Shown: piece by piece, positions 1-64,000 of the stretch
Layout: each line of letters starts with the position of its first letter
How positions within the stretch are numbered: the stretch's first letter is position 1
Source: Erinaceus europaeus
Lineage: Eukaryota > Chordata > Mammalia > Eulipotyphla > Erinaceidae
Length of the DNA: 64,000 nucleotides
Assembly: GCF_950295315.1 (NCBI RefSeq)
Contig: NC_080171.1
Location: forward strand, 111,555,593-111,619,592
Direction: 5' to 3'
Position numbers and translations under genes: made by a program
The notes under the pieces: model-generated
Database searches by the model: none
Seen by the model: the letters and a program-made list of their open reading frames with translations, nothing else
Told to the model about the DNA's origin: nothing

Positions 1-155
1 ATCTTTCTCTCCTCCTCTCTGTCTTCCCCTCCTTTCTCCATTTCTCTCTGTCCTATCCAACAACGACGACAACAACAATAATAACTACAACAATAAAACA
101 ACAAGGGTAACAAAAGGGAATAAATAAATAAAATAAATATTTTTTTTAAAAAAAG
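1..155 (+). mobile_element. SINE-A (hedgehog tRNA-derived SINE), 3' part cut by window edge
   Basis: The CT-rich stretch, the tctctctgtcctatccaaca block, the (AAC)n run and the (AATA)n tail match the second half of the complete copy at 29443-29805. The tRNA-like head lies outside the window. Ends in T8 and A7 runs. No coding capacity. Confidence 0.85.
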
Positions 156-221
156 AAGCAAGGGTAGGTACATATCACCATACAAAAATGGTTCTTCCAA
201 AACCATTGAATGTATAGCACT

Positions 222-335
222 GAGCTGGGATGATAGAGTAATTGTTATGCAAAAAGCCTTTAATGCATGAGGTTCCAAGTTCAATCCCCAGCATCATCAA
301 TAAGCCAGAGCTGAGCATGACACTTGTAATATATA
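222..335 (+). mobile_element. SINE-B (older tRNA-derived SINE)
   Basis: Carries a diverged A-box block (gatagagtaattgttatgc), the atgcatgagg block and a B-box-like ttcaatcccc, followed by the family's ccagagctgagca tail. The same order occurs at 19290 and 27745. Decayed, with no TSD found. Confidence 0.7.
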
Positions 336-375
336 TTATGTAATTATTATATATATAGCATTAAAAGTGAATTCT

Positions 376-512
376 GGTGATGGACAGATAGCTCAATAAG
401 CAGGCTGTGTGCCTTGCAATGTCCAAGTTCAAATCTAAGTGGAGAGTCATGGGCGGCAGTAGGGGAAGTTCTTATACTGATACATCTCTGTCTAGCTGAA
501 TACAAAAAAGTG
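376..512 (+). mobile_element. Degenerate tRNA-derived SINE
   Basis: Contains agatagctcaataagcagg (A-box-like) and ccaagttcaaatc (B-box-like) about 35 bp apart, then an eroded pyrimidine block ending in tacaaaaaa. Probably related to the SINE at 776. Family assignment is weak. Confidence 0.5.
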
Positions 513-775
513 AATTATAATATAAATTATGGTACATTCACAATGATGACAATGAGATAGGTTTAGTAATTGTAATGTGTGTACCATGATGGTGACGGAT
601 GATGATGTGGGGGAAACTGCATGTGCAAGATAAGTGGATGTATGGGAAACCCCTGTGTGTTCTACAGAATCTTTCTAAGTGAAATTCTACATAACACAAA
701 CTGCTATAAAACAAAGTCAATTAAAACTGAGAATGAGGAAGAAGGTTTAATAACATATCAGAATAAAAACATCTT

Positions 776-930
776 GAGCTAGCGAAATAGCTCAGTTGGG
801 TAGCGTGCTATTTTGCCATGTGTGAGACCCAGGTTTGAGCCCAGCCCCCATCACAATGAAGGGAACATTAGTGCGGTGGTTTCTTTTCTCTTTTCTGCCT
901 CTGTGCCCCTCTTTCTAGACCTAGAAAAAT
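776..930 (+). mobile_element. SINE-D (tRNA-derived)
   Basis: The head reads like a tRNA: atagctcagttgggtagcg (A-box), then gacccaggtttgagccc (B-box), followed by cccccatcaca and a CT-rich stretch. The spacing suits an internal Pol III promoter. The copy is old. Confidence 0.7.
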
Positions 931-1375
931 GACTCATAATAAGCATCAATGTACCTATTCTCAACAGAGTGGTAAAGAAAAGAATTAAGTGAATCCAGAT
1001 TTATTAATGCCATAAAATGATGCCTCCTATACAGTAGAAAATTATGCATTGTTTAAAACAATTAGACTGATTAAAAATAAGTTACATAAAATCATGGGTG
1101 AATTATAAATTCATATTGTTAATGAAACAAGCCAGTGCATTAAAAACTATATATAGTAAAATTCTAATTATATAACATTTTAGAAAGGAAAATGCACAGA
1201 GACAGTAAACAGCTCAGTGGTTTCCAGGACTCTAAAGAAGTAGGGCACGAAAGTAAACCACAAGAAAATTTTCAGACTCGTTAAATTACTGTGTATAATA
1301 ATTACCCACACCTATAGTGATGGAATCAAACCACTGTCACTTGACAAAAAAGATTACTGGCATAAAGAATGAATC
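931..1375. other. Unassigned AT-rich sequence
   Basis: Single-copy-looking AT-rich DNA. I see no reading frame of note, no RNA gene and no repeat family that I recognise. Confidence 0.5.
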
Positions 1376-1430
1376 TTTTATTTTTTTGCTGGGGCTTCGC
1401 TAACTTTTCCAAATAGACAAAGAGAGAGAG

Positions 1431-1465
<35 letters not shown>

Positions 1466-1580
1466 ACAGCACTGAAACTTCCCATAATGCTATGTGTGTG
1501 TATATCAGGACTTGAACCTGTTTCCCATGTATGTCAAAGCAGGTGCCTGCCCAGGTCAGTTATTGTACTGACCCATAAAT
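1376..1580 (-). mobile_element. Old tRNA-derived SINE with (GA)n expansion
   Basis: Read on the minus strand it has a B-box-like aggttcaagtcc, and on plus a purine block with cacagcactgaaacttccc. A (GA)n microsatellite at about 1421-1462 has grown from the SINE's CT-rich segment. Confidence 0.6.
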
Positions 1581-2100
1581 AGTGAATTTTGTGCAAACAG
1601 ATTTAAAATCATTTAGAAGTCTGGAAGATTCAAACTGTAGAATAAAACATAAACTGTGAGAAACACTCTAATTATATTGCCAATATATGAAATAACTTTA
1701 CTGAATGGATGGTAGAAAAATCTAGTATTCTACAGAAGCCTGGGAATGAATGGAAAATTTACTAGTGAAGGCAAAAGAAAGTATATATAGGCACTTTACA
1801 CTAGATTTTTAAAAAATTCTTCCTTAAAATAGAGTGAGTTAAGACTTTTGACACTGCCATCTGTGTATACTGAAATGAAAAATTAAGTAAATGAATGGAA
1901 GCTGATGAGAGTCAGATTTTTTTCTATTGAAGTGGGAAATTAGACCAAAGCAATGTAAGGAAGTTAAAATAATGAAGGGAGCCTTCCAAAGACATGATTA
2001 TAGAGTAGTTGCAGCTTAGTTTTGCCTTCCTTGGTAAACTAGGAAAACCAATGAATATCACCTGAAACACCAACAAAATACTACTCTATAATTTTGTAAA
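1581..2100. other. Unassigned AT-rich sequence
   Basis: Nothing recognised: no significant ORF and no clear repeat family. It directly precedes the tandem units at 2121. Confidence 0.5.
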
Positions 2101-2120
2101 ATAATACAAAAATTCAATAA

Positions 2121-3640
2121 ACCACAGGTGAGTACAGAAGCTTGTAGCTTGTGGACAGTAAAGGTGTGAGGGAGAGATTCCTGGGACTAAAAGGTCCATT
2201 CAGGAATGGCTGGTACCAGACTGGGAGTTTGGCAGCTGAGGCTCACCAAGTACTTCTAAAGCTCAAGTAAAGAAACTCTTAAAAAAAGCAAGCAAAAAAT
2301 AAAGAAAGGAAGGAAGGTAGAAAGGAAGGAAGAAACTAAAAGAAAGTCACATAAGCTGCAGATGAGTAAGGTACATATGACCTGTGGACAGAAAGGGGGT
2401 AAGTGAGCAACTCGTGGGATTCCCAGGAATAAAACCCAGCACTCAGAGACAGCAGGGACCAAATAAGTTTGGCAGCTGAGATACACCCCTTACAGGTACA
2501 AGTTTTAGCAATAGAAAGACTGTTAAAAAGAATAAAAATCACCTGAAAATTCACCAATTTACAAACATGACTCATCAAATCCCCATTGCTGTTGCCCACA
2601 GAGGCTTAAAACAGCAGCAAGGAAATCAATTCAAGAAACTAAACTTAAGATTCAAGAAATTAGTGATCATTTCAATAAATAATTAGAAAGTACAAAAAAA
2701 AAAATCCAAACAGCACTGCAGAGCTTAAAGGAAATTTTGAATGCAGTTTAGTTTGAGGTGAAAGGCCTGGGAAATAGACTTCACCAGGTAGAGGAGAGGA
2801 TATCAACACCAGAAGACATGCTGTCACACTGTAAATTTAAAACACTTTTTTTGACAGGACAGAGAAATTGAAAGGGAAGGAGACAGAGTGGAAGAGAGAT
2901 AAGAAAGACACCTACAGAACTACTTCACAACTTGGTATGCGTCTCCACTTGGCAGGTGGGGAGCTGGGAACTCAAACCCAGATTATTTCTTGGGCCCTTG
3001 TAGTTAGTTGTATGTTCGCTTAGCTGGGTACGCCACCACCCAGCCCCCTTAGTTTAAAACTCTTGGAGTGGAAAGATTTAGGAAAAAGTGAAGCACTTCT
3101 CAGTGAAATACCATATTTTTTCAGAAAGATGAATACCAGAGTTGTCAGGATCCCTGAGGAAAAAGAGAAAGTGAGGAGTAGATTACATATTCAAAGAAAT
3201 TTTAACAGAGAAAGTTCCATACCTGAGCAATATTCAAAACATAGAAATCCAAGAAGGTGAACACACACCTAAATTCTTGAATCCAAAATGACACATACCA
3301 AAACACATCATTGTAAAACTATCTAAAACCAGAAACAAAGAGAAAATATTGCAAGCTGCCAGAAAAAGGAAGAAAGTCACATACTAAGGCAGAACCATCT
3401 GGATTTCATCAGATTTCTCATCACAAACCCTAAAGGCAAGGACAGAGTAGGATGAAATATTCAAAATATTAAAAGATACGAACTGCCAGCTATGACTTAT
3501 GTATCCTGCTAAATTATCCTTCAGATATGAGAAAGAAATAAAGATCTTTGCAAATATTCAGAAACTGAAGAAATTTGCCACTATCAACCCTGCCTTGTAA
3601 GAATTTCTGAGAAAAGTTCAACATGAAAAGAAGTGGAGAT
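2121..3640 (+). mobile_element. Old L1-type LINE: 5' tandem units and decayed ORF1 region
   Basis: Two diverged tandem units (about 2121-2285 and 2361-2535) share tgtggacag, a gggaCT/gggatt block and tttggcagctgag, as in promoter monomers of some L1 5' ends. Downstream, K/E-rich decayed sequence resembles an L1 ORF1 coiled coil and its C-terminal part (cctgctaaattatccttcag near 3508). A SINE has inserted at 2848-3052. All frames are broken. HAL1-type origin is possible. Confidence 0.55.
2848..3052 (-). mobile_element. SINE-A copy inside old L1, with TSD
   Basis: Minus-strand SINE-A: cagagagaaattg-like block, the cacctacagaactac block, ggcaggtggggagct and a terminal ccaccacccagcccc (reverse complement of the SINE head). 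Flanks match as TTTAAAACACTT (2836-2847) and TTTAAAACTCTT (3053-3064), one mismatch. It postdates the L1. Confidence 0.8.
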
Positions 3641-4480
3641 AGTGGACCTCCTTGTCTGGTTCTTCATTTTAGGGGGAAAGCTTCCAGATTTTCCCCATTG
3701 AAAATGATGTTAACTGTGGGTTTGTCCTAAATGGTCCTTATTGAGCTGAGGAGTGTTCCTAGTTCCTAGAGGACCTTTTCATAAATGGGTGTTGGATCTT
3801 GTCAATTGACAAGATCCTTTTCAGCATCAATTGATAGAATGATGTGATTTTTATCTTTCTTCTTGTTAATATGAATCCTTAAGCAAATAAAAATCAAATT
3901 ATTTTATGATTCAGCAATACCACTCTTGGGAATTTATCCAGTGGACACTCAAGCAATAATTCAAAGAAACATATGCACCCCCATGTTCATAGCTGTATTA
4001 TTCACAATAGTCAAGAAGTGGAAACAGAGTTATTATCAGATTATCAGTTATTATCAGATAATAACAATTATTATCAGAGCCCATTATTAGCTAACTGGCT
4101 AACAAAGCTATGGGATATATATTCCCAGGAGTACTGCTCTGCAATCAAAAAAGATAATTTTATGTCCAACTGGGACAAAATGGATGGAACTGGAGGTGAT
4201 CAGGTTTAGCAAAATAAGTAAAGAGATGAAAGACAGCTACCAGATGGTTTCACTCACATGTGAAATCTAGAGATCTGATTTACATGAATTTACCAAAAAA
4301 CAATCCAAACAAACAGAAGCAAGCAAACAGCTTGTTAGATATATGAGAACTATGGTTATCTTTGGATGGTGGGTGGATGGGGATACTTTGGTGGTGGGTA
4401 TGGTGTAGGACGACTATGCATTATAATCTTACAATTTTGTAACAAACTATTAACAAATAAAATTTTTAAAAAACGTCTCT
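3640..4480 (+). mobile_element. L1 3' end with 5' inversion
   Basis: 3640-3885 resembles mammalian L1 ORF2 in antisense orientation (cttgtctggttc, agggggaaagcttc, ccccattgaaaatgatgtt). 3890-4480 resembles the end of ORF2 and the 3' UTR in sense orientation (cagcaataccactcttggg, ttcacaatagtcaagaagtgg, tggaactggaggtgatca), ending in aataaaatttttaaaaaac. The antisense/sense switch is the signature of twin priming. No intact ORF. Confidence 0.7.
3794..3817. repeat. 24-bp perfect palindrome
   Basis: Two 12-base arms, GGATCTTGTCAA and its exact reverse complement, abut without a spacer. It lies inside the inverted ORF2-like part of the L1 fragment, where related L1s are not palindromic as far as I recall. 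Confidence 0.9.
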
Positions 4481-4484
4481 CTAA

Positions 4485-5655
4485 TGCTTTCTTCTAAATA
4501 TTTGGTGGTTTCTCTATTTCTTAATATTTTCTTCCTTTTTTCCTTTCTTTCTCCCTCCCCCTTGCATAATCATCCATCCTTCCCTTTCTCCATCTGCTTT
4601 ATGCATCAAATGCCACATTACTCCTTAAGTATCATTATGTTGACAAAGAACAGTACTCTCTGAAAATGTTACTTTATGCTTGTATAGTAAATTCTACTTG
4701 GTTTTACTTATAGGGAAGTAAAATCTACCACCACAAGAGAGCTTTGGCAAAAGGTTAATTTCGTGCAAGAAACCATGAAGATTGGATGAAAGCTGTCTTT
4801 GAAAAATAATTTTCCATGTAAACCTTAAAGAGCATCTTTACTGCACTGAAAGAGATCTAATTCCCTCTTACCTCCTTTTAGTGGAGATAGAACTTAAACG
4901 TGTGCGCCTGTTTTTACTTTACCTTTTCCTCTCCAGCTGGCCTTCCCTTTCTCCTTCCAAACCCTCTTCTGCTTGCTGTAAATCAGCTTGTTTAGTGATG
5001 GACTATAAAGTCATGCAGGTGACTTACTAAGCTTCCTCATTTTTCCCCTCAATATTTAGTATTATTAGTAAGTATTATATTTGTCTCTTATCAGTCTGTT
5101 TAGTTATTGATTGTAAAGTCTCTGATTAATCCTGAGGAATATGAGGTGAGCTCCTTTGTGCCCTGACTCAACTTCTCTATTTGTTATGAAATGGTAAATG
5201 CTCCGTAACTTTCCTCTGAAAGTGCAGAGACTTGTTTTAGTCCCCAGTCCCAAGTAAGATAAATAGCTTTCATCCATGACCCAAGGAGTCAGAGGTAGGA
5301 CATCTAGAAATCAGAAAGGACTATGCAAAGTGATTTTTTTTACAAGTCCAAACTCTGCACTCTCTTTTGGAGTCATGCTGAATCCTAGGAATGCATCTAT
5401 TCTATGTTGTCCTGGAGTCAGTCAGTTAATATTAATTTGACACTAGAGCTCATTTTGTTCATTTTCTGGGTTGTGTTCTACTTCGATATCGAAGCCCTGC
5501 ATCTGCAGCCTCTATCCCTCTGAACGAACTAGGTTGTTGCACTTGGCTGTTTCACATCTACCATCCTTCCTACAAGTAGATGGCCTATCTGGAAGATAAT
5601 ATGACCCCACTACAGGAATTTGTGGGCCTCTATTAGACATTCAGTGTACTTCTCA
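4485..5655. other. Unassigned sequence
   Basis: About 1.2 kb of moderately AT-rich DNA with pyrimidine-rich stretches. No coding frame, RNA gene or repeat family recognised. Confidence 0.5.
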
Positions 5656-5660
5656 CTTAG

Positions 5661-5670
5661 TGTGTGTGTA

Positions 5671-5703
<33 letters not shown>
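5661..5703. repeat. (TG)n microsatellite
   Basis: Alternating TG with two TA interruptions near the left end. It sits at the tail end of the minus-strand SINE-B that follows. Confidence 0.95.
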
Positions 5704-5705
<2 letters not shown>

Positions 5706-5832
5706 CTTTTTTACCAGAGCACTGTTCAATTCTGGCATATGGTTGTATGGAGGATTGAATCTGGGACTTTGGAACCTCAAGAACAAGAGTCTCTTTTCAT
5801 AACCATTATGCAATCTGCCCCCCCCCCCACTA
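5704..5832 (-). mobile_element. SINE-B copy
   Basis: Plus strand reads accagagcactgttcaa, ggattgaatctgggac and cataaccattatgcaatct, the reverse complement of the SINE-B tail, B-box and A-box. It ends in a C10 run. Confidence 0.75.
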
Positions 5833-6814
5833 CTTGCCTATATTTCTATTTACTACATAAGATAATTAGGTCCTTCCTTTCATTTTCCTCTTACCTACTC
5901 CCTTGGAAATATTCCCAGCATGGAAGCTCTGTAGGTTGCTTTGCTGCTGTTTTGCCTGCAAAGCAAGGAGGTTGTAAGATGCCTTTATTGCCCCCCCTTT
6001 CCTCCCTACCTGCTCAATCCAAGGCTCATGATATAATCTGTCTGACTTTTCTCAATCTCTCCAAGGTGCCTCCAAACACTGCAGATTAATAAGCTACGTG
6101 GAAATGCATCACACTGAGTTTTGAGGATTTTTATATAAATCCCTGTTCTTGTTTAATTATAGGCCACCAGCCATCAAAACATATTCTTAAAATTTTAGCA
6201 GATGCACGTTTTGCTGCTTCTCCTCCTTCACTACCTCTCCTTTCCTCTCTTTTACTTTATAACCTTTGTTCCTATGGCTAGCTTCTGGGATCAGAAAGCT
6301 TTTATAGCCAACTTGACGGTATCCATTAAAATCTGAAATCATTCAGTGTTTTTGTGGATTCCTGTGGCCGCAAGTCTGTGTGGAATCGAATACATCCATA
6401 GAAGCTAAAATGCACACGAGAGCTCATTGCTTCCCATGTGGCCAAGAAGCGCTTTTCAAACAGTAGATTGTATGTGTTATTTATTTTGCAGTCACACTGA
6501 AAAAGTAGTAAGATTTTTTGAAATGTCACTTTCAGAGGATTTAGAATGCACTGTGGGTTTACACTATTGAGAAATGTTGATTTACAAGACTCATTGCAGG
6601 GCTTCAGCTTCACTTCTCCCCAAGATAGGTGTCAAAACATCTCACCCACCACCAATCATCATCTTCTCCCATTAAAGGACACTCTGTGCCCGACTGCCTT
6701 TCAGAACCATCTTGCCTCCCATTTCTTGAGTCCTTGGAAGTTTCTCAAATAGACCACAGTTGGTTGATGCTTTCTCCTGGATGTATTTCCCATGATTTCT
6801 ACCTTAAGTTGTAT
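5833..6814. other. Unassigned sequence
   Basis: About 1 kb without a recognised repeat or gene. The 95-141 residue frames here are low-complexity or have no recognisable domain. Confidence 0.45.
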
Positions 6815-7312
6815 CTTTGAGATCATCTGATGTTCATCCTTCTTCTCCTGGTTTAATTCACTCACCATCATTCTCCTGGCTGCCCCAGTTCTATCTAGGC
6901 TGTAGCAAAAGAGTTTTTATTTTTTCTTATAGTTGAATAGTATTTCATTGTGTATATATACCACTTTTTTTTTTGTCTCCAGGGTTATTGCTGGGACTTG
7001 GTGCCTGCACTATGAATCCTCCTGGAGGCCATTTTTCCCATTTTTGAGAGAGGAGGGGAGAACAGAGAGGGAGAGAGAAAGATAGACACCTACAGACTTC
7101 ACTACTTGTGAAGCAACTCCCCTGCAGGTGGAGGGCCAAAGGTTTGAACTAGGATTCTTATGCTGGTCCTTGCATTTCACACCATGTGTGCTTAACCCGC
7201 TGTGCCACCGCCTGGCCCCTTTAATATCACATTCTTTAGCCACTCAACCGTTTTTGACACTTTTACCCCCTAATCTTGGCTATTATAAACAATGAGCAAA
7301 AAAAATAGTTTT
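6815..7312 (-). mobile_element. L1 3' UTR fragment, interrupted by a SINE
   Basis: gagatcatctgatgttcatcc, gaatagtatttcattgtgt and, after the SINE, agccactcaaccg and ttggctattataaacaatg are antisense L1 3' region sequence as at 8110-8320. The SINE-A at 6963-7220 splits it. Confidence 0.7.
6963..7220 (-). mobile_element. SINE-A, long form, nested in L1
   Basis: Complete order on minus: head (ccaccgcctggcccc on plus), B-box, cacctacagacttc block, purine block and the extra 3' module (ctccagggttattgctggg, aatcctcctggaggcc). Inserted into an L1 fragment. Confidence 0.85.
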
Positions 7313-7364
7313 GCTGTTATTTTATGCCATTCCAAGTAAAAAAAAAGTTGATTGATTTAATAAA

Positions 7365-7580
7365 GCTGGACAGGCCAAGACACTGCTTAGTAGGAAAGAT
7401 CTCCAGACAAGTGTCTGTATCTCTCACTTTCTCTCTACACCTTCTCTCACAGTTTTTGACCTTATTAAAACAGGAAAGGAAAAAAGTAGGAAAAAAGCAA
7501 AGGTTACTAGGAATGGTGGCTTCATTGTGCAGGCACCACGACCCACTGATAAACCTAGTGACAATAAAATACATAATTAA
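7365..7580 (+). mobile_element. Decayed SINE-A body and 3' module
   Basis: Recognisable remnants are agacaagtgtctgtatctctc, the CT stretch, and taggaatggtggcttcattgtgcaggcacc-like 3' module split across 7510-7560. The tRNA head is missing. Confidence 0.55.
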
Positions 7581-7669
7581 AAAACTTTCAATGCCAAAAT
7601 TAATTCTTTGTAGAGAATGAAAGAGAAAAGCTAAGCTTTGCTGTTATTTGTCTTTCTCATCTTTGGAAT

Positions 7670-7835
7670 GACTGCTTCATTAAATCCTGAAAAGAGGAAG
7701 ATGCTATTATAACACATGGCATAACAATAAGTGTGACTTATCCCTACTTTTCAAATGAGTAAATTGATGGTCACATATTTCAAGTCTTTCATCCCCTGTG
7801 AGTTAAAATCAGAAATTGAACTCACAGTTTTTATA
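7670..7835 (+). mobile_element. Probable MIR relic
   Basis: The order cttatccctacttttcaaat, gagtaaattgatggtcaca, gaaattgaactcacag resembles the MIR core and 3' half as I remember it. Very old and diverged. Confidence 0.5.
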
Positions 7836-7861
7836 TTCTATTGTATTATATTATATTTTCA

Positions 7862-9242
7862 TACATAACTATTTTTACTGGGGGATTAATGTTTTATAAT
7901 CCCAATAGTTTGTACATGTGTAACATTTCACAGTTTTCCACATAATAATTCAACCCGCACTAGGTCCTCCTCTGCCATCATGCTCCAGGACCTGAACCCT
8001 TTTCCTCACCCCAGTATCTTTTATTTTGGTACAATGCACCAACTCCAGTCCAAGTTCTGCTTAGGGTTTTCCCTTCTGTTCTTATTTTTCAACTTCTGTA
8101 TATAAGTGAGATCATCCCATACTCATCCTTCTGTTTCTGACTTCTCACTTAACATGATTCCTTCAAGCTCCATCCAAGATGAGGTGAAGAAGGTGAATTC
8201 ACCATTTTGTAATAGCTGAGTAGTATTCCATTGTGTATATAGACCACAACTTGCTCAGCCACTCATCTGTTTCTGGACACCTGGGTTGCTTCCAGGTCTT
8301 GTCTATTATAAATTGTGCTGCTATGAACATGGGTGTACACAAATCTTTTTGGATGGATGTGTTTGGTTCCTTAGAATATATCCCAGGAGAAGAATTACAG
8401 GGTCATAGGGGAGAGGTACACTTCTAGCCTTCTGAAAGTTAGGTATCCATAGGTGTGGGGACTTACTTCTAGACTCTCAACTTTATTACACTGGTCAGTG
8501 TGTCTATTTATATTCCAGTACAAAGCAATTTTGATTACAGTAACCCTATAATATGATTTGAGTTCTGGGAGTGTGATGCCTTTCTCCAGTTATGTTCTTC
8601 TCAATATTGTTTGACAATTCTAGGTCTTTTCTGGTTCTAGATAAACATTTGTAGCTTTTGCTCTATTTTCCTAAAAAAAAAAAATTAGGTGGGATCTTGA
8701 TGGGGATTGAATAAAATTTGTGTATGTCTCTATGTAGTCTTTTCATTTTAATGATGTTAATTCTTCCAACCCATGAACATGGTATATCTTTCCACTTCTT
8801 TGTCTTTTTCTATTTCCTTAAACAGTGGCTCATAATTTTCAGTATATATGTCTTTCACTTCTTTTGTTAGGTTTATTCCTAGATGTTTTATTGTTTTTGT
8901 TGCTATAGTAAAAGGGATTGATTTCTGAATTTCTTCTTCTGCTACCTTAGTGTTTGTATAGAGGAATGCCACTTTTGGGGCATTTTGTATGTTAATTTTG
9001 TAGCACAACACTTTATATATTGCCTGATAATTTCCAAGAGCTTCCTTCTGGATTCTTTAGGTTTTTCTATGTATACTATCATGTCATCTGCAAATAGTGA
9101 GAGTTTGACTTCTTCTCTTCCAATCTGTATCCCTTTAACTCATTGCTTCTGCCTGATTGCTATGGCAAGAACTTCTAACACTCTGGTGAATAGTAATGGT
9201 GATAGTGGGCAGCCCTGTCTAGTACCTGATCTGAGGGGGGAA
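7862..9242 (-). mobile_element. L1 3' end with part of ORF2
   Basis: Minus-strand L1. 7862-8100 is the local L1 3' UTR (ccaatagtttgtacatgtgt, gcactaggtcctcctctgcc), 8100-8700 the ORF2-3' UTR transition, and 8757-9011 (minus) an 84-residue open stretch of ORF2 containing HLGINLTKEVKDIYTENYEP, a well-known motif C-terminal to the RT. The 5' part is missing. Endonuclease and RT catalytic core are absent, so it is dead. Confidence 0.85.
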
Positions 9243-9320
9243 TGCTTTTAGTTTATAAATAATTTTTAAATAACTTTAAATAAATAAATAACTTTAAATA
9301 ACTATAAATAACTTTTAAAT
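9243..9320. repeat. AT-rich low-complexity (TAAATAACTTT)n
   Basis: Irregular repeats of ttaaataactt/aataaataactt next to the truncated end of the L1. Confidence 0.7.
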
Positions 9321-9560
9321 AATTTTAAAAAACATTAGATAAAAAGGACAGAGTGATGGGAGAGACACCTGCATCACTGCTCAGCTGCTTAGGAAGATTT
9401 TTCTATATAGGAAGGGTCCTGGGCCTTACCCCTCAGTCCTCTGAAATGATAAAATGTGTGCCATTGCTTAGTCCCAAGTATTTCAGAATTCTATAAGGCT
9501 TATTAACATGTGACTAAGAATCCACAATTCTCAGGATGTGTGAGCTTGAAGAAATCCTTT

Positions 9561-9738
9561 GTGGTTCAGGTCCTGGAACATGATTGTAGAGGAGGACCTA
9601 GTGGGGGGTTGTATTGTTATGTGGAAAACTAAGAAATGTTATGCATGTACAAATGGTTATGTTTTGCCATGGACTGTAAACCATTAATTCCCCCCCAATA
9701 AAGAAATAAAAAAAGAAAAGAAAAGAAAAAAAAAAACC
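9561..9738 (+). mobile_element. L1 3' terminus
   Basis: tcctggaacatgattgtagag, ggaggacctagtggggggtt, gttatgcatgtacaaatgg and ccccaataaagaaat with a poly(A)-rich tail. It is the sense counterpart of the antisense 3' UTR at 7862. Severely 5'-truncated. Confidence 0.8.
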
Positions 9739-10226
9739 CTTTGAAAGAATTGAGGCTTCTACTTTTGAAATGAACACTACGCAGATAGCTTTGTTATTCT
9801 TTCTCAGAATACACTTTTAAAATCCATTTTCATGAAAAGGATAGATATGTACGATATGTACGAGCAAAGATTAAAATAAAGATTGATTCAAAACAAGTGA
9901 ATGATGAACTATTTCCTGGGGGTGGGAGTGATGACTGCATCCCAATCAGGATCTGCCTTTATGACATTTCTAGGCACCAGATGACCCATGATTTAAAGCA
10001 GTGCCAAATTGAGTGAATTTCAAAGGCCATTTTAATCAGAAGGAGGATGCCAAGCAGCTGTCATGTATTAAGCAATGTAAACCAAAGCTGGAAAGGTAAG
10101 AAAAATGTCTCAAGAATTCACAGAAAAACAACCTCAGAAGAACATCAGTGCCACTGTCCCCAAATGGTTGTGAGTCAGAGATCAGCTAAGAAAGTTTACA
10201 CAAATTGTGATGAAGTCATAAGAAAA
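9739..10226. other. Unassigned sequence
   Basis: No repeat family or gene recognised. The 69-residue frame at 10047-10256 runs into the SINE and shows no domain. Confidence 0.45.
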
Positions 10227-10402
10227 AGGGGGTCAGGTAGTGATGCACTGGGTTAAGTGCACATAATAGGAAGTGTAAGGACTCACTCAAGGATCCAAGT
10301 TCAAGCCCCCAACCCACCCCACCCCCCAAAAAATAAAGGCCACATGAGCAGTGGATTCATAGTGCAGACATGGAACTCCAGCAATAACCCTGGAGGCAAT
10401 AT
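10227..10402 (+). mobile_element. SINE-A with internal deletion
   Basis: Head (gggggtcaggtagtgatgca, ccaagttcaagcccccaac) is joined almost directly to the 3' module (gagcagtggattcatagtgc, ccagcaataaccctggagg). The CT-rich and (AAC)n middle is missing. Confidence 0.8.
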
Positions 10403-10424
10403 ATATATATGAATAATAGGCACC

Positions 10425-10585
10425 ACTTAGGAAATACCTATGTGTTGGGAGTTTTGCACAAATGATTTTTCAAACCTTATGTCAATACTGAAAGAGGATG
10501 CTACCATCTGCTATCTCTAGAAAAGAAAAAAAATGTCTCAAGGGTGAGTCCCTTGCCCAAAGACAAAGGCTGTCATGAAAGATAC
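10425..10585 (+). mobile_element. Probable MIR relic
   Basis: The order tgtgttgggagttttgcaca, tgatttttcaaaccttatgt, gagtcccttgcccaaagaca follows the MIR consensus layout. Old. Confidence 0.55.
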
Positions 10586-11633
10586 AAGGTACCTTTCTTT
10601 TTTTAAAATTTGTATTTATAAAATGGAAATATTGATGATTATAGGATAAGACGGATACATTTTCACACAATTCCCACCCTCAGAAATCCGTATCCCATCC
10701 CCTCCCTTGATAGCTTTCCTGTTCTTTATCCCTCTGGGACTATGGACCCAGGGACATTATGGGGTGCAGAAAGTGGAAGGTCTGGCTTCTGTAATTGCTT
10801 CCCACTGAACATGGGAATTGACAGGTTGATCCAGCCTGTCTCTCTCTTTCCCTAGTGGGGCAGGGATCTGGGGAGGTGGGGTTCCAGGACACATGGTAGA
10901 GTCATCTGCCCAAGGAATTCAGTTTGTCATCATGGTATCATCTGCAACCTGGTAGCTGAAAAAGTTAGGATATAAAGCAGAACAAATTGTTGACTAATCA
11001 TGAACCTAAAGGCAAGAATATTACAGATGAAGATTTGGGGTGTTCTATTTTGGAAAAACTATTAGGTTTATTTCAGGTATGTTCCAAGGGGCCCATGAAT
11101 TTACTAGATTTTTTCCTGAGCCTGACATCTAATATGCAGGTGGACTCAAGTTATTTTTTGGGGAGATGGTGTCCTAATTGGAAAAAGGACTAGCAAGCTG
11201 GATCAGGAAAGAAAGTAGCTCCCACTTATGGGGAAAGTATATAAATATTGTTAACTGTAAATCCCATCAATTTGATCTGAGGCCCATATTCAGCATAGGA
11301 GCCTATGTAACCTCTGCATCCCTGTAGGTCTGAGCTTGAATTCTGTGGTCACAGCTAGAAACATTCCAGGCTGCACTAATTTCAGGACCCATCTTCATCA
11401 GGTAGTAGGTAGAGTATGTTATTCAAAATCCCTTTGGAGAATGGAACATTCCCTGCCATTGTTGATCCACATTGAGGGGCCCCCAAAAGAGTCCATTATG
11501 TTGTTCCTGATGAAGAGGACCAATGACATGGAGAGTTAGAGGTCTAGGCTCATCATGTCTATGTGGAAATCCCAGGGCTCCCTGACTAGGGCCCCAGCTG
11601 ATGGGGTGGCCTGGTAGTGATTAGAGAGTCATC

Positions 11634-11642
11634 ATTAAAATA
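11634..11642. repeat. TSD (left) of LINE stub
   Basis: ATTAAAATA here and again at 11771-11779. The uninterrupted X copy near 61793 has a single cgttaaagtatgtcag at this place, confirming an insertion. Confidence 0.85.
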
Positions 11643-11770
11643 GACTATGACCCACATAGTCAATGACTGCCACCTCTCCAGATTCAAAGGAGGTCTCAAA
11701 ACTTTACATCAGGCTCAACCTGACACTGTTGACTGGCTATGGAAGAAGGGCAAACGCTAGAAGAAGAAGA
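11643..11770 (+). mobile_element. 3' stub of Jockey/CR1-type LINE
   Basis: 128 bp matching 45760-45880 of the full copy: the end of the C-terminal CCHC region (atgacccacatagtcaatga), the terminal stop codon in cgctagaagaag and a short (AAG)n tail. A 9-bp TSD flanks it. Severe 5' truncation is typical of incomplete target-primed reverse transcription. It lacks ribozyme and catalytic domains. Confidence 0.9.
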
Positions 11771-12407
11771 ATTAAAATATGCCAGTCTCTTGCCCTTATT
11801 CAGGTTTTGTAGTCCTTACTTTGACAACATTAGCTTTGGAGTGATGGGGGGGCATGTAATAGGAGGTGGGTGAGGAGTGTATCTAGGTCTAATTAGAAAC
11901 TGTTTCATTAGGTACTTTAAGGTATCTTTTCAGGTCTTTCTACTTCCTGGCTTCATTTCTTGACTCACTGCAAGTTATTGTGCACTTTTGTTTTAAGGTA
12001 TATTCCCCCTAATTTATGGATACATTTACATATTCCCTATTTCACGGGTCCTAGTCTATTTATATCTAGGCTTTGAGGTTTTGTTAAGAAGTGTGCCAGC
12101 CGAAATGGAATTAAGCTATGAACTAGGAAAGGTCTCACCAGAGTAATGAAGCTGGAGGGTTCACATTCCACGCCTGACATCTCTGGTCACAGTCTAAAGT
12201 GCAGCATGCTGAGGTGGTACTGGTTGCATTGATTAGGCAGGGATCAGCAGATCAGTATCAGCTGGTATGAACTGAGAGAAGCATGCAGGAAAGTGAGCCC
12301 CACCCTAATCTTGCCTATTAAAGAGGTATGATCATTTGTATTCACTCTATAGAGTGTATTTTCAGCTTCAGTCTCTACTTAAACACAAGACATCTGCTTA
12401 TTATTAT

Positions 12408-12758
12408 TTTTTTTAGCTCCAGGGTTATTGCTGGGGCTCAGTGCAGTGCCTGCATAATTAATCCACTACACCTTGAGCTATTTATTCCCCTTTTGTTGCC
12501 CTTGTTTTTTTTTTTATCATTGTTGTGGTTATTATTGTTGTTGTTATTGATGACATTGTTGGACAGGACAGAGAGAAATGGAGGGAGGAGAGGAAGACAG
12601 AGAGGGGGAGAAAAGGACAGACACCTGAAGACCTGCTTCACCACTTGTGAAGCAACCCCCCTGTAGGTGGAGAGTCGGGAGTTCAAACCTGGATCCTTAT
12701 GCCAGTTCTTGTGCTTCACACCGTGTGAGCTTAACCTGCTGCGCTACTGCTCGACCCC
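12408..12758 (-). mobile_element. SINE-A, long form
   Basis: 3' module (ctccagggttattgctggg), poly(T)/(GTT)n middle, acaggacagagagaaatgga, cacctgaagacctgcttca, the B-box region and a head ending tgctgcgctactgctcgac. It abuts the X copy that follows. Confidence 0.85.
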
Positions 12759-12764
12759 TTAAAT

Positions 12765-13110
12765 TTTTTTTATTAGTGATTTAATAATGATCAACAAGAC
12801 TATGAGATAGGAGGAGTACAATTCCAAACAATTCCCACCACTTGAGTTCTGTATCCCATCCCCTCCATTGGAATCTTCTCTATTTTTATCCCTCTGGGAG
12901 TATGGACCACAAGAGGGTTTATGATGTTGTTCTTGATGAAGATACCAGTGATGGTGGGAAGAGGGATCTGTTAGAGGTCTAGAACCATCATATCTATGCG
13001 GGGATCCCAGAATTCCCTGACACAGACCCTGGATGATGGGCTGGCCTAGTAGTGACCAAAAGGGCCATCATTAAAGTGTGCTGACCTCTTGCCCTTATCC
13101 ATCTGCTTAA
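12765..13110 (-). mobile_element. X family copy with internal deletion
   Basis: 3' end (ttagtgatttaataatga, cacaattcccacc-like block, tccctctgggagtatggac) is joined near 12905 directly to sequence that in full copies lies about 0.7 kb further (gatgttgttcttgatgaag, gatgggctggcctagtag). Confidence 0.7.
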
Positions 13111-13228
13111 ATTTTTTGTAGGGTCTTCAAACTTAGTTTGGCCAGAACTATATTACCCTCTTTGTTTCCTCACACTTATGCCTTCTGATTCTTAATTTAA
13201 GATAGTGTCTTCTGTCTTTTATATTAGA

Positions 13229-13259
13229 AATCCCTGTGTCTAACTCTCTCTCTCTCTTT

Positions 13260-13290
<31 letters not shown>

Positions 13291-13437
13291 AAGATTTTAT
13301 TTATTTATTAATGAGAAAAGTAGGAGGATAGAAAGACACAGACATCACTCTGGTACATGTGCTATTGGGGGATTGAACTCAGGACCCTGATCTTGAGAGT
13401 CCAATGCTTTATCCACTGTGGCGCCTCTCAGACCACT
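13229..13437 (-). mobile_element. SINE-C (tRNA-derived) with (TC)n
   Basis: Minus strand reads a tRNA-like head: gtggcgc..., the ggataaagcattggactctc block and a B-box gagttcaatcccc. Its pyrimidine segment has become a (TC)n run at 13229-13292, and attaataaataaataaaatc is its tail on minus. Confidence 0.8.
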
Positions 13438-13439
13438 TA

Positions 13440-15869
13440 CTCTTGGACCACCTTCAAAGTTTAGCAATTATTTGCCAGTCTTCTCTGTTTAGCTTATTAA
13501 ACTTGGCAATGATGCAATGATTTAGAGTCAGCGTTTATTGTGTCTTGCCTAAATTATTTTAAGAGCCTTTAAATTACCTCTTTGCCACCATTTCCTTGTC
13601 ATTAGAGTATCCAGTTCATTGGCATGATTGTGAAATTGATTAAATATAAGAGTTAAATCTTGTTGGGCTTATCATTAAAATCTCCAAGGTAAATCTTAAT
13701 TTCTAACATTCTTCCTTTAAACAATTAGGAGACATTTTAAAGGATAGATTCTATAAAGGAAAAAATGTGAACTATCTAATTGGTGTGCAAAGTGTTTCAT
13801 GATCCAGCCTGTTTTATGTCTAATACTGTCTTCAGCCTCACCATAACTCCCCCGCCCCATATGTATATGATCCAAAGTCACATTACTCACTTTCTAATTG
13901 CTTGGTAAAGTACTTCACTTTCTTGTAGACCAGGATGAAACAATAATTCATGTTCTTTTCTCAATGCCACTAAACAAATAGTTACTGAGTCCTTGTTGCC
14001 AGAGCAACGTTTTGCTTTGACCATGTCCACTTGAGAAGTTGCTCCTTACCCTGTCTGCTTAGCTCAGCTTTGTCCTTAATAGCTGACAGACGTTTATGTC
14101 ACACGTGTTTGTTTCTCAGGAAAAGGTCATGAATGCTTAATACAGTTTTATGAAAGGGGTTCAGTGTCAGTGAGTAATTTTTCATCTTAGCTCATGAAGA
14201 ATGCCCACTAAAATTATATTTCTGATCCAGAAAACAGGAATTGATATCCTTTGGAGCAAAGTTGTAGGGGTTGCATTTATACAAGCATCTAATCCATCAC
14301 TGACTAACAAATGCTCAGAAAAACAGACACAGCAAGGTAGCCTAGGTGCTTGCACAACTATATCCCAGGTTTCTGTTCAACAGATACCAGGTCTGCCTGA
14401 GTGTGGCACTTCAGCACTTTGCAGGATCCTGGGCATATGCTTTCCCTTTGAATTTTTTTTCCCCAGACTTCTTTTGGACATTGGATAAGGAAATGAAAAA
14501 ATACAGATAAATATTGGCTATGAGAAGGTCAGTGAAAGTTTAATCAAGATCTCAACATGTTTCTTTTATTGTAAAATATAAGCTTTAGTATAGTAGGAGT
14601 GATGTAAATTTAAATGCAGAGGTGATCTCAAAATCATTATCATGCCTAATAGGTGCTAATTTAATTTATGACTTAGCATTAATGCATTTTGTCAAGTTGT
14701 TTATTTAATAAGCCAGGATACATTTAAAAATTGGATAAAGGCCAGCCTCTGGTAAAAAAAAAAAAAGTTCTAGATGACTTCTATTGAGAGGAGTTGTCAG
14801 AATTTTCTCATTCTTCCTGCCAATGAAATTAAAAATAATAAAGACTGAAATATCCATGTCATTTGTCCAACAGAAGTTTGCCGTGGTCTTGAGAAAAAAA
14901 TTGTTTTGACTGAGGAGTGAGAGAGTCAGACAGCTATTGGTAAAATAGTAGTTAAAAATATATATATATATATGAGCAGATCCTACACTTCTAAGAAACT
15001 AGGCAAAAAACCAAAACAAACACACAAAAACAAGGGCAAGTTGAACAAAGTGGCTAGGGAAGCAGTGAGGGACAAGAGATGCAAGAACATGGTTCATGGA
15101 TACCTGATACTGTACAGAACCATTGTGTGACTTGTCACGCTTGAGAGCTCTGATATTCTTCTTATTATCAACCTTACAGTGAATGTAGGATTGTGAAAAA
15201 CCTGAGCCTAATGAAACTGTTTTCTCTCCTATAGTAGGAAAACTATGGACAGCATTGGACATATTGAAATTCTCACTTCAGGATTTTGAATTACCTTCTG
15301 GAATAGACTTTTCAGTTTTGACAGCCATATTTTTCTACCTGTAAGGTGAAAAGTCTCGATCAGTTTATTGCTTAGGTTCTTCCTAGCTTCAAGATTCTAT
15401 GAAAAAAAAATATCAGCTTCCTAACAGTTTGACAGCACCAACACAAAACTAATCTCATCAGAAAGGTAAACTAGAATTTATTTGCATTTTCGAAATGCTC
15501 TAAGCAATGTCTTCACAGAAAATTAGAAGGCTGGTGTGAGTGTGTGTGTGTGTGTCTTTTGTATTTAGAGAAATTGGAAATAGAAATAACAGAAAAAGAT
15601 AAAATTAAAACATTAAAAGTTGTTACCTATTGAAATATAGTTTAGAATAATGTGAATTATTAAAATGAGTAAAGGAGGAAATATTTCAGTGCATGTAATT
15701 TGGTTCATTTATATAGAGTCAAGGATATAACAGTGCATAGTATTAAATATAATGACCAAATCCACACAAGAATTTAAAGTAATTGCTTGCATTTTGCCAT
15801 GCCAAAAATAATCATATAGAGCAACTTAATTTACTCAGACTTTGAAGCACAGCTTTTAGAATACACTAG
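13440..15869. other. Unassigned sequence, longest quiet stretch in the left half
   Basis: About 2.4 kb without a recognised repeat. Short (TA)n at 14957-14974 and (TG)n near 15538-15556. The 95-residue frame at 14201-14488 and the 87-residue minus frame at 14999-15262 have no domain that I recognise. Possibly old unique intronic or intergenic DNA. Confidence 0.5.
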
Positions 15870-15880
15870 CAAAATGATAC

Positions 15881-16187
15881 TTTTTTTTCCCCTCCAGGGT
15901 TATTGCTGGGCTCGGTGCCTGCACCATGAATCCACCGCTCCTGGAGGCCATTTTTTTCCTCCTTTTTGTTGCCCTTGTTGTTGTAGCTTCGTTGTGATTA
16001 TCATTATTGCCATTGTTGATGTTGTTCATTGTTGGATAGGACAGAGAGAAATGGAGAGAGGAGGGGAAAAGAAAGACACCTGCAGACCTGCTTCACCGCC
16101 TGTGAAGTGGCTCCCCTGGATCCTTGCGCGGGTCCCTGCGCTTTGCGCCACATGTGCTTAACCCACTGCGCCACCGCCTGACCCCCA
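15881..16187 (-). mobile_element. SINE-A, long form, with 11-bp TSD
   Basis: Full order on minus: head (gccaccgcctgaccccc on plus), shortened body, purine block, (GTT)/(ATT) middle and 3' module. CAAAATGATAC flanks it at 15870-15880 and 16188-16198. The near-intact head and perfect TSD indicate a young insertion. Confidence 0.93.
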
Positions 16188-16464
16188 CAAAATGATACGT
16201 TTAAGCACTCACTCAAGACTCTCTCACTCAAGACTTGCAGTTGCCTTGGTATTCTCGATGCTTAATGTATGTCTTTAAATAATTATTTTTAAATTGTAAC
16301 ACATTTGTAACATGTACAAAAAGCTAATTGCATGACAAATCCAAGATATAGGACTTTGTGTTGTAAACATGTTTTATTATTCTAAAATTAGTTTTAGGAA
16401 AATAATTTTGTCTTCCCTATTGCAGATATTTAGAAGGAATATTCTACTTACACCAAATCTTTTT

Positions 16465-17342
16465 GTATTTTTATTTATAAAAAGGAAACACTGACAAAAA
16501 CCATAGAATAAGAGGGGTACAACTCCACATAATTCCTAGTACCAGAACTCCTTAACCCATCCCCTCCCCTGATAGCTTTCCTATTCTTTATCCAGTGTCA
16601 TTATGGGATGCAGAAGGTGGAAGGTCTGGCTTCTGTAATTGCTTCCCTGCTGAACTTGGGTATTGGCAGGTCGATCCATACTCCCATCCTGTTTCTCTCT
16701 TTCCCTGATGGGTGGGGTTCTGGGGAAGCAGGGCTCCAGGACACATTGGTGGGGTCATCTGCTCAGGAATGTCCGGTTGGCATCATGGTAGCATCTGGAA
16801 CCTGGTGGCTGAAAAAAGAGTTAACATATAAAGCCAAACAAAACTAACCATGAACCTAAAGGCTAGAATATCGCTGATGAAGATTTGAGGGTCTTCGTTT
16901 TGTAGATAGTTAGTAGTCCTATTTTAGTTATATTCCAAAGGACCCATGACTATACTATATATTTTTTTCCTGAGCCTGACATCTGTTATGCAGGTGGATC
17001 CAAGTTATTGTCTGGGGAGATAATGTCATGGCTGGAAAAGGGGCTAGAAAGCTGAATCAGGGAAGAGAGTAGCTCCCAAATATGAGAAAGGTATATAAAC
17101 ATTGTTGACTGTAAACCCCATTAACCCAATCTAATCTGGAGCCTATGTGACCTCTGCAGTCCTGTAGATCTGAGCTCACATTCTGAGGGCATGAGTAGGA
17201 ATGTTCCAAGCTGCCCCAACTCCAGAACCCATCTTCCCCATGTCCCCATGTGGAAGATAAGTGTATGCTTTCCAGCCTCCCTTTGGAGGATGGAACATTC
17301 TCCACCGTTGTTGATCCATGTTGAGGGCAAGGTCCTATGAGG
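16465..17342 (-). mobile_element. X family copy
   Basis: Starts with tttttatttataaaaaggaa (tail in antisense), then cacataattcctag, cccatcccctcccctgatag, gggatgcagaaggtggaagg and further X blocks to ttgagggcaaggtcctatg, where it is cut and L1-like sequence begins. Confidence 0.8.
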
Positions 17343-17344
17343 GC

Positions 17345-17465
17345 CTAGCCTCTGTGGAGAGCAGTTTGGAGAACTCTCACATGAACCTTCCATATGACCC
17401 AGTAATTACTCTCCTAGGAATATACCCCAAGGACTCCATAATAGCAAATCTTAAATCAAAGGCCA
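17345..17465 (+). mobile_element. L1 3' region fragment
   Basis: ctgtggagagcagtttggag, ccttccatatgacccagt and cctaggaatatacccc match the sense end of mammalian L1 ORF2/3' UTR. It lies between an antisense and a sense X copy. Confidence 0.7.
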
Positions 17466-17629
17466 AACCTGCTTAAAAATTTCACAGGTTCTGAAAAGCA
17501 CTATCATTTATTTGACTGTCATCCTGACAGAGCTCACAGCAGAAATAAACAATTATCTTTACAACCACATAGTGCAAGCAACAGAGCTGACAGTAATGCA
17601 AGATACTGAAATCCACGGGGATAATCTGG

Positions 17630-17870
17630 AATATGGATTGACCTGCCAAAGCCCATGTTCAGTGGGGAAGCAATTACAGAAGCCAAAACTTCCACCTTCT
17701 GCATCCCATAATGACCCTGGGTCCCTGCTCCCAGAGGGATAAAGAATAGGAAAGCTATCAGGGGAGGGGATGGGATATAGAGTTCTGGTGGTGGGAACTG
17801 TGTGGAGTTGTACCCCTCTTATCCTATGGTTTTTGTCAGTATTTATTATATTTTAAGAATAAATCCTGTT
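17630..17870 (+). mobile_element. X family 3' end
   Basis: cccatgttcagtggggaagc, cccagagggataaagaatag, aaagctatcaggggagggga, tgtgtggagttgtacccctc and an A-rich end near 17870. Confidence 0.8.
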
Positions 17871-18140
17871 CCTGAACTCTCACATATTCTTGGGCATAGT
17901 GGTGGTGTTGGTATGGGAGCAGTAGAACATGTCCAAATGGATTCATTCCTGCAAACGTTTCCCTGCTATCTTTACGACTTTTAATCTAGATGCTATGTCT
18001 TATCACTGCTTCTATAAATTATGAAATGAATAGCGATGGAAATGGTGGAGAAGAAAGTCTTCCTTGTCCTTTTGGAATCATTTTAGTCTGGTGAAGCAAT
18101 ACAATTTACATCAGACAGTTTGGTAGAAAAAAAATAACAA
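17871..18140. other. Unassigned sequence
   Basis: No repeat or gene recognised between the X copy and the hairpin at 18141. Confidence 0.45.
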
Positions 18141-18177
18141 ATTTAACTACATTGATTCTCAATCAATGTAGTTAAAT
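18141..18177. repeat. Perfect inverted repeat, 17-bp arms, 3-nt loop
   Basis: ATTTAACTACATTGATT, loop CTC, then the exact reverse complement. Not part of a repeat that I recognise. It could form a cruciform or an RNA hairpin. Confidence 0.95.
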
Positions 18178-18344
18178 CCATCTCAGCTCAAAATAAACCA
18201 CATGTCTTGGGTAAACCTGTTCTGAACATCTTGGGGAGTTTTCCTCTGAACATACTGGGAAGGCTTGTTCCCAACATCAGGGACCTATCCCTCAAAATCT
18301 ACAGAGCGAAAACACTCTTGGTGAGTGTATGTATGTTTTATGCG

Positions 18345-18470
18345 TTTTTAAAGACTTCCGTATGAGAAACATAGACAGAAGGAACTATATCATCATTCTA
18401 GCATATGAATTGCTGGGGATTGAACTCATGCTTGAGTGTCCAACACTTTATCCCCTGTACCACTTTCCAG
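18345..18470 (-). mobile_element. SINE-C copy
   Basis: Plus strand reads tgctggggattgaactcatg, cttgagtgtccaacacttta and tcccctgtaccac, the reverse complement of the SINE-C B-box and head. Decayed. Confidence 0.7.
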
Positions 18471-18570
18471 GGTGTGTGTATGTGTGTGTTTTCTTAAATA
18501 GGACTCCTCTAGCTTTTACTAATATTGTCTGATTTTATCATCTAGGAAGTGCCAAATATCTATGAAGCAC

Positions 18571-18591
18571 AATGACTTTTAAAAAGTCATT
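18571..18591. repeat. Inverted repeat, 10-bp arms
   Basis: AATGACTTTT, one A, then AAAAGTCATT. Short and AT-rich, so it could be chance. Confidence 0.85.
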
Positions 18592-18596
18592 ATATT

Positions 18597-18942
18597 TGGG
18601 GGTGTGGGAGGGGGTTAGGTGGTGGTTCACCTGATACTACTTATCCTGCATAAGGAGCTAGGTTTGAGCTTCAGGCCATACAGGAGTTCCTGTGGGGATG
18701 GGGGCTGGAAACCTCACCAGCAATGTAGTGAGTTCTCTCCATTTCTCCAGTTCTCTACAGTTCTCTCCATTTCTTGTCTCTCTCTTTCTCCCTCTCTTTC
18801 TTCTCTGTCTTTCTGTCTCTCACTCTCTATCAGGAACAAAAACAACAACAACAAAAAAAAAAAAACCTGCCAGAAGTTGTGGAATCCTGCATTTACTGAG
18901 CCCCAGTGTTAGTCCTAGTGGCAAAAAAAAAAAAAAAAAAAA
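18597..18942 (+). mobile_element. SINE-A, old copy with 3' module
   Basis: ggttaggtggtggttcacct (head), gagctaggtttgagcttc (B-box), a long CT stretch, (AAC)n, then ggaatcctgcatttactgag and agtgttagtcctagtggc (3' module) and poly(A). Diverged. Confidence 0.75.
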
Positions 18943-18944
18943 AG

Positions 18945-19080
18945 GTTTTTATCTATTTTATAATATGAGAGAATGCCAGAGCACTGCTTTGCTATAAATG
19001 GCACAGGACACTGAGTCAAGGAACTCACACATGAAAACAAACAAAAAAAAAGTGCCTTACCAACCAAGTCACCTTTCCTG
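18945..19080 (-). mobile_element. SINE-B copy
   Basis: gagagaatgccagagcactg, gctataaatggcacagg and aaggaactcacacatgaaa are the SINE-B tail and middle in antisense. It abuts the previous SINE through the poly(A). Confidence 0.7.
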
Positions 19081-19284
19081 ATTCTAAGTGCTTTGTTGTG
19101 TGTGTCATCATCTCCAGTTTTGAGTGAAGAAATGGTGCTTAATAAGACACTAAAGAAAATAAACAATTAAAATATGATCTGGTATATTCTATCTCCTCAA
19201 CAAATGTTAGCAACTATAATGTGCAGTTTTTGTGTGTCTCCTCCTCCTTCTCTTTTCTCCTTTTTTGTTATTGTTCTGTTGCTC

Positions 19285-19490
19285 CTTTAAGAGGACTAGA
19301 GAGATAGCATAATGGTTATGCAAATGACTTTCATGCCTGAGGCTCTCCAGTCTGTAGGTTTAATCCCGAGCATCACCATAAACAGAGAGCTCAATAGTGC
19401 CCTGGTCTCTTTTTCTCTCTCTCTCTCTCTCTCTCCCCTCTCCTCCCCTTTTGTAACTCTCATTAAAATAAAATAAATAAAACATTAAAA
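19285..19490 (+). mobile_element. SINE-B, best preserved copy
   Basis: gagagatagcataatggtta (A-box), atgactttcatgcctgaggc, taggtttaatcccgagcatc (B-box), caccataaacagagagctca, a (CT)n run and a (AAAT)n tail. This copy defines the family in the window. Confidence 0.85.
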
Positions 19491-19494
19491 GAAT

Positions 19495-20195
19495 ATTCAC
19501 GAGTTGCAGATGATTTGTGTGGGCATGCTTATTCTGGGCTCATCTATTTTTTTCCCCTCAGAACATTATATATATTTCTCCATTATTGCTTAGCATTATG
19601 TAAATGTCAATACAGTGAGTTATAAGAACTGTGTGGATTTTTTTTTTCTCTCACACAGGCATTTTATTGAATAGTTGGGAATTGTTGTTAGTAACTTTGA
19701 ATTGCAACAAGTTCACCAGATCATATTACAGTATTAATTGTTCTGTTATAGAGAGATTTATTTACATCAATTCAGTTGTCCTTATTTGAATTTTGTTTCA
19801 TTGATTCCGAATCTTGATATCATATCAGCTTTGGAGTTGTAGAGCTTTTCAGGTCACTGTTTCCAAACTGCTTTATTTTGCCTCGTTTTCGTATCATTGA
19901 TTCCAGTTTGTTTGCAGTTTAGAATTTTGTTTTAAATCTCTCCCCTTTTACTCTGAATGTCACTTCAAATGTGACTCTATTAAGTATGGACTAGTGTCTG
20001 AACCTACTTATTTATTTCAGCTTCATCTGCGTGAATGGTTTTTCCAGCTCGAGAATGTATTTCTGTTCACTGAGCTATGTTTTCTCCCATATGGTAATTC
20101 CTCCAGGCTACTTTGTATTCTTCCTGCCTTCCTCTGTGGCTGAGCTGAAATATTTAGAACATTTCTTTCCTTTTTATTTTTTTAATGGCATGGTA
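19495..20195. other. Unassigned AT-rich sequence
   Basis: 0.7 kb without recognisable repeat or gene. The 94-residue frame at 20031-20315 crosses into the antisense L1 and is not a gene. Confidence 0.45.
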
Positions 20196-20197
20196 AT

Positions 20198-20312
20198 TTT
20201 TTTTTTAATTTTCTTTATTGAGGGTTTACAGTTGACAGTAAATACAATAGTTTGTACATGTATAACATTTCCACACAACAATACAATACCCCCCACTAGG
20301 TCCTCCTCTGAA
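20198..20312 (-). mobile_element. Short L1 3' end with imperfect TSD
   Basis: ttctttattgagggtttaca, caatagtttgtacatgtata and cactaggtcctcctctg are the antisense L1 3' terminus. Flanks aatggcatggtaattttt and aatgacatggcaaattttt look like a diverged TSD. About 115 bp, heavily truncated. Confidence 0.8.
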
Positions 20313-20439
20313 TGACATGGCAAATTTTTATAACTGTTTCAGCTGTTTTCCCCTTTTACTGAGGGCCTAATGATTTATACTATAACTGCAGACACATGAG
20401 TAAAATTTCTCATTTCACCATGGCAGGTGTCTGAAAAAT

Positions 20440-21110
20440 ACCCTCACCCCCCAATTAGTTCTTTTTGCACCACTGGGCACCAGGATGACAAAGCTCCCCC
20501 ATCCCCTGCTTCTCAGCAACCCTTTCCCAACCCTCCTTACCCAGAGTTTTCTGCTTTGGTGCAGTACACCAAATCCAATCCAAGTCTTACTTTGTGTTTC
20601 TTCTTTCTGTTCTTGTTTCATAAGTTCTACCTACGAGTGGGATCATCTCATATTTATCCTTCTCTTTCTGGCTTATCTCACTTAGCACAATTCCTTCATG
20701 CTGTATCCAAGATGAGGTTAAGAAAGTAACTTCATGACCTGCCAACACCCATGTTCAGCAGGGAAGCAATTACAGAAGCCAGACCTTCCACCTTCTGAAC
20801 CCCACAATGATCCTGGGTCCATGCTCCCAGAGGGATAAAGAATAGGGAAGCTATCAAAGGAGGGGATTGGATATGGAGCTCTGGGGGTGGGCAATGTATG
20901 GAAATGTACCCCTCTTATCCTATGGTCTTGTCAATGCTTCATTCTAATAAAAAATAAATAAATAAGACTAAAAATAAAATAAAATAAATAAATAAATAAA
21001 TAAAAGACTAAAAAGAAGGTGACTTCATCTTTTTAAGAGCTGAGTAGTATTCCATTGTGTGTATATGCTACAGCTTTCTTAGCCACTCATCTGCCTTTTC
21101 TCCTCATACT
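20440..21110 (-). mobile_element. Older L1 3' UTR, split by X insertion
   Basis: ttttctgctttggtgcagta, ggatcatctcatatttatcc, ctcacttagcacaattcctt and, after the X insertion, gagctgagtagtattccatt and agccactcatctgcc are the antisense L1 3' region seen at 8010-8320. Confidence 0.8.
20736..21012 (+). mobile_element. X family 3' end nested in L1, with TSD
   Basis: cccatgttcagcagggaagc to gtacccctcttatcctatgg, then a long (AAAT)n tail. Flanks AAGAAAGTAACTTCAT (20720-20735) and AAGAAGGTGACTTCAT (21013-21028) form a 16-bp TSD with two mismatches. It shows that X ends move by target-primed retroposition. Confidence 0.88.
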
Positions 21111-21164
21111 GCTTTCTTGACTTTCTCCCTTTTTCTTCCTAGGTGTCTCTTTTTGTCTTTTCTT

Positions 21165-21443
21165 TTCTTTTTTTAATTTTTTTTATTTCTATTTTTTATA
21201 TTTATTTTCCCTTTTGTTGCCCTTGTTTTTCATTGTTGTTGTAGTTATTGTTGTTGTTGTTAGATAGGACAGAGAGAAATGGAGAGAGCAGGGGAAGACA
21301 GAGAAGGGGAGAGAAAGATAGACACCTGCAGACCTGCTTCACCACCTGTGAAGCAGCGACTCCCCTGCAGGTGGGGAGCCGGGGGGGTCGGATCCCTAAG
21401 CAGGTCCTTGTGCTTAACTTGCTGCGCTACTGCCTGATTCCCC
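21165..21443 (-). mobile_element. SINE-A, short form
   Basis: cccttttgttgcccttg, (GTT)n, gataggacagagagaaatgg, cacctgcagacctgcttcac, cccctgcaggtggggagccg and a head ending gctgcgctactgcctgattc. Lacks the extra 3' module. Confidence 0.9.
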
Positions 21444-21444
21444 T

Positions 21445-22219
21445 CTTTTTGTCCTTTCCCTTCATGTTGGGGTCAGCCACTTCTAGAACTAGGTACTTCT
21501 TCCATAATTAAAGAAAGGAATGTTTGGGGAAGCTCAAGGCCTTCTCTACATCATACTTATTTTATTCTTTCATGACTAAGTTTTCAAGTGTCCAGAGATA
21601 AAGTCAGCATCCTCATTAATAGTTTATATCCCAGAAAATGTGTTTCCCAAAAGAGGATGAAAGTGAAGAAAATTTGCCATGTGCTACATGTTAATCTTCA
21701 TTTTTACCTTGAGTTACCAACTAGTTGACTAATAACTCCTTTTTGCTTTTACTTTGCTTTTGTATTATTTTGCAGCTCACCCAAAAAGCTAGCAGAAAGC
21801 AATCACATAACTGAGGGATAGTCCACCTTTAAGTAAAATGATAGTAATGAGGAAAAACATACAGCTATCCATAATAAGTAAATAGCAAGCAAAATGCCTT
21901 GAAAGTCTAGAATTCATAATTAGATGAAAAATGATTTAATAAGTTATTGTAGCTATTCTGTAAAAGTAGACAGAGACCCCTCCAATCTTCACCAGCTCAG
22001 GATTTCATAGCAAAACTCCATAGACTGGAGAGTTTAAACTATGGAAATTGATTTTCTACACTTTTGAGGTTGGCAATCCAAGAGTAAAACATTCACAAAT
22101 TTGGTTTCTGGTGAGAACTCTCTTCATGATTTGATGATGGCCACCTAGTTGTATCTTCAAATGACTTTTCCTTAGTGTTTAAATGTAGAGAAAAAAAAAT
22201 CTCTCTCTTCCTTTTCTTT
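21445..22219. other. Unassigned sequence
   Basis: About 0.8 kb with no gene or repeat family recognised. Confidence 0.45.
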
Positions 22220-22438
22220 TTTAATTAATTAATTAATTAATTTATTTATTTATTTTATTATTGGATAAAGACAGAAAGACATTGATAATGGAGTGGGAGA
22301 GAGAGACATAAAGACACCTGCAGCCCTGCTTTAGCACTTGTGAAACTTTCTTCCTGCAACTGGGGACCAGGGGCTTGAACCTGGATCCTTGCACACTGTA
22401 GTGTGAAAACTTAACCAGGTGTGCTACCGCCTGGCCCC
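22220..22438 (-). mobile_element. SINE-A, older short form
   Basis: (AATT)n/(ATTT)n tail in antisense, ttggataaagacagaaagac, acacctgcagccctgcttta, ggcttgaacctggatccttg and gtgctaccgcctggcccct. No TSD picked out. Confidence 0.85.
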
Positions 22439-22764
22439 TCCTTCTTGTCTTATAAATCCATTAATCCCCTCAGGAGGACCTTATCTGTACCTAATCACTC
22501 ACTTTTCCAAGGGCTCATTTTCAACTTTCATGACACTGGGGAATGGGATTAGGACTTCAATGTATGAATTTGAGGAGCAGGCAAACTAGTGATACCCTCC
22601 CCACATACACCTTAGGAGCACTTAAATCTCTACTCACATAGCTGAGGTCTCTGGGAAAGCAGGGCAAGTGCCTCGCTTGCAGGCCCTGTATATTCTGTGA
22701 CAGTCAGGCAAGGATAGAGAACTGAGACTTGAGTCTATTGTGGTTAGAAATTAGCTAGGTAAAT
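22439..22764. other. Unassigned sequence
   Basis: No gene or repeat recognised before the polypurine tract. Confidence 0.45.
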
Positions 22765-23013
22765 GAAAAAGAAAAAGAAAGAGAGAAAGGAAGGAAGGAA
22801 GGAAGGAAGGAAGGAAGGAAGGAAGGAAGGAAGGAGGGAAGAAAGAGAGAGAAAGGAAGGAAAAAAGAAAAAAGGAAGTTAAGGAAAGGGAAGGGAAGGG
22901 AAGGGAAGGGAAGGGAAGGGAAGGGAAGGGAAGGAAAGGAAAGGAAAGGAAAGGAAAGGAAAGGAAAGGAAAGGAAAGGAAAGGAAAGGAAAGGGAAGGA
23001 AAGGAAAGGAAAA
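22765..23013. repeat. 249-bp polypurine tract of nested simple repeats
   Basis: Purines only except TT at 22879-22880: A/G-rich start, (GGAA)n about 22789-22835, then (GGGAA)n followed by (GGAAA)n to 23013. The long open frames on the complementary strand (Ser/Phe/Leu/Pro repeats) are artefacts of this composition. Confidence 0.97.
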
Positions 23014-23277
23014 TTAGCTGGGCACACAGAGAGACCAAGACCCAGAGCTTTAAGGAAGAGGAGGCGTTTGGCATGATGACAAGAGACTTGACTTCTGTGA
23101 AAAAGACCAACATTATCTGTAAATATGCTTGCCTTGCCAGTAAAAAAAAAAAAAAAGTCCTGGGTAAAATTTCTTAAATTTTCATTTTTCTATTTAGTAA
23201 TTGGAGTGGTACAATTCTCACGAGTACTCAAGGTCTTAATTGATTTCAGGCCATGATTATTTCAATGCAAATGCAAC

Positions 23278-23532
23278 TTGTATTGGCTCACCTAGTAGAG
23301 AACACACACTATCATGCACCAGGATCTGGGCTCAAGGCTGTGCTACCCACCAGCAGTGGAGGTGGAGCTCCGTAAGTCAGTGAGTGGTGGAGCAGTGCTG
23401 CAAATATCTTTACTTCTTTCTGTCTTTCCCTGACACCCCACTACAAACAATAGCATAAAAAAAAAGGCCTCCAGGAATGGTGGAGTGCTGCAGGCACTGA
23501 GTCCTAGGAATAATCCTGGTAATATATATATA
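23278..23532 (+). mobile_element. SINE-A, diverged copy with 3' module
   Basis: ggctcacctagtagagaaca (head remnant), accaggatctgggctcaagg, tggtggagcagtgctgcaaa, a CT stretch, gcctccaggaatggtggagt, ctgcaggcactgagtcctag and an (AT)n end. Confidence 0.7.
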
Positions 23533-23544
23533 TGGACTGTTGGG

Positions 23545-23745
23545 GCCAGGTGGTAGTGCACCTGGTTAAGCATACATACCACAGTGCAAAAGGACCCAGG
23601 TTCAAGTCCCTGGTCCCCACTTGCAGGGGAGAAAGCTTTACTAGTGGTGAAGTAGAGCTGTAGATGTCTCTGTCTCTTTCCCTCTTTATCTCCCCCATTC
23701 AATATTTGTCTCTTTCCAATAATAAATAAAATTTTAAATAAAGGA
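23545..23745 (+). mobile_element. SINE-A, short form
   Basis: ggggccaggtggtagtgcac (head and A-box), aggacccaggttcaagtccc (B-box), cccacttgcaggggagaaag, gtagagctgtagatgtctct, a CT stretch and an (AATA)n tail. In tandem with the previous copy. Confidence 0.85.
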
Positions 23746-23797
23746 CTATTCTGGTTAACCTGAGGAAATTTTTTTATGATTTTTTTTCTTTTTAAAA

Positions 23798-24001
23798 TGT
23801 TGCTTTTATTTATTTATTTTGCTTAGAGATAGAAATTGAGAAAAAAAAACGGGGGGAGATGGAGAAGGAAAGAGGGATACCTACAACACTATTTATCCCT
23901 TGGAAAGTTTCCCCACTGTAGGGGAGGACTAGAGGCTTGAACCTGAGTCTTTGCTCATTGTGCTGTGTGCACTCAACCAGGTGTGCCACCACCCAGCCCC
24001 T
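23798..24001 (-). mobile_element. SINE-A, older copy
   Basis: (TTTA)n, gagatagaaattgaga, atacctacaacactatttat, agaggcttgaacctgagtct and gtgtgccaccacccagcccc in antisense. Confidence 0.82.
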
Positions 24002-24086
24002 GGGAAATATATCTTTAAGCATCATACGTTGGCCTCTCTGCATAAACATCAAGGGTGTAGCTGATTGCTGCAGGGTGAGTGATATA

Positions 24087-24112
24087 TGTGTGTGTGTGTG
24101 TGTGTGTGTGCG
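24087..24112. repeat. (TG)n microsatellite
   Basis: About 12 TG units ending in a CG/TA transition. Confidence 0.9.
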
Positions 24113-24114
24113 TA

Positions 24115-25290
24115 TACTTTCCTGTGGAAAAAAAAAGTATTTGTTTTAGAAGCATTGTTACATTTTTTCTAGGTCTTCTTTCCTGCAATTAAAGTATCCC
24201 CAAATCTAGACAGATTTTTTTTTTAAGTGGGGCAGTCTCTTGTTCTCCATTATTGCTTATATACTTTTGAATTGCAGTTGTGAACTGGTTTTCAGCTCAA
24301 AGACTTCTTGTCCGTGTGAAAAAAGTTCATTGTTTTCGAAGTTCCTGGGTGATTAAAGAGTTTCTGCTAACCATTCCGTGAGCTCCATTAACTGGGACTG
24401 CCACAGAGCCAGGGAACTGATAGGGCAGACTGGACTCCTGCCATCACATCATTGTTCCTTCTGGTTGTAGCTGATCCATGTTCGTGGCTGATACACATGC
24501 TAAGCAGTAGCTCCCAATTCTCTCAGCTGGGCTTTACGGGGATACTGCTTGTCAGCCTCTGTATATGTGATAATGCTGACGTCTTCTGTACTGGATTATG
24601 TTTCTGTTAACAAGAGATATGCTGTAGGAAAAATTAAGGCACTATTTCTTCTTCAGATAAAAATTGAGATGGTGGGAGGGGAAGTTTGAAGAAATAAGAG
24701 CAAAAGTTTTTTTTTTTTTAATCTCTTTTCCTTTTTTAAAAAAAATCATACCTTTTTTAAAAGAGTTCCATTCTGCATATATTAAAGCATTTTTGTCTTT
24801 ATGCACTTTTATATCTTTTTAACTTCTAATATTTAAGCAGCTGAAAAATTCTGGAAAAACCACTTTTCTTTATTTAATGCAAAATCTTAAATGGAACCCT
24901 CATGGGCTCTTTGTTATAAAGATCACGATTTTTTTTTTTTTCAAATTATATTCTAACCTGTCAGAATCAGAACCGAAGTGGTCTGAGTGTTCAGAGTAAA
25001 AATGCAGAGAACGTAAGCAAAAGTGAATTTACAGAGTAACTGGAAAAAATGATAGGAAACATAGCCAGATTTACTTTGGAGAGACTGATAAAATGGCTCA
25101 GGGCATTTGGGGAGGGAATACACAAGGACCTAGAAGGCTTGTCTGGTGAAAGTGAACATCCTTTATGGGCAGTCAATTAGAAACCAACTGCAGTTGGAAG
25201 AATGAGGCCTATCAAGCAGACAATACTTGTAGACTGTTGTAAGCTTGACCTATTGAAATGCAAGAATTACAGATAGAGTTAGCAGGTTAA
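24115..25290. other. Unassigned sequence
   Basis: About 1.2 kb of non-repetitive-looking DNA with several poly(T) runs. No gene or family recognised. Confidence 0.45.
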
Positions 25291-25302
25291 AATAGAAGTG
25301 GC
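25291..25302. repeat. TSD (left) of truncated LINE
   Basis: AATAGAAGTGGC here and at 25939-25950, 12 of 12 identical. Confidence 0.93.
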
Positions 25303-25938
25303 TACGGAACTCCAGTATGGTTCCGTAGCCCCCATGTCCACTTGGTCGATTCCAAATTATATTCCTCCATGAGGATAATTTCTGGAACCATCCGTTCCAC
25401 CCCGGTTCCATGGCTGCCAGTTCTTAGCAACATCGCCCCGCCAGATATTCGTCGGGATGCGGCATCATCTAAGTTCATTTCCCACGTCTACGCTCGACCG
25501 GACCTGCCAATATACGTGGATATCTTCACCCACCCTGTCCAACGCTTGATGTCTCGTCACCCAATCTGGTCCCCTACGCCTACACTGAACTTCTCTGTTC
25601 CAGACTCTTGGAAACAGAGTTGGCAGTCAGCTGAGGTAAAGAACAAACACCTCATCACAGACCCCTGCGAGCGTCAACCCGGCTTTGACCTAGCACGTTA
25701 TGATTGGGCCCTCCTCAATCGCTATGGAACAGGCCATGGCCGGTGCGCCGCTATGTTCCATCGCTGGGGAGCCAGAGACGACCCGAACTGCCCCTGCGGC
25801 TCCAGACAGACTATGACCCACATAGTCAACGACTGCCACCTCTCCAGATTCAAAGGAGGTCTCGAAACTTTACATCAGGCTCAACCTGACGCTGTTGACT
25901 GGCTACGGAAGAAGGGCAAACGCTAGAAGAAGAAGAAG
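25303..25938 (+). mobile_element. Jockey/CR1-type LINE, 5'-truncated copy
   Basis: Matches 45268-45880 of the full copy and ends in the stop codon plus an (AAG)n tail. I counted about 16 differences in roughly 600 aligned bases, many of them CpG transitions, so both copies are young. It keeps 7 bases (in the ttccgtagccc stretch, 25321-25331) that the full copy lacks, so its frame reads through where the other breaks. Its 5' end is a perfect fold-back hairpin (25300-25330). Confidence 0.93.
25342..25926 (+). pseudogene. LINE ORF, C-terminal 194-residue fragment
   Basis: The open frame is the C-terminal region after the reverse transcriptase. It has a cysteine/histidine motif CPCGSRQTMTHIVNDC (C-x-C-x7-H-x4-C), as in the zf-RVT-type ends of many non-LTR elements, and finishes with DWLRKKGKR and a stop directly before the tail. 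The endonuclease and RT are missing, so this is a dead fragment although uninterrupted. The ATG at 25342 is an internal methionine of the parent protein, not a real start; coding sequence begins near 25311. Confidence 0.85.
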
Positions 25939-26245
25939 AATAGAAGTGGCAGCTTTGATATCATGAAGTGTCTCACATATTCAAGGTCACATGGGCACTA
26001 AAGTGGGTCTGCTTGACCGTGAACCTGCTGGATGTGAGACAGAAAAGAAGGGCAGTACTTTCCTTCAACACCATTCAGGTGAGTACAGTTGATAGCCAGT
26101 CTCTAGTGAAGCAGTATAAGTCACTCCCAATGATATTAAATATAATTTATCTTGTGTATGCTGCTGTTTCCTGTTTCTGTGAAGTTCTCATTCCAAAATA
26201 TGGGTTCAGTTTTGTTTGTCACTGAGACCATACTGATCTGAGTCA

Positions 26246-26248
26246 TAT

Positions 26249-26287
<39 letters not shown>

Positions 26288-26292
26288 TTTCA
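26246..26292. repeat. (ATTT)n microsatellite
   Basis: About 11 units of attt, grown from the tail of the minus-strand SINE that follows. Confidence 0.95.
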
Positions 26293-26412
26293 GATAATGA
26301 CAGAAACAAAGATAGAGAGAGAAGAAAAGACACCATAGCACCAAACCTTCTTCGAGTACAGTGGGGGCCGTGTTCAAGGCCAGTTGCCCTCAATGGAAAA
26401 GCAAATGACTTT
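26293..26412 (-). mobile_element. tRNA-derived SINE (SINE-D type)
   Basis: cagataatgacagaaacaaa, the purine stretch, acaccatagcaccaaacctt, agtgggggccgtgttcaagg (B-box in antisense). The head is eroded. Confidence 0.6.
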
Positions 26413-26419
26413 TCCTTTC

Positions 26420-26775
26420 CCCAACCCAATCTCTCTCTCTTTAATTTTTATTAGTAATTTAGCAGTGTTTCACAAAATTGTAAGCTTTCAGGGATATAAT
26501 TTCACACCCACACACATCCTGCCCTGCTAAGTTCTCTGATCTTCTCCATGTATTATGCAGAGTAATTATTTCAAATATTGCCAATGGAATGATAGCTATG
26601 TGAGGTTCTAGTTTTCAAAATGTGCAGAATTTCCTTTTCAATTTTGCCTTCATATTTTTAGTAAAATACTTGTCCTTAAATATATAAATGTGCATGCTTA
26701 TTTTTGGCTGTATGTGCCCTTACACACACAAACAAACAAACAAAAAACACATGTTTGTTTTTATGTTTAATTTAC
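26420..26775. other. Unassigned AT-rich sequence
   Basis: A short (ACAA)n-like run near 26726-26748; otherwise nothing recognised. Confidence 0.4.
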
Positions 26776-26779
26776 TTTA

Positions 26780-27080
26780 TTATTTTTTTTGTTATCATCA
26801 GGGTTAGCATTGGGGCTCAGTACCAACACTACAAATCCACCACTCCATGAATCCACTGCTTCCAGTTACCATTTTCCCTTTAAAATTTTTTTATTTCTAT
26901 ATTATTTGATATGACAGAGAGAAATTGAGAGGGGAAGAGTGTAGAGAGAAAGAGAGACACCTGCAGACCTGCTTCCTACTCATAAGTTGCCCCCACCCCT
27001 GCAGGTGGAGAATGGGGGCTCAAACCCAAGTCCTTACACACTATAATACATGCACTTAACCAAGTGTGCTCTAGTCTTAT
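26780..27080 (-). mobile_element. SINE-A, long form, diverged
   Basis: catcagggttagcattgggg (3' module), atgacagagagaaattgaga, cacctgcagacctgcttcct, cccctgcaggtggagaatgg, gctcaaacccaagtccttac, with a decayed head. Confidence 0.8.
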
Positions 27081-27311
27081 CTCCTAAAGTAATGAATCAG
27101 ATATGTTTACTGTTTCATGTGTTTCTATTACTTGGATCTCTTTTCCTTGAAGGATTTTTCTGAAGGCAATTTGGGGCTGCAGGAAGGAAAGCCATACAGA
27201 TATCATCCAGCAGACACTGCCAATCAATCTAAAACAACTATCATAAGGAAATAGACCTTCTCAGGCCATCAGGCAAACACAGCATCAAGAGTTCTCCTCC
27301 TCCCATGTTCT

Positions 27312-27405
27312 TTTGTTGTTCCTAAACTCCTTGCAGGCAGAAACTGCTGTGTGATTGACTGCATCCCCAAACCATGTAACAATATCATGACTAAAACATA
27401 GGTCA
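27312..27405 (+). mobile_element. Probable L2 3' end
   Basis: ctaaactccttgcaggcaga, aactgctgtgtgattgactg, catccccaaaccatgtaaca resemble the conserved L2 3' tail as I remember it. Very old. Confidence 0.5.
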
Positions 27406-27744
27406 TGATTTACCTTTCGGGTTTTTCAAATTCTCTATGAACTAAGTAATAGCAACACTATACAATGAAAGACTGAAAGTAACATAAGGTGCTGTCATCC
27501 ATTGATAAAAACCACACATTTACAGAAATATTATGAGCTGAAATGAGGGTGTCCTTCTGGTCTTTTTAACCATCACTTAGCCATTCATGTTTGGTTGACT
27601 TTGCAATTCAAAGATAGTAATGATGTGTGCATGCAGGGTGGTGAGTAGATATTGAATTGTTCCAAATGGATATTTAGCAAAGGATGTAAGTAAGATGACT
27701 TTTATTTTGTGGGTGGGATAAGGGACTAGATAAGAGCTCTCACA
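27406..27744. other. Unassigned sequence
   Basis: No gene or repeat recognised between the L2 relic and the SINE-B at 27745. Confidence 0.4.
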
Positions 27745-27915
27745 AGGGTGGAGGGTAGATAGCATAATGGTTATTTCAAACAGGCTTTCATGCCTGAGGC
27801 TTTGAAGTTCCTGCTTCAATCTCCTACACCACCATAAACCAGAGCTTACCTTTTTTTTTTTTTTTTTTGCCAGTGCTCTGGTAAATAAATAAATAAAAAT
27901 AAATTAAAAAAATTT
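27745..27915 (+). mobile_element. SINE-B copy
   Basis: gggtagatagcataatggtt, ggctttcatgcctgaggctt, tgcttcaatctcctacacca, ccataaaccagagctta, then poly(T), ccagtgctctggtaaataaa and an A-rich tail. Confidence 0.8.
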
Positions 27916-28052
27916 TTTTAAAGAGCTTTCACAAAAACCTTAGGATCTTTCCTTTATCAGAATCATGTCAATTTTTGAGCAATGGGAAGGATATTAATTT
28001 CTTCCATTTGAGAATTGATCCGTGTGGTCAAGATTGACATACAAAAGCAATA

Positions 28053-28270
28053 GTGGTGGGACTGGGTGGTGGTGCACCTGGTTAACTGTGCATGCTACAA
28101 TGCACAAGAACCCAGGTTCGAGCCCCCACTTCCCACCTGCAGGGGGAAAGCTTTGAGAGTGGTGAAGCATGGTTGCAGGTGTCCCTCTGTGTCTCTCCAT
28201 TTCTATCACCCTCTTCCCTCTCAATTTCTGGCTGTCTCTATCCAAAATATAAATAAGATAATAATAATAA
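28053..28270 (+). mobile_element. SINE-A, short form
   Basis: gggactgggtggtggtgcac, ctggttaactgtgcatgcta, aacccaggttcgagccccca, cccacctgcagggggaaagc, ggtgaagcatggttgcaggt, ctcaatttctggctgtctct and an (ATA)n tail. Older subfamily with an agctttg...tggtgaag middle. Confidence 0.88.
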
Positions 28271-28274
28271 TATG

Positions 28275-28826
28275 TTTGAGTGGCAGCTCCTTTCTATATT
28301 TACCTTGCACTGGCTGACTGGTTAAATTCTATGGGATTTGTCTTCCTATCATAAAATTATCAGTAGGCTGAAGTTGCCCATAGAGAGAATTACCCCTCAA
28401 AACCTGGAAGTAAATCACTGCTTATCAGAAATGGGACCAAACTGAGAAGGTGTCTTTCCTTACTCTCTTCATATTCCTACATACACTGCAGCTTGAGACT
28501 CTTCCAAAGATTTCTTGCTGTTGCCCCACTGCTGTGCCAGGTCTTGTGAATTTCAGGGGACTGTAGGTAGGTGACTGTTCTGGGTCAGTACTCCCGTGTG
28601 TTCCACATTTATTTTAGCGAATGAACCAAATGAAGTCCTGACCCTTAATATTTGCTGCACTCAGTTGAGACTCCGTTTAATTTAAAACTTACCTTCCAGA
28701 ATGTAATTAAAATGCAGCATAGGAGAGAGTGCCAGATCCAGGGTCTTACAATAAGTAGCATAGAGACAACTCTGGACTCAGGACTCTTGAATACTTCACA
28801 GAACATCTTATTACATTCTGACTCAG
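28275..28826. other. Unassigned sequence next to LTR
   Basis: No gene or repeat family recognised. The part nearest 28826 could include internal retroviral sequence, but I cannot identify any. Confidence 0.4.
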
Positions 28827-29353
28827 TGGGTTCTTGGTTTTGCCACAAGAAGAGATTCAAAGACAAGCCAGAATACATAGCAAAGGGTAGAGATTTATTA
28901 GTCACAAGCAAAATTAAACATTAAACACCCCCGTAGAGTGTAGATAAACTAGCTCAGGGGAGGACTGCAACTCTCTGAGCTGAGTATCAATTTTATAAAG
29001 CTCGCACATGAATATTAACCTACTTCCCAGTAGCTATCTATAGTCAAGTGGAGATACCTGTGAAGAATCAAAGTGAAGGGCACAGAAAGGGCACCCATGA
29101 CAAAGTAAGGATAACCAGGAAGGTTGTAAGTGAAGACCATGGCTGGTGCAGGGTGGCTAAGTCAAAAACAGGAAGCAGCTTACACATTCGAAGGTAGTTT
29201 TGAGAAGGTGGCTACATCTGGAAGGTTGTGGCAAGCTAGGGGACCGCAGTAAATGAGTGAGAAATTACTCTCAGGTGGGAGGAGCATGGAGGATTGAAGA
29301 GAGAGAAAGTCACATGGGCAGACCTTGACTTTTTGTTTCCATGACTCTCTACA
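28827..29353 (-). mobile_element. Probable LTR of an endogenous retrovirus (class I-like)
   Basis: On minus: starts TGTAGAGAG, has a TATA-like CTTTATAAAA (28991-29000), then AATAAA (complement of 28894-28899), then a U5-like segment with ggcttgtctttgaatctc and accaagaaccca. Spacing TATA to poly(A) signal of about 100 bp suits an LTR. No TSD was found and the borders are estimates. No viral coding sequence is visible. Confidence 0.5.
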
Positions 29354-29442
29354 AGCCACCTCTGCACTTCTGCACAGATTTATATCTTTGTAATAAAAAG
29401 TTTGAAATTTGTAAAAAAAAAAAAAAAAAAAAAGATTTTTTG

Positions 29443-29805
29443 GGGTCGGGCGGTGGCGCAGTGGGTTAAGCGCACATGGCGCAAAGCGCAGGGACCGGCG
29501 TAAGGATCCCGGTTCGAGCCCCCGGCTCCCCACCTGCAGGGGAGTCGCTTCACAGGCGGTGAAGCAGGTCTGCAGGTGTCTATCTTTTTCTCCCCCTCTC
29601 TGTCTTCCCCTCCTCTCTCCATTTCTCTCTGTCCTATCCAACAACAAAGCAACATCAGCAATGGCAATAATAACCGCAACGAGGCTGCAACAACTAGGGC
29701 AACAAAAAAAAGCGGGGGTGGGGGGGTGGGGGGGGGTGGGGAATGGCCTCCAGGAGCGGTGGATTCATGGTGCAGGCACGAGCCCAGCAATAACCCTGGA
29801 GGAAA
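29443..29805 (+). mobile_element. SINE-A, complete long form (reference copy)
   Basis: In order: gggtcgggcggtggcgcagt and gggttaagcgcacatggcg (A-box region), cccggttcgagcccccggct (B-box), cccacctgcaggggagtcgc, aagcaggtctgcaggtgtct, CT-rich block, tctctctgtcctatccaaca, (AAC/AAT)n, G-rich run at 29711-29740, and the 3' module aatggcctccaggagcggtg, gcccagcaataaccctgg. CpGs are well preserved, so it is young. Antisense and sense frames of up to 155 residues over this copy are spurious. Confidence 0.95.
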
Positions 29806-29868
29806 TGTTTTTCCCATTGGTACAAAACGTACCCTACATCCAGAAGCATATCAATTATTTTTTCTTTA

Positions 29869-30138
29869 AAAATCATGTTGAGTGAAATAAGTCAGAAACA
29901 GAAGGATGAATACGGGATGATCTCACTCTCAGGCCGAATTTGAAAAACAAGTTTAGAAAAGAAAACACAAGTCGAACCTGAAATGGAATTGGAGTATTAC
30001 ACCAAAGTAAAAGACTCTGGGGTGGGTGGGTGGGTGGGGAGAATACAGGTCCATGAAAAATGATGAATTAAATAGTGGGGGTTGTATTGTTAAATGGGAA
30101 TCTGGGGAATGTTATGCATGTAAAAAAAAAAAAAAAAA
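29869..30138 (+). mobile_element. L1 3' UTR and poly(A)
   Basis: gttgagtgaaataagtcaga, aggatgaatacgggatgatc, ggaattggagtattacacca, ggtgggtgggtgggtgggga, ttgtattgttaaatgggaat, gttatgcatgtaaaaaa. Sense orientation with its own A-run. Confidence 0.82.
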
Positions 30139-30149
30139 AGAAGTAGAAA

Positions 30150-30695
30150 CGCAAAGCAGAAATTGACTGAGTTTGGAGTATGGCACCAAAGTAAGAAAGC
30201 AGAAGTACACTAGAGTTTGCAGTGAGTACCTCCCTAATACTTCCTCTCCACTATTCCAAGCTTTGGGCCCAGGATTGCTCAACAATTTGTTTGGCTTTGT
30301 ATGTTAACTCTCTTTTCAGTCACCAGGTTCCAGATGCCATCAGGATGCCGGCCAGACTTCCTTGGATTGAAGACCCCACCAATGTGTCCTGGAGCTCAGC
30401 TTCCCCAGAGCCCCACCCTACTAGGGAAAGAGAGAGGCAGACTGGGAGTATGGACCGACCATTCAATGCCCATGTTCAGCGGGGAAGCAATTACAGAAGC
30501 CAGACCTTCCACCTTCTGCAACCCTCAATGACCCTGGGTCCATGCTCCCAGAGGGATAGAGAATAGGAAAGCTATCAGGGGAGGGGGTGGGATATGGAGA
30601 TTGGGCGGTGGGAATTGTGTGGAGTTGTACCCCTCCTACCCTATGGTTTTGTTAATTAATCCTTTCTTAAATTAAAAAAATAAATAAATAAATAA
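30150..30695 (+). mobile_element. X family copy, sense
   Basis: Begins with L1-like gagtttggagtatggcacca, then X blocks: gctcaacaatttgtttggct, cagatgccatcaggatgccg, ccaatgtgtcctggagctca, cccatgttcagcggggaagc, cccagagggatagagaatag, tgtgtggagttgtacccctc, and an (AAAT)n tail. The L1-like lead-in suggests X is an L1 3' UTR type. Confidence 0.75.
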
Positions 30696-30699
30696 AAAT

Positions 30700-31474
30700 T
30701 ATGTCTGGTGATTTTACATCACAGCATAGCAATGACATTTCCTATGGTTCCTTGCTTAATCAGATTTGCCTACCTCACTCTGACCAATCTACCACTTGCT
30801 TTTATTATTTATAACTTTGTCTCTTAGTCCAGAAGTGACAGCAACTTCATTTTATAAAATGAGTTAAAGATGTTGAGTTATATATCAATTTGTGATGCAG
30901 CTATTTTGCTAGTATATGCAAAATAGTGCTCCTTTTCGAAACTGCATTTATGAAGTAATCTGCATACACTGTATGCAATCCCTGCATTGTATTCATTACA
31001 CTAAAATACGCAATGCGAGAAACATATTCTGTATATGATACACAGAACACTATTTTAAATAAACAAATGAGGCTTACTACATTTTTTTTACTAGTGTAGA
31101 GTACCCTAACTCAACTCCACCAGTCTACCTACATATTCTTTTCAATCTGAAAAATTTAAGAGACTAGTACACATTACAGTAAAAGTGATATGTAAAAACC
31201 TGAAGTATAAATATGGTTTAAAGACTATAGGTCATGTAGATCATGTTCAGTAGCAAAGAAAGTTATGGCTAAGAAAAAATGATATATAAATATATATGAT
31301 GTGTATTATAAGAGAAAAACTCAACTACACAACTTTGCTTCTTTATTTACATAGTAGGTTGAACAATATCACAGCTTTTTATAACTATCCCCCAAAAATG
31401 TCATAGGAAATGTTGGAAAGAAGAACAGTCATGGAAATGTATCTATTGTAAAAGAGAAACAAAATCTTCTTCTT
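30700..31474. other. Unassigned AT-rich sequence
   Basis: 0.8 kb; no gene or repeat family recognised. Confidence 0.45.
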
Positions 31475-31485
31475 ACAGTTTTCTT

Positions 31486-31808
31486 TTTCTTTTTTAATTT
31501 CTTTATTGGAGGATTAGTAGTTTACAGTCGACAGTAAAATACATTAGTTTGTACATGCATAACATTTTCTAGTTTTCTGCATAACAAATCAACCCACACT
31601 AGGTCTTCCTCTGCCTGTCATAATGCAGTACCAGAACCCATCCACCCACCCCAGAGTCTTTTACTTTGGTGCAATACAACAACTCCAGTCCAAGTTCTGC
31701 TAGGTGTTTTCCCTTCTGATCTTGTTTTCAAGCTCTGTCTATGAGTGAGATCATCCCATATTCATTCTTTCGTTTCTGACTTTTCTCACTTAACATGATT
31801 CCTTCATG
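31486..31808 (-). mobile_element. L1 3' end with 11-bp TSD
   Basis: ttctttattggaggattagt, cagtcgacagtaaaatacat, gtttgtacatgcataacatt, cacactaggtcttcctctgc, gagatcatcccatattcatt. ACAGTTTTCTT flanks it (31475-31485, 31809-31819). 323 bp, 5'-truncated. Confidence 0.9.
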
Positions 31809-31917
31809 ACAGTTTTCTTATTCAGAAAGATATCTATTCTTCCTTCGGTTATTTAATTCTTCTTATGCTTTGGATCAATATTTACTCTCAAGTTCTCCAT
31901 AATACTTTTGCTTCTTC

Positions 31918-32030
31918 TTTTTATCTTTATAGAATTAATAATGATTGACATGATTGTAGGGTAAGAGGGGAACAATTCCACACAATTCCCACCACCAGAG
32001 TTCTGTATCCCATTCCCTCCACTGAATCCA
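31918..32030 (-). mobile_element. X family 3' end fragment
   Basis: aataatgattgacatgattg, ggggaacaattccacacaat, tcccaccaccagagttctgt, atcccattccctcca. About 110 bp of the terminal X sequence in antisense. Confidence 0.8.
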
Positions 32031-32297
32031 GTGATTTCCTATTAAATTTACTGATTATATTCACCGTATAAGTTGGTACTTTTCAATTCTCAAGGTGAAT
32101 AATTATTTCCATATACTTCCCAAAGTCTCAAGATTGTTGGCATCAATGAAATCATCACATATCCAAATGTGTATGGAGAGGATCTACAAATTCTGTATCA
32201 AAAACAAAACAAAACATAGAATATTTGAAAAAATATGAAGATCAACATAAAATTCCAAGAAAAATTATCCATGCTTTTTTCATATTTTGTGTTTTCT

Positions 32298-32510
32298 TTT
32301 TCTTTTTTGTATATATTTTATTTATTTATTATTGGACAAGACAGAGAGAAATTGAAAGAGGAGAGGGAGGCAGAGAGGCAGAGAGAAACCTGCAGACCTG
32401 ATTTACCACTTGTGAAACTTCCCCCCTGCAGGTGGGGACCTGGAGCTTGAACCTGGGTCCTTGTGCACTGTAATGTGAGTGCTTAACCAGGTGTGCCACT
32501 GCCTGGCCCC
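32298..32510 (-). mobile_element. SINE-A, short form, with 17-bp TSD
   Basis: Tail (TTTA)n, ttggacaagacagagagaaa, aacctgcagacctgatttac, cccctgcaggtggggacctg, gagcttgaacctgggtcctt, gtgccactgcctggccccc. CATATTTTGTGTTTTCT repeats perfectly at 32281-32297 and 32511-32527. Confidence 0.95.
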
Positions 32511-32572
32511 CATATTTTGTGTTTTCTAAGGTAACAGATTCTTCTCTTTTGTTCTTTGTCTTTTAACTTAAA

Positions 32573-32781
32573 ATTTTGTATTATCTTTATTTATATATTG
32601 AATAGAGACAGCCAGAAATTAAGAGGGGGTAATAAAGAAGGAGAGAGACAGAAACATACCTACAGCACTGCTTCACCACTCTCAAAACTTTCCCCCTGCC
32701 AGTGGGAAACAGGGGCTTGAACCCAGGTCCTGGTGTCTTGTAATCTTTGCACTCAACCAGGTGTATCACCACCCAGCTCCT
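32573..32781 (-). mobile_element. SINE-A, older short form
   Basis: ttgaatagagacagccagaa, acatacctacagcactgctt, ccccctgccagtgggaaaca, ggcttgaacccaggtcctgg, gtgtatcaccacccagctcc in antisense. Belongs to the cagccagaaatt subfamily. Confidence 0.85.
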
Positions 32782-32891
32782 CTGTTCTTCTCTCTGTGCC
32801 CCTATCTATGCTCATTGCCAAGGACCAGCATGCTGTCTCCATATTCAGACCACCTTGGACCTCAGCTATGTTCTTTTCTAGGATATTTCTT

Positions 32892-33181
32892 TTTTTTAAT
32901 ATATTTTTAATTTTTATTTATTTATTTATTCCCTTTTGTTGCCCTTGTTGTTTTTTTATTGTTGTAGTTGTTGTTGTTGTCGTTGTTGGATAGGACAGAG
33001 AGAAATGGAGAGAGGAGGGGAAGACAGAGAGGAGGAGAGAAAGACACCTGCAGACCTGCTTCACCGCCTGTGAAGCGACTCCCCTGCAGGTGGGGAGCTG
33101 GGGTTTGAATTGGGATCCTTATGCCAGTCCTTGTGCTTTGAGCCACCTGCGCTTAACCTGCTGCGCTACAGCCCGACTCCC
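32892..33181 (-). mobile_element. SINE-A, short form, with 15-bp TSD
   Basis: cccttttgttgcccttgttg, (GTT)n, gataggacagagagaaatgg, acacctgcagacctgcttca, ccgcctgtgaagcgactccc, and a head ending ctacagcccgactccc. TCTAGGATATTTCTT at 32877-32891 and 33182-33196. Confidence 0.95.
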
Positions 33182-33199
33182 TCTAGGATATTTCTTATA

Positions 33200-33615
33200 C
33201 GCATTACATGCAATTTTATCTGACTCAAGAATTTTCCTTGTTATCAAGAAATTTGAGACCAGGTAATTAGTATTGACTTACTATATGTATAGAGTTTAAA
33301 CCTCTGTTACGTACCTGTGATTGTATTTGACAGGCAACTCATGAGGACAAGGAACTGAGTAGGCTTTTCTGAATGTAGAAGTCAGTAGGTTCTCTCTCTC
33401 TCCATATATATATATATGTATGTATGTATCATAAACATATATATGCAAATGATCAGCAGCCCATGTGATCACATCCTTCCCATCAATATCTGAAATAAGC
33501 AGAGGCCCAGGGATGCAGTATCTAATCCAAAGGTCTTTTCAAAAGCACATGTAGGTCCAACTTCCACAGAGATTTCTGTCAGGCCAAAGACTGTAAGAAA
33601 GAAGAATTTGTTTTG
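33200..33615. other. Unassigned sequence
   Basis: Holds a short (TA)n/(TATG)n near 33405-33430; otherwise nothing recognised. Confidence 0.45.
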
Positions 33616-33627
33616 AAAAGACTCTGG

Positions 33628-33861
33628 AGGGGCCGAGTGGTGACACACCTGGTTAAGCACACAGGTTATATAGTACACAAGGACCCAGGTTTGAGGCCCA
33701 GACCCCCACCTGCAGGGGAAATGCTTTGCAAGTGGTGAAGCAGTATTGCAGATGTCTCTTGGTCTCTCCTTCTCTTATCACCCTCTTCCCTCTCGATTTC
33801 TGGCTGTCTCTGTCTAGTAAATAAAAAATAGAGATAACAAAAAAAAAATCAAAAAAAAAAA
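33628..33861 (+). mobile_element. SINE-A, short form, with 12-bp TSD
   Basis: aggggccgagtggtgacaca, ctggttaagcacacagg, cccaggtttgaggccc, cccacctgcaggggaaatgc, gtgaagcagtattgcagatg, ctcgatttctggctgtctct and A-runs. AAAAGACTCTGG at 33616-33627 and 33862-33873. Confidence 0.93.
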
Positions 33862-33874
33862 AAAAGACTCTGGT

Positions 33875-34902
33875 GGTTCTCACAGCCTGGTCCTGTGCTT
33901 TGCTTTGGGATGTCACTGAAATTTTCACAGACAGACCAGTAAATGATGTTAGGGATTCGCTTATGCTGTTCTGATGAAGTTGGTCTGAAACTGGCCTTGG
34001 ATTTATGTGTCTTAAGTAGCTGCTCTGATTTCTCTGATTATTGAGAGAGCTTACTATATTGTGATAGAGCAAAATCCCCACCCCTACAACTGGGCACGGA
34101 AAGGATACTGTGGAGTATGGCATACACTTCTGAGAGACTGAGCTCTGAGTACTCCTGCATCTCAGGATTCCATGACGATGAAGGTTGCTTGGCTGTGCCA
34201 ACGTTTGCCAAGGTTTGTTGTGTCACTGTAATTATAGGGTGAACACAGCTACACTCCTCCGTACAAATAAAGGCGTCAGAGCCCACTCTGCAGCAATTGT
34301 TTTCCATTAGGGAAATGTTAGGTTTCTTCTAACGACGAGCAGCAATGACACAGCATATAATTCCTGCAGCGGCGATATAATGCCTCCCAAGCCAGAAACA
34401 CCACTCTCCTGTTAGCCACATCTTCAGAACTGGAGGACTCCTCTTTATCTTCTACCCACATTAGTTGGCATTTCTTCCTTCTCAGGAAGCAGAAGTAGGT
34501 CAGTGAGCCATCTGCCCTCATACTCACTGATGGTACTTAAATAACATTCACATGGGAGGTTAACAAAGATATCAGATCCAATTGTGTCCCAAAAGGATCC
34601 TTTTGTTCTTGAAAATATTTCACCTAGATCTTTAATTTTAGTTGCTTCTCATTGTGGAGATTCTGTAGATATGAATGGAAATTTTCTATCAAGGCCTTTC
34701 ATTTTGGAGATAATTTTAATGGGTGGAGTGAACTAATCTGCATAGCATTTTTTTCCTCTTCTCACCTCCTTCTATTCACTACCCACTCCTTCCTTCAGAG
34801 TATGAGTAGCAATGACTCAGCATATAATTCCTGCAACCATGATATAATGAACCCCAACCCTTGGTGTTTATAATTTAAGCCGGTTTATAAGTGGAGTTGT
34901 AG
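33875..34902. other. Unassigned sequence with a diverged direct repeat
   Basis: No gene recognised. A block of about 57 bp at 34336-34393 (gcatataattcctgcagc) recurs at 34804-34861 (gcatataattcctgcaac) in direct orientation. The frames on minus (34038-34307, 34318-34527) have no recognised domain. Confidence 0.5.
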
Positions 34903-35107
34903 TTTATTTATTTATTTATTTATTTTCAGTCAAGACAGTGAGAAGTTGAGAAGGAATAGAGAGGTAGACTGGGAGATAGAAGACATCTTCAGCATTATTT
35001 TGTTGTGCCTGAAGTTTCTACTTGCAAGTAGGGGCTGGGGGCTTAAACCCAGATCCTTGCACATGGTAATGTGTGCATTCTACCAGGTACACCACCACCT
35101 GGTTCCT
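34903..35107 (-). mobile_element. SINE-A, older short form
   Basis: (TTTA)n, cagtcaagacagtgagaagt, ggggcttaaacccagatcct, gtacaccaccacctggttcc in antisense; strongly diverged middle. Confidence 0.78.
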
Positions 35108-35109
35108 GA

Positions 35110-35711
35110 AATGCAAAAAAAAAAAAAAAAGATAAAATCAGAGTGCATTTTTTTATTTGGTGTTTATATGCTAAATCTATCGTAATAAATTAAGAGGGTT
35201 TAACTGGGGATATCATTAAAGAAGAGATGGACAACGTGCAAGTCTCTTGTAACTCCAGTTTGTTGCTGACTACTCACAGTGGACACAGCTGGACACACTT
35301 AACGATTTCTGCTTTCTATATGTTTCGTGGGTTTGTTGGTTGGTTTTATCTCCAATTGAGGTTAGTTTCACTATTTCTTATTGTGGTCATTCATGAAGAT
35401 CAGAGGTTGTTGGCCTCAGATTTGTGGAGAAACTTGTTTGGAAAGATCTTTATGGACTACTTAAATTGATTTCAAAGAAGATTATGTTGCAATTTAACTG
35501 GCAAGTGAGAGGATGGAAGTTGTTATTTAGAGTATGGAAAGATTGTTTAGATTTTTTTCAACCAAACTTAACATTATTTCTAGTGACATCAACCCAACAA
35601 AATAATAGATACAAAATATCCCCTTTTATCAACTTGGTGTCCATAGCCTTGTAAGGATTACAGAGATTCAAGAGAATGGGAGATGGAGTGATGGAAGGTC
35701 ATTATATGTGA
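35110..35711. other. Unassigned sequence
   Basis: 0.6 kb without recognised gene or repeat. Confidence 0.4.
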
Positions 35712-35756
35712 AGTGTGTGTGGTGTATTGTGTGTGTGTGCGTGTGTGCTCGCGTAC

Positions 35757-35787
<31 letters not shown>
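35712..35787. repeat. Purine-pyrimidine alternating (TG)n with CG steps
   Basis: (TG)n interrupted by gctcgcgtacg around 35746-35757; a Z-DNA-prone composition. Confidence 0.9.
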
Positions 35788-35789
<2 letters not shown>

Positions 35790-36370
35790 AATAGTAATTT
35801 TATTGCAAACACCAAGTAGTCACTGCTAGTCCTGAAGTCTTCACTGGCCAGTAGATGGCCACAAGGAAATATTCTTGGAGTGTCCAGACCTATGTAAGAA
35901 GCAATAATGTTCCTCCAGAAAGGATGGGAGCAAACCCAAAGAGAACCACTATTTCTACACACCATCTTGGATTTTTGTTACACTCTAAGATTCTATATCG
36001 CCAAAATTGTTTATACAATTTAAAATTACATTTTCTACTTTGTAAAAAATACAGGAAAATATTGCAGAAAACATTTTCTACTAAGGTCCTTTGTATATGC
36101 ATCTTGTATTTTATACATTTATAAGCTCATTATTAAATAATAATATGCTTAATTTTTATTCAATTATATTTTAGAGTCTTCAGTTACTATTAAATATAAT
36201 ACCTGCTTTTGCAGAAATGTATACTTTATTAATATAATGCCATAGTGAAATCTATAAAAGTACAATAAAGCAGTACAAAGATTTATCTTCTACTTATAAT
36301 TTCATCTGCTCTATTCCAACCTTTGAATTCCTCTTTATTAAAAAAATTTGTCCTGATTTATATCTTACCA
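35790..36370. other. Unassigned AT-rich sequence
   Basis: No gene or repeat family recognised. Confidence 0.4.
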
Positions 36371-36374
36371 TCTT

Positions 36375-36722
36375 TCAGTCACCAAGTCACAGACGCTACT
36401 TCGATTCCATCTTGACTCCCTGGATGAACAACCTCATCAATGTGTTCCAGCATCTCACCTCTCCAGAGCCCTGTTCAACCAGGGAAAGATAGAAGCCGGG
36501 GTATGGACCCATCTGTCAACATCCATGTTCAATGGAGAGGCCACTTTCAGTACTGCATAAAGAATTTTGGTCCATACTCCCAGAGGGATAAATAATAAGA
36601 TAGTTTCTAATGGAGGGGATGGCACAAGGATCTCTGCTGATGGGAACTGTGTGGAATTGTATCCCTGTCTTACAATTGTGCTAATTATTATTAAATCATT
36701 AATTAAAATTTTTTAAAAATAA
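36375..36722 (+). mobile_element. X family 3' half, old copy
   Basis: tcagtcaccaagtcacagac, ctccagagccctgttcaacc, catccatgttcaatggagag, cccagagggataaataataa, tgggaactgtgtggaattgt and an AT-rich tail. Strongly diverged from the young copies. Confidence 0.7.
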
Positions 36723-36724
36723 CT

Positions 36725-37470
36725 TATCTTCTATTAGGAACTAATGAATCATATACCTCAGACACTTGAAGGTTATTTAATAATGCTCACCATTTCTCCC
36801 TCCCAAACACATATGTACTCACAGAGTTTGTTTAGTTTTTTAGAGTTTGTTAATCCTAAGATTATTTCCGTTGATTCTACACTTACTCAAACACTGTCAT
36901 AAATGATAGCATTCCATAGAATTGACTTCTCTCCACTCAGCATACTTTCTGGTATGGACTGAATATTTATGACCCCCCCCCCAATTCATATATAGATGCT
37001 TACCCCACACCCCCAGTCTGGCAAAAATGAGGAGAAAAGACTTTGGAGAAGTGACTATAACACGAGTGAAGTCTCAAGTGGGTTTGTGCCCTTAGAGTAG
37101 ACACCACCAAGACTTTCCTTGTCCCTTCTACTATGTAAGGGCATACTGAGAAGATGGACATCCATGACAAGGAAGTTTGTTTTCATATGACACTTACCCT
37201 CACTCTCAGACTTTCAATTGTCAGAAGATTTAGCAATAAATTCTTGTGATTTATAACTCTCCAATCTGTGGTATTTTGAATGGATCAAGAATATATTTTC
37301 CTAGTATGGCAATAACCACTCTTTCTTGTTTTGGTTTTTTCCTGCTCCTTTGTCTGCTCCACTGCTATTTTCCTGAATAACTCTCCCCCATAACCCACTT
37401 TCTGGGTCCCCAAAAATCACTGACTTGTTTTTATCTGGGCTCAATATACCTAGGATGGACTCTTTATATA
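36725..37470. other. Unassigned sequence
   Basis: A C10 run at 36974-36983; otherwise nothing recognised. Confidence 0.4.
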
Positions 37471-37477
37471 GCATGCA

Positions 37478-37745
37478 AGGGACTAATTGGTGGCTCACAC
37501 AATAGAGAAGATAAGTTACCATGTGCAAGGACCTAGGTTCAAGACTAAGTCCCTACCTACAGGAGACAAGTTTCAAGAGTGGAAGAACATTGCTACAGCA
37601 GTGTCTCTCCTTCTTTCTATTGTTCTCTCCCTCACTTCTCTCTGCCTCTCATCCTTCATCCTCTAAAATAAAAACAGAAATAAAGAAGAAAAGATCCCAG
37701 GGAAGAGTGGAATCATCATGCAGGTACCAAGTCTCAGTCATAAAT
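37478..37745 (+). mobile_element. SINE-A, diverged with 3' module
   Basis: gggactaattggtggctcac, aggacctaggttcaagact, tccctacctacaggagacaa, gaacattgctacagcagtgt, CT stretch, gggaagagtggaatcatcat, gcaggtaccaagtctcagtc. Confidence 0.65.
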
Positions 37746-37789
37746 TGTCAAAATGTATACACACCAACACAATGTAATTTAAGCATTGG

Positions 37790-38086
37790 ATTTTTTGGGG
37801 GGGGCGGGGGTTGCTGGGGTTTTGTACTGGCACTACAAATCCACCACTTCTGGTGGCCATTTTTCCTTTCTTTTTTTTTTTTTTTCCTTCCCATGTTTTA
37901 TTCAATAAAACAGAGAGAAACTGAGGGGAGGGGGAAATAAAAAGACAGACACTGCAGACCTGCTTCACCACTTGTGAAGCATCCTCACTGCGGGTGGGGA
38001 GTTGGGGCTCTTACCAGGGTCCTTGCAAGGTTGCTTGTGCTTTGTACTATGTACACTTAACCAGCTTTGCCACCGCCCACCCCCCT
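37790..38086 (-). mobile_element. SINE-A, long form, diverged
   Basis: ggttgctggggttttgtact (3' module), ggtggccattttt, aaaacagagagaaactgagg, actgcagacctgcttcacca, cttgtgaagcatcctcactg, and a head ending gccaccgcccaccccc. Confidence 0.82.
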
Positions 38087-38089
38087 GGG

Positions 38090-39060
38090 TATTTTATTTT
38101 ACAACACAGATTACAGAAGACTTTCCCCAGGTAATGATGAATAATTTGGAACTTAAAGAGTGAACATGAATTAACTAGGAAAATGGAAGAGATAGGTCCC
38201 TGACCTCAGGGGAAGAGTCATGTGTGCAAGCACAATGTACCAAAAGACTCAGTAAAGGTCAGTTCAGCCAGAATGGTGTGGAGTGACTGCTTACTGGAGG
38301 GGAAGGATTAGTCCAACCATAAAAAAAAAAAAGCACAGAAATCAACAATAGGAAAGAGGGCATATTAGGAGTGTGTTCATGAGTGATACCCGTTTGCATT
38401 TTCTGAAACCCAGGGCTAACAAGTTCCTAAATAAGCTCTGGAGGCCTTTACCCTGAATTTTGTTTAGCAAAAAGCAGCACCATTTCCTTTGAGAGATGCA
38501 AGTTATATCAAGTTCTGTAGCATGTGTGGGCACTTTCTTTCTATCCTTTCAACATCATTTAAATAGGGATGCATGTTACAGAATGCAAGGTCTGGCTTTG
38601 TACTCTTTTTGTTAGGGACTATTTTGCCTAGTGTACCAATGCAAAACCATGGATTGCTTCAGTAAGGAAAGCGGGACAAGAGATAAATTGTTGGAGTGTT
38701 GTCTAAATTTAGAAAGTACTATGTGAAGGACACAGCAAATAATAACACTTCACTGTAGAAGAGTTAGTTTAATGGGTAGGTGGATATATTCTCATCAGTA
38801 AAAGTGAGATATCGTTGTTAATTCATGTTCACTCTGCTTGAATGTCTAAACAGGCCTCCGTATGATGATCCCCTCACTATTCAAATCTGAGTTGAGTGTC
38901 CTTCAATATTTCTATTCAAACAAAGCAAACCTTTAACCATGCCAGAAATTGGTATTTCCTCTTACACAGCATTATATGACCGTTGGTTTTGGATTGGTTT
39001 TTATTTATTTATTTTTACTCACAGCACCATAATTTGAAATTTTAAGGCACTCTTCGTTGG
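38090..39060. other. Unassigned sequence
   Basis: About 1 kb; no gene or repeat recognised. Confidence 0.4.
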
Positions 39061-39061
39061 C

Positions 39062-39215
39062 TCATGACTACGTTGGCCCATTTTCCTCTGCATGCTGGGA
39101 AATCATCTCCTTGTCAGGCAAGTACATGCCAATTTTTGTGCACTGTCTCTCAACTGTATCTAGCACTGGACAGAGTCGATACTTAATGTTACTTAATTAG
39201 CGAATAAAAGGAAAC
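39062..39215 (+). mobile_element. Possible L2/MIR relic
   Basis: ctgtatctagcactggacag followed by gtcgatacttaatgttact and aataaaagg echoes the end of L2/MIR-type elements. Weak. Confidence 0.35.
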
Positions 39216-41725
39216 ACGTATACAGAATCTAGGTACATTAGGGAATAAGACACCCAAGGGTCTCTTATGGGTTGGCTTCAGGAATGGACAAAGGAATCTG
39301 GGTTACCTTTAGGCTTCTAGTTTATTTGTTTGTTTGTATCACAGTAGACAAGAAATAGAAAGATAATTTTGGAGGAACCGATAGTAAAGATTTAGAATGA
39401 GTAGGTAAATAAATGTATGAGTGAATTAATATTTGTGTTTTCTGTTAACATGGTTGGTTAAATTGTAAAATAAGATCCTTTCACAGAGCCAACACTTTTG
39501 GGATTCAGTGGACAAGATGTTCCAGTTTCAGTAGACTTGCTGAGCAGAACAGAGAGAGTAGGTGAGGCACATGTAATTTGTTGCTTTCATGCTGTGTTTC
39601 TATTCCTGATCTTGCCAGGGCATCCCACTGGAAATAATCTATAGCAATCCCTCTGTGTTCTCCAGGAAGCTAAGCCTGGAAGTCACTAGTAGATTCTGGA
39701 ACATCTCACTATAACTGATTAAATCCCACAGCCTGCAGAGAATTCCATTGTTTCTGGAAAGAATATAGGGGAGATGAGCTCATATAGATCTGTCACGGAA
39801 AACATTATGCTCTGTAATATTTTGACATGAGGGACAAACAACACCATCAAGTTCTGGAAAAAAAAAAAAGAGTTGTTTTGATTTCTCCTAAGGGACTCTT
39901 CAACAGATGAATTTGTTTATTATTATTTTTTTTCTTCTCCTGAACAGTAAAGTTACATCCAGGGAAGCAATATATATGTATATATACCCCTTGCCAAGAT
40001 ATGCTTCCTGTATGAGCCTGCAATTTCTTCAAGAACATCAAAGATTTTCTCTGACATTTGTCCTGAGGCATTTTCTTTGTGTCTTAGAAATTGTTCATAC
40101 CTAATTCAAAATAATAATAATAATAATAGTAGTAGTAGGAATCCAATGAAATACTGAAGTTTTACTGTCTTGAAAGCAGAGTGTGCAAAATTATATTTAT
40201 TCAATTACACAAGAGGAAAATAAATAGATTAGTGTAAACATCAAAACAGTAGCCCTACTGGGGGCTAGGAAGTGAAGTGGATGGTGTTTGAGAGAATTTT
40301 CTGAAGGGATGTGAAGTTCTATATATTGATAGGAATTTGGGTTACACAGTTGTATGCATTTGACAAAGTGATAAATTTAACATCAAATTAAATTACTATT
40401 TGTGTCTTCATTCATTTTACAATTTATTAAATCAATACAGAAGAGATAACAGCTGTTAACCTTAATAGCTACATTCAGACCTATGAACTAGTGGAATAGC
40501 CTTTATTTTAATATGAGCTAAGATGTGAGGTATACTGGTAAGATAAAGGGAATGATGGATAAATAAATAAATGAAAAAGTGAGTGTAGCAAAATGTTAAT
40601 TGTAACATTGGGTCATTTAATCACGTTAGTGTTGACACTGTGTTTCTCATAATTTTTCTGTGTTTGTACATTTTCAGACTAGAATTACAGAAAACTTGTG
40701 TTTGGTCACAATGCTGTCATGCAACAGTTTAAATTATATGAAAATCTTTGAACCACTTAGGATTTCCACAAAATACAAGGATTATCTGAGAAGACATGAA
40801 AATATTATTTGTATTTATACTTAAGGCTAAATTAAGATTATATTGATTTCTGGAAATGGTCAAACTATTTCTGAAGATTTATTCTTCAAGAAGGATCAAC
40901 TCCAGAGGGACTGACATTATATTTTGGAATAATTTGCCAGTGCTCTCAAAGTCGAAATTTTCTTAATTACTAAAATAAAATTTACAGCATCATAAAGATC
41001 TTGCTTAAACTTCAGAAGTGAATGCAGATTATTTCACATTTACAGCAGTGACTGACCTTGCTTTTAATTATATCCACTGTAGATGAATTGCTACTAGTAC
41101 ACATTTTGATAAAAATAACAAAGAAATTTAAGAATAATATGTCCCAAAAATATTATTATCAAGATCTCATATTAATAATGCATTACTTTGTCATGCTAAA
41201 TTATGACACCATTCAACATGTATTTATTGTGTGTACAATATTGTGTGTACAATATGCTGTATATATTTTGTATATGTTTTATGTATACGTACTTATGTCT
41301 ATCCTATTTGGATATATTGTATATATATATATATTGTATTTCTATATAATAATGCATATATAGTGCATATGTATACGCACTACATATCCTTTTTCTGCTG
41401 TTCTCAGCAGAGCTTCTGGAGACAGTCCCAGCTCTGAAGTGTGCAGTTGGTGAGGTGCCATGTCTTCAGGCCCTGCTCCATTAATGAACACTGTAGTCAG
41501 CATTCATAATGGTGCATTCTTGGCCTCGTACATGACCTTGATCAGATTAAGGGCATATGCATAGCATATACACTTATCATCATCATCATCATCATTATCA
41601 CATCACCATCCTCATAGTTTATCAATTTACCAGCAGGGTTGTAACCGCGGCTCTATGTCTTCCTGATGACTCTGCCTCTTCTAGTGTTCTTCTTTTTGTC
41701 TTTGATAGAAGTAAAAGACATGCAT
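39216..41725. other. Unassigned AT-rich sequence
   Basis: About 2.5 kb, the quietest part of the window. It contains small simple repeats: (AAT)n/(AGT)n at 40110-40138, (AT)-rich tracts at 41270-41375 and (ATC)n at 41577-41597. The 101-residue frame over the AT tract (Ile/Tyr-rich) is a composition artefact. Confidence 0.5.
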
Positions 41726-41728
41726 AGA

Positions 41729-42229
41729 TGTGGGGACACAGTGGGTTGAGCCTGGTTGGAGCCCTGGATACCTCTCCGTGAGGACGGAAGGTGTTCACCT
41801 ATAAGTCTCCCCACCCCTCCCTGACCTCTATCTTATTAGACTCAGAGGCTGTAACCATTCCCCCTCCATCTGGTCTGGATAAACCTGATTTGCTCAGTGG
41901 GATGTGGATAAACCCAAAGAGCCCCTTCCTCATTCTTAAGTCCCATGTCCTGGGTAAGGAGAAGTCGAGAGCCAGAGTCATTAGAAGGAAGCTAGAGCCT
42001 AAAAATATTTGATTGGTTCTTGCTGTCAAAAGTTTGCCCCTATTCAGCTTTTGCCCTGGCACCCTGTCCCACGACCTGGCTTCTTTTTACCCCATATAAA
42101 TGCTGCCTTTTTCTTTATTAAACGCATTATCCTCTGCCATAGTGTCCAGAGTCCTCACTCTGTGCACTCACCCCCACCGCAGCCTGTTTTACTCCTCCTC
42201 CTCTACAACACCTCTCTGGTGACCAACAG
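41729..42229 (+). mobile_element. Probable solo LTR
   Basis: Starts TGTGGGGACA, has a TATA-like ATATAAA at 42094-42100, an ATTAAA poly(A) signal at 42117-42122, then a CT-rich U5-like segment ending near caaca. Promoter-to-signal spacing is short, as in compact class I LTRs. TSD not identified; the right border could be 42210 or 42229. Confidence 0.5.
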
Positions 42230-42264
42230 AGTGGTAGGCATGGGGTGGACAAGGCTTGCCCCAC

Positions 42265-42415
42265 ACATAGTGAAGGATAAAGAAATGGAAAGAGACAGAA
42301 GGAGTAAGAGACACTGATTTAGCATTGCTCCACATCTCCTGAAATTTCCTCTGTCTGATGGGGACAAGGGGCTTGAACCTAACCCCTCAGGAGCATCACA
42401 ACCCAACCAATCCAC
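42265..42415 (-). mobile_element. SINE-A remnant
   Basis: agaaatggaaagagacagaa, gcattgctccacatctcctg, gggacaaggggcttgaacct in antisense; head lost. Confidence 0.65.
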
Positions 42416-42419
42416 AGGC

Positions 42420-42814
42420 ACCTATCTTATGAAGAAGATATTAGGTCTTTCTATCAAACAGGTCCATAGCTATCCATAAGCTTCTGTTCATGCACATCCT
42501 TATTATACTGCCAGCGATTCTCAAAGCCTAGAAGAAAAAAAAATGCAGATCCCTAGGACCTACGTCAGACTTGCTGAGTCATAATGTGAGGGTGTGGAGA
42601 CCCAGCTTCAATAACCCCTCATTCAGATTCTGATACATTATGAAAATTAAGAAGCAATAGTGCACCCAATACTCATCTGCCTTCTGTGCTGGAGTCTCTT
42701 AACAGTTTCTCAACTGTCAGAACTACTTCCCTAATACTCTAGTGTTCTTATGCCAGCTCACAGACCCCTCCATACACTTCCCACATGATTTCATAGCTGG
42801 TGACATTGTGTCTT
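42420..42814. other. Unassigned sequence, 5' flank of full-length LINE
   Basis: No repeat or gene recognised. It looks like unique target DNA. Confidence 0.4.
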
Positions 42815-42825
42815 ACTTAAGGTCT
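42815..42825. repeat. TSD (left) of full-length LINE
   Basis: ACTTAAGGTCT, identical to 45881-45891. The next base, 42826, is the predicted ribozyme +1 guanosine. Confidence 0.95.
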
Positions 42826-42895
42826 GGGATGTATTGGATCGACCTTCCCGTGGTGCATCTCGTGAGTACCCATTCTTTGGGGAAACTGACGATCC
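42826..42895 (+). ncRNA. HDV-like self-cleaving ribozyme, 5' end of full-length LINE
   Basis: P1 GGGATGT (42826-42832) with GCATCTC (42855-42861), two G-U wobbles; J1/2 ATT; P2 GGATCG (42836-42841) with CGATCC (42890-42895); P3 ACC (42842-42844) with GGT (42852-42854); L3 TTCCCGT (42845-42851); P4 CCCA/TGGG (42869-42872, 42878-42881); J4/2 GAAACTGA (42882-42889), whose CTGA (42886-42889) fits the C-N-R-A pattern with C42886 as catalytic base. P1.1 would have one C-G pair. Predicted cleavage is just 5' of G42826. By family knowledge, such ribozymes trim the element RNA from upstream transcript; activity is inferred. Confidence 0.85.
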
Positions 42896-42916
42896 TCCCT
42901 AGCCGACTGAATCCAC

Positions 42917-45873
42917 ATGGATCCCAGTCACTTTCAAAGCCAGCAACAAGCAGCTCCTGACAGCTTTCAAGCTGTTGGTCCTGCTCTTCGAGTCCTCCAA
43001 CTTAATGTTGAGGGGCTGTCCTTTGCCAAACGTGTTCTTATTGGTCAATTGGCTATACAGCATCAGGCAGATGTTATCTGCCTACAAGAAACACATATAG
43101 CAGTCGATGAAGCTGCTCGATTCACCATCAGTGGATTCGATTTAATATGCTATGATCTCCATCCTAAACATGGCCGAGCCATCTATGCCAAATCGTGTCT
43201 TCTGGACGTTCACCATACGGCCTCTTTGACCTTCTACGACTCCATTACTATTGGAACTATTCAGCTCGTCAATGTATATAAGCCTCCCAGTGCCTCATGG
43301 GATAACGAGGTCCTGCCTAGCCCGAATCACCCAGCCGTTTACATTGGAGACTTTAATAGTCATCACCAAGACTGGGGATATTCCTCCACTCGTGCTGACG
43401 GCTCTATCTTAGCTGACTGGGTTTCAGCGAATGACCTCTCCCTATTATATGATCCCAAAGAGCCAGGCTCTTTTCACAGTGCTAGATGGAATAAAGACTC
43501 GTCACCCGACCTGTGCTGGATTAGCACAGTCAACAGCCAAGCCTTTCCCGCTACGAGACACGTTCTCAAGATCTTCCTGCACAGTCATCACCACCCAGCT
43601 ATCATCCACATTGGTCTCCAGCTCCCACTGATTCTGTGCTCGGTGAAACTAAGATGGAACTTTCGGAAAGCAAACTGGCATCTGTTCAGTGATCTTACCA
43701 ACAAATCTATTCCTGCAATTCCAATTAACTCTATCCCCTCTGAAGATTCCTACAGGCGCTTCCACCAAGCCATCTTCAAAGCAGCTTCCCAAGCCATTCC
43801 TTGTGGAAGACGTGCTAACTATACGCCTTGTCTTGATGCTGAATGCGAGCAACTACTAAAGCAGTATGATGAGTCGGGCGATCCAGATGTGGCTGACCAT
43901 CTCATTGCCTCCCTGGATGCGGCACGCCAAGCCCGCTGGCAACAACTCACAGAAAGTCTGAACTTCACCCACTCAAGTAGGAAGGCCTGGAAGCTTCTTC
44001 ACAGACTGGGTGCTGGTAGCCAACCCCCTCCCGTCTCCCATCCTCCCGTAACTCCAAAATTGGTGGCCAGTCACCTAACTCAAGTTGGACGTGCTAAGAT
44101 CGACCCAGTCTGGAAAAGAGAAATATCCCATGAGTGGTCATCCCACTTCCGGTTATCTTGTCCATCTCCAAAAGTCTCTCCCTTTATACTGTCTGAACTG
44201 GAAGACGCTTTGAAGAGGGTTAAACCGGGAACAGCTGCTGGCTATGATAACATCACCCCAGAACTCATTCTTAACCTGGGTCCCATGGCAAAGAAGTGGC
44301 TCGCTTCATTCCTGTCCCACATCTTGGAATCTGAGTCTATGCCCAAAGTTTGGCGTCGTGCGAAGATTATAGTGGTTTTGAAACCAAAGAAAGACCCAAC
44401 ACTGGCCGCCAGCTATAGACCAATTTCCCTCCTCTCTGTGTTACAAACTCCTTGAGAGGCTGCTTCTGTCACGTATTTCTCATCTTACAGAGAAATTCCT
44501 ATCACTGCCCAAGCTGGTTTCCACCCAGGAAGATCTACCTGCGAACAAGCCCTGGCCCTCTCAACTTACATTGAGAATGGATTCCAGAAGAATTTAAAGA
44601 CGGGTGCTGTCTTTGTTGATCTCACAGCAGCCTATGACATGGTTTGGCACCGTGGTCTCCTAGTCAAGATCTCAAGATACCTGCCTCCATGGGTGGCCAA
44701 CACTATATCGTTTCTTCTCCAAAACAGAAGATTCCGGATGCATCTGGGTGACAAGTGTAGCAGATGGAGACTTGTCTCAAGTGGCCTCCCCCAGGGCTCT
44801 GTTCTGGCTCCGATGCTATTCAATATTTACATCAATGACCTCCCAGAAACTTCTTCAAGGAAGTTCATCTACGCCAATGACATCTGCTGTGCAACTCAGG
44901 CATCCAAGTTTGACATCCTCGAGGAAACACTCACGAAAGACATGTCTCTGATATCTGATTACTGTAAAAAATGGCGACTAAAAACGGTATCATCTGTTTT
45001 CCATCTACACCATGCCTCGGCCTCGCGTGAGCTTAATGTGCAGCTTGGCAATACGAGAATCCAGCATGAAGCCCAGCCAGTCTATCTTGGCGTTACTCTC
45101 GATCGCACCCTGTCATTTCATGAACATCTCACAAAAACTGCAGCAAAGGTGGGCACGAGGAATAACATCATTGCAAGACTGGCCAGCTCCTCATGGGGCG
45201 CGAGCGCTTCCACACTACGATCATCATCTCTGGCATTATGCTATTCCACTGCAGAATACTGTGCCCCAGTATGGTTCCCCATGTCCACTTGGTCGATTCC
45301 AAATTATATTCCTCCATGAGGATAATATCTGGAACTATCCGTTCCACCCCGGTTCCATGGCTGCCAGTTCTTAGCAACATCGCCCCACCAGATATTCATC
45401 GGGATGCAGCATCATCTAAGTTCATTTCCCACGTCTATGCTCGACCGGACCTGCCAATATATGCGGATATCTTCGCCCACCCTGTCCAACGCTTGACGTC
45501 TCGTCACCCAATCTGGTCCCCTACGCCTACACTGAACTTCTCTGTTCCAGACTCTTGGAAACAGAGTTGGCAGTCAGCTGAGGTAAAGAACAAACACCTC
45601 ATCACAGACCCCTGCGAGCGTCAACCCGGCTTTGACCTAGCACGTTATGATTGGGCCCTCCTCAATCGCTATCGAACAGGCCATGGCAGGTGTGCCACTA
45701 TGTTCCATCGCTGGGGAGCCAGAGACGACCCGAACTGCCCCTGTGGCTACAGACAGACTATGACCCACATAGTCAACGACTGCCACCTCTCCAGATTCAA
45801 AGGAGGTCTCGAAACTTTACATCAGGCTCAACCTGACGCTGTTGACTGGCTACGGAAGAAGGGCAAACGCTAG
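42917..45873 (+). pseudogene. LINE polyprotein (APE endonuclease, RT, CCHC), broken
   Basis: First frame (42917-44455) is open for 512 residues: endonuclease with LQLNVEGL (residue 27), LQETH (56-60), GDFNSHHQDWG (144-154), SPDL (196-199) and SHHHP at 223-227 where active enzymes have S-D-H; then RT start (KPGTAAGYDNITPE, ASYRPISLLS). A frameshift near 44440 ends it; a second near 44500 returns to frame; a 7-bp deletion near 45278 (versus the 25-kb copy) breaks it again. The middle part has AVFVDLTAAYD, GLPQGSVLAPMLFN and YANDI at 44870, an altered Y-A-D-D, so the catalytic site is lost. The last part (to 45873) has CPCGYRQTMTHIVNDC. ATG 42917 is the first in this frame after the ribozyme. 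Cannot mobilise itself. Confidence 0.9.
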
Positions 45874-45880
45874 AAGAAGA
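45871..45880 (+). repeat. Stop codon and (AAG)n-type tail of LINE
   Basis: TAG followed by AAGAAGA. All four copies end in this kind of GAA/AAG run right after the stop, so the element's 3' end is a trinucleotide repeat, not poly(A). Confidence 0.85.
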
Positions 45881-45891
45881 ACTTAAGGTCT
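45881..45891. repeat. TSD (right) of full-length LINE
   Basis: ACTTAAGGTCT, pairs with 42815-42825. Confidence 0.95.
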
Positions 45892-46735
45892 AGCTGTCAA
45901 GCCTCAAAGTTGAAAGAAAATTGTCCTCAAGAGTCTCTTATACATTCAAATTCTATGTTTGTTCTGCAGTCTATATCTATGGTGATGTTCTGCCAAAGTC
46001 AAGGAGAAACAAAGGACAGGCCACTTTATCACATACTCACTTTGAATGTTTCTTACCATACTTCCACAAGTGAGATGTGATTTGCAGTTCTTAACCGAAG
46101 TTCTTGACCTCAGACTATTAACTTTATAGAAGTATCTTTATACTTTGGTAGTGTTATCGCTTTGTCAGAGGTTGTTCTTGCCTATAAGGAAGCCATGAAT
46201 CATAGTCTATGGTTCCCCTTTACTTCTTCCTTTAGTTCTTAGAAGTTCAGAAAAATCCAAGTTCTTCTTCCCCTGAGAGGGTCTCTTGTAGAGAAGTGAT
46301 AAAACTGCTCCCTTGAAAGCAGACTCTTGCCACAATGAATTCACTCCACTTCCTGAGTAAGGAAGGCTAATGTACAGAAACTTAACCAACAGCGCCTGAG
46401 GAAGTTATATGTCATTTTAGGAACTGACGTTACATCCCAGAGAAAGGCCCAAGTCAGGATATTTTGAGGCCTTCCTTAATCCAGTATGGGGCAGAACTAT
46501 TTTGTTAGCTAAAGAAGAGAAATTTGCATGAAAGAAGCTTGCGTCACATTTGAAGTAACCAGACAAATGTCTGTGAGGTCTATGTTAACATCTGTGTGAG
46601 AGGCTATAAGAATCTATTTCTCCTGATGGGCACATCTTACACATCATCGATATCTTGGGGGCAGGTGAAATCCAAAATAAAACACAAAGGGTTTGGTAAG
46701 CATTTTAGCTTTAGATGAAAAGGAATGTCCTGGGT
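45892..46735. other. Unassigned sequence
   Basis: 0.8 kb; no gene or repeat recognised. Confidence 0.4.
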
Positions 46736-46737
46736 TT

Positions 46738-47300
46738 CTTTTTTATTGTTATATGTGATTTAATAATTATCAATGAGATTATGAAATAAGAGGAATACAA
46801 TTCCATATATAATGCCCACCACCAGAGTTCCACATTCCATCCTTTCTGTTGTAAATTTTCCTATTCTTTAACCCTCTGGGAGTATGGGCCAAAGATCTTT
46901 ATGGGGTGCAGAAGGTGGAAGGTGTGGCTTCTGTAATTGCTTCTCAGTTGAGCATAGGCATTCACGAGTCGATCCATACTCCCAGCATGTTTCTATCTGT
47001 GCCTAGTCGGGTAAGGGCCTGGGGAGGTGAGGTTCCAGAGGACATCAATGAGGTTTTTTTTTTGCCCGGGGAAGTCATGTTGGCTTCATGGTAGCATGCT
47101 CAATTAGGTGGCTGAAAAGAACTGAGATACAAAGCAGAACAAATTATTTAATAATCAGGAACCTAAAGGAAAAAATAGAGCAGATGAGATTTGGGGTCTA
47201 TATTCTGGAAAAAGTCAATACATCTATTTTAGGTATATTTCAAGGGGCCCATGACTTTACTAATTTTGCCTGACTTTGGCAGCTAACATGCAGTTAGGCT
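46738..47300 (-). mobile_element. X family copy
   Basis: ttatatgtgatttaataatt, tgcccaccaccagagttcca, accctctgggagtatgggcc, tggggtgcagaaggtggaag, agtcgatccatactcccagc, ggggcccatgactttacta in antisense. Middle-aged. Confidence 0.8.
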
Positions 47301-47347
47301 TAAGACAAGATAACTGGAATCTAGGAAGGGGAGTATCTCTGCATGTT

Positions 47348-47349
<2 letters not shown>

Positions 47350-47411
<62 letters not shown>
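47350..47411. repeat. (AT)n microsatellite, 31 units
   Basis: Uninterrupted alternating AT from 47350 to 47411. Self-complementary and likely highly polymorphic. The frame over it is spurious. Confidence 0.98.
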
Positions 47412-47413
<2 letters not shown>

Positions 47414-48127
47414 TTGTTTTTTTTGTAATCAATGGAACTTTTCCTATTCCAGTAGCTGGACCAAAATTCCTGCAGCTTTATCCTCTTTTCTCTGAATTTC
47501 ACTTCACAGGAAGAAAGTTACCAGTTGTTACTTTCCAAGCCACTGGAGATCCAGAGAGGAGCAAGCAGAAAAGTGTTTGATCCAGAAACAGGGACCCAGG
47601 TCCTCTGCCCAGAAGTTGCAACCAATACAATGTTCCAATTTTGGATAGTCTGCCAAAGTCACAATGAGAACTCTGAAATGGGTGTCACAAGTTGACCCCA
47701 GACTGCCTAAAAATTGCAAGAACTTGGAGTCCATTGTAAGAAATTTCCTGGGAATATTGTTTCCTAATCTTAACTATCTTGGTACGTTACTTCAGTGTTC
47801 ATGAACCTCCCTAGAGCTACTCATGACCATGAATGTATGTTCCAGGCCAGCATTGGGGAGAAGTCTGGATTAATTGGGACTTTACCTCTTTACTCTTTAT
47901 CTGTAACCTCTTAACCTTTCCCATACAGGTCCCCAAGGAATTACACATTTGAGTTAATCAAGAGTGCATAGTTAACCATGTGAAGGTGTAAAGACTTGGG
48001 AGCCTCAGTGTCTGAAATCTCTGATGTATTCTCCTCTTCTTCTTGGTTCCTGAGGTCACATCTGACACCACAGTAATCATCTATATAAGATCTGTATACC
48101 CATTTTGTTTTCCTTTTCAGTTATAAT
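47412..48127. other. Unassigned sequence
   Basis: 0.7 kb; no gene or repeat recognised. Confidence 0.4.
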
Positions 48128-48141
48128 AATCACAGAGGCAG

Positions 48142-48290
48142 CCCCCAGTCCTCACCTGCAGGGGGAAAGTTTCACAAGTTTGAAGCAGTACTGCAGGTAT
48201 CTCTCTGTTTCTCTTGATCTTTATCTTCCCCACTTCCTCTTTATTTCTCTCTATATATATCCAATAAATAAATGAATGAAATTTTTAAAA
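48142..48290 (+). mobile_element. SINE-A, 5'-truncated, with TSD
   Basis: Begins inside the body (cccccagtcctcacctgcag), then gggggaaagtttcacaagtt, gaagcagtactgcaggtatc, CT stretch and (AAAT)n. AATCACAGAGGCAG (48128-48141) and AATCACAGAAGCAG (48291-48304) flank it. The tRNA promoter is missing, showing truncation during insertion. Confidence 0.88.
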
Positions 48291-48304
48291 AATCACAGAA
48301 GCAG

Positions 48305-48844
48305 TGATGATTCATTTGTATCCAGAAAAGTGAGTGTATAGTCTGACACTGATAATGACAACTTGGTAGGGGACCTCTCTCCCATCAGAACCCATCTCCA
48401 AATGTGCCTGAGCTATCTGGAGGTCAAGATGCATCCTTCACTGTGGGGTCAAAAAATGCCTCTCCCCTCCCCTTACCCAGTCTTCACTCTGTTCCTACCC
48501 CTGCAACTGAATGACCATGGATGTTTCATTCCTGCCACCGAATCAAAACTGCTGTAACTCTGGAGAATTTTGCCTTGCTCCTGAGCCACAAAGTTCATCT
48601 TCCTCCCTGTATTCAACTTCCTTTCAGTTACTCTTCCTTCATAGTTAGCAAGTGCGTTTACTGCACAGAGAGTCCAAGCCTTTGGTGTTTGTTGACATGG
48701 AATAAGGTCTTTCTTTGCCATGAAATTCAGTGTTACCTGAGTTCCTTTAACAGCTCTGCTAGGGAATGACTAGCATTAATTATCAATGTTTTTTGTGGGA
48801 AAAGGAAAGCCCAATCTGCTCGCCTACATGATTTTATCATTCTG
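48305..48844. other. Unassigned sequence
   Basis: No gene or repeat recognised. The opposing 82-residue frames at 48473-48769 have no known domain. Confidence 0.4.
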
Positions 48845-48993
48845 AGTCTCTTCTTCATGCAGAGACAGAGAGGAAGGGCCCACCACACAGTACTGAAGCT
48901 TATTCTGGTGCCATTACACCTCCCATTGTGATGATAGCACCTCTCACATGGCAAGTAATGTTCCATACTAGGTGAGCTATCTCTCTGGGCCCT
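48845..48993 (-). mobile_element. SINE-D copy
   Basis: gagacagagaggaagggccc, acacagtactgaagcttatt, and gtgagctatctctctgggcc, the reverse complement of a tRNA-like head. Confidence 0.6.
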
Positions 48994-49439
48994 CAGTGAC
49001 CTTTCTCTAAACCTCTGTTGTTATTATGGGATATAAACTACTCTTTAGAAATGGACTTCCCTCACACTTCCTTATAAAACCTCAAATGAAAATTAGTCCA
49101 CTAAACCTATATCATGCAGGGCTCCAATTTCATTTCCTTGCTCCATGCTCTCTCTACTATCACATCAACTCAGCACCTATGACAGGAAGTCACAGCCACT
49201 ATCAGTTCTCTCCTATACCCCTAGTACCTTCCCAAAGAAAAGCCAAGGGCCATTTTGGCTCTTGTAGTGTAGCAGAGGAGTAAGAGGGAACAGGGCAAAG
49301 GACACAAAGGCCCCCTCTTCTCTCTGCTGGTTGGGTTCTAGACTGATGTCTACATGGAAGAATTATAAGAGAGACAACCATGTTCAGGAAGAGGAGCATT
49401 TCCTGAGACAAAAGGATAGAAAAGAGAAGGAAATATATG

Positions 49440-49562
49440 TTTTAGAGGCATGCAGATGAAGAGAGGAAGAGAGAGGGAGTAAGAGAGAGAAAAGGAAAGA
49501 GAGAGAGAGAGAAGGAGAGACAGAGGCAGAGAAAAGGCAGAGGGAGAGAGAGAAAAGAGAGG
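49440..49562. repeat. (GA)-rich low-complexity
   Basis: Purine-rich tract dominated by GA and GAGA units, interrupted by short C/T bases. Confidence 0.85.
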
Positions 49563-49667
49563 CCCCGAGTTTCTCTGTCTACTAAGTTTTATAGTGTGTT
49601 CAGGATATGCGGGACCCTAAAGGGCTTTACATCAGCCATTGTCTTCAGGTCTTTACATCTGTATTTT

Positions 49668-49882
49668 TAAAATTCAGTTAACTAACTAATTAATCATTGT
49701 GTAGAGACAAAGAGAAATTGATAGGGAAGAGACAGAGATGGAGAGAGACACCTGCAGGTCTACTTCACCACTCATGAAGCTTTCCTCCTGCAAGTGAAGA
49801 CCAAGGGCTTGAAACTGAGCCCTTGTACACTGTACTATGTATGTGCTCTTAGCCAGGTATGCCACCACCTAAGCCCCACAGC
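49668..49882 (-). mobile_element. SINE-A, older short form
   Basis: tgtgtagagacaaagagaaa, acacctgcaggtctacttca, agggcttgaaactgagccct, gtatgccaccacctaagccc in antisense. Confidence 0.8.
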
Positions 49883-49889
49883 TGTATTT

Positions 49890-51615
49890 ATCTACATTTT
49901 CTGGCCAGAGCAGTCCAGAAGAGATGCTGGTATAGAATGCAGACACATTGTTGCTTTTGGCCCTTTTTCCTGCCTACCTTCCTTTAGAAGAGTCTTTACC
50001 TAAGCAAACAGACCCCTAAGACTAGAATCACCAGTCTTGCTTTAGGTATCTTACTGGTGTCCTCCATCAATCATTCTCCTCCTGCGAGATGCCAGTGCAT
50101 TAGTGCTCTGCTGTCTTGGACAAAAGCCTCTCCCCTGCTACATAATGCCCCTTTCCCATGGTTCCCAGAACAAGAACTCTTTGAGGAAGCGATGCCACTT
50201 TGGATTGGCCTTAAGGCAGATTACTTCAGATGCAGCCAGCCTTTTTGCACTTGGTTCAATACCCTTTGTTCATTATTGTGCGAAGAAGTTATCTCTGCTT
50301 TGAGTTTTACTGCTAAAGAAACACTCCTGTTATTCTCCCTTTGCTGTGTACAGAAGGAGGAGAAGGAGAAGGGAGGATGTGGTGGGGCTTTTCTGTCACA
50401 CAAACAATAGACACATTTTTAACAAAGGAAGACAGATGCTCAGTGGAAGGGTCGTAAAGATAATTACGCCCTCCAGGCAAGGATCACAGAGCTGTTGCTA
50501 AGATTCATGTGTTTCTTGGTAATTTCTTCCATAAAAGCTGGACATATTTCTGACCCCAGGAAGCAGACAGTGTCCCTTTGGCACTTAGATGATTTAGGGC
50601 AAGAGGAGAGAGATCAGTATCAGCATAGCTTAGCCTTTGCTGATTATCAGTTCCAGTCAAATTAATTACCATGACTTGTAGCACATGTTTATGATAGAAT
50701 GTGTTAGTACAAAAGCCACTTTTAAGTGATAATTAAGGAGAGAAATTTTGAGACTTTGCAGTTCTGAGGCCAGACACTCCAAAGCAGAGTTTGCTGAGTC
50801 CTGCAGCAAACACATTTACGGATACCACAGATGCTTCCCTGCAAAGATGAAGAGCAAGGTAGACAGTTTCTGTTTCCAATAATTGAGAAGTCATTGCCAT
50901 GAGTGATTTTTCTATGTCACTACTCTGGCCCTTCCATTTGTCTGCCTGCATTTCCCAATGAATTATGTCAGTGATTTCACAAGATTTAAAACTAATGAAT
51001 GCTTCTCCCTTCTAGATGAAATCTTGCAGAGTTCTCCTAATTAAATACTGAACAGCTGAAGGGAGAAAGAGTGCCTGATTAGTTAAATAAGAGGACGCTG
51101 GATCTGTCCTGGACACATAGAGCAATTCCTAAAACAAAAGTCATGGTGGATGTATGCAGGCGGACATTCCTTGTGTTTGCATGTTGCACCTGTGCATAGA
51201 ACCAAATTTCATTAGCTACTAAACCACATATTTGTTTTTTTCCCCTGGGAGGGGCTGCATGTGACACAGGAGTTCTGCTTTAGAGTCAGCACAAGGAGAA
51301 ATTATGTACAATCACAATTAAACTGGGTGACTCACTTCTCAGGAAAAAGGGGAGAAGGTGATTCAGACAAAGTGTCTTTTCCAGGTCCACAAAGCTCTTG
51401 TATTCCATCCTCCGCTTAAACAGATCAGCTTCTGCCTTGAATGTGATTAGTGGGAGTGTCATGGAAAGCCATGCTGAAAGAAAAGCATGCATTTAAAACT
51501 GTGTTGGAAGAAAAAAAAAATAAAGAGTTTCCCTCTATTTTTCTAATGTTCTCCAGTTGGGCCTTTACAACTTAGGCTTTCAGAAGACAGATCAACAGGA
51601 GAACAATCAAGAGTT
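49890..51615. other. Unassigned sequence
   Basis: About 1.7 kb without repeats that I recognise. The 117-residue frame at 50057-50410 has no domain, and I see no splice or codon evidence for an exon. A candidate for conservation checks. Confidence 0.45.
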
Positions 51616-51623
51616 AGTGAAAG

Positions 51624-51915
51624 GGAGTCGAGTGGTGGTGCAGCGGGTTAAGTGCACATGGCGTAAAGCACAAGGACCAGCATAAGGATATCAGTTCAAG
51701 CCCCCGGCTCCCCACCTGCAGGGGAGTCGCCTCACAGGCAGTAAAGCAGGTCTGCAGGTGTCTTTCTCTCCCCCTCTCTGTCTTCCCCTCTTCTCTCCAT
51801 TCTTTTCTGTCCTATTTAATAACAATGACATCAATAGCAACAACAACAATAAAAAACAATAAGGGCAACAAAAAAGGAAAATAAATAAATAAAATATTTT
51901 TTAAAATATTTAAAA
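51624..51915 (+). mobile_element. SINE-A, short form, near complete, with TSD
   Basis: ggagtcgagtggtggtgcag, cgggttaagtgcacatggcg, atcagttcaagcccccggct, cccacctgcaggggagtcgc, aggtctgcaggtgtctttct, CT block, (AAC)n, (AAAT)n. AGTGAAAG at 51616-51623 recurs after the tail near 51920. Confidence 0.93.
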
Positions 51916-52001
51916 AAGAGTGAAAGTACGCATCACACATATATGGGAGGACTTAGAGGGTGGGGTGAACATTGTGTGTATATGTAAATGTGTTTGTGTT
52001 T

Positions 52002-52033
<32 letters not shown>
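52002..52033. repeat. (TG)n microsatellite
   Basis: About 16 TG units following looser TG-rich sequence from 51973. Confidence 0.93.
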
Positions 52034-52177
52034 CATGCTTAATCTCCTTTAAAACCTTTTTATTCTTATTCATAAGTTTTTACCTTTATTTTTGTCTAAC
52101 CCTTGAAATAGCCTTCTTTAATTGTGTGCATAGATACATAAGCTTGGGTGTGACAAAAGGTCTTTAGTTTGGCCTTT

Positions 52178-52335
52178 TTTTTACTTTATTTTTTTCTTTA
52201 TTGAGGAGATTAATGGTTTACAGTCAACAGTAAGATACAGAAGGATACAGAAAAAACATTTCTCAGTTTTCCATGAAACACTTTCAACCCCCACCTAGGT
52301 CCTCTTCCACCATCATGTTCCAGGACCTCTTCTTG
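52178..52335 (-). mobile_element. L1 3' end, short
   Basis: ttctttattgaggagattaa, tggtttacagtcaacagtaa, cccccacctaggtcctcttc, accatcatgttccaggacct in antisense. Confidence 0.82.
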
Positions 52336-53860
52336 AAAATCTAGATTCATATTTATATGGACATTTGTCCCATTTCCTGTACAATTTCTGGGATCTCTTC
52401 AGCTTAACCTAATAGATTCACATCTCACTTCTCATGCTGTTCCTGCTACTCTTGGGTTTATTACTGTGCAGTTTTGGTTTCAAAAACATTGAATTCCTAT
52501 ATGGATTGATCATGTTAATTTGTGATATATGCTGACATTTACTATGTCTCAGCATCACTGGTTCCTATAGAATTCTTATGTTGTAGTTTTTGGACACAAA
52601 ATAACGGTTCAGAAATTCCAAGCAGAACAGGTTTAGAACATCTTGCTTTCTTGTTTGCATAACTGACACTGTGGAGGAAACTCACAAACTAGAACAAAAT
52701 CTGAGTCAACATTTCTGAATAAAACATTAATCCTAGAGTCTTGCAAAGACAGATTTCATAATATGAGTCTATATTTCCTAACATCTTTATCTCATGACTG
52801 GAGTGGGGACAATTGGTTGGCAGGTAATGACACTTATTTGAAACAATGGTATGCCCAGGACAGTGCTTCCTGAGAAGTGTCACTTTGGCATGTGAATTAT
52901 ATTTAACTAAGGTTTAACTAAGGGGCTCTGTAGCCTCAAGAGAAACTACCACCACTCCTTACTCCATCAACTTCACACTACTTAGCAGCAGGCCCAGATT
53001 CCATGATCCTGGGGTGTCAACTGCATTCTTAATGGAGTCAGTATCCGATGGTTAGATACAGAAACTTGAGTGAGGAGAGCAAATATTTCTCATCAACAAA
53101 AACTGGTTTGTTAGCAACATGCATGCCTGGACATTCACAGAGAAATTAGAGACATTGACTTGACGTATCTATTATATTTCCCTGACAGCAACACCATATT
53201 TCTAGTGGCAATCAAGGGTTTGCTCTATCTTGTCTTGCAAATTTTGAACTAGAGGAGAGGCAGTCTTTGAGAGCCTCCCTTGGGCATACCCTTAGTCACT
53301 ACACAGGAAATAATATCTGCAATAGACAAAGGAGAAGCAGCTAGCTGTTGAGAAGCAGAGAGAGAGCTGAGGACTCTTCAGCATCTACAACCCTTAAAAC
53401 TTCTTCTGCATCTCTTGGCAGTGAAGGTGAAGTGAGTTCTTCTATATGTCATACTGTGATAGACTTAGAAGTGCTGGGGAGAAAGCTAATTATCCTCTGC
53501 CCTTTTAGGTCCCTAAGGCTGGGAAATAATTAAATTGACAAAAGAGAGATTAATAAAAGGAAAGACAAGCTTTAGTTATGTGAGCAAGGAAGCCCATATG
53601 TAAACTAATCTCCTCACTTTATTTACGTTATACAGTCTCCAGAAAGGGTACACAATTTTTAGGAGGGAATGACAGAACAAAAATCTATGCAATTTAAATA
53701 TAAAGGGATTTTGTAAGGTTTATTTAACTGTGCTTTGGAAATAGACCTTATCAGGAATCACTAAAATTTTTATGATTGCTTAACAGCTGACTGGAATCTT
53801 CACAAAAGACAAATAAGGGATTTTTATATGAAATATTATCAAATATTCTTTTTTATTTTA
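52336..53860. other. Unassigned sequence
   Basis: 1.5 kb without recognised gene or repeat. Confidence 0.4.
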
Positions 53861-53862
53861 TT

Positions 53863-54076
53863 TTATTTATTTTTCTTGATTTTTTATTATCTTTATTTAT
53901 TTATTTTATTTGAGTGATAGCGAGGGAGAGAAACAGAGAGACATCTGCAACACTGACATTTGTGGTGAAACACTCACAAAGATTTCCCCCTGTAGGTGGG
54001 GACTGGGGGGGTTGAACCCTGGTCCTTGTGAATTGTAACATGTGTGCTCAGTCAGGTGCATCACCACCTGAACTCC
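53863..54076 (-). mobile_element. SINE-A, older short form
   Basis: (TTTA)n, gagagaaacagagagacatc, ccccctgtaggtggggactg, ggggttgaaccctggtcctt, gtgcatcaccacctgaactc in antisense. Confidence 0.83.
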
Positions 54077-54109
54077 ATTTTTTAATTAGTGATTTAATAA
54101 TGACCTTGA

Positions 54110-54605
54110 AAGAATCTAGAAATGCTAGTTTAATAGTGTATGTGCAGTCCAAAGTTAATAATTCTACCATTCAACATAATCAAAATATGGAATCAACTTA
54201 GATAACCATTAACAGATGACTGAATTAAAATGTTGTGGAATACATATTCAATGGTATGTTACACTGGATTAAAAATGACATTGTGTCATCCTGGAAAAAA
54301 CAGATGGAGTTGGAGGTGATTGTGCTAAATGAAATAAGAAGTAAAAAATAACGACCTGTAGTTTCACTTATATTTGGAATATGGATCAGGAAAATAAGTG
54401 AATTGATCACAAAATTAGTACTCAAATTGTCTTTTGTAAAATCTTCTGTTGATTTTCAATGGGGAGGATAGAATATGACAGAAAACCTTTGGTAATGGAT
54501 GCAGTTAATTGCACATATATGTGTGCTAATATGATACTACACCCCTCAATTGTATAACTTTGTAAATAAATGCTAAGTAAAATTTAATTTTGCAAAATAT
54601 TAAAA
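54110..54605 (+). mobile_element. Old L1 3' UTR
   Basis: caacttagataaccattaac, aatgttgtggaatacatatt, gatggagttggaggtgattg, gctaaatgaaataagaagta, atatgatactacacccctca, ending in A/T-rich sequence. Resembles old L1M 3' ends. Confidence 0.65.
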
Positions 54606-55495
54606 GAGATTATTGGTTCTATGAAAGGTAGCTTAATCAGAGAGGATAGTCAAGATGACTGCATGAAGACAACACCTAAGCTGACTCTCCACAATAAATC
54701 TCTTCAGATCCTGGCATGTCTGGCTAGAAGTGGGATTTTGAGGCCAGAAGGAGAGAAACTATAAAGGAGGAGACAAAGAGAAACCACAGTGGAAAATTAT
54801 AACCCATTTATTATTGGCAAAAGGGTGCTGGAAAGATGAACTGAGGGATGTGTTTCCCACTGTACTCTCTACTCCATCCCCAAACCCAGAAGTGGCTTAT
54901 TTGGTAAGCCAGAACAGGCAGTAGGATAAAGACACCACCCCCATCCCACCCCACCTCAAGAGAAAAACCCATTTGGGCAGAATACAGGACTGAACATGTC
55001 AGAGATCACATCTGTTGTCATCTATCCCAGTTCTGTCTAAAGCAGGAACTCTCTGACATGCCAGCCTTCTTGAAAACTAGTATGACTATTAGGTCACAAT
55101 ACAGCGTGGATTCCTGTGAACTTGACTGACTGGAATTGAACTGCATATAACCCTGAAGCAACTTGGCATGTTGATTGGTCTGCCCAATGAAACAATCAGG
55201 CAGTCACTCTTTATCCTAGATCTGCCACTCACCACTGAAGCAGAGATATGCATAATAGCTATTTTGGCAACTTGGGGAAGCTTTATCAGACCAACTGTGT
55301 GTTCCCCACTGTGAGCATATACATGTTCTGTTAGTTTGTTTATTCCTTCTCTATCTCTGTGTATACACCTTCTATTTGCTTCAGATGACCATTTTCTGTT
55401 TTCTTCTTTTTCATTTTTGTTTGTTTGCTTATTTGTTTTGTTTTGGGCTTTATTATTATTTTTTTGTTTCTCTCTCTCTTTTTTTATAGCAGTTC
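54606..55495. other. Unassigned sequence
   Basis: 0.9 kb; no gene or repeat recognised. Confidence 0.4.
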
Positions 55496-55499
55496 CAGT

Positions 55500-57480
55500 T
55501 GTCTATCTCTTTAACCTAAACACAAGAGACCCTACCTCTCATCTTCCTCATCTTTCAAAGGCAGTGGAATCACCATGAAAACAACAGTTCTAGCTACACC
55601 TGAGAAAAATCACAAAGTGACTGACTTCAGGGTTCCATGAACCAAAAGACTAGAGGTCACCTCATACCATACTTGAACAGAAACATACAGGACTCAAATT
55701 TAAAAATATGCTAAATGTAGTGGTCAAACCAAAAATAGCTATTGCAGCAATGAAACAGGACAGAAGCCCAGAAAAAATCCCAACAATCCAGAAGCAAATT
55801 ACAAAAAGAAAAACATCCAAACATTAATTAATGCAATAATCACAGTAGTGAGGAAAGCTTTAGATGGAAATCAAAAATGGCAAAGCAGTAAATGAGAATA
55901 AAAGAAAACATAAACTATCCCAGGGTAATTAGAGAAAAAGTGAAATAGCTGAGTTAACAGCACAAGTAGCTGAATAAGCTAATACTGTAACTGAGCATGA
56001 CTATGAAAATAGCTGAATTAAGGAATAGAGCTGAAGGAAGTGAGAGCAGAATAAGTGAGCCAGAAAACAGAATTATCAAGATTGAAGGATGAATTCGAGA
56101 AAACTAAGAAAGAAGTAAGAGAACTAAAAAACACAGAGACACTGAAAACAATAGTAGAGACATGTGGGATGATCTCAAAAAAAGTAATATGCACAGTATT
56201 GACTTTCCAGAGGAAGAAAGAGAGTAAAGGGAAAAAAAGCTTAAGGAAGAGATAATAGAGGATAACTTCCCCCCCTCTAAACAACAGAAAGAACATAAAA
56301 TTTCAAGAATCCCAGAGAGTCCCAAACAGAATTGACCCAGACCATGAGACATCAAGACACATCATAGTTAAAGTGGAAAGAAGTAAGGAAAAAGAAAGGA
56401 TTCTGAAGGCTCCAATAGAAAAACAGTTGCATACATACAGAGGAAAGCCTATAAGATTCTTGCAAGTTCTCTATGCAAACTCTAAAAACCAGAAGAGAAT
56501 GGCAAGATATATATTGAGTGCTTAATGAGAATGGCTTTTAACCAAGACTGGTATCCTGCTAGACTGTCATTCAGACTAGATGGAGGGATAAAACACTTCT
56601 CAGACAGGCAACAGTTGAAGGAAACAACTATTACCAAAGCTGCTCTACAAGAAGTTCTAAAAGGTCTCCTACAAGCAAAAATAAAATTACCAAAAAATGC
56701 CATATATCAGAATACTCTAAAAGTTTAGTATAATTGCACTGAAATATCTTAAATCCATAATATAAATAAATGCCAATGGTCTGAACTGGCCCATTAAAAG
56801 GCACTAAGTCAGAAAATGGACCAGAAAACAACCCAACCATATGTTATCTGCAAGAATGCCAACTAATTAAATAGGACAAACAGATTCTAAAAACTATCAT
56901 ACAAGCTACTGGACCACAAAAAGGGACATGGACAACTATTCTCATATTTGATCTATGTCTAATAATAAATTATCTTAAAAAAGAGAATAGACAATGCAAT
57001 CCTATTTAGCCTTAGAAACAATATACTTAGGAACAAATTTGAGCAAGGAGGTAAATAAACTTAGTCAAGGAACACTGATTTAAGACAGTAATGGAAGAAA
57101 GCAAAATAAATGAAATGATATTTGTAATAATAAAGTAGGAAGAATCAATATTGTTAAAAAATAAACACATAAGTGGAAATTAAAACTCTTTGTCACTTCC
57201 CAGTAAACATGACTTGTTTACAGTAAGAAAATATATATTAACTTAATGAAAAAAATTTTAAAAAAGAAAAGTAGTTTTATAAAACTGTAGCAATTCAGCA
57301 AAGTAAAACACTCTGGGGGTGGAAGGGTTTTCAGGTCCTGGTGCACGATGACAGATGAGGACCTAGCTAAGGGGTTAGAGTGCTAGAGTGTTTTTCAGAA
57401 AACTAAGAAATCTTACACATGTATCAACCACTGCCTTTAATATTTGCTGTAAATTATTCATTCCCCTCAATAACATGTAG
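55500..57480 (+). mobile_element. Old L1/HAL1-type LINE, internally deleted
   Basis: A/K/E-rich decayed ORF1-like region (coiled-coil-like LSRLKDEFEKTKKEVRELKN at about 56070-56130; vkVERSKEKERIL-like stretch near 56370), then catatatcagaatactctaaa, a short ORF2 C-terminal remnant (56995-57060, aaatttgagcaaggaggtaa) and an L1 3' terminus (57290-57480: ttttcaggtcctggtgcacg, ccctcaataaca). Most of ORF2 is absent. All frames are short; dead. Confidence 0.6.
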
Positions 57481-57484
57481 CAAT

Positions 57485-59258
57485 TCTAGGTTCTGAACCA
57501 AATGCTACAGTGTAGACACTTATTGATGTATATCATGTCATAAAACTGACTTCTGAAATTAGTATTTTATAGTAATGTAATGAAATATCTTGATAAACCC
57601 CTTACCTGACCCTACTATAGTGAAACTCTGCTGAAACTGTAGCAAGGAAGGAAAGTAGAGATAAAAACACCAGGCAGAGATGACAATCCAAGTGTGTCCA
57701 CACAGTTCCTATGCAACATGGAAATTGAGTGCCACTTAGGATGGTGCAGAGTAGACTCTGAGAAAAGGATGAGAATTCATAGTGAAAGAGAATATTTCTA
57801 CTTGGAGACAGCTCTGAGTATGGTATTTACAGTCGTGGGGTAGAATAAGCCTTTGCACAGAAGATGCCATAGACATTCAAAGGAGGTGGAATCAAATGGA
57901 CCTTTAAAGCCTCTGAGGAACCATATATCCCAGTAGTCTCACTTACTTTTGAAGCTAATGTATTTTATGGACTGTTTAAATCGCTGGAGTGTGACATCTA
58001 TTGTGTTCTGCCTATTACGAGTTTAAGTCTCAAACTCCTCTTTTAGCACCCCAACTGAAGGCAGTCATCAAATACGAAATCTAAATGCCTTGAGATACTA
58101 GGAAGAACCCTAAAATCTACTGAGAAAGGTCATTCATGTGGAAAGGAATTCAGGAAGGCAGTTGACAGTGAGCTTTGAGGCATAGCATGAGGGGACTGGC
58201 CCAGCACTGCCCACATCTGCAACCCACATCAATTAAAGTCACATGAAGCAGTGACAGATCTTGTTTATGTCATTGACGCACAAAATTGTGAACAATGTGG
58301 TGGTTCTGGTTCTAAGCCATTAAATTTAGGGTGAATATCTTATATATCAAATATAAACCAGCTTGGAATATTCATGGAATAAATACTTACTTGAGTTGAC
58401 TGGAGAGACATTTTAGCCAGAAAGGGAGACAGAAATATAGACTGCTAAGAATTAATACATTGGTCTATGTACATGGCATACAGTTATAGGGTGCTTCTTG
58501 TTGTTTTTTTCAGATTCTCTAGGAGAACAGAACTTTCTTATATAAAAGGAAACTAACCAGGAGGATGTCTCAGCAGTGAATTCTAACTCACTGCAGATGG
58601 TGTTAGGGATGACATCACAGCAGTATCCTTCTGCAGCCTCCCAACATCACTTCTTTATATATGGGGCTCTAAATCTGAGGGGAAACAGCTCAGAATTACC
58701 AGAGCTGACTCACAGGAACTGACTCCTGCTCTTTTATGATAATGTGGGTGGCAAAAGACTGTGTACTCATGACAAATTGGCCTCCAGTTGACAAATGAGT
58801 ACCAGACACATGTTAGCAATCATCTCAAGGAGGGGGAAAACAGCTTTGGGGATTTCCTTTGCTAAGGCATAGGCAATTTAGGGATCAGTATCAAACTCTT
58901 TTCCATAAGAGAGTTTTCGAAGTCCTCCCAAAGGAATTGGGGGATTTCTTTATGGAGTTACACACTGAAGATGGTGTCTTCAAATAAGGCTTATAGACTA
59001 AGAGGCTCTTGATGGGGAAGCATAGCTTGATCACAGCAGCTGATGCGGTGCTTTACAAATGGAATGAGACAAATGTTTCCCTAACCATGTGCAGTTCTAT
59101 GAATGTCTAAGCATCTATACCAGTTGGTGGGTGGTGTTCTTTTTTGTCATTTACTACACCCACCTGCAACTTATAATGATATATTTGCTGATCCTAATAT
59201 CACAGAGACAACTAGCTTACAGGGCAACTACCCTACCTCACCAGACTTCTAGATAAAA
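57485..59258. other. Unassigned sequence
   Basis: 1.8 kb without recognised repeats or genes. Confidence 0.4.
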
Positions 59259-59270
59259 ACTCAAACCTGT

Positions 59271-59544
59271 GGGGGCTGGGCAACTGGTGAGCACATATAG
59301 TATGAAGCACAAGGACCTGCAAGGATCCAGGTTTGAGCCTGACTTCCCACCTTTAGGAATTACACTTCACAAGTGGTGAAACAGGTCTGCAGGTGTCTTT
59401 CTCTTTCCCTCTCTATCTTCCTTTCCCCTCTCAATTTCTCTCTGACCTATACAATAAAATGGAAAAAATGGCCACCAGAAGCAGTGGATTCATAGTGCTG
59501 GTACTAAGCCCCAGTGACAAGCCTGGAGGCAAAAAACAAAATAC
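59271..59544 (+). mobile_element. SINE-A, long form, with 11-bp TSD
   Basis: gggggctgggcaactggtga, aaggatccaggtttgagcct, acaggtctgcaggtgtcttt, CT block, aaaatggccaccagaagcag, tggattcatagtgctggtac, ccccagtgacaagcctggag. CTCAAACCTGT at 59260-59270 and 59545-59555. Confidence 0.92.
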
Positions 59545-59555
59545 CTCAAACCTGT

Positions 59556-60090
59556 TTATGGAGTAACTGAGTTCTCTGTCTCAGCATAAAAATCACCCCA
59601 TTTTACACATTTCCTGATACCCAAGAATCTGAAATACAGAAGGGAACTTGAATTATGAAATTATCAGAACTGTGTCAGAAAAGTGTGACCCATAACAAAG
59701 ACCTCAAGAAACTTCATTCTATCCAAATTGTAATAAAACATGTCCATAAGTCTTCACTCCAAGCCAGGTATTTCATCTCTTACTCTCAGAATGCAAGTCA
59801 TTATAACATATGCTGTAAAAACATTTGAGTTTAGAAAAATTGTAAGTTCATGGACAAAGATAATTCAACCTCAAGTTATTTGTTATATCTCTGGGGAAAG
59901 AGAGGATGATGGGATAAGTTTACCATGTTTTAATTTTGGGAAGTATAATTTCACTCCTACACATATTGTCTGTAAGTAATAAAACTTCAAAGAGTTTCTG
60001 TGCCCCATACCCCCTACCCCAACCATAATTCTTACAAAGTTCAAGAGACAGTTGGGTTATTATTATTTTTTGAAAGTTCATTTGTATTAG
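59556..60090. other. Unassigned sequence
   Basis: No gene or repeat recognised. Confidence 0.4.
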
Positions 60091-60114
60091 TCACTTATAT
60101 TTTAATATAAGTGA
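60091..60114. repeat. Inverted repeat, 11-bp arms
   Basis: TCACTTATATT, TT, then AATATAAGTGA. AT-rich; function unknown. Confidence 0.9.
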
Positions 60115-60125
60115 AACCATTCAAC

Positions 60126-60227
60126 TTTCCTTCTTCCTTCCTCCCCTTTCTTTCCTTCCTTTCTCTCTTTCTCCCTTTCTTTCTTTTCTTCTCCCTTTCT
60201 TCCTTTCTCCCTTCCTTCTTTCTTTAG
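60126..60227. repeat. Polypyrimidine tract (TTCC/TTTC)n
   Basis: About 100 bp of C/T-rich sequence with ttcctt and tttctt units, next to the X copy. Confidence 0.9.
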
Positions 60228-60434
60228 TTTGAAGACTAGTGGTTTTTATTAAATTTTATATTTATAAAAAGGAAACATTGACAAAACCATAGGATAAGAA
60301 GGGTACAACTTTGCACAGTTCCCACCACCGGAACTCTGTATCCCATCCCCTCCCCTGACAGCTTTCCTATCTTTAACCCTCTGGGAGTATGGACCCAGGG
60401 ATTCAGAAGGTGGAAGGTCTGGCTTCTGGAATTG

Positions 60435-60440
60435 CTTCCC
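60435..60440. repeat. TSD (left) of solo LTR
   Basis: CTTCCC, repeated at 60882-60887; uninterrupted X copies carry one gcttcc at this place. Six bases is the duplication size typical of class II (betaretrovirus-like) integrases. Confidence 0.85.
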
Positions 60441-60881
60441 TGTTGGTATGCATCTAAAAACCCCTTCTGTTTCATTTGGTTTAAATCCCCCTTGCTTAAC
60501 ACTGCATTCTATTTACATAACCACTTCATTCTATTTACATAACCTCTGTTAACAAGCACCACCTTCCCTCCAGGGCATTGGTGGTTTAGTGGTAGAATTC
60601 TCACCTGCTCCGCCCCCTCTCCTTGTCATACCCTGATTTTCACCAGTCACTTTTCTCTCCACCCTCTCTGCGTTGCATCCTGTTCCCACCCTACTGGGCT
60701 AGTATATTTATAAAGACAAGATTGTTTGTAGTTAGTTTAGTTTAGCTTAGCTCGGCTTAGATTGTGCTGCGTCCTGCATGAATAAAGAGATACTGCCTAC
60801 AGCTCAACCATGAGTCCCCGAGTCTCCGTTCACTGCTGCGAATATAGCCTGGCCTGCTGGATCTCCCGAACGTAAACAACA
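60441..60881 (+). mobile_element. Solo LTR, class II-like, 441 bp
   Basis: Begins TGTTG and ends CAACA (5-bp inverted ends) within a 6-bp TSD. TATA-like tatttataaa at 60704-60713, a ttagtt/tagcttag repetitive run at 60729-60760, AATAAA at 60781-60786 and a U5 of about 95 bp. It carries a tRNA-Gly 5' half at 60575-60608. No internal viral sequence remains: recombination between two LTRs has removed it. Inserted after the X copy it splits. CpG-bearing U5 suggests moderate age. Confidence 0.88.
60575..60608 (+). other. tRNA-Gly 5'-half sequence within LTR
   Basis: 34 bases match the 5' half of mammalian tRNA-Gly (GCC/CCC type, from memory) with two differences: GCATTGGTGGTT, T for C, AGTGGTAGAATTCTC, A for G, CCTGC. 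It includes the A-box TGGTTTAGTGG. The anticodon loop's 3' part, T-arm and B-box are absent, so it is not a tRNA gene. Confidence 0.85.
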
Positions 60882-62159
60882 CTTCCCCACTGAACATGGG
60901 CATTGACTGATCAATCCAACTCCCAGCCTGTCTCTCTCTTTCCCTAATAGTGTGGGGCTCTGGGGAAGTGGAGCTCCAGGACACATTGGTGGGGTTGTCT
61001 GTCCAGGGAAGTCTGGTTGGCATCATGGTAGCATCTGGAACCTGGTGGTTGACAAGAGAGTTAGCATACAAAGCCAAACAAGTTGTTGACCAATCATGGA
61101 CCTAAGGGCTGGAATAGTGCAGATGAAGAGTTGGGGGGTCCTCCATTTTGTATACAGCTAGTAGGCATAGTTTAGTTAAATTCCAAAGGGCCTGTGGCTA
61201 TACTAGTTTTGTTGTTGTTGTTGTTTCCTTTTTCTTTTTGCCCCTGAGCTTGAAATCTGATATACCAGTGGATCCAAGTTATTTTCTGGTGGAGATGATG
61301 TCATGGCTGGAAAAAGGACCAGAAAGCTGGATCAGGGAAGAGAGTAGCTCCCTAATATGGGAAAGGGGTATAAATATTGTTGACTATAAACCCCATCGAT
61401 TTGATGTGATCTGGGCCCATAATTAGCTTAGGAGCCTATGTGACCTCTGCATCCTTCTAGATCTGAGCTCACATTCTGTGGTCATAAGTAGGGACATTCC
61501 ATGCTGCCCCAATATGGACCCATCTGCTTCAGGTGTAGCATAGAGTATGTTGTCCATCTTCTCTTTGGAGGATGGAACATTCTCTATCATTGTTGATCCA
61601 AGTTGAGGGCAAGGTCCTATGGGGTCCCACAAAGGGGTCTATTTTGTTGTTCCTGATAGAAATGACCGGTAACAATGGAGAGAGGGATTTATTCAAGCTC
61701 GAGGCCCATCAAGTCTGTTTGGGAATCTCAGGACTCCTCAATTAGGGCCCCAGCTGATGGAATGGCCTGATAGTGACTAAAAGGTCATCGTTAAAGTATG
61801 TCAGGCTCTTGCCCTTATTCAGCTTTTGCAGTTCTTGCTTTGATAAGCTTAGCTTTGGAGTGAGTGAGAGAACTGTAATAGGAAGTAGTTGAGGAGGGTA
61901 TCTAAGTAGAAACTATTTCATTATGAACTTGATACTGACTCATTACAGACTATTGTGTATTTTGATTAGTGGTTTATAGTGCAGTTGTTAATGTGTGGGT
62001 ACAATTTCTTATCTTGCCATGATAGGTGACTTCAAAACCATTCAATTTTTCATTTACTCAAAACTATTAGTTCTCCAGTAAAATTAATTAAAACTTAGAT
62101 TTTTTTCTTCCAAACAGTGGAAAACCTTACTTTTGTTTGATATTAGAATGTTTGATATT

Positions 62160-62170
62160 AGAATATTGTT
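62160..62170. repeat. TSD (left) of short LINE derivative
   Basis: AGAATATTGTT, identical to 62368-62378. The next base is the predicted ribozyme +1. Confidence 0.92.
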
Positions 62171-62240
62171 GGGATGCATTGGATCGACCTTCTCGTGGTG
62201 CATCCCGTGAGTACCCATTCATTGGGGAAACTGACGATCC
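62171..62240 (+). ncRNA. HDV-like self-cleaving ribozyme, short LINE derivative
   Basis: All-Watson-Crick version. P1 GGGATGC (62171-62177) with GCATCCC (62200-62206); J1/2 ATT; P2 GGATCG (62181-62186) with CGATCC (62235-62240); P3 ACC (62187-62189) with GGT (62197-62199); L3 TTCTCGT (62190-62196); P4 CCCA/TGGG (62214-62217, 62223-62226); J4/2 ending CTGA (62231-62234) with C62231 as candidate catalytic base. Against the 42.8-kb copy, both P1 changes keep pairing (G-C to G-U). P1.1 has only one C-G pair, which could lower activity. Confidence 0.88.
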
Positions 62241-62261
62241 CTCCTAGCTGACTGAATCCAC

Positions 62262-62357
62262 ATGGATCCCAGTCACTTTCAAAGCCAGCAACAAGCAGCT
62301 CCTGACAGCTTTCAACCTGACGCTGTTGACTGGCTACGGAAGAAGGGCAATCTCTAG
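62262..62357 (+). pseudogene. 31-codon fused micro-ORF of short derivative
   Basis: Starts at the ATG corresponding to 42917 and continues in frame across the deletion into the parent's C-terminal end (PDAVDWLRKKG), stopping at 62355-62357. No domain. In-frame fusion may be chance (1 in 3). Confidence 0.6.
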
Positions 62358-62378
62358 AAGAAGAAGAAGAATATTGTT

Positions 62379-62968
62379 TTCAGCAATAATTCAGATCTTA
62401 CTGATGGTTTTCATTTCATCACTTGATAAAATTGACATTTGATTGATACAATTAAATGATAAAATACAACATTATATTTAATTATTAAGTCTAAACTCAA
62501 GGTAAGATGACATCATCTCTCTGTACATGACATTGGGATTGAACCATTGACGGAGACATAGACATCTATTTGCTGTAGCTTTGTAGAGTGATCTTGTTTT
62601 GGTTCGATGCCAGGAATTCAATGTCAGTGTTGCTTAAGTAATATCTGACAAACCCCAGTGAAAGAAATTAATTCTTTAGGAGTAAGGTTTTGTAAGGCAA
62701 AATTGAGCTTTTAAAGAACTATAGGGAGTTGTAGTATGTATTATTTTTCCTTCAAGTAGTCAAAATTTTAGCTCTTGGGAATATTATTGGCCCTATTAAA
62801 ATGCATGTATAGTCATAGCTATAGCACAAAATGAAGAATTTGAGTTCTTTATTTGTCAAATTATGATATGATCACTCTTAGTTTTCAAGAAAAAATATTT
62901 GAATTTTCTTTCTATTCTGATAAATCTTCTCATTTGCTATTCTTACTGAAAAATAAAATCATTCTCTT
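62379..62968. other. Unassigned AT-rich sequence
   Basis: No gene or repeat recognised. Confidence 0.4.
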
Positions 62969-62971
62969 GTA

Positions 62972-63115
62972 GCCAAGAAGGTGGCTCAGAGGCTAGAGTA
63001 CATAGCTTGTATGTGTGAGTCTCCATATCTAGTTCCTAGCTCTTCATATGATAGAGTGGTGGTCAGTTCTCTCTCTTTCTCCTTCTCACCCACTCACAAA
63101 CACTCACATATTCTG
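62972..63115 (+). mobile_element. SINE-D copy
   Basis: gccaagaaggtggctcagag (A-box-like), tatgtgtgagtctccatatc, ctagttcctagctcttcata, then a CT stretch. Diverged tRNA-derived head like the one at 776. Confidence 0.55.
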
Positions 63116-63149
63116 CTCCAATGTTCCCAAATAACAAGATCTAGGCCTT

Positions 63150-64000
63150 TCGAAAACCAGCTGGGAGAGACTCAGAGTGACTCGAATTCCTTTTAAACTT
63201 CAGTGGATCAATGTTTTCATAAGTCAGGTAGGTGTTGTGTGACTACAGGGTTGTTAGTCATATGAGTGGCTTATTATTTGTTCAGTCACGACTAGAAGCA
63301 CACACTGGAATGTTTCTAAATTTACCAAAGATCACCTCCTGTCACTCAGATTATATAAAACATCCAGGTTTAGGCTGGGGCTTGGAAAATGTATCAACAT
63401 GGATGACAAAGTGATATCTGCATTTTATAAGGCCATCTCTTCTGTTACACTGTTTTTTTGAATCTGTGGAACAATGCAGAGCTTTCCCTTTTGGCTCCTG
63501 TAATTTCCTCAGCTAGGAATCATCTTCTTTCATTTGCATATGAGGAAGCTGGGTTCAGGTACCTTTATCCAATGTCACAGAGAAAAGAGACCTTATTTCA
63601 ATAAGCTTATGTTGTTTGGTTTTGATTCGTTATACATATCATTTTGCTAAACAAATGAAACCTACCAGAAAACAGCAGATCCTGAGTTCTTCATATCTCT
63701 GAAGATTTAATTCTAGCAAATGATAAACATCACATATGCAAAAAGAAAGGTTACTTGGAAATAGTTGATCCAGACAAAATGAGTGGGGGGAAAAAAAAAC
63801 ATTTGAGGCATCTCTTTATGCTAGCTGATTAGTTTGACTTGCAGTGACACAGCTAGAGAAATCAATTATTCTGGAATTCAGAATGTCACATACTTTTCCA
63901 GGACAGGAAGCTACACTGACTCCCAGAAAATTATTAAAAGTATCTAACCAAACAAATATGCTCGTAGGTGGTTTGAGGTTGTTTTCAGATTTGTCAGTTT
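63150..64000. other. Unassigned sequence, possible MIR relic at 63500-63590
   Basis: catatgaggaagctgggttc and tccaatgtcacag resemble a MIR core; the rest has no gene or repeat that I recognise. Confidence 0.4.

Follow-up and report, generated by a model that had tools for sequence, protein, structure and literature searches.

A predicted HDV-like ribozyme at the 5′ ends of a hedgehog LINE and its short internally deleted partner

HDV-like ribozymes in retroelements

Ingi-type elements of trypanosomes carry HDV-like ribozymes at their 5′ ends, according to the available text of the report describing them (PMC4035085). In the best-described case, L1TcRz/Pr77, the first ~70–77 nt of an endonuclease- and reverse transcriptase-encoding LINE adopt an HDV-like fold, as do those of a short partner in which the middle is deleted (L1Tc, NARTc, and SIDER; available text of PMC4035085 and PMC4748587). 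The elements described below have the same arrangement, with the cleavage site likewise at the element 5′ end and the letters CGTG likewise in the L3/P3 region. The hosts of L1TcRz/Pr77 are protists, and catalysis is reported to be maintained in the majority; by contrast, our host is a hedgehog, the clade is a related one, the fold is a prediction, and the two are compared by arrangement and motif. In build, the trypanosome elements NARTc and RIME, as presented in the same source (PMC4035085), are near analogues of the short element that we describe. R2 SIDEs are also reported to consist of just a ribozyme and a 3′ end (PMC3414825, PMC3774820). R2 itself is specific to rDNA and, in the portions available of two reports, is said to be absent from mammals (PMC5753468, PMC13188248), whereas the hedgehog elements lie at dispersed sites, with target-site duplications of 8–15 nt in the copies scored.

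Two self-cleaving RNAs in mammals are close to this subject. The CPEB3 ribozyme (RF00622) is HDV-like, but it is located within a host-gene intron and is not described as part of a mobile element in the available text (PMC4908430). A ribozyme in the 5′ UTR of human LINE-1 also belongs to a mammalian LINE, but is twister-sister-like and thus of a different class, as far as the available text describes it (PMC11620745). The preliminary description of the present locus, made from the letters alone, knew of no HDV-like ribozyme in a mammalian LINE of this type; likewise, among the papers listed in literature searches that covered non-subscription papers, none was seen to describe such a ribozyme for a LINE or SINE of mammals. 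By term counts, the main text of a 2025 paper on LINEs and SINEs of African hedgehogs (PMC12026660) contains neither “Vingi” nor “ribozyme”. Here, we describe a stretch of the Erinaceus europaeus genome in which a LINE and a short element begin with the strands of an HDV-like fold. From the modeled structure and the genomic copies, we consider it quite likely that a Vingi-type LINE and the short element derived from it carry HDV-like ribozymes, which would free the RNA of both from longer transcripts.

A short element and its likely parent

The window is the whole 64,000-nt stretch analyzed (contig NC_080171.1, positions 111,555,593 to 111,619,592, forward strand); its features are collected in Table 1. 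Nucleotides of the short element are numbered from its first letter, such that nt n is window position 62170 + n. The preliminary description placed a ribozyme at the 5′ end of a mobile element at 62171. A predicted ribozyme does stand at an element's 5′ end there, but the element is not a LINE itself; it is a 197-nt, internally deleted derivative of one. Its 5′ part (62170–62319, including one base before the element) matches the 5′ end of the LINE at 42826 with 94.7% identity, and its 3′ part (62312–62365) matches the 3′ end of the same LINE with 96.3% identity. The short element is therefore built like a SIDE, i.e., with a 5′ ribozyme (by fold only), the 3′ end of its partner, a deleted middle, and target-site duplications of its own. 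The sequence of those duplications, AGAATATTGTT, has two matches in the window against 0.09 expected; for the duplications of the LINE, ACTTAAGGTCT, the numbers are two and 0.04. In the genome, a first look gave 364 candidates for the short-element family, 40 of which were scored.

Table 1. Positions of the elements and of the strands of the predicted ribozyme in the window
Feature	Position	Strand	Basis or remark
Short element: SIDE-like non-autonomous retroelement of 197 nt with a (GAA)n tail, derived from the LINE by internal deletion	62171..62367	+	LINE-end matches
5′ target-site duplication of short element, 11 nt, AGAATATTGTT	62160..62170	+	exact match to 62368–62378
3′ target-site duplication of short element	62368..62378	+	exact match to 62160–62170
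Internal-deletion junction	62312..62319	+	the two LINE matches overlap here; roughly LINE nt 150 to 3003 absent
Predicted HDV-like ribozyme, double pseudoknot	62171..62240	+	descriptor scan, shuffles, RF00094 at 26.7 bits (below cut-off)
Predicted cleavage site	between 62170 and 62171	+	fold-based prediction
P1 5′ strand, GGGATGC	62171..62177	+	sequence; pairs with 62200–62206 (nt 1–7/30–36)
P1 3′ strand, GCATCCC	62200..62206	+	commonest LINE form GCATCTC gives a G-U pair
P2 5′ strand, GGATCG	62181..62186	+	sequence; pairs with 62235–62240 (nt 11–16/65–70)
P2 3′ strand, CGATCC	62235..62240	+	sequence
P3 5′ strand, ACC	62187..62189	+	sequence; pairs with GGT 62197–62199 (nt 17–19/27–29)
L3, TTCTCGT	62190..62196	+	nt 20–26; U20 and G25 at trans U-G pair positions, C22 for P1.1
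CGTG, identical in letters to the DPE motif of L1Tc Pr77	62194..62197 and, in the LINE, 42849..42852	+	inside L3/P3′; +24 to +27, versus +25 to +28 in Pr77
P4 hairpin, CCCA-TTCAT-TGGG	62214..62226	+	sequence; stem nt 44–47/53–56
J4/2, GAAACTGA	62227..62234	+	nt 57–64; putative catalytic C61 = 62231; C61-U-G-A precedes P2′
LINE, 3,055 nt, endonuclease and reverse transcriptase, probably Vingi-type; presumed autonomous partner family	42826..45880	+	in-frame stops in this copy
5′ target-site duplication of LINE, ACTTAAGGTCT	42815..42825	+	exact match to 45881–45891
3′ target-site duplication of LINE	45881..45891	+	exact match to 42815–42825
Predicted HDV-like ribozyme of LINE	42826..42895	+	descriptor; two of the P1 pairs are G-U here
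LINE reading frame, first open part, 512 aa	42917..44455	+	endonuclease and start of reverse transcriptase
5′-truncated LINE copy without ribozyme	25312..25934	+	96.3% identity
5′-truncated LINE copy without ribozyme	11642..11768	+	96.9% identity

Judging by these matches, the LINE at 42826 is the likely parent of the short element. Its reading frame matches endonuclease (PF14529, PF03372) and reverse transcriptase (PF00078) domains. An apurinic-type endonuclease and a reverse transcriptase are thus combined in one element of ~3 kb, as in Vingi and Ingi LINEs. The 120 related proteins listed, out of 161, show 34–58% identity, and their sources include Synaphobranchus and Latimeria. The Vingi/Ingi clade is a probable assignment, taken from the literature on hedgehogs. 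Kojima et al. reportedly described the Vingi-1 and Vingi-1N families of the hedgehog in 2011. One family, Vingi-1N3_EE, is named in PMC3183009. Like the pair in the window, the hedgehog families comprise an Ingi-related LINE and non-autonomous partners, and they are very likely the same families, a link made through the literature. The available text of PMC3183009 does not mention a ribozyme, whereas one is predicted in the elements described here.

A tRNA-derived SINE would carry the A and B boxes of a Pol III promoter. No A or B box matching the strict consensus is present in the 197 nt of the short element, and a Pol III-driven, tRNA-derived SINE was therefore rejected as its identity. For the same reason, transcription of the short element needs another source.

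The predicted fold

All four helices of the predicted ribozyme at 62171–62240 are formed by Watson-Crick pairs alone, and their strands follow one another in the order of the nested double pseudoknot. This agrees with the preliminary description, which proposed the double pseudoknot with every strand in place, fully Watson-Crick P1 and P2 helices, and a P1.1 of one pair; the descriptor and the shuffles reported below point the same way. In HDV-like ribozymes, the catalytic C of J4/2 is followed by NRA, and C61-T-G-A, directly before P2′, provides this context. P1.1 has at most one pair, C22-G37, which is the sole one that the sequence allows; one or two pairs is the known range among HDV-like ribozymes in the available text of PMC4908430. 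The trans U-G pair of L3 is reported to be important for HDV-like ribozymes (PMC3386971). Published R2 ribozymes, as far as the available text goes, have a P1 of 6–7 bp, a variable P4, and few rigid positions (PMC3774820), a range that accommodates the 62171–62240 sequence.

The best fold of the 70 nt without a pseudoknot has a predicted energy of −26.7 kcal/mol. P1, P3, and P4 together reach −19.4 kcal/mol, and P2, taken as a duplex, contributes about −7.5, with no pseudoknot penalty counted. The helices of the pseudoknot thus sum to approximately the same energy as the best non-pseudoknotted fold before any penalty is applied, which makes misfolding a real competitor.

How often such a fold arises by chance, and covariance model scores

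The preliminary description proposed a search with structural descriptors. When only Watson-Crick pairs were allowed, the descriptor matched once in the window, both strands included, and the match was the site at 62171. When G-U pairs were also allowed, there were two matches on both strands, the second being 42826, the 5′ end of the LINE. The window was also dinucleotide-shuffled 337 times and again scanned on both strands: no Watson-Crick-only match appeared, and there were 363 matches with G-U pairs allowed, none of which has an L3 of the form U.C.CG. A second null was anchored to the element: among 369,000 shuffles of its first 120 nt, with G-U pairs allowed, one passes when the fold must begin at nt 1, and 14 pass when it may begin anywhere from nt 1 to nt 10.

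Covariance models, also proposed in the preliminary description, found the same stretch at a low score. RF00094, the Rfam HDV model, aligns the 62171 stretch at 26.7 bits, below its gathering cut-off of 50, with an E-value of 0.93 over 4227 families and 6,001 bases. No Rfam family reaches its gathering score anywhere in the window. The RF00094 cut-off is a threshold of the database and not a property of the fold. Six element-bearing loci were scanned with this model, and one, at 25.7 bits, has a match at E ≤ 5. Genome-wide, where 86 of 48,892 candidates were scored, a single match is listed (32.3 bits, E 8.16); it is another copy of the short element, L089, and is only suggestive as support for a ribozyme. 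A control search of the same genome for the CPEB3 ribozyme (RF00622; 59 of 91,904 candidates scored) gave three matches, none over the cut-off. Because this control gave no match over the cut-off, the genome-wide RNA searches are insensitive here, and because in addition only 86 of 48,892 candidates were scored, the absence of RF00094 matches elsewhere is uninformative. The Rfam score was dropped as proof of a ribozyme because it lies below the gathering cut-off, reaches E ≤ 5 at one of six loci, and is accompanied by weak genome searches. L089 itself (1503 to about 1690) lacks part of J1/4 and the P4 5′ strand, and is thus a natural P4-deletion variant.

5′ ends of genomic copies

According to the available text of PMC4908430, cleavage by HDV-like ribozymes takes place where P1 begins, at its first nucleotide; an element released in this way should therefore start exactly at nt 1. 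At 62171, the predicted cleavage site coincides with the 5′ end of the inserted element, as in retrotransposons processed at the 5′ end by a ribozyme. We collected 67 distinct 5′ ends, 44 of them from copies in which the 3′ end was also found. Target-site duplications of at least 8 nt flank 31 of these 44 copies and were not found for the other 13. Among the 31, the duplication abuts or overlaps nt 1 in 26: it ends at nt 1 in 16 copies and overlaps nt 1–4 in 10. The other five have 1–3 extra nt between the duplication and nt 1. The duplications of the scored copies are 8–15 nt long, and the insertion sites are dispersed. In the available text of PMC3774820, R2 elements with cleavage at the element end have similar junctions: they join the target directly, through short microhomology, or with a few extra letters, and the variability of these 5′ junctions is attributed to microhomology.

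A different type of junction is found in nine LINE copies with an inverted 5′ part (L010, L011, L015, L016, L018, L019, L034, L035, and L036). Twin priming would be expected to give this arrangement, since the 5′ part of the element then becomes inverted and the run-off end of its cDNA is attached to an internal part of the LINE. In all nine copies, nt 1 joins internal LINE sequence; the two overlap by 0–4 nt in seven copies, and 9 or 14 nt lie between them in the remaining two.

Because these first copies were picked for similarity at the 5′ end, we took an extra sample using nt 41–150 as the query. Of the 40 copies listed, 20 were compared visually with the LINE form; three of them occupy places already present in the earlier, 5′-picked listing. 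Ten of the 20 start at nt 1, two of which (L090 and L107) carry a mismatch in nt 2–3; two start at nt 2, two at nt 3, and six further in. No two of the 20–21-nt flanks of these 20 copies have an exact word longer than 9 nt in common. In five (L093, L097, L098, L105, and L106), the flank is internal LINE sequence from the other strand (15–20 nt exact), from which it follows that these copies are inverted too.

The base directly before the element (e.g., 62170 or 42825) is T in 42 of the 67 copies and G in 4. It is also T in seven of the nine inverted copies, where it belongs to internal LINE sequence. This bias suggests either that joining proceeds by microhomology with an A added to the cDNA end without a template, or that cleavage has a preference.

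Conservation and covariation among copies

An ungapped count kept 66 of 69 places, those that match in 58 or more of the 70 letters; this filter favors conserved copies. Among the 66 kept, T20 and C22 are present in all and G25 in 65, such that the letters of the trans U-G pair are retained. C61, T62, G63, and A64 are unchanged in all 66. The commonest differences fall at P1 nt 35 (30 of 66) and L3 nt 23 (27 of 66), followed by nt 1 (8 copies) and nt 2, 3, 4, and 66 (4 each). Variation at nt 35 keeps P1 paired, since G2 pairs with either letter.

Pairing was also counted in an alignment of nine 5′ ends, comprising seven distinct sequences and 140 pair cells. Standard pairs fill 99.3% of the cells, and the three additional pair types are G-U forms at P1 2-35, P1 7-30, and P2 16-65. 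Controls in which the pairing partners were slid gave 29.4–50.0% paired cells, a contrast that says little because the structure was read off the same sequences. Changes on both sides of a pair are absent from the seven distinct, closely alike sequences, and none occurs in P1–P3 of the 66 kept copies. Because the copies are too alike, covariation decides neither way, and it was dropped as proof of the fold. In an attempt to find more distant sequences from other species, a search with the LINE protein alignment gave 33 pattern-matching stretches in genome contigs, none confirmed as an encoding locus, and 27 in viral contigs, none confirmed.

Alternative explanations

Transcription that starts at nt 1 could be another source of an exact 5′ end. 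The first 70 nt would then be an internal Pol II promoter, and the ribozyme-like pairing a by-product or a lost function. Cap-derived additions appear as an added G before the start of an element. Such a G is found in none of the five copies in which extra nucleotides follow a duplication of 8 nt or more, and in one further copy, L049, whose duplication is of only 6 nt. Initiation at nt 1 would, like cleavage, yield uniform 5′ ends, and the CGTG at nt 24–27 matches the DPE of Pr77, one base off in position (PMC4748587). In the available text of that report, the L1Tc promoter depends on these letters, and mutating them is said also to impair the ribozyme. The CGTG of the hedgehog elements may thus have a dual use in common with Pr77, or may simply be what L3 and P3 require. 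However, a promoter has no need for a 7-bp P1, a 6-bp P2, P3, and P4 in HDV order, nor for C61 and CNRA before P2′, an arrangement that one in 369,000 shuffles attains. Moreover, a single 77-nt stretch of L1Tc holds both a promoter and a ribozyme, so the two are not exclusive. We regard a promoter in place of a ribozyme as quite improbable. A special case of the ribozyme explanation combines both activities: the 70 nt would serve as a promoter in the DNA and, in the RNA, as a ribozyme that resets the 5′ ends of read-through transcripts. The evidence for the ribozyme, taken with CGTG, is consistent with such a dual function, as are the two activities reported for Pr77 (available text of PMC4748587 and PMC4035085) and the need for a non-Pol III source of short-element RNA. 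The motif has only four letters, however, and those letters also serve L3 and P3; we see dual function as possible but on the unlikely side.

The fold might also be a product of chance or an inert structure without catalysis, e.g., a hairpin formed by the inverted repeat of P1. The lack of covariation, the weak Rfam score below the cut-off, the strong competing hairpin, and the single pair of P1.1 all fit an inert fold, and these same points count against a ribozyme, together with the failed control search and the 10 of 20 copies that do not begin at nt 1. However, the shuffles rarely produce the fold, which is anchored at nt 1 of the element; U20, G25, and C61 agree with the HDV core; and the LINE and the short family have the fold in common. 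An inert fold is, in our view, improbable.

Proposed cycle and implications

Under the explanation that we favor, i.e., release by an HDV-like ribozyme, an inserted copy would be transcribed as part of a longer RNA, either by read-through from the host or from a start at an upstream or internal promoter. The nascent RNA is predicted to take the P1–P4 double-pseudoknot fold, in which C61, aided by the L3 core, would cleave 5′ of G1. The predicted product is an element RNA with a 5′-OH that starts exactly at nt 1. The LINE endonuclease and reverse transcriptase would then copy this RNA from the 3′ end common to both elements by target-primed reverse transcription, running off at nt 1; the junctions suggest that the second strand joins the target directly or via short microhomology. 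The short element may keep the minimum for this cycle, i.e., the ribozyme and a 3′ end recognized by the LINE protein, in the manner of R2 SIDEs and the NARTc of T. cruzi.

More broadly, we tentatively propose a mammalian partnership of LINE and SINE in which an HDV-type ribozyme makes the 5′ ends of the RNA. A SINE without a Pol III promoter would spread as a ribozyme plus a 3′ end, released from any transcript into which it inserts, and the letters of L3 would double as a Pol II promoter motif, a dual code of RNA and DNA in common with trypanosome ingi elements. We consider it rather unlikely that this whole picture holds. If the ribozyme is active, the hedgehog elements would be a natural mammalian case of retrotransposon RNA made by a ribozyme, in addition to the known mammalian HDV-like site in CPEB3 (PMC4908430, available text). 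Ribozyme activity would explain how the short element could spread without a Pol III promoter, and would place many potential self-cleaving sites in host transcripts. It would also suggest that a 5′ ribozyme is an old trait shared by Ingi and Vingi elements, from protists to vertebrates.

A further feature of the window lies downstream of the short element, at 62980–63150. This stretch starts with GGTGGCTCAGAGGCTAGAGTA, and we take it to resemble a tRNA-type SINE.
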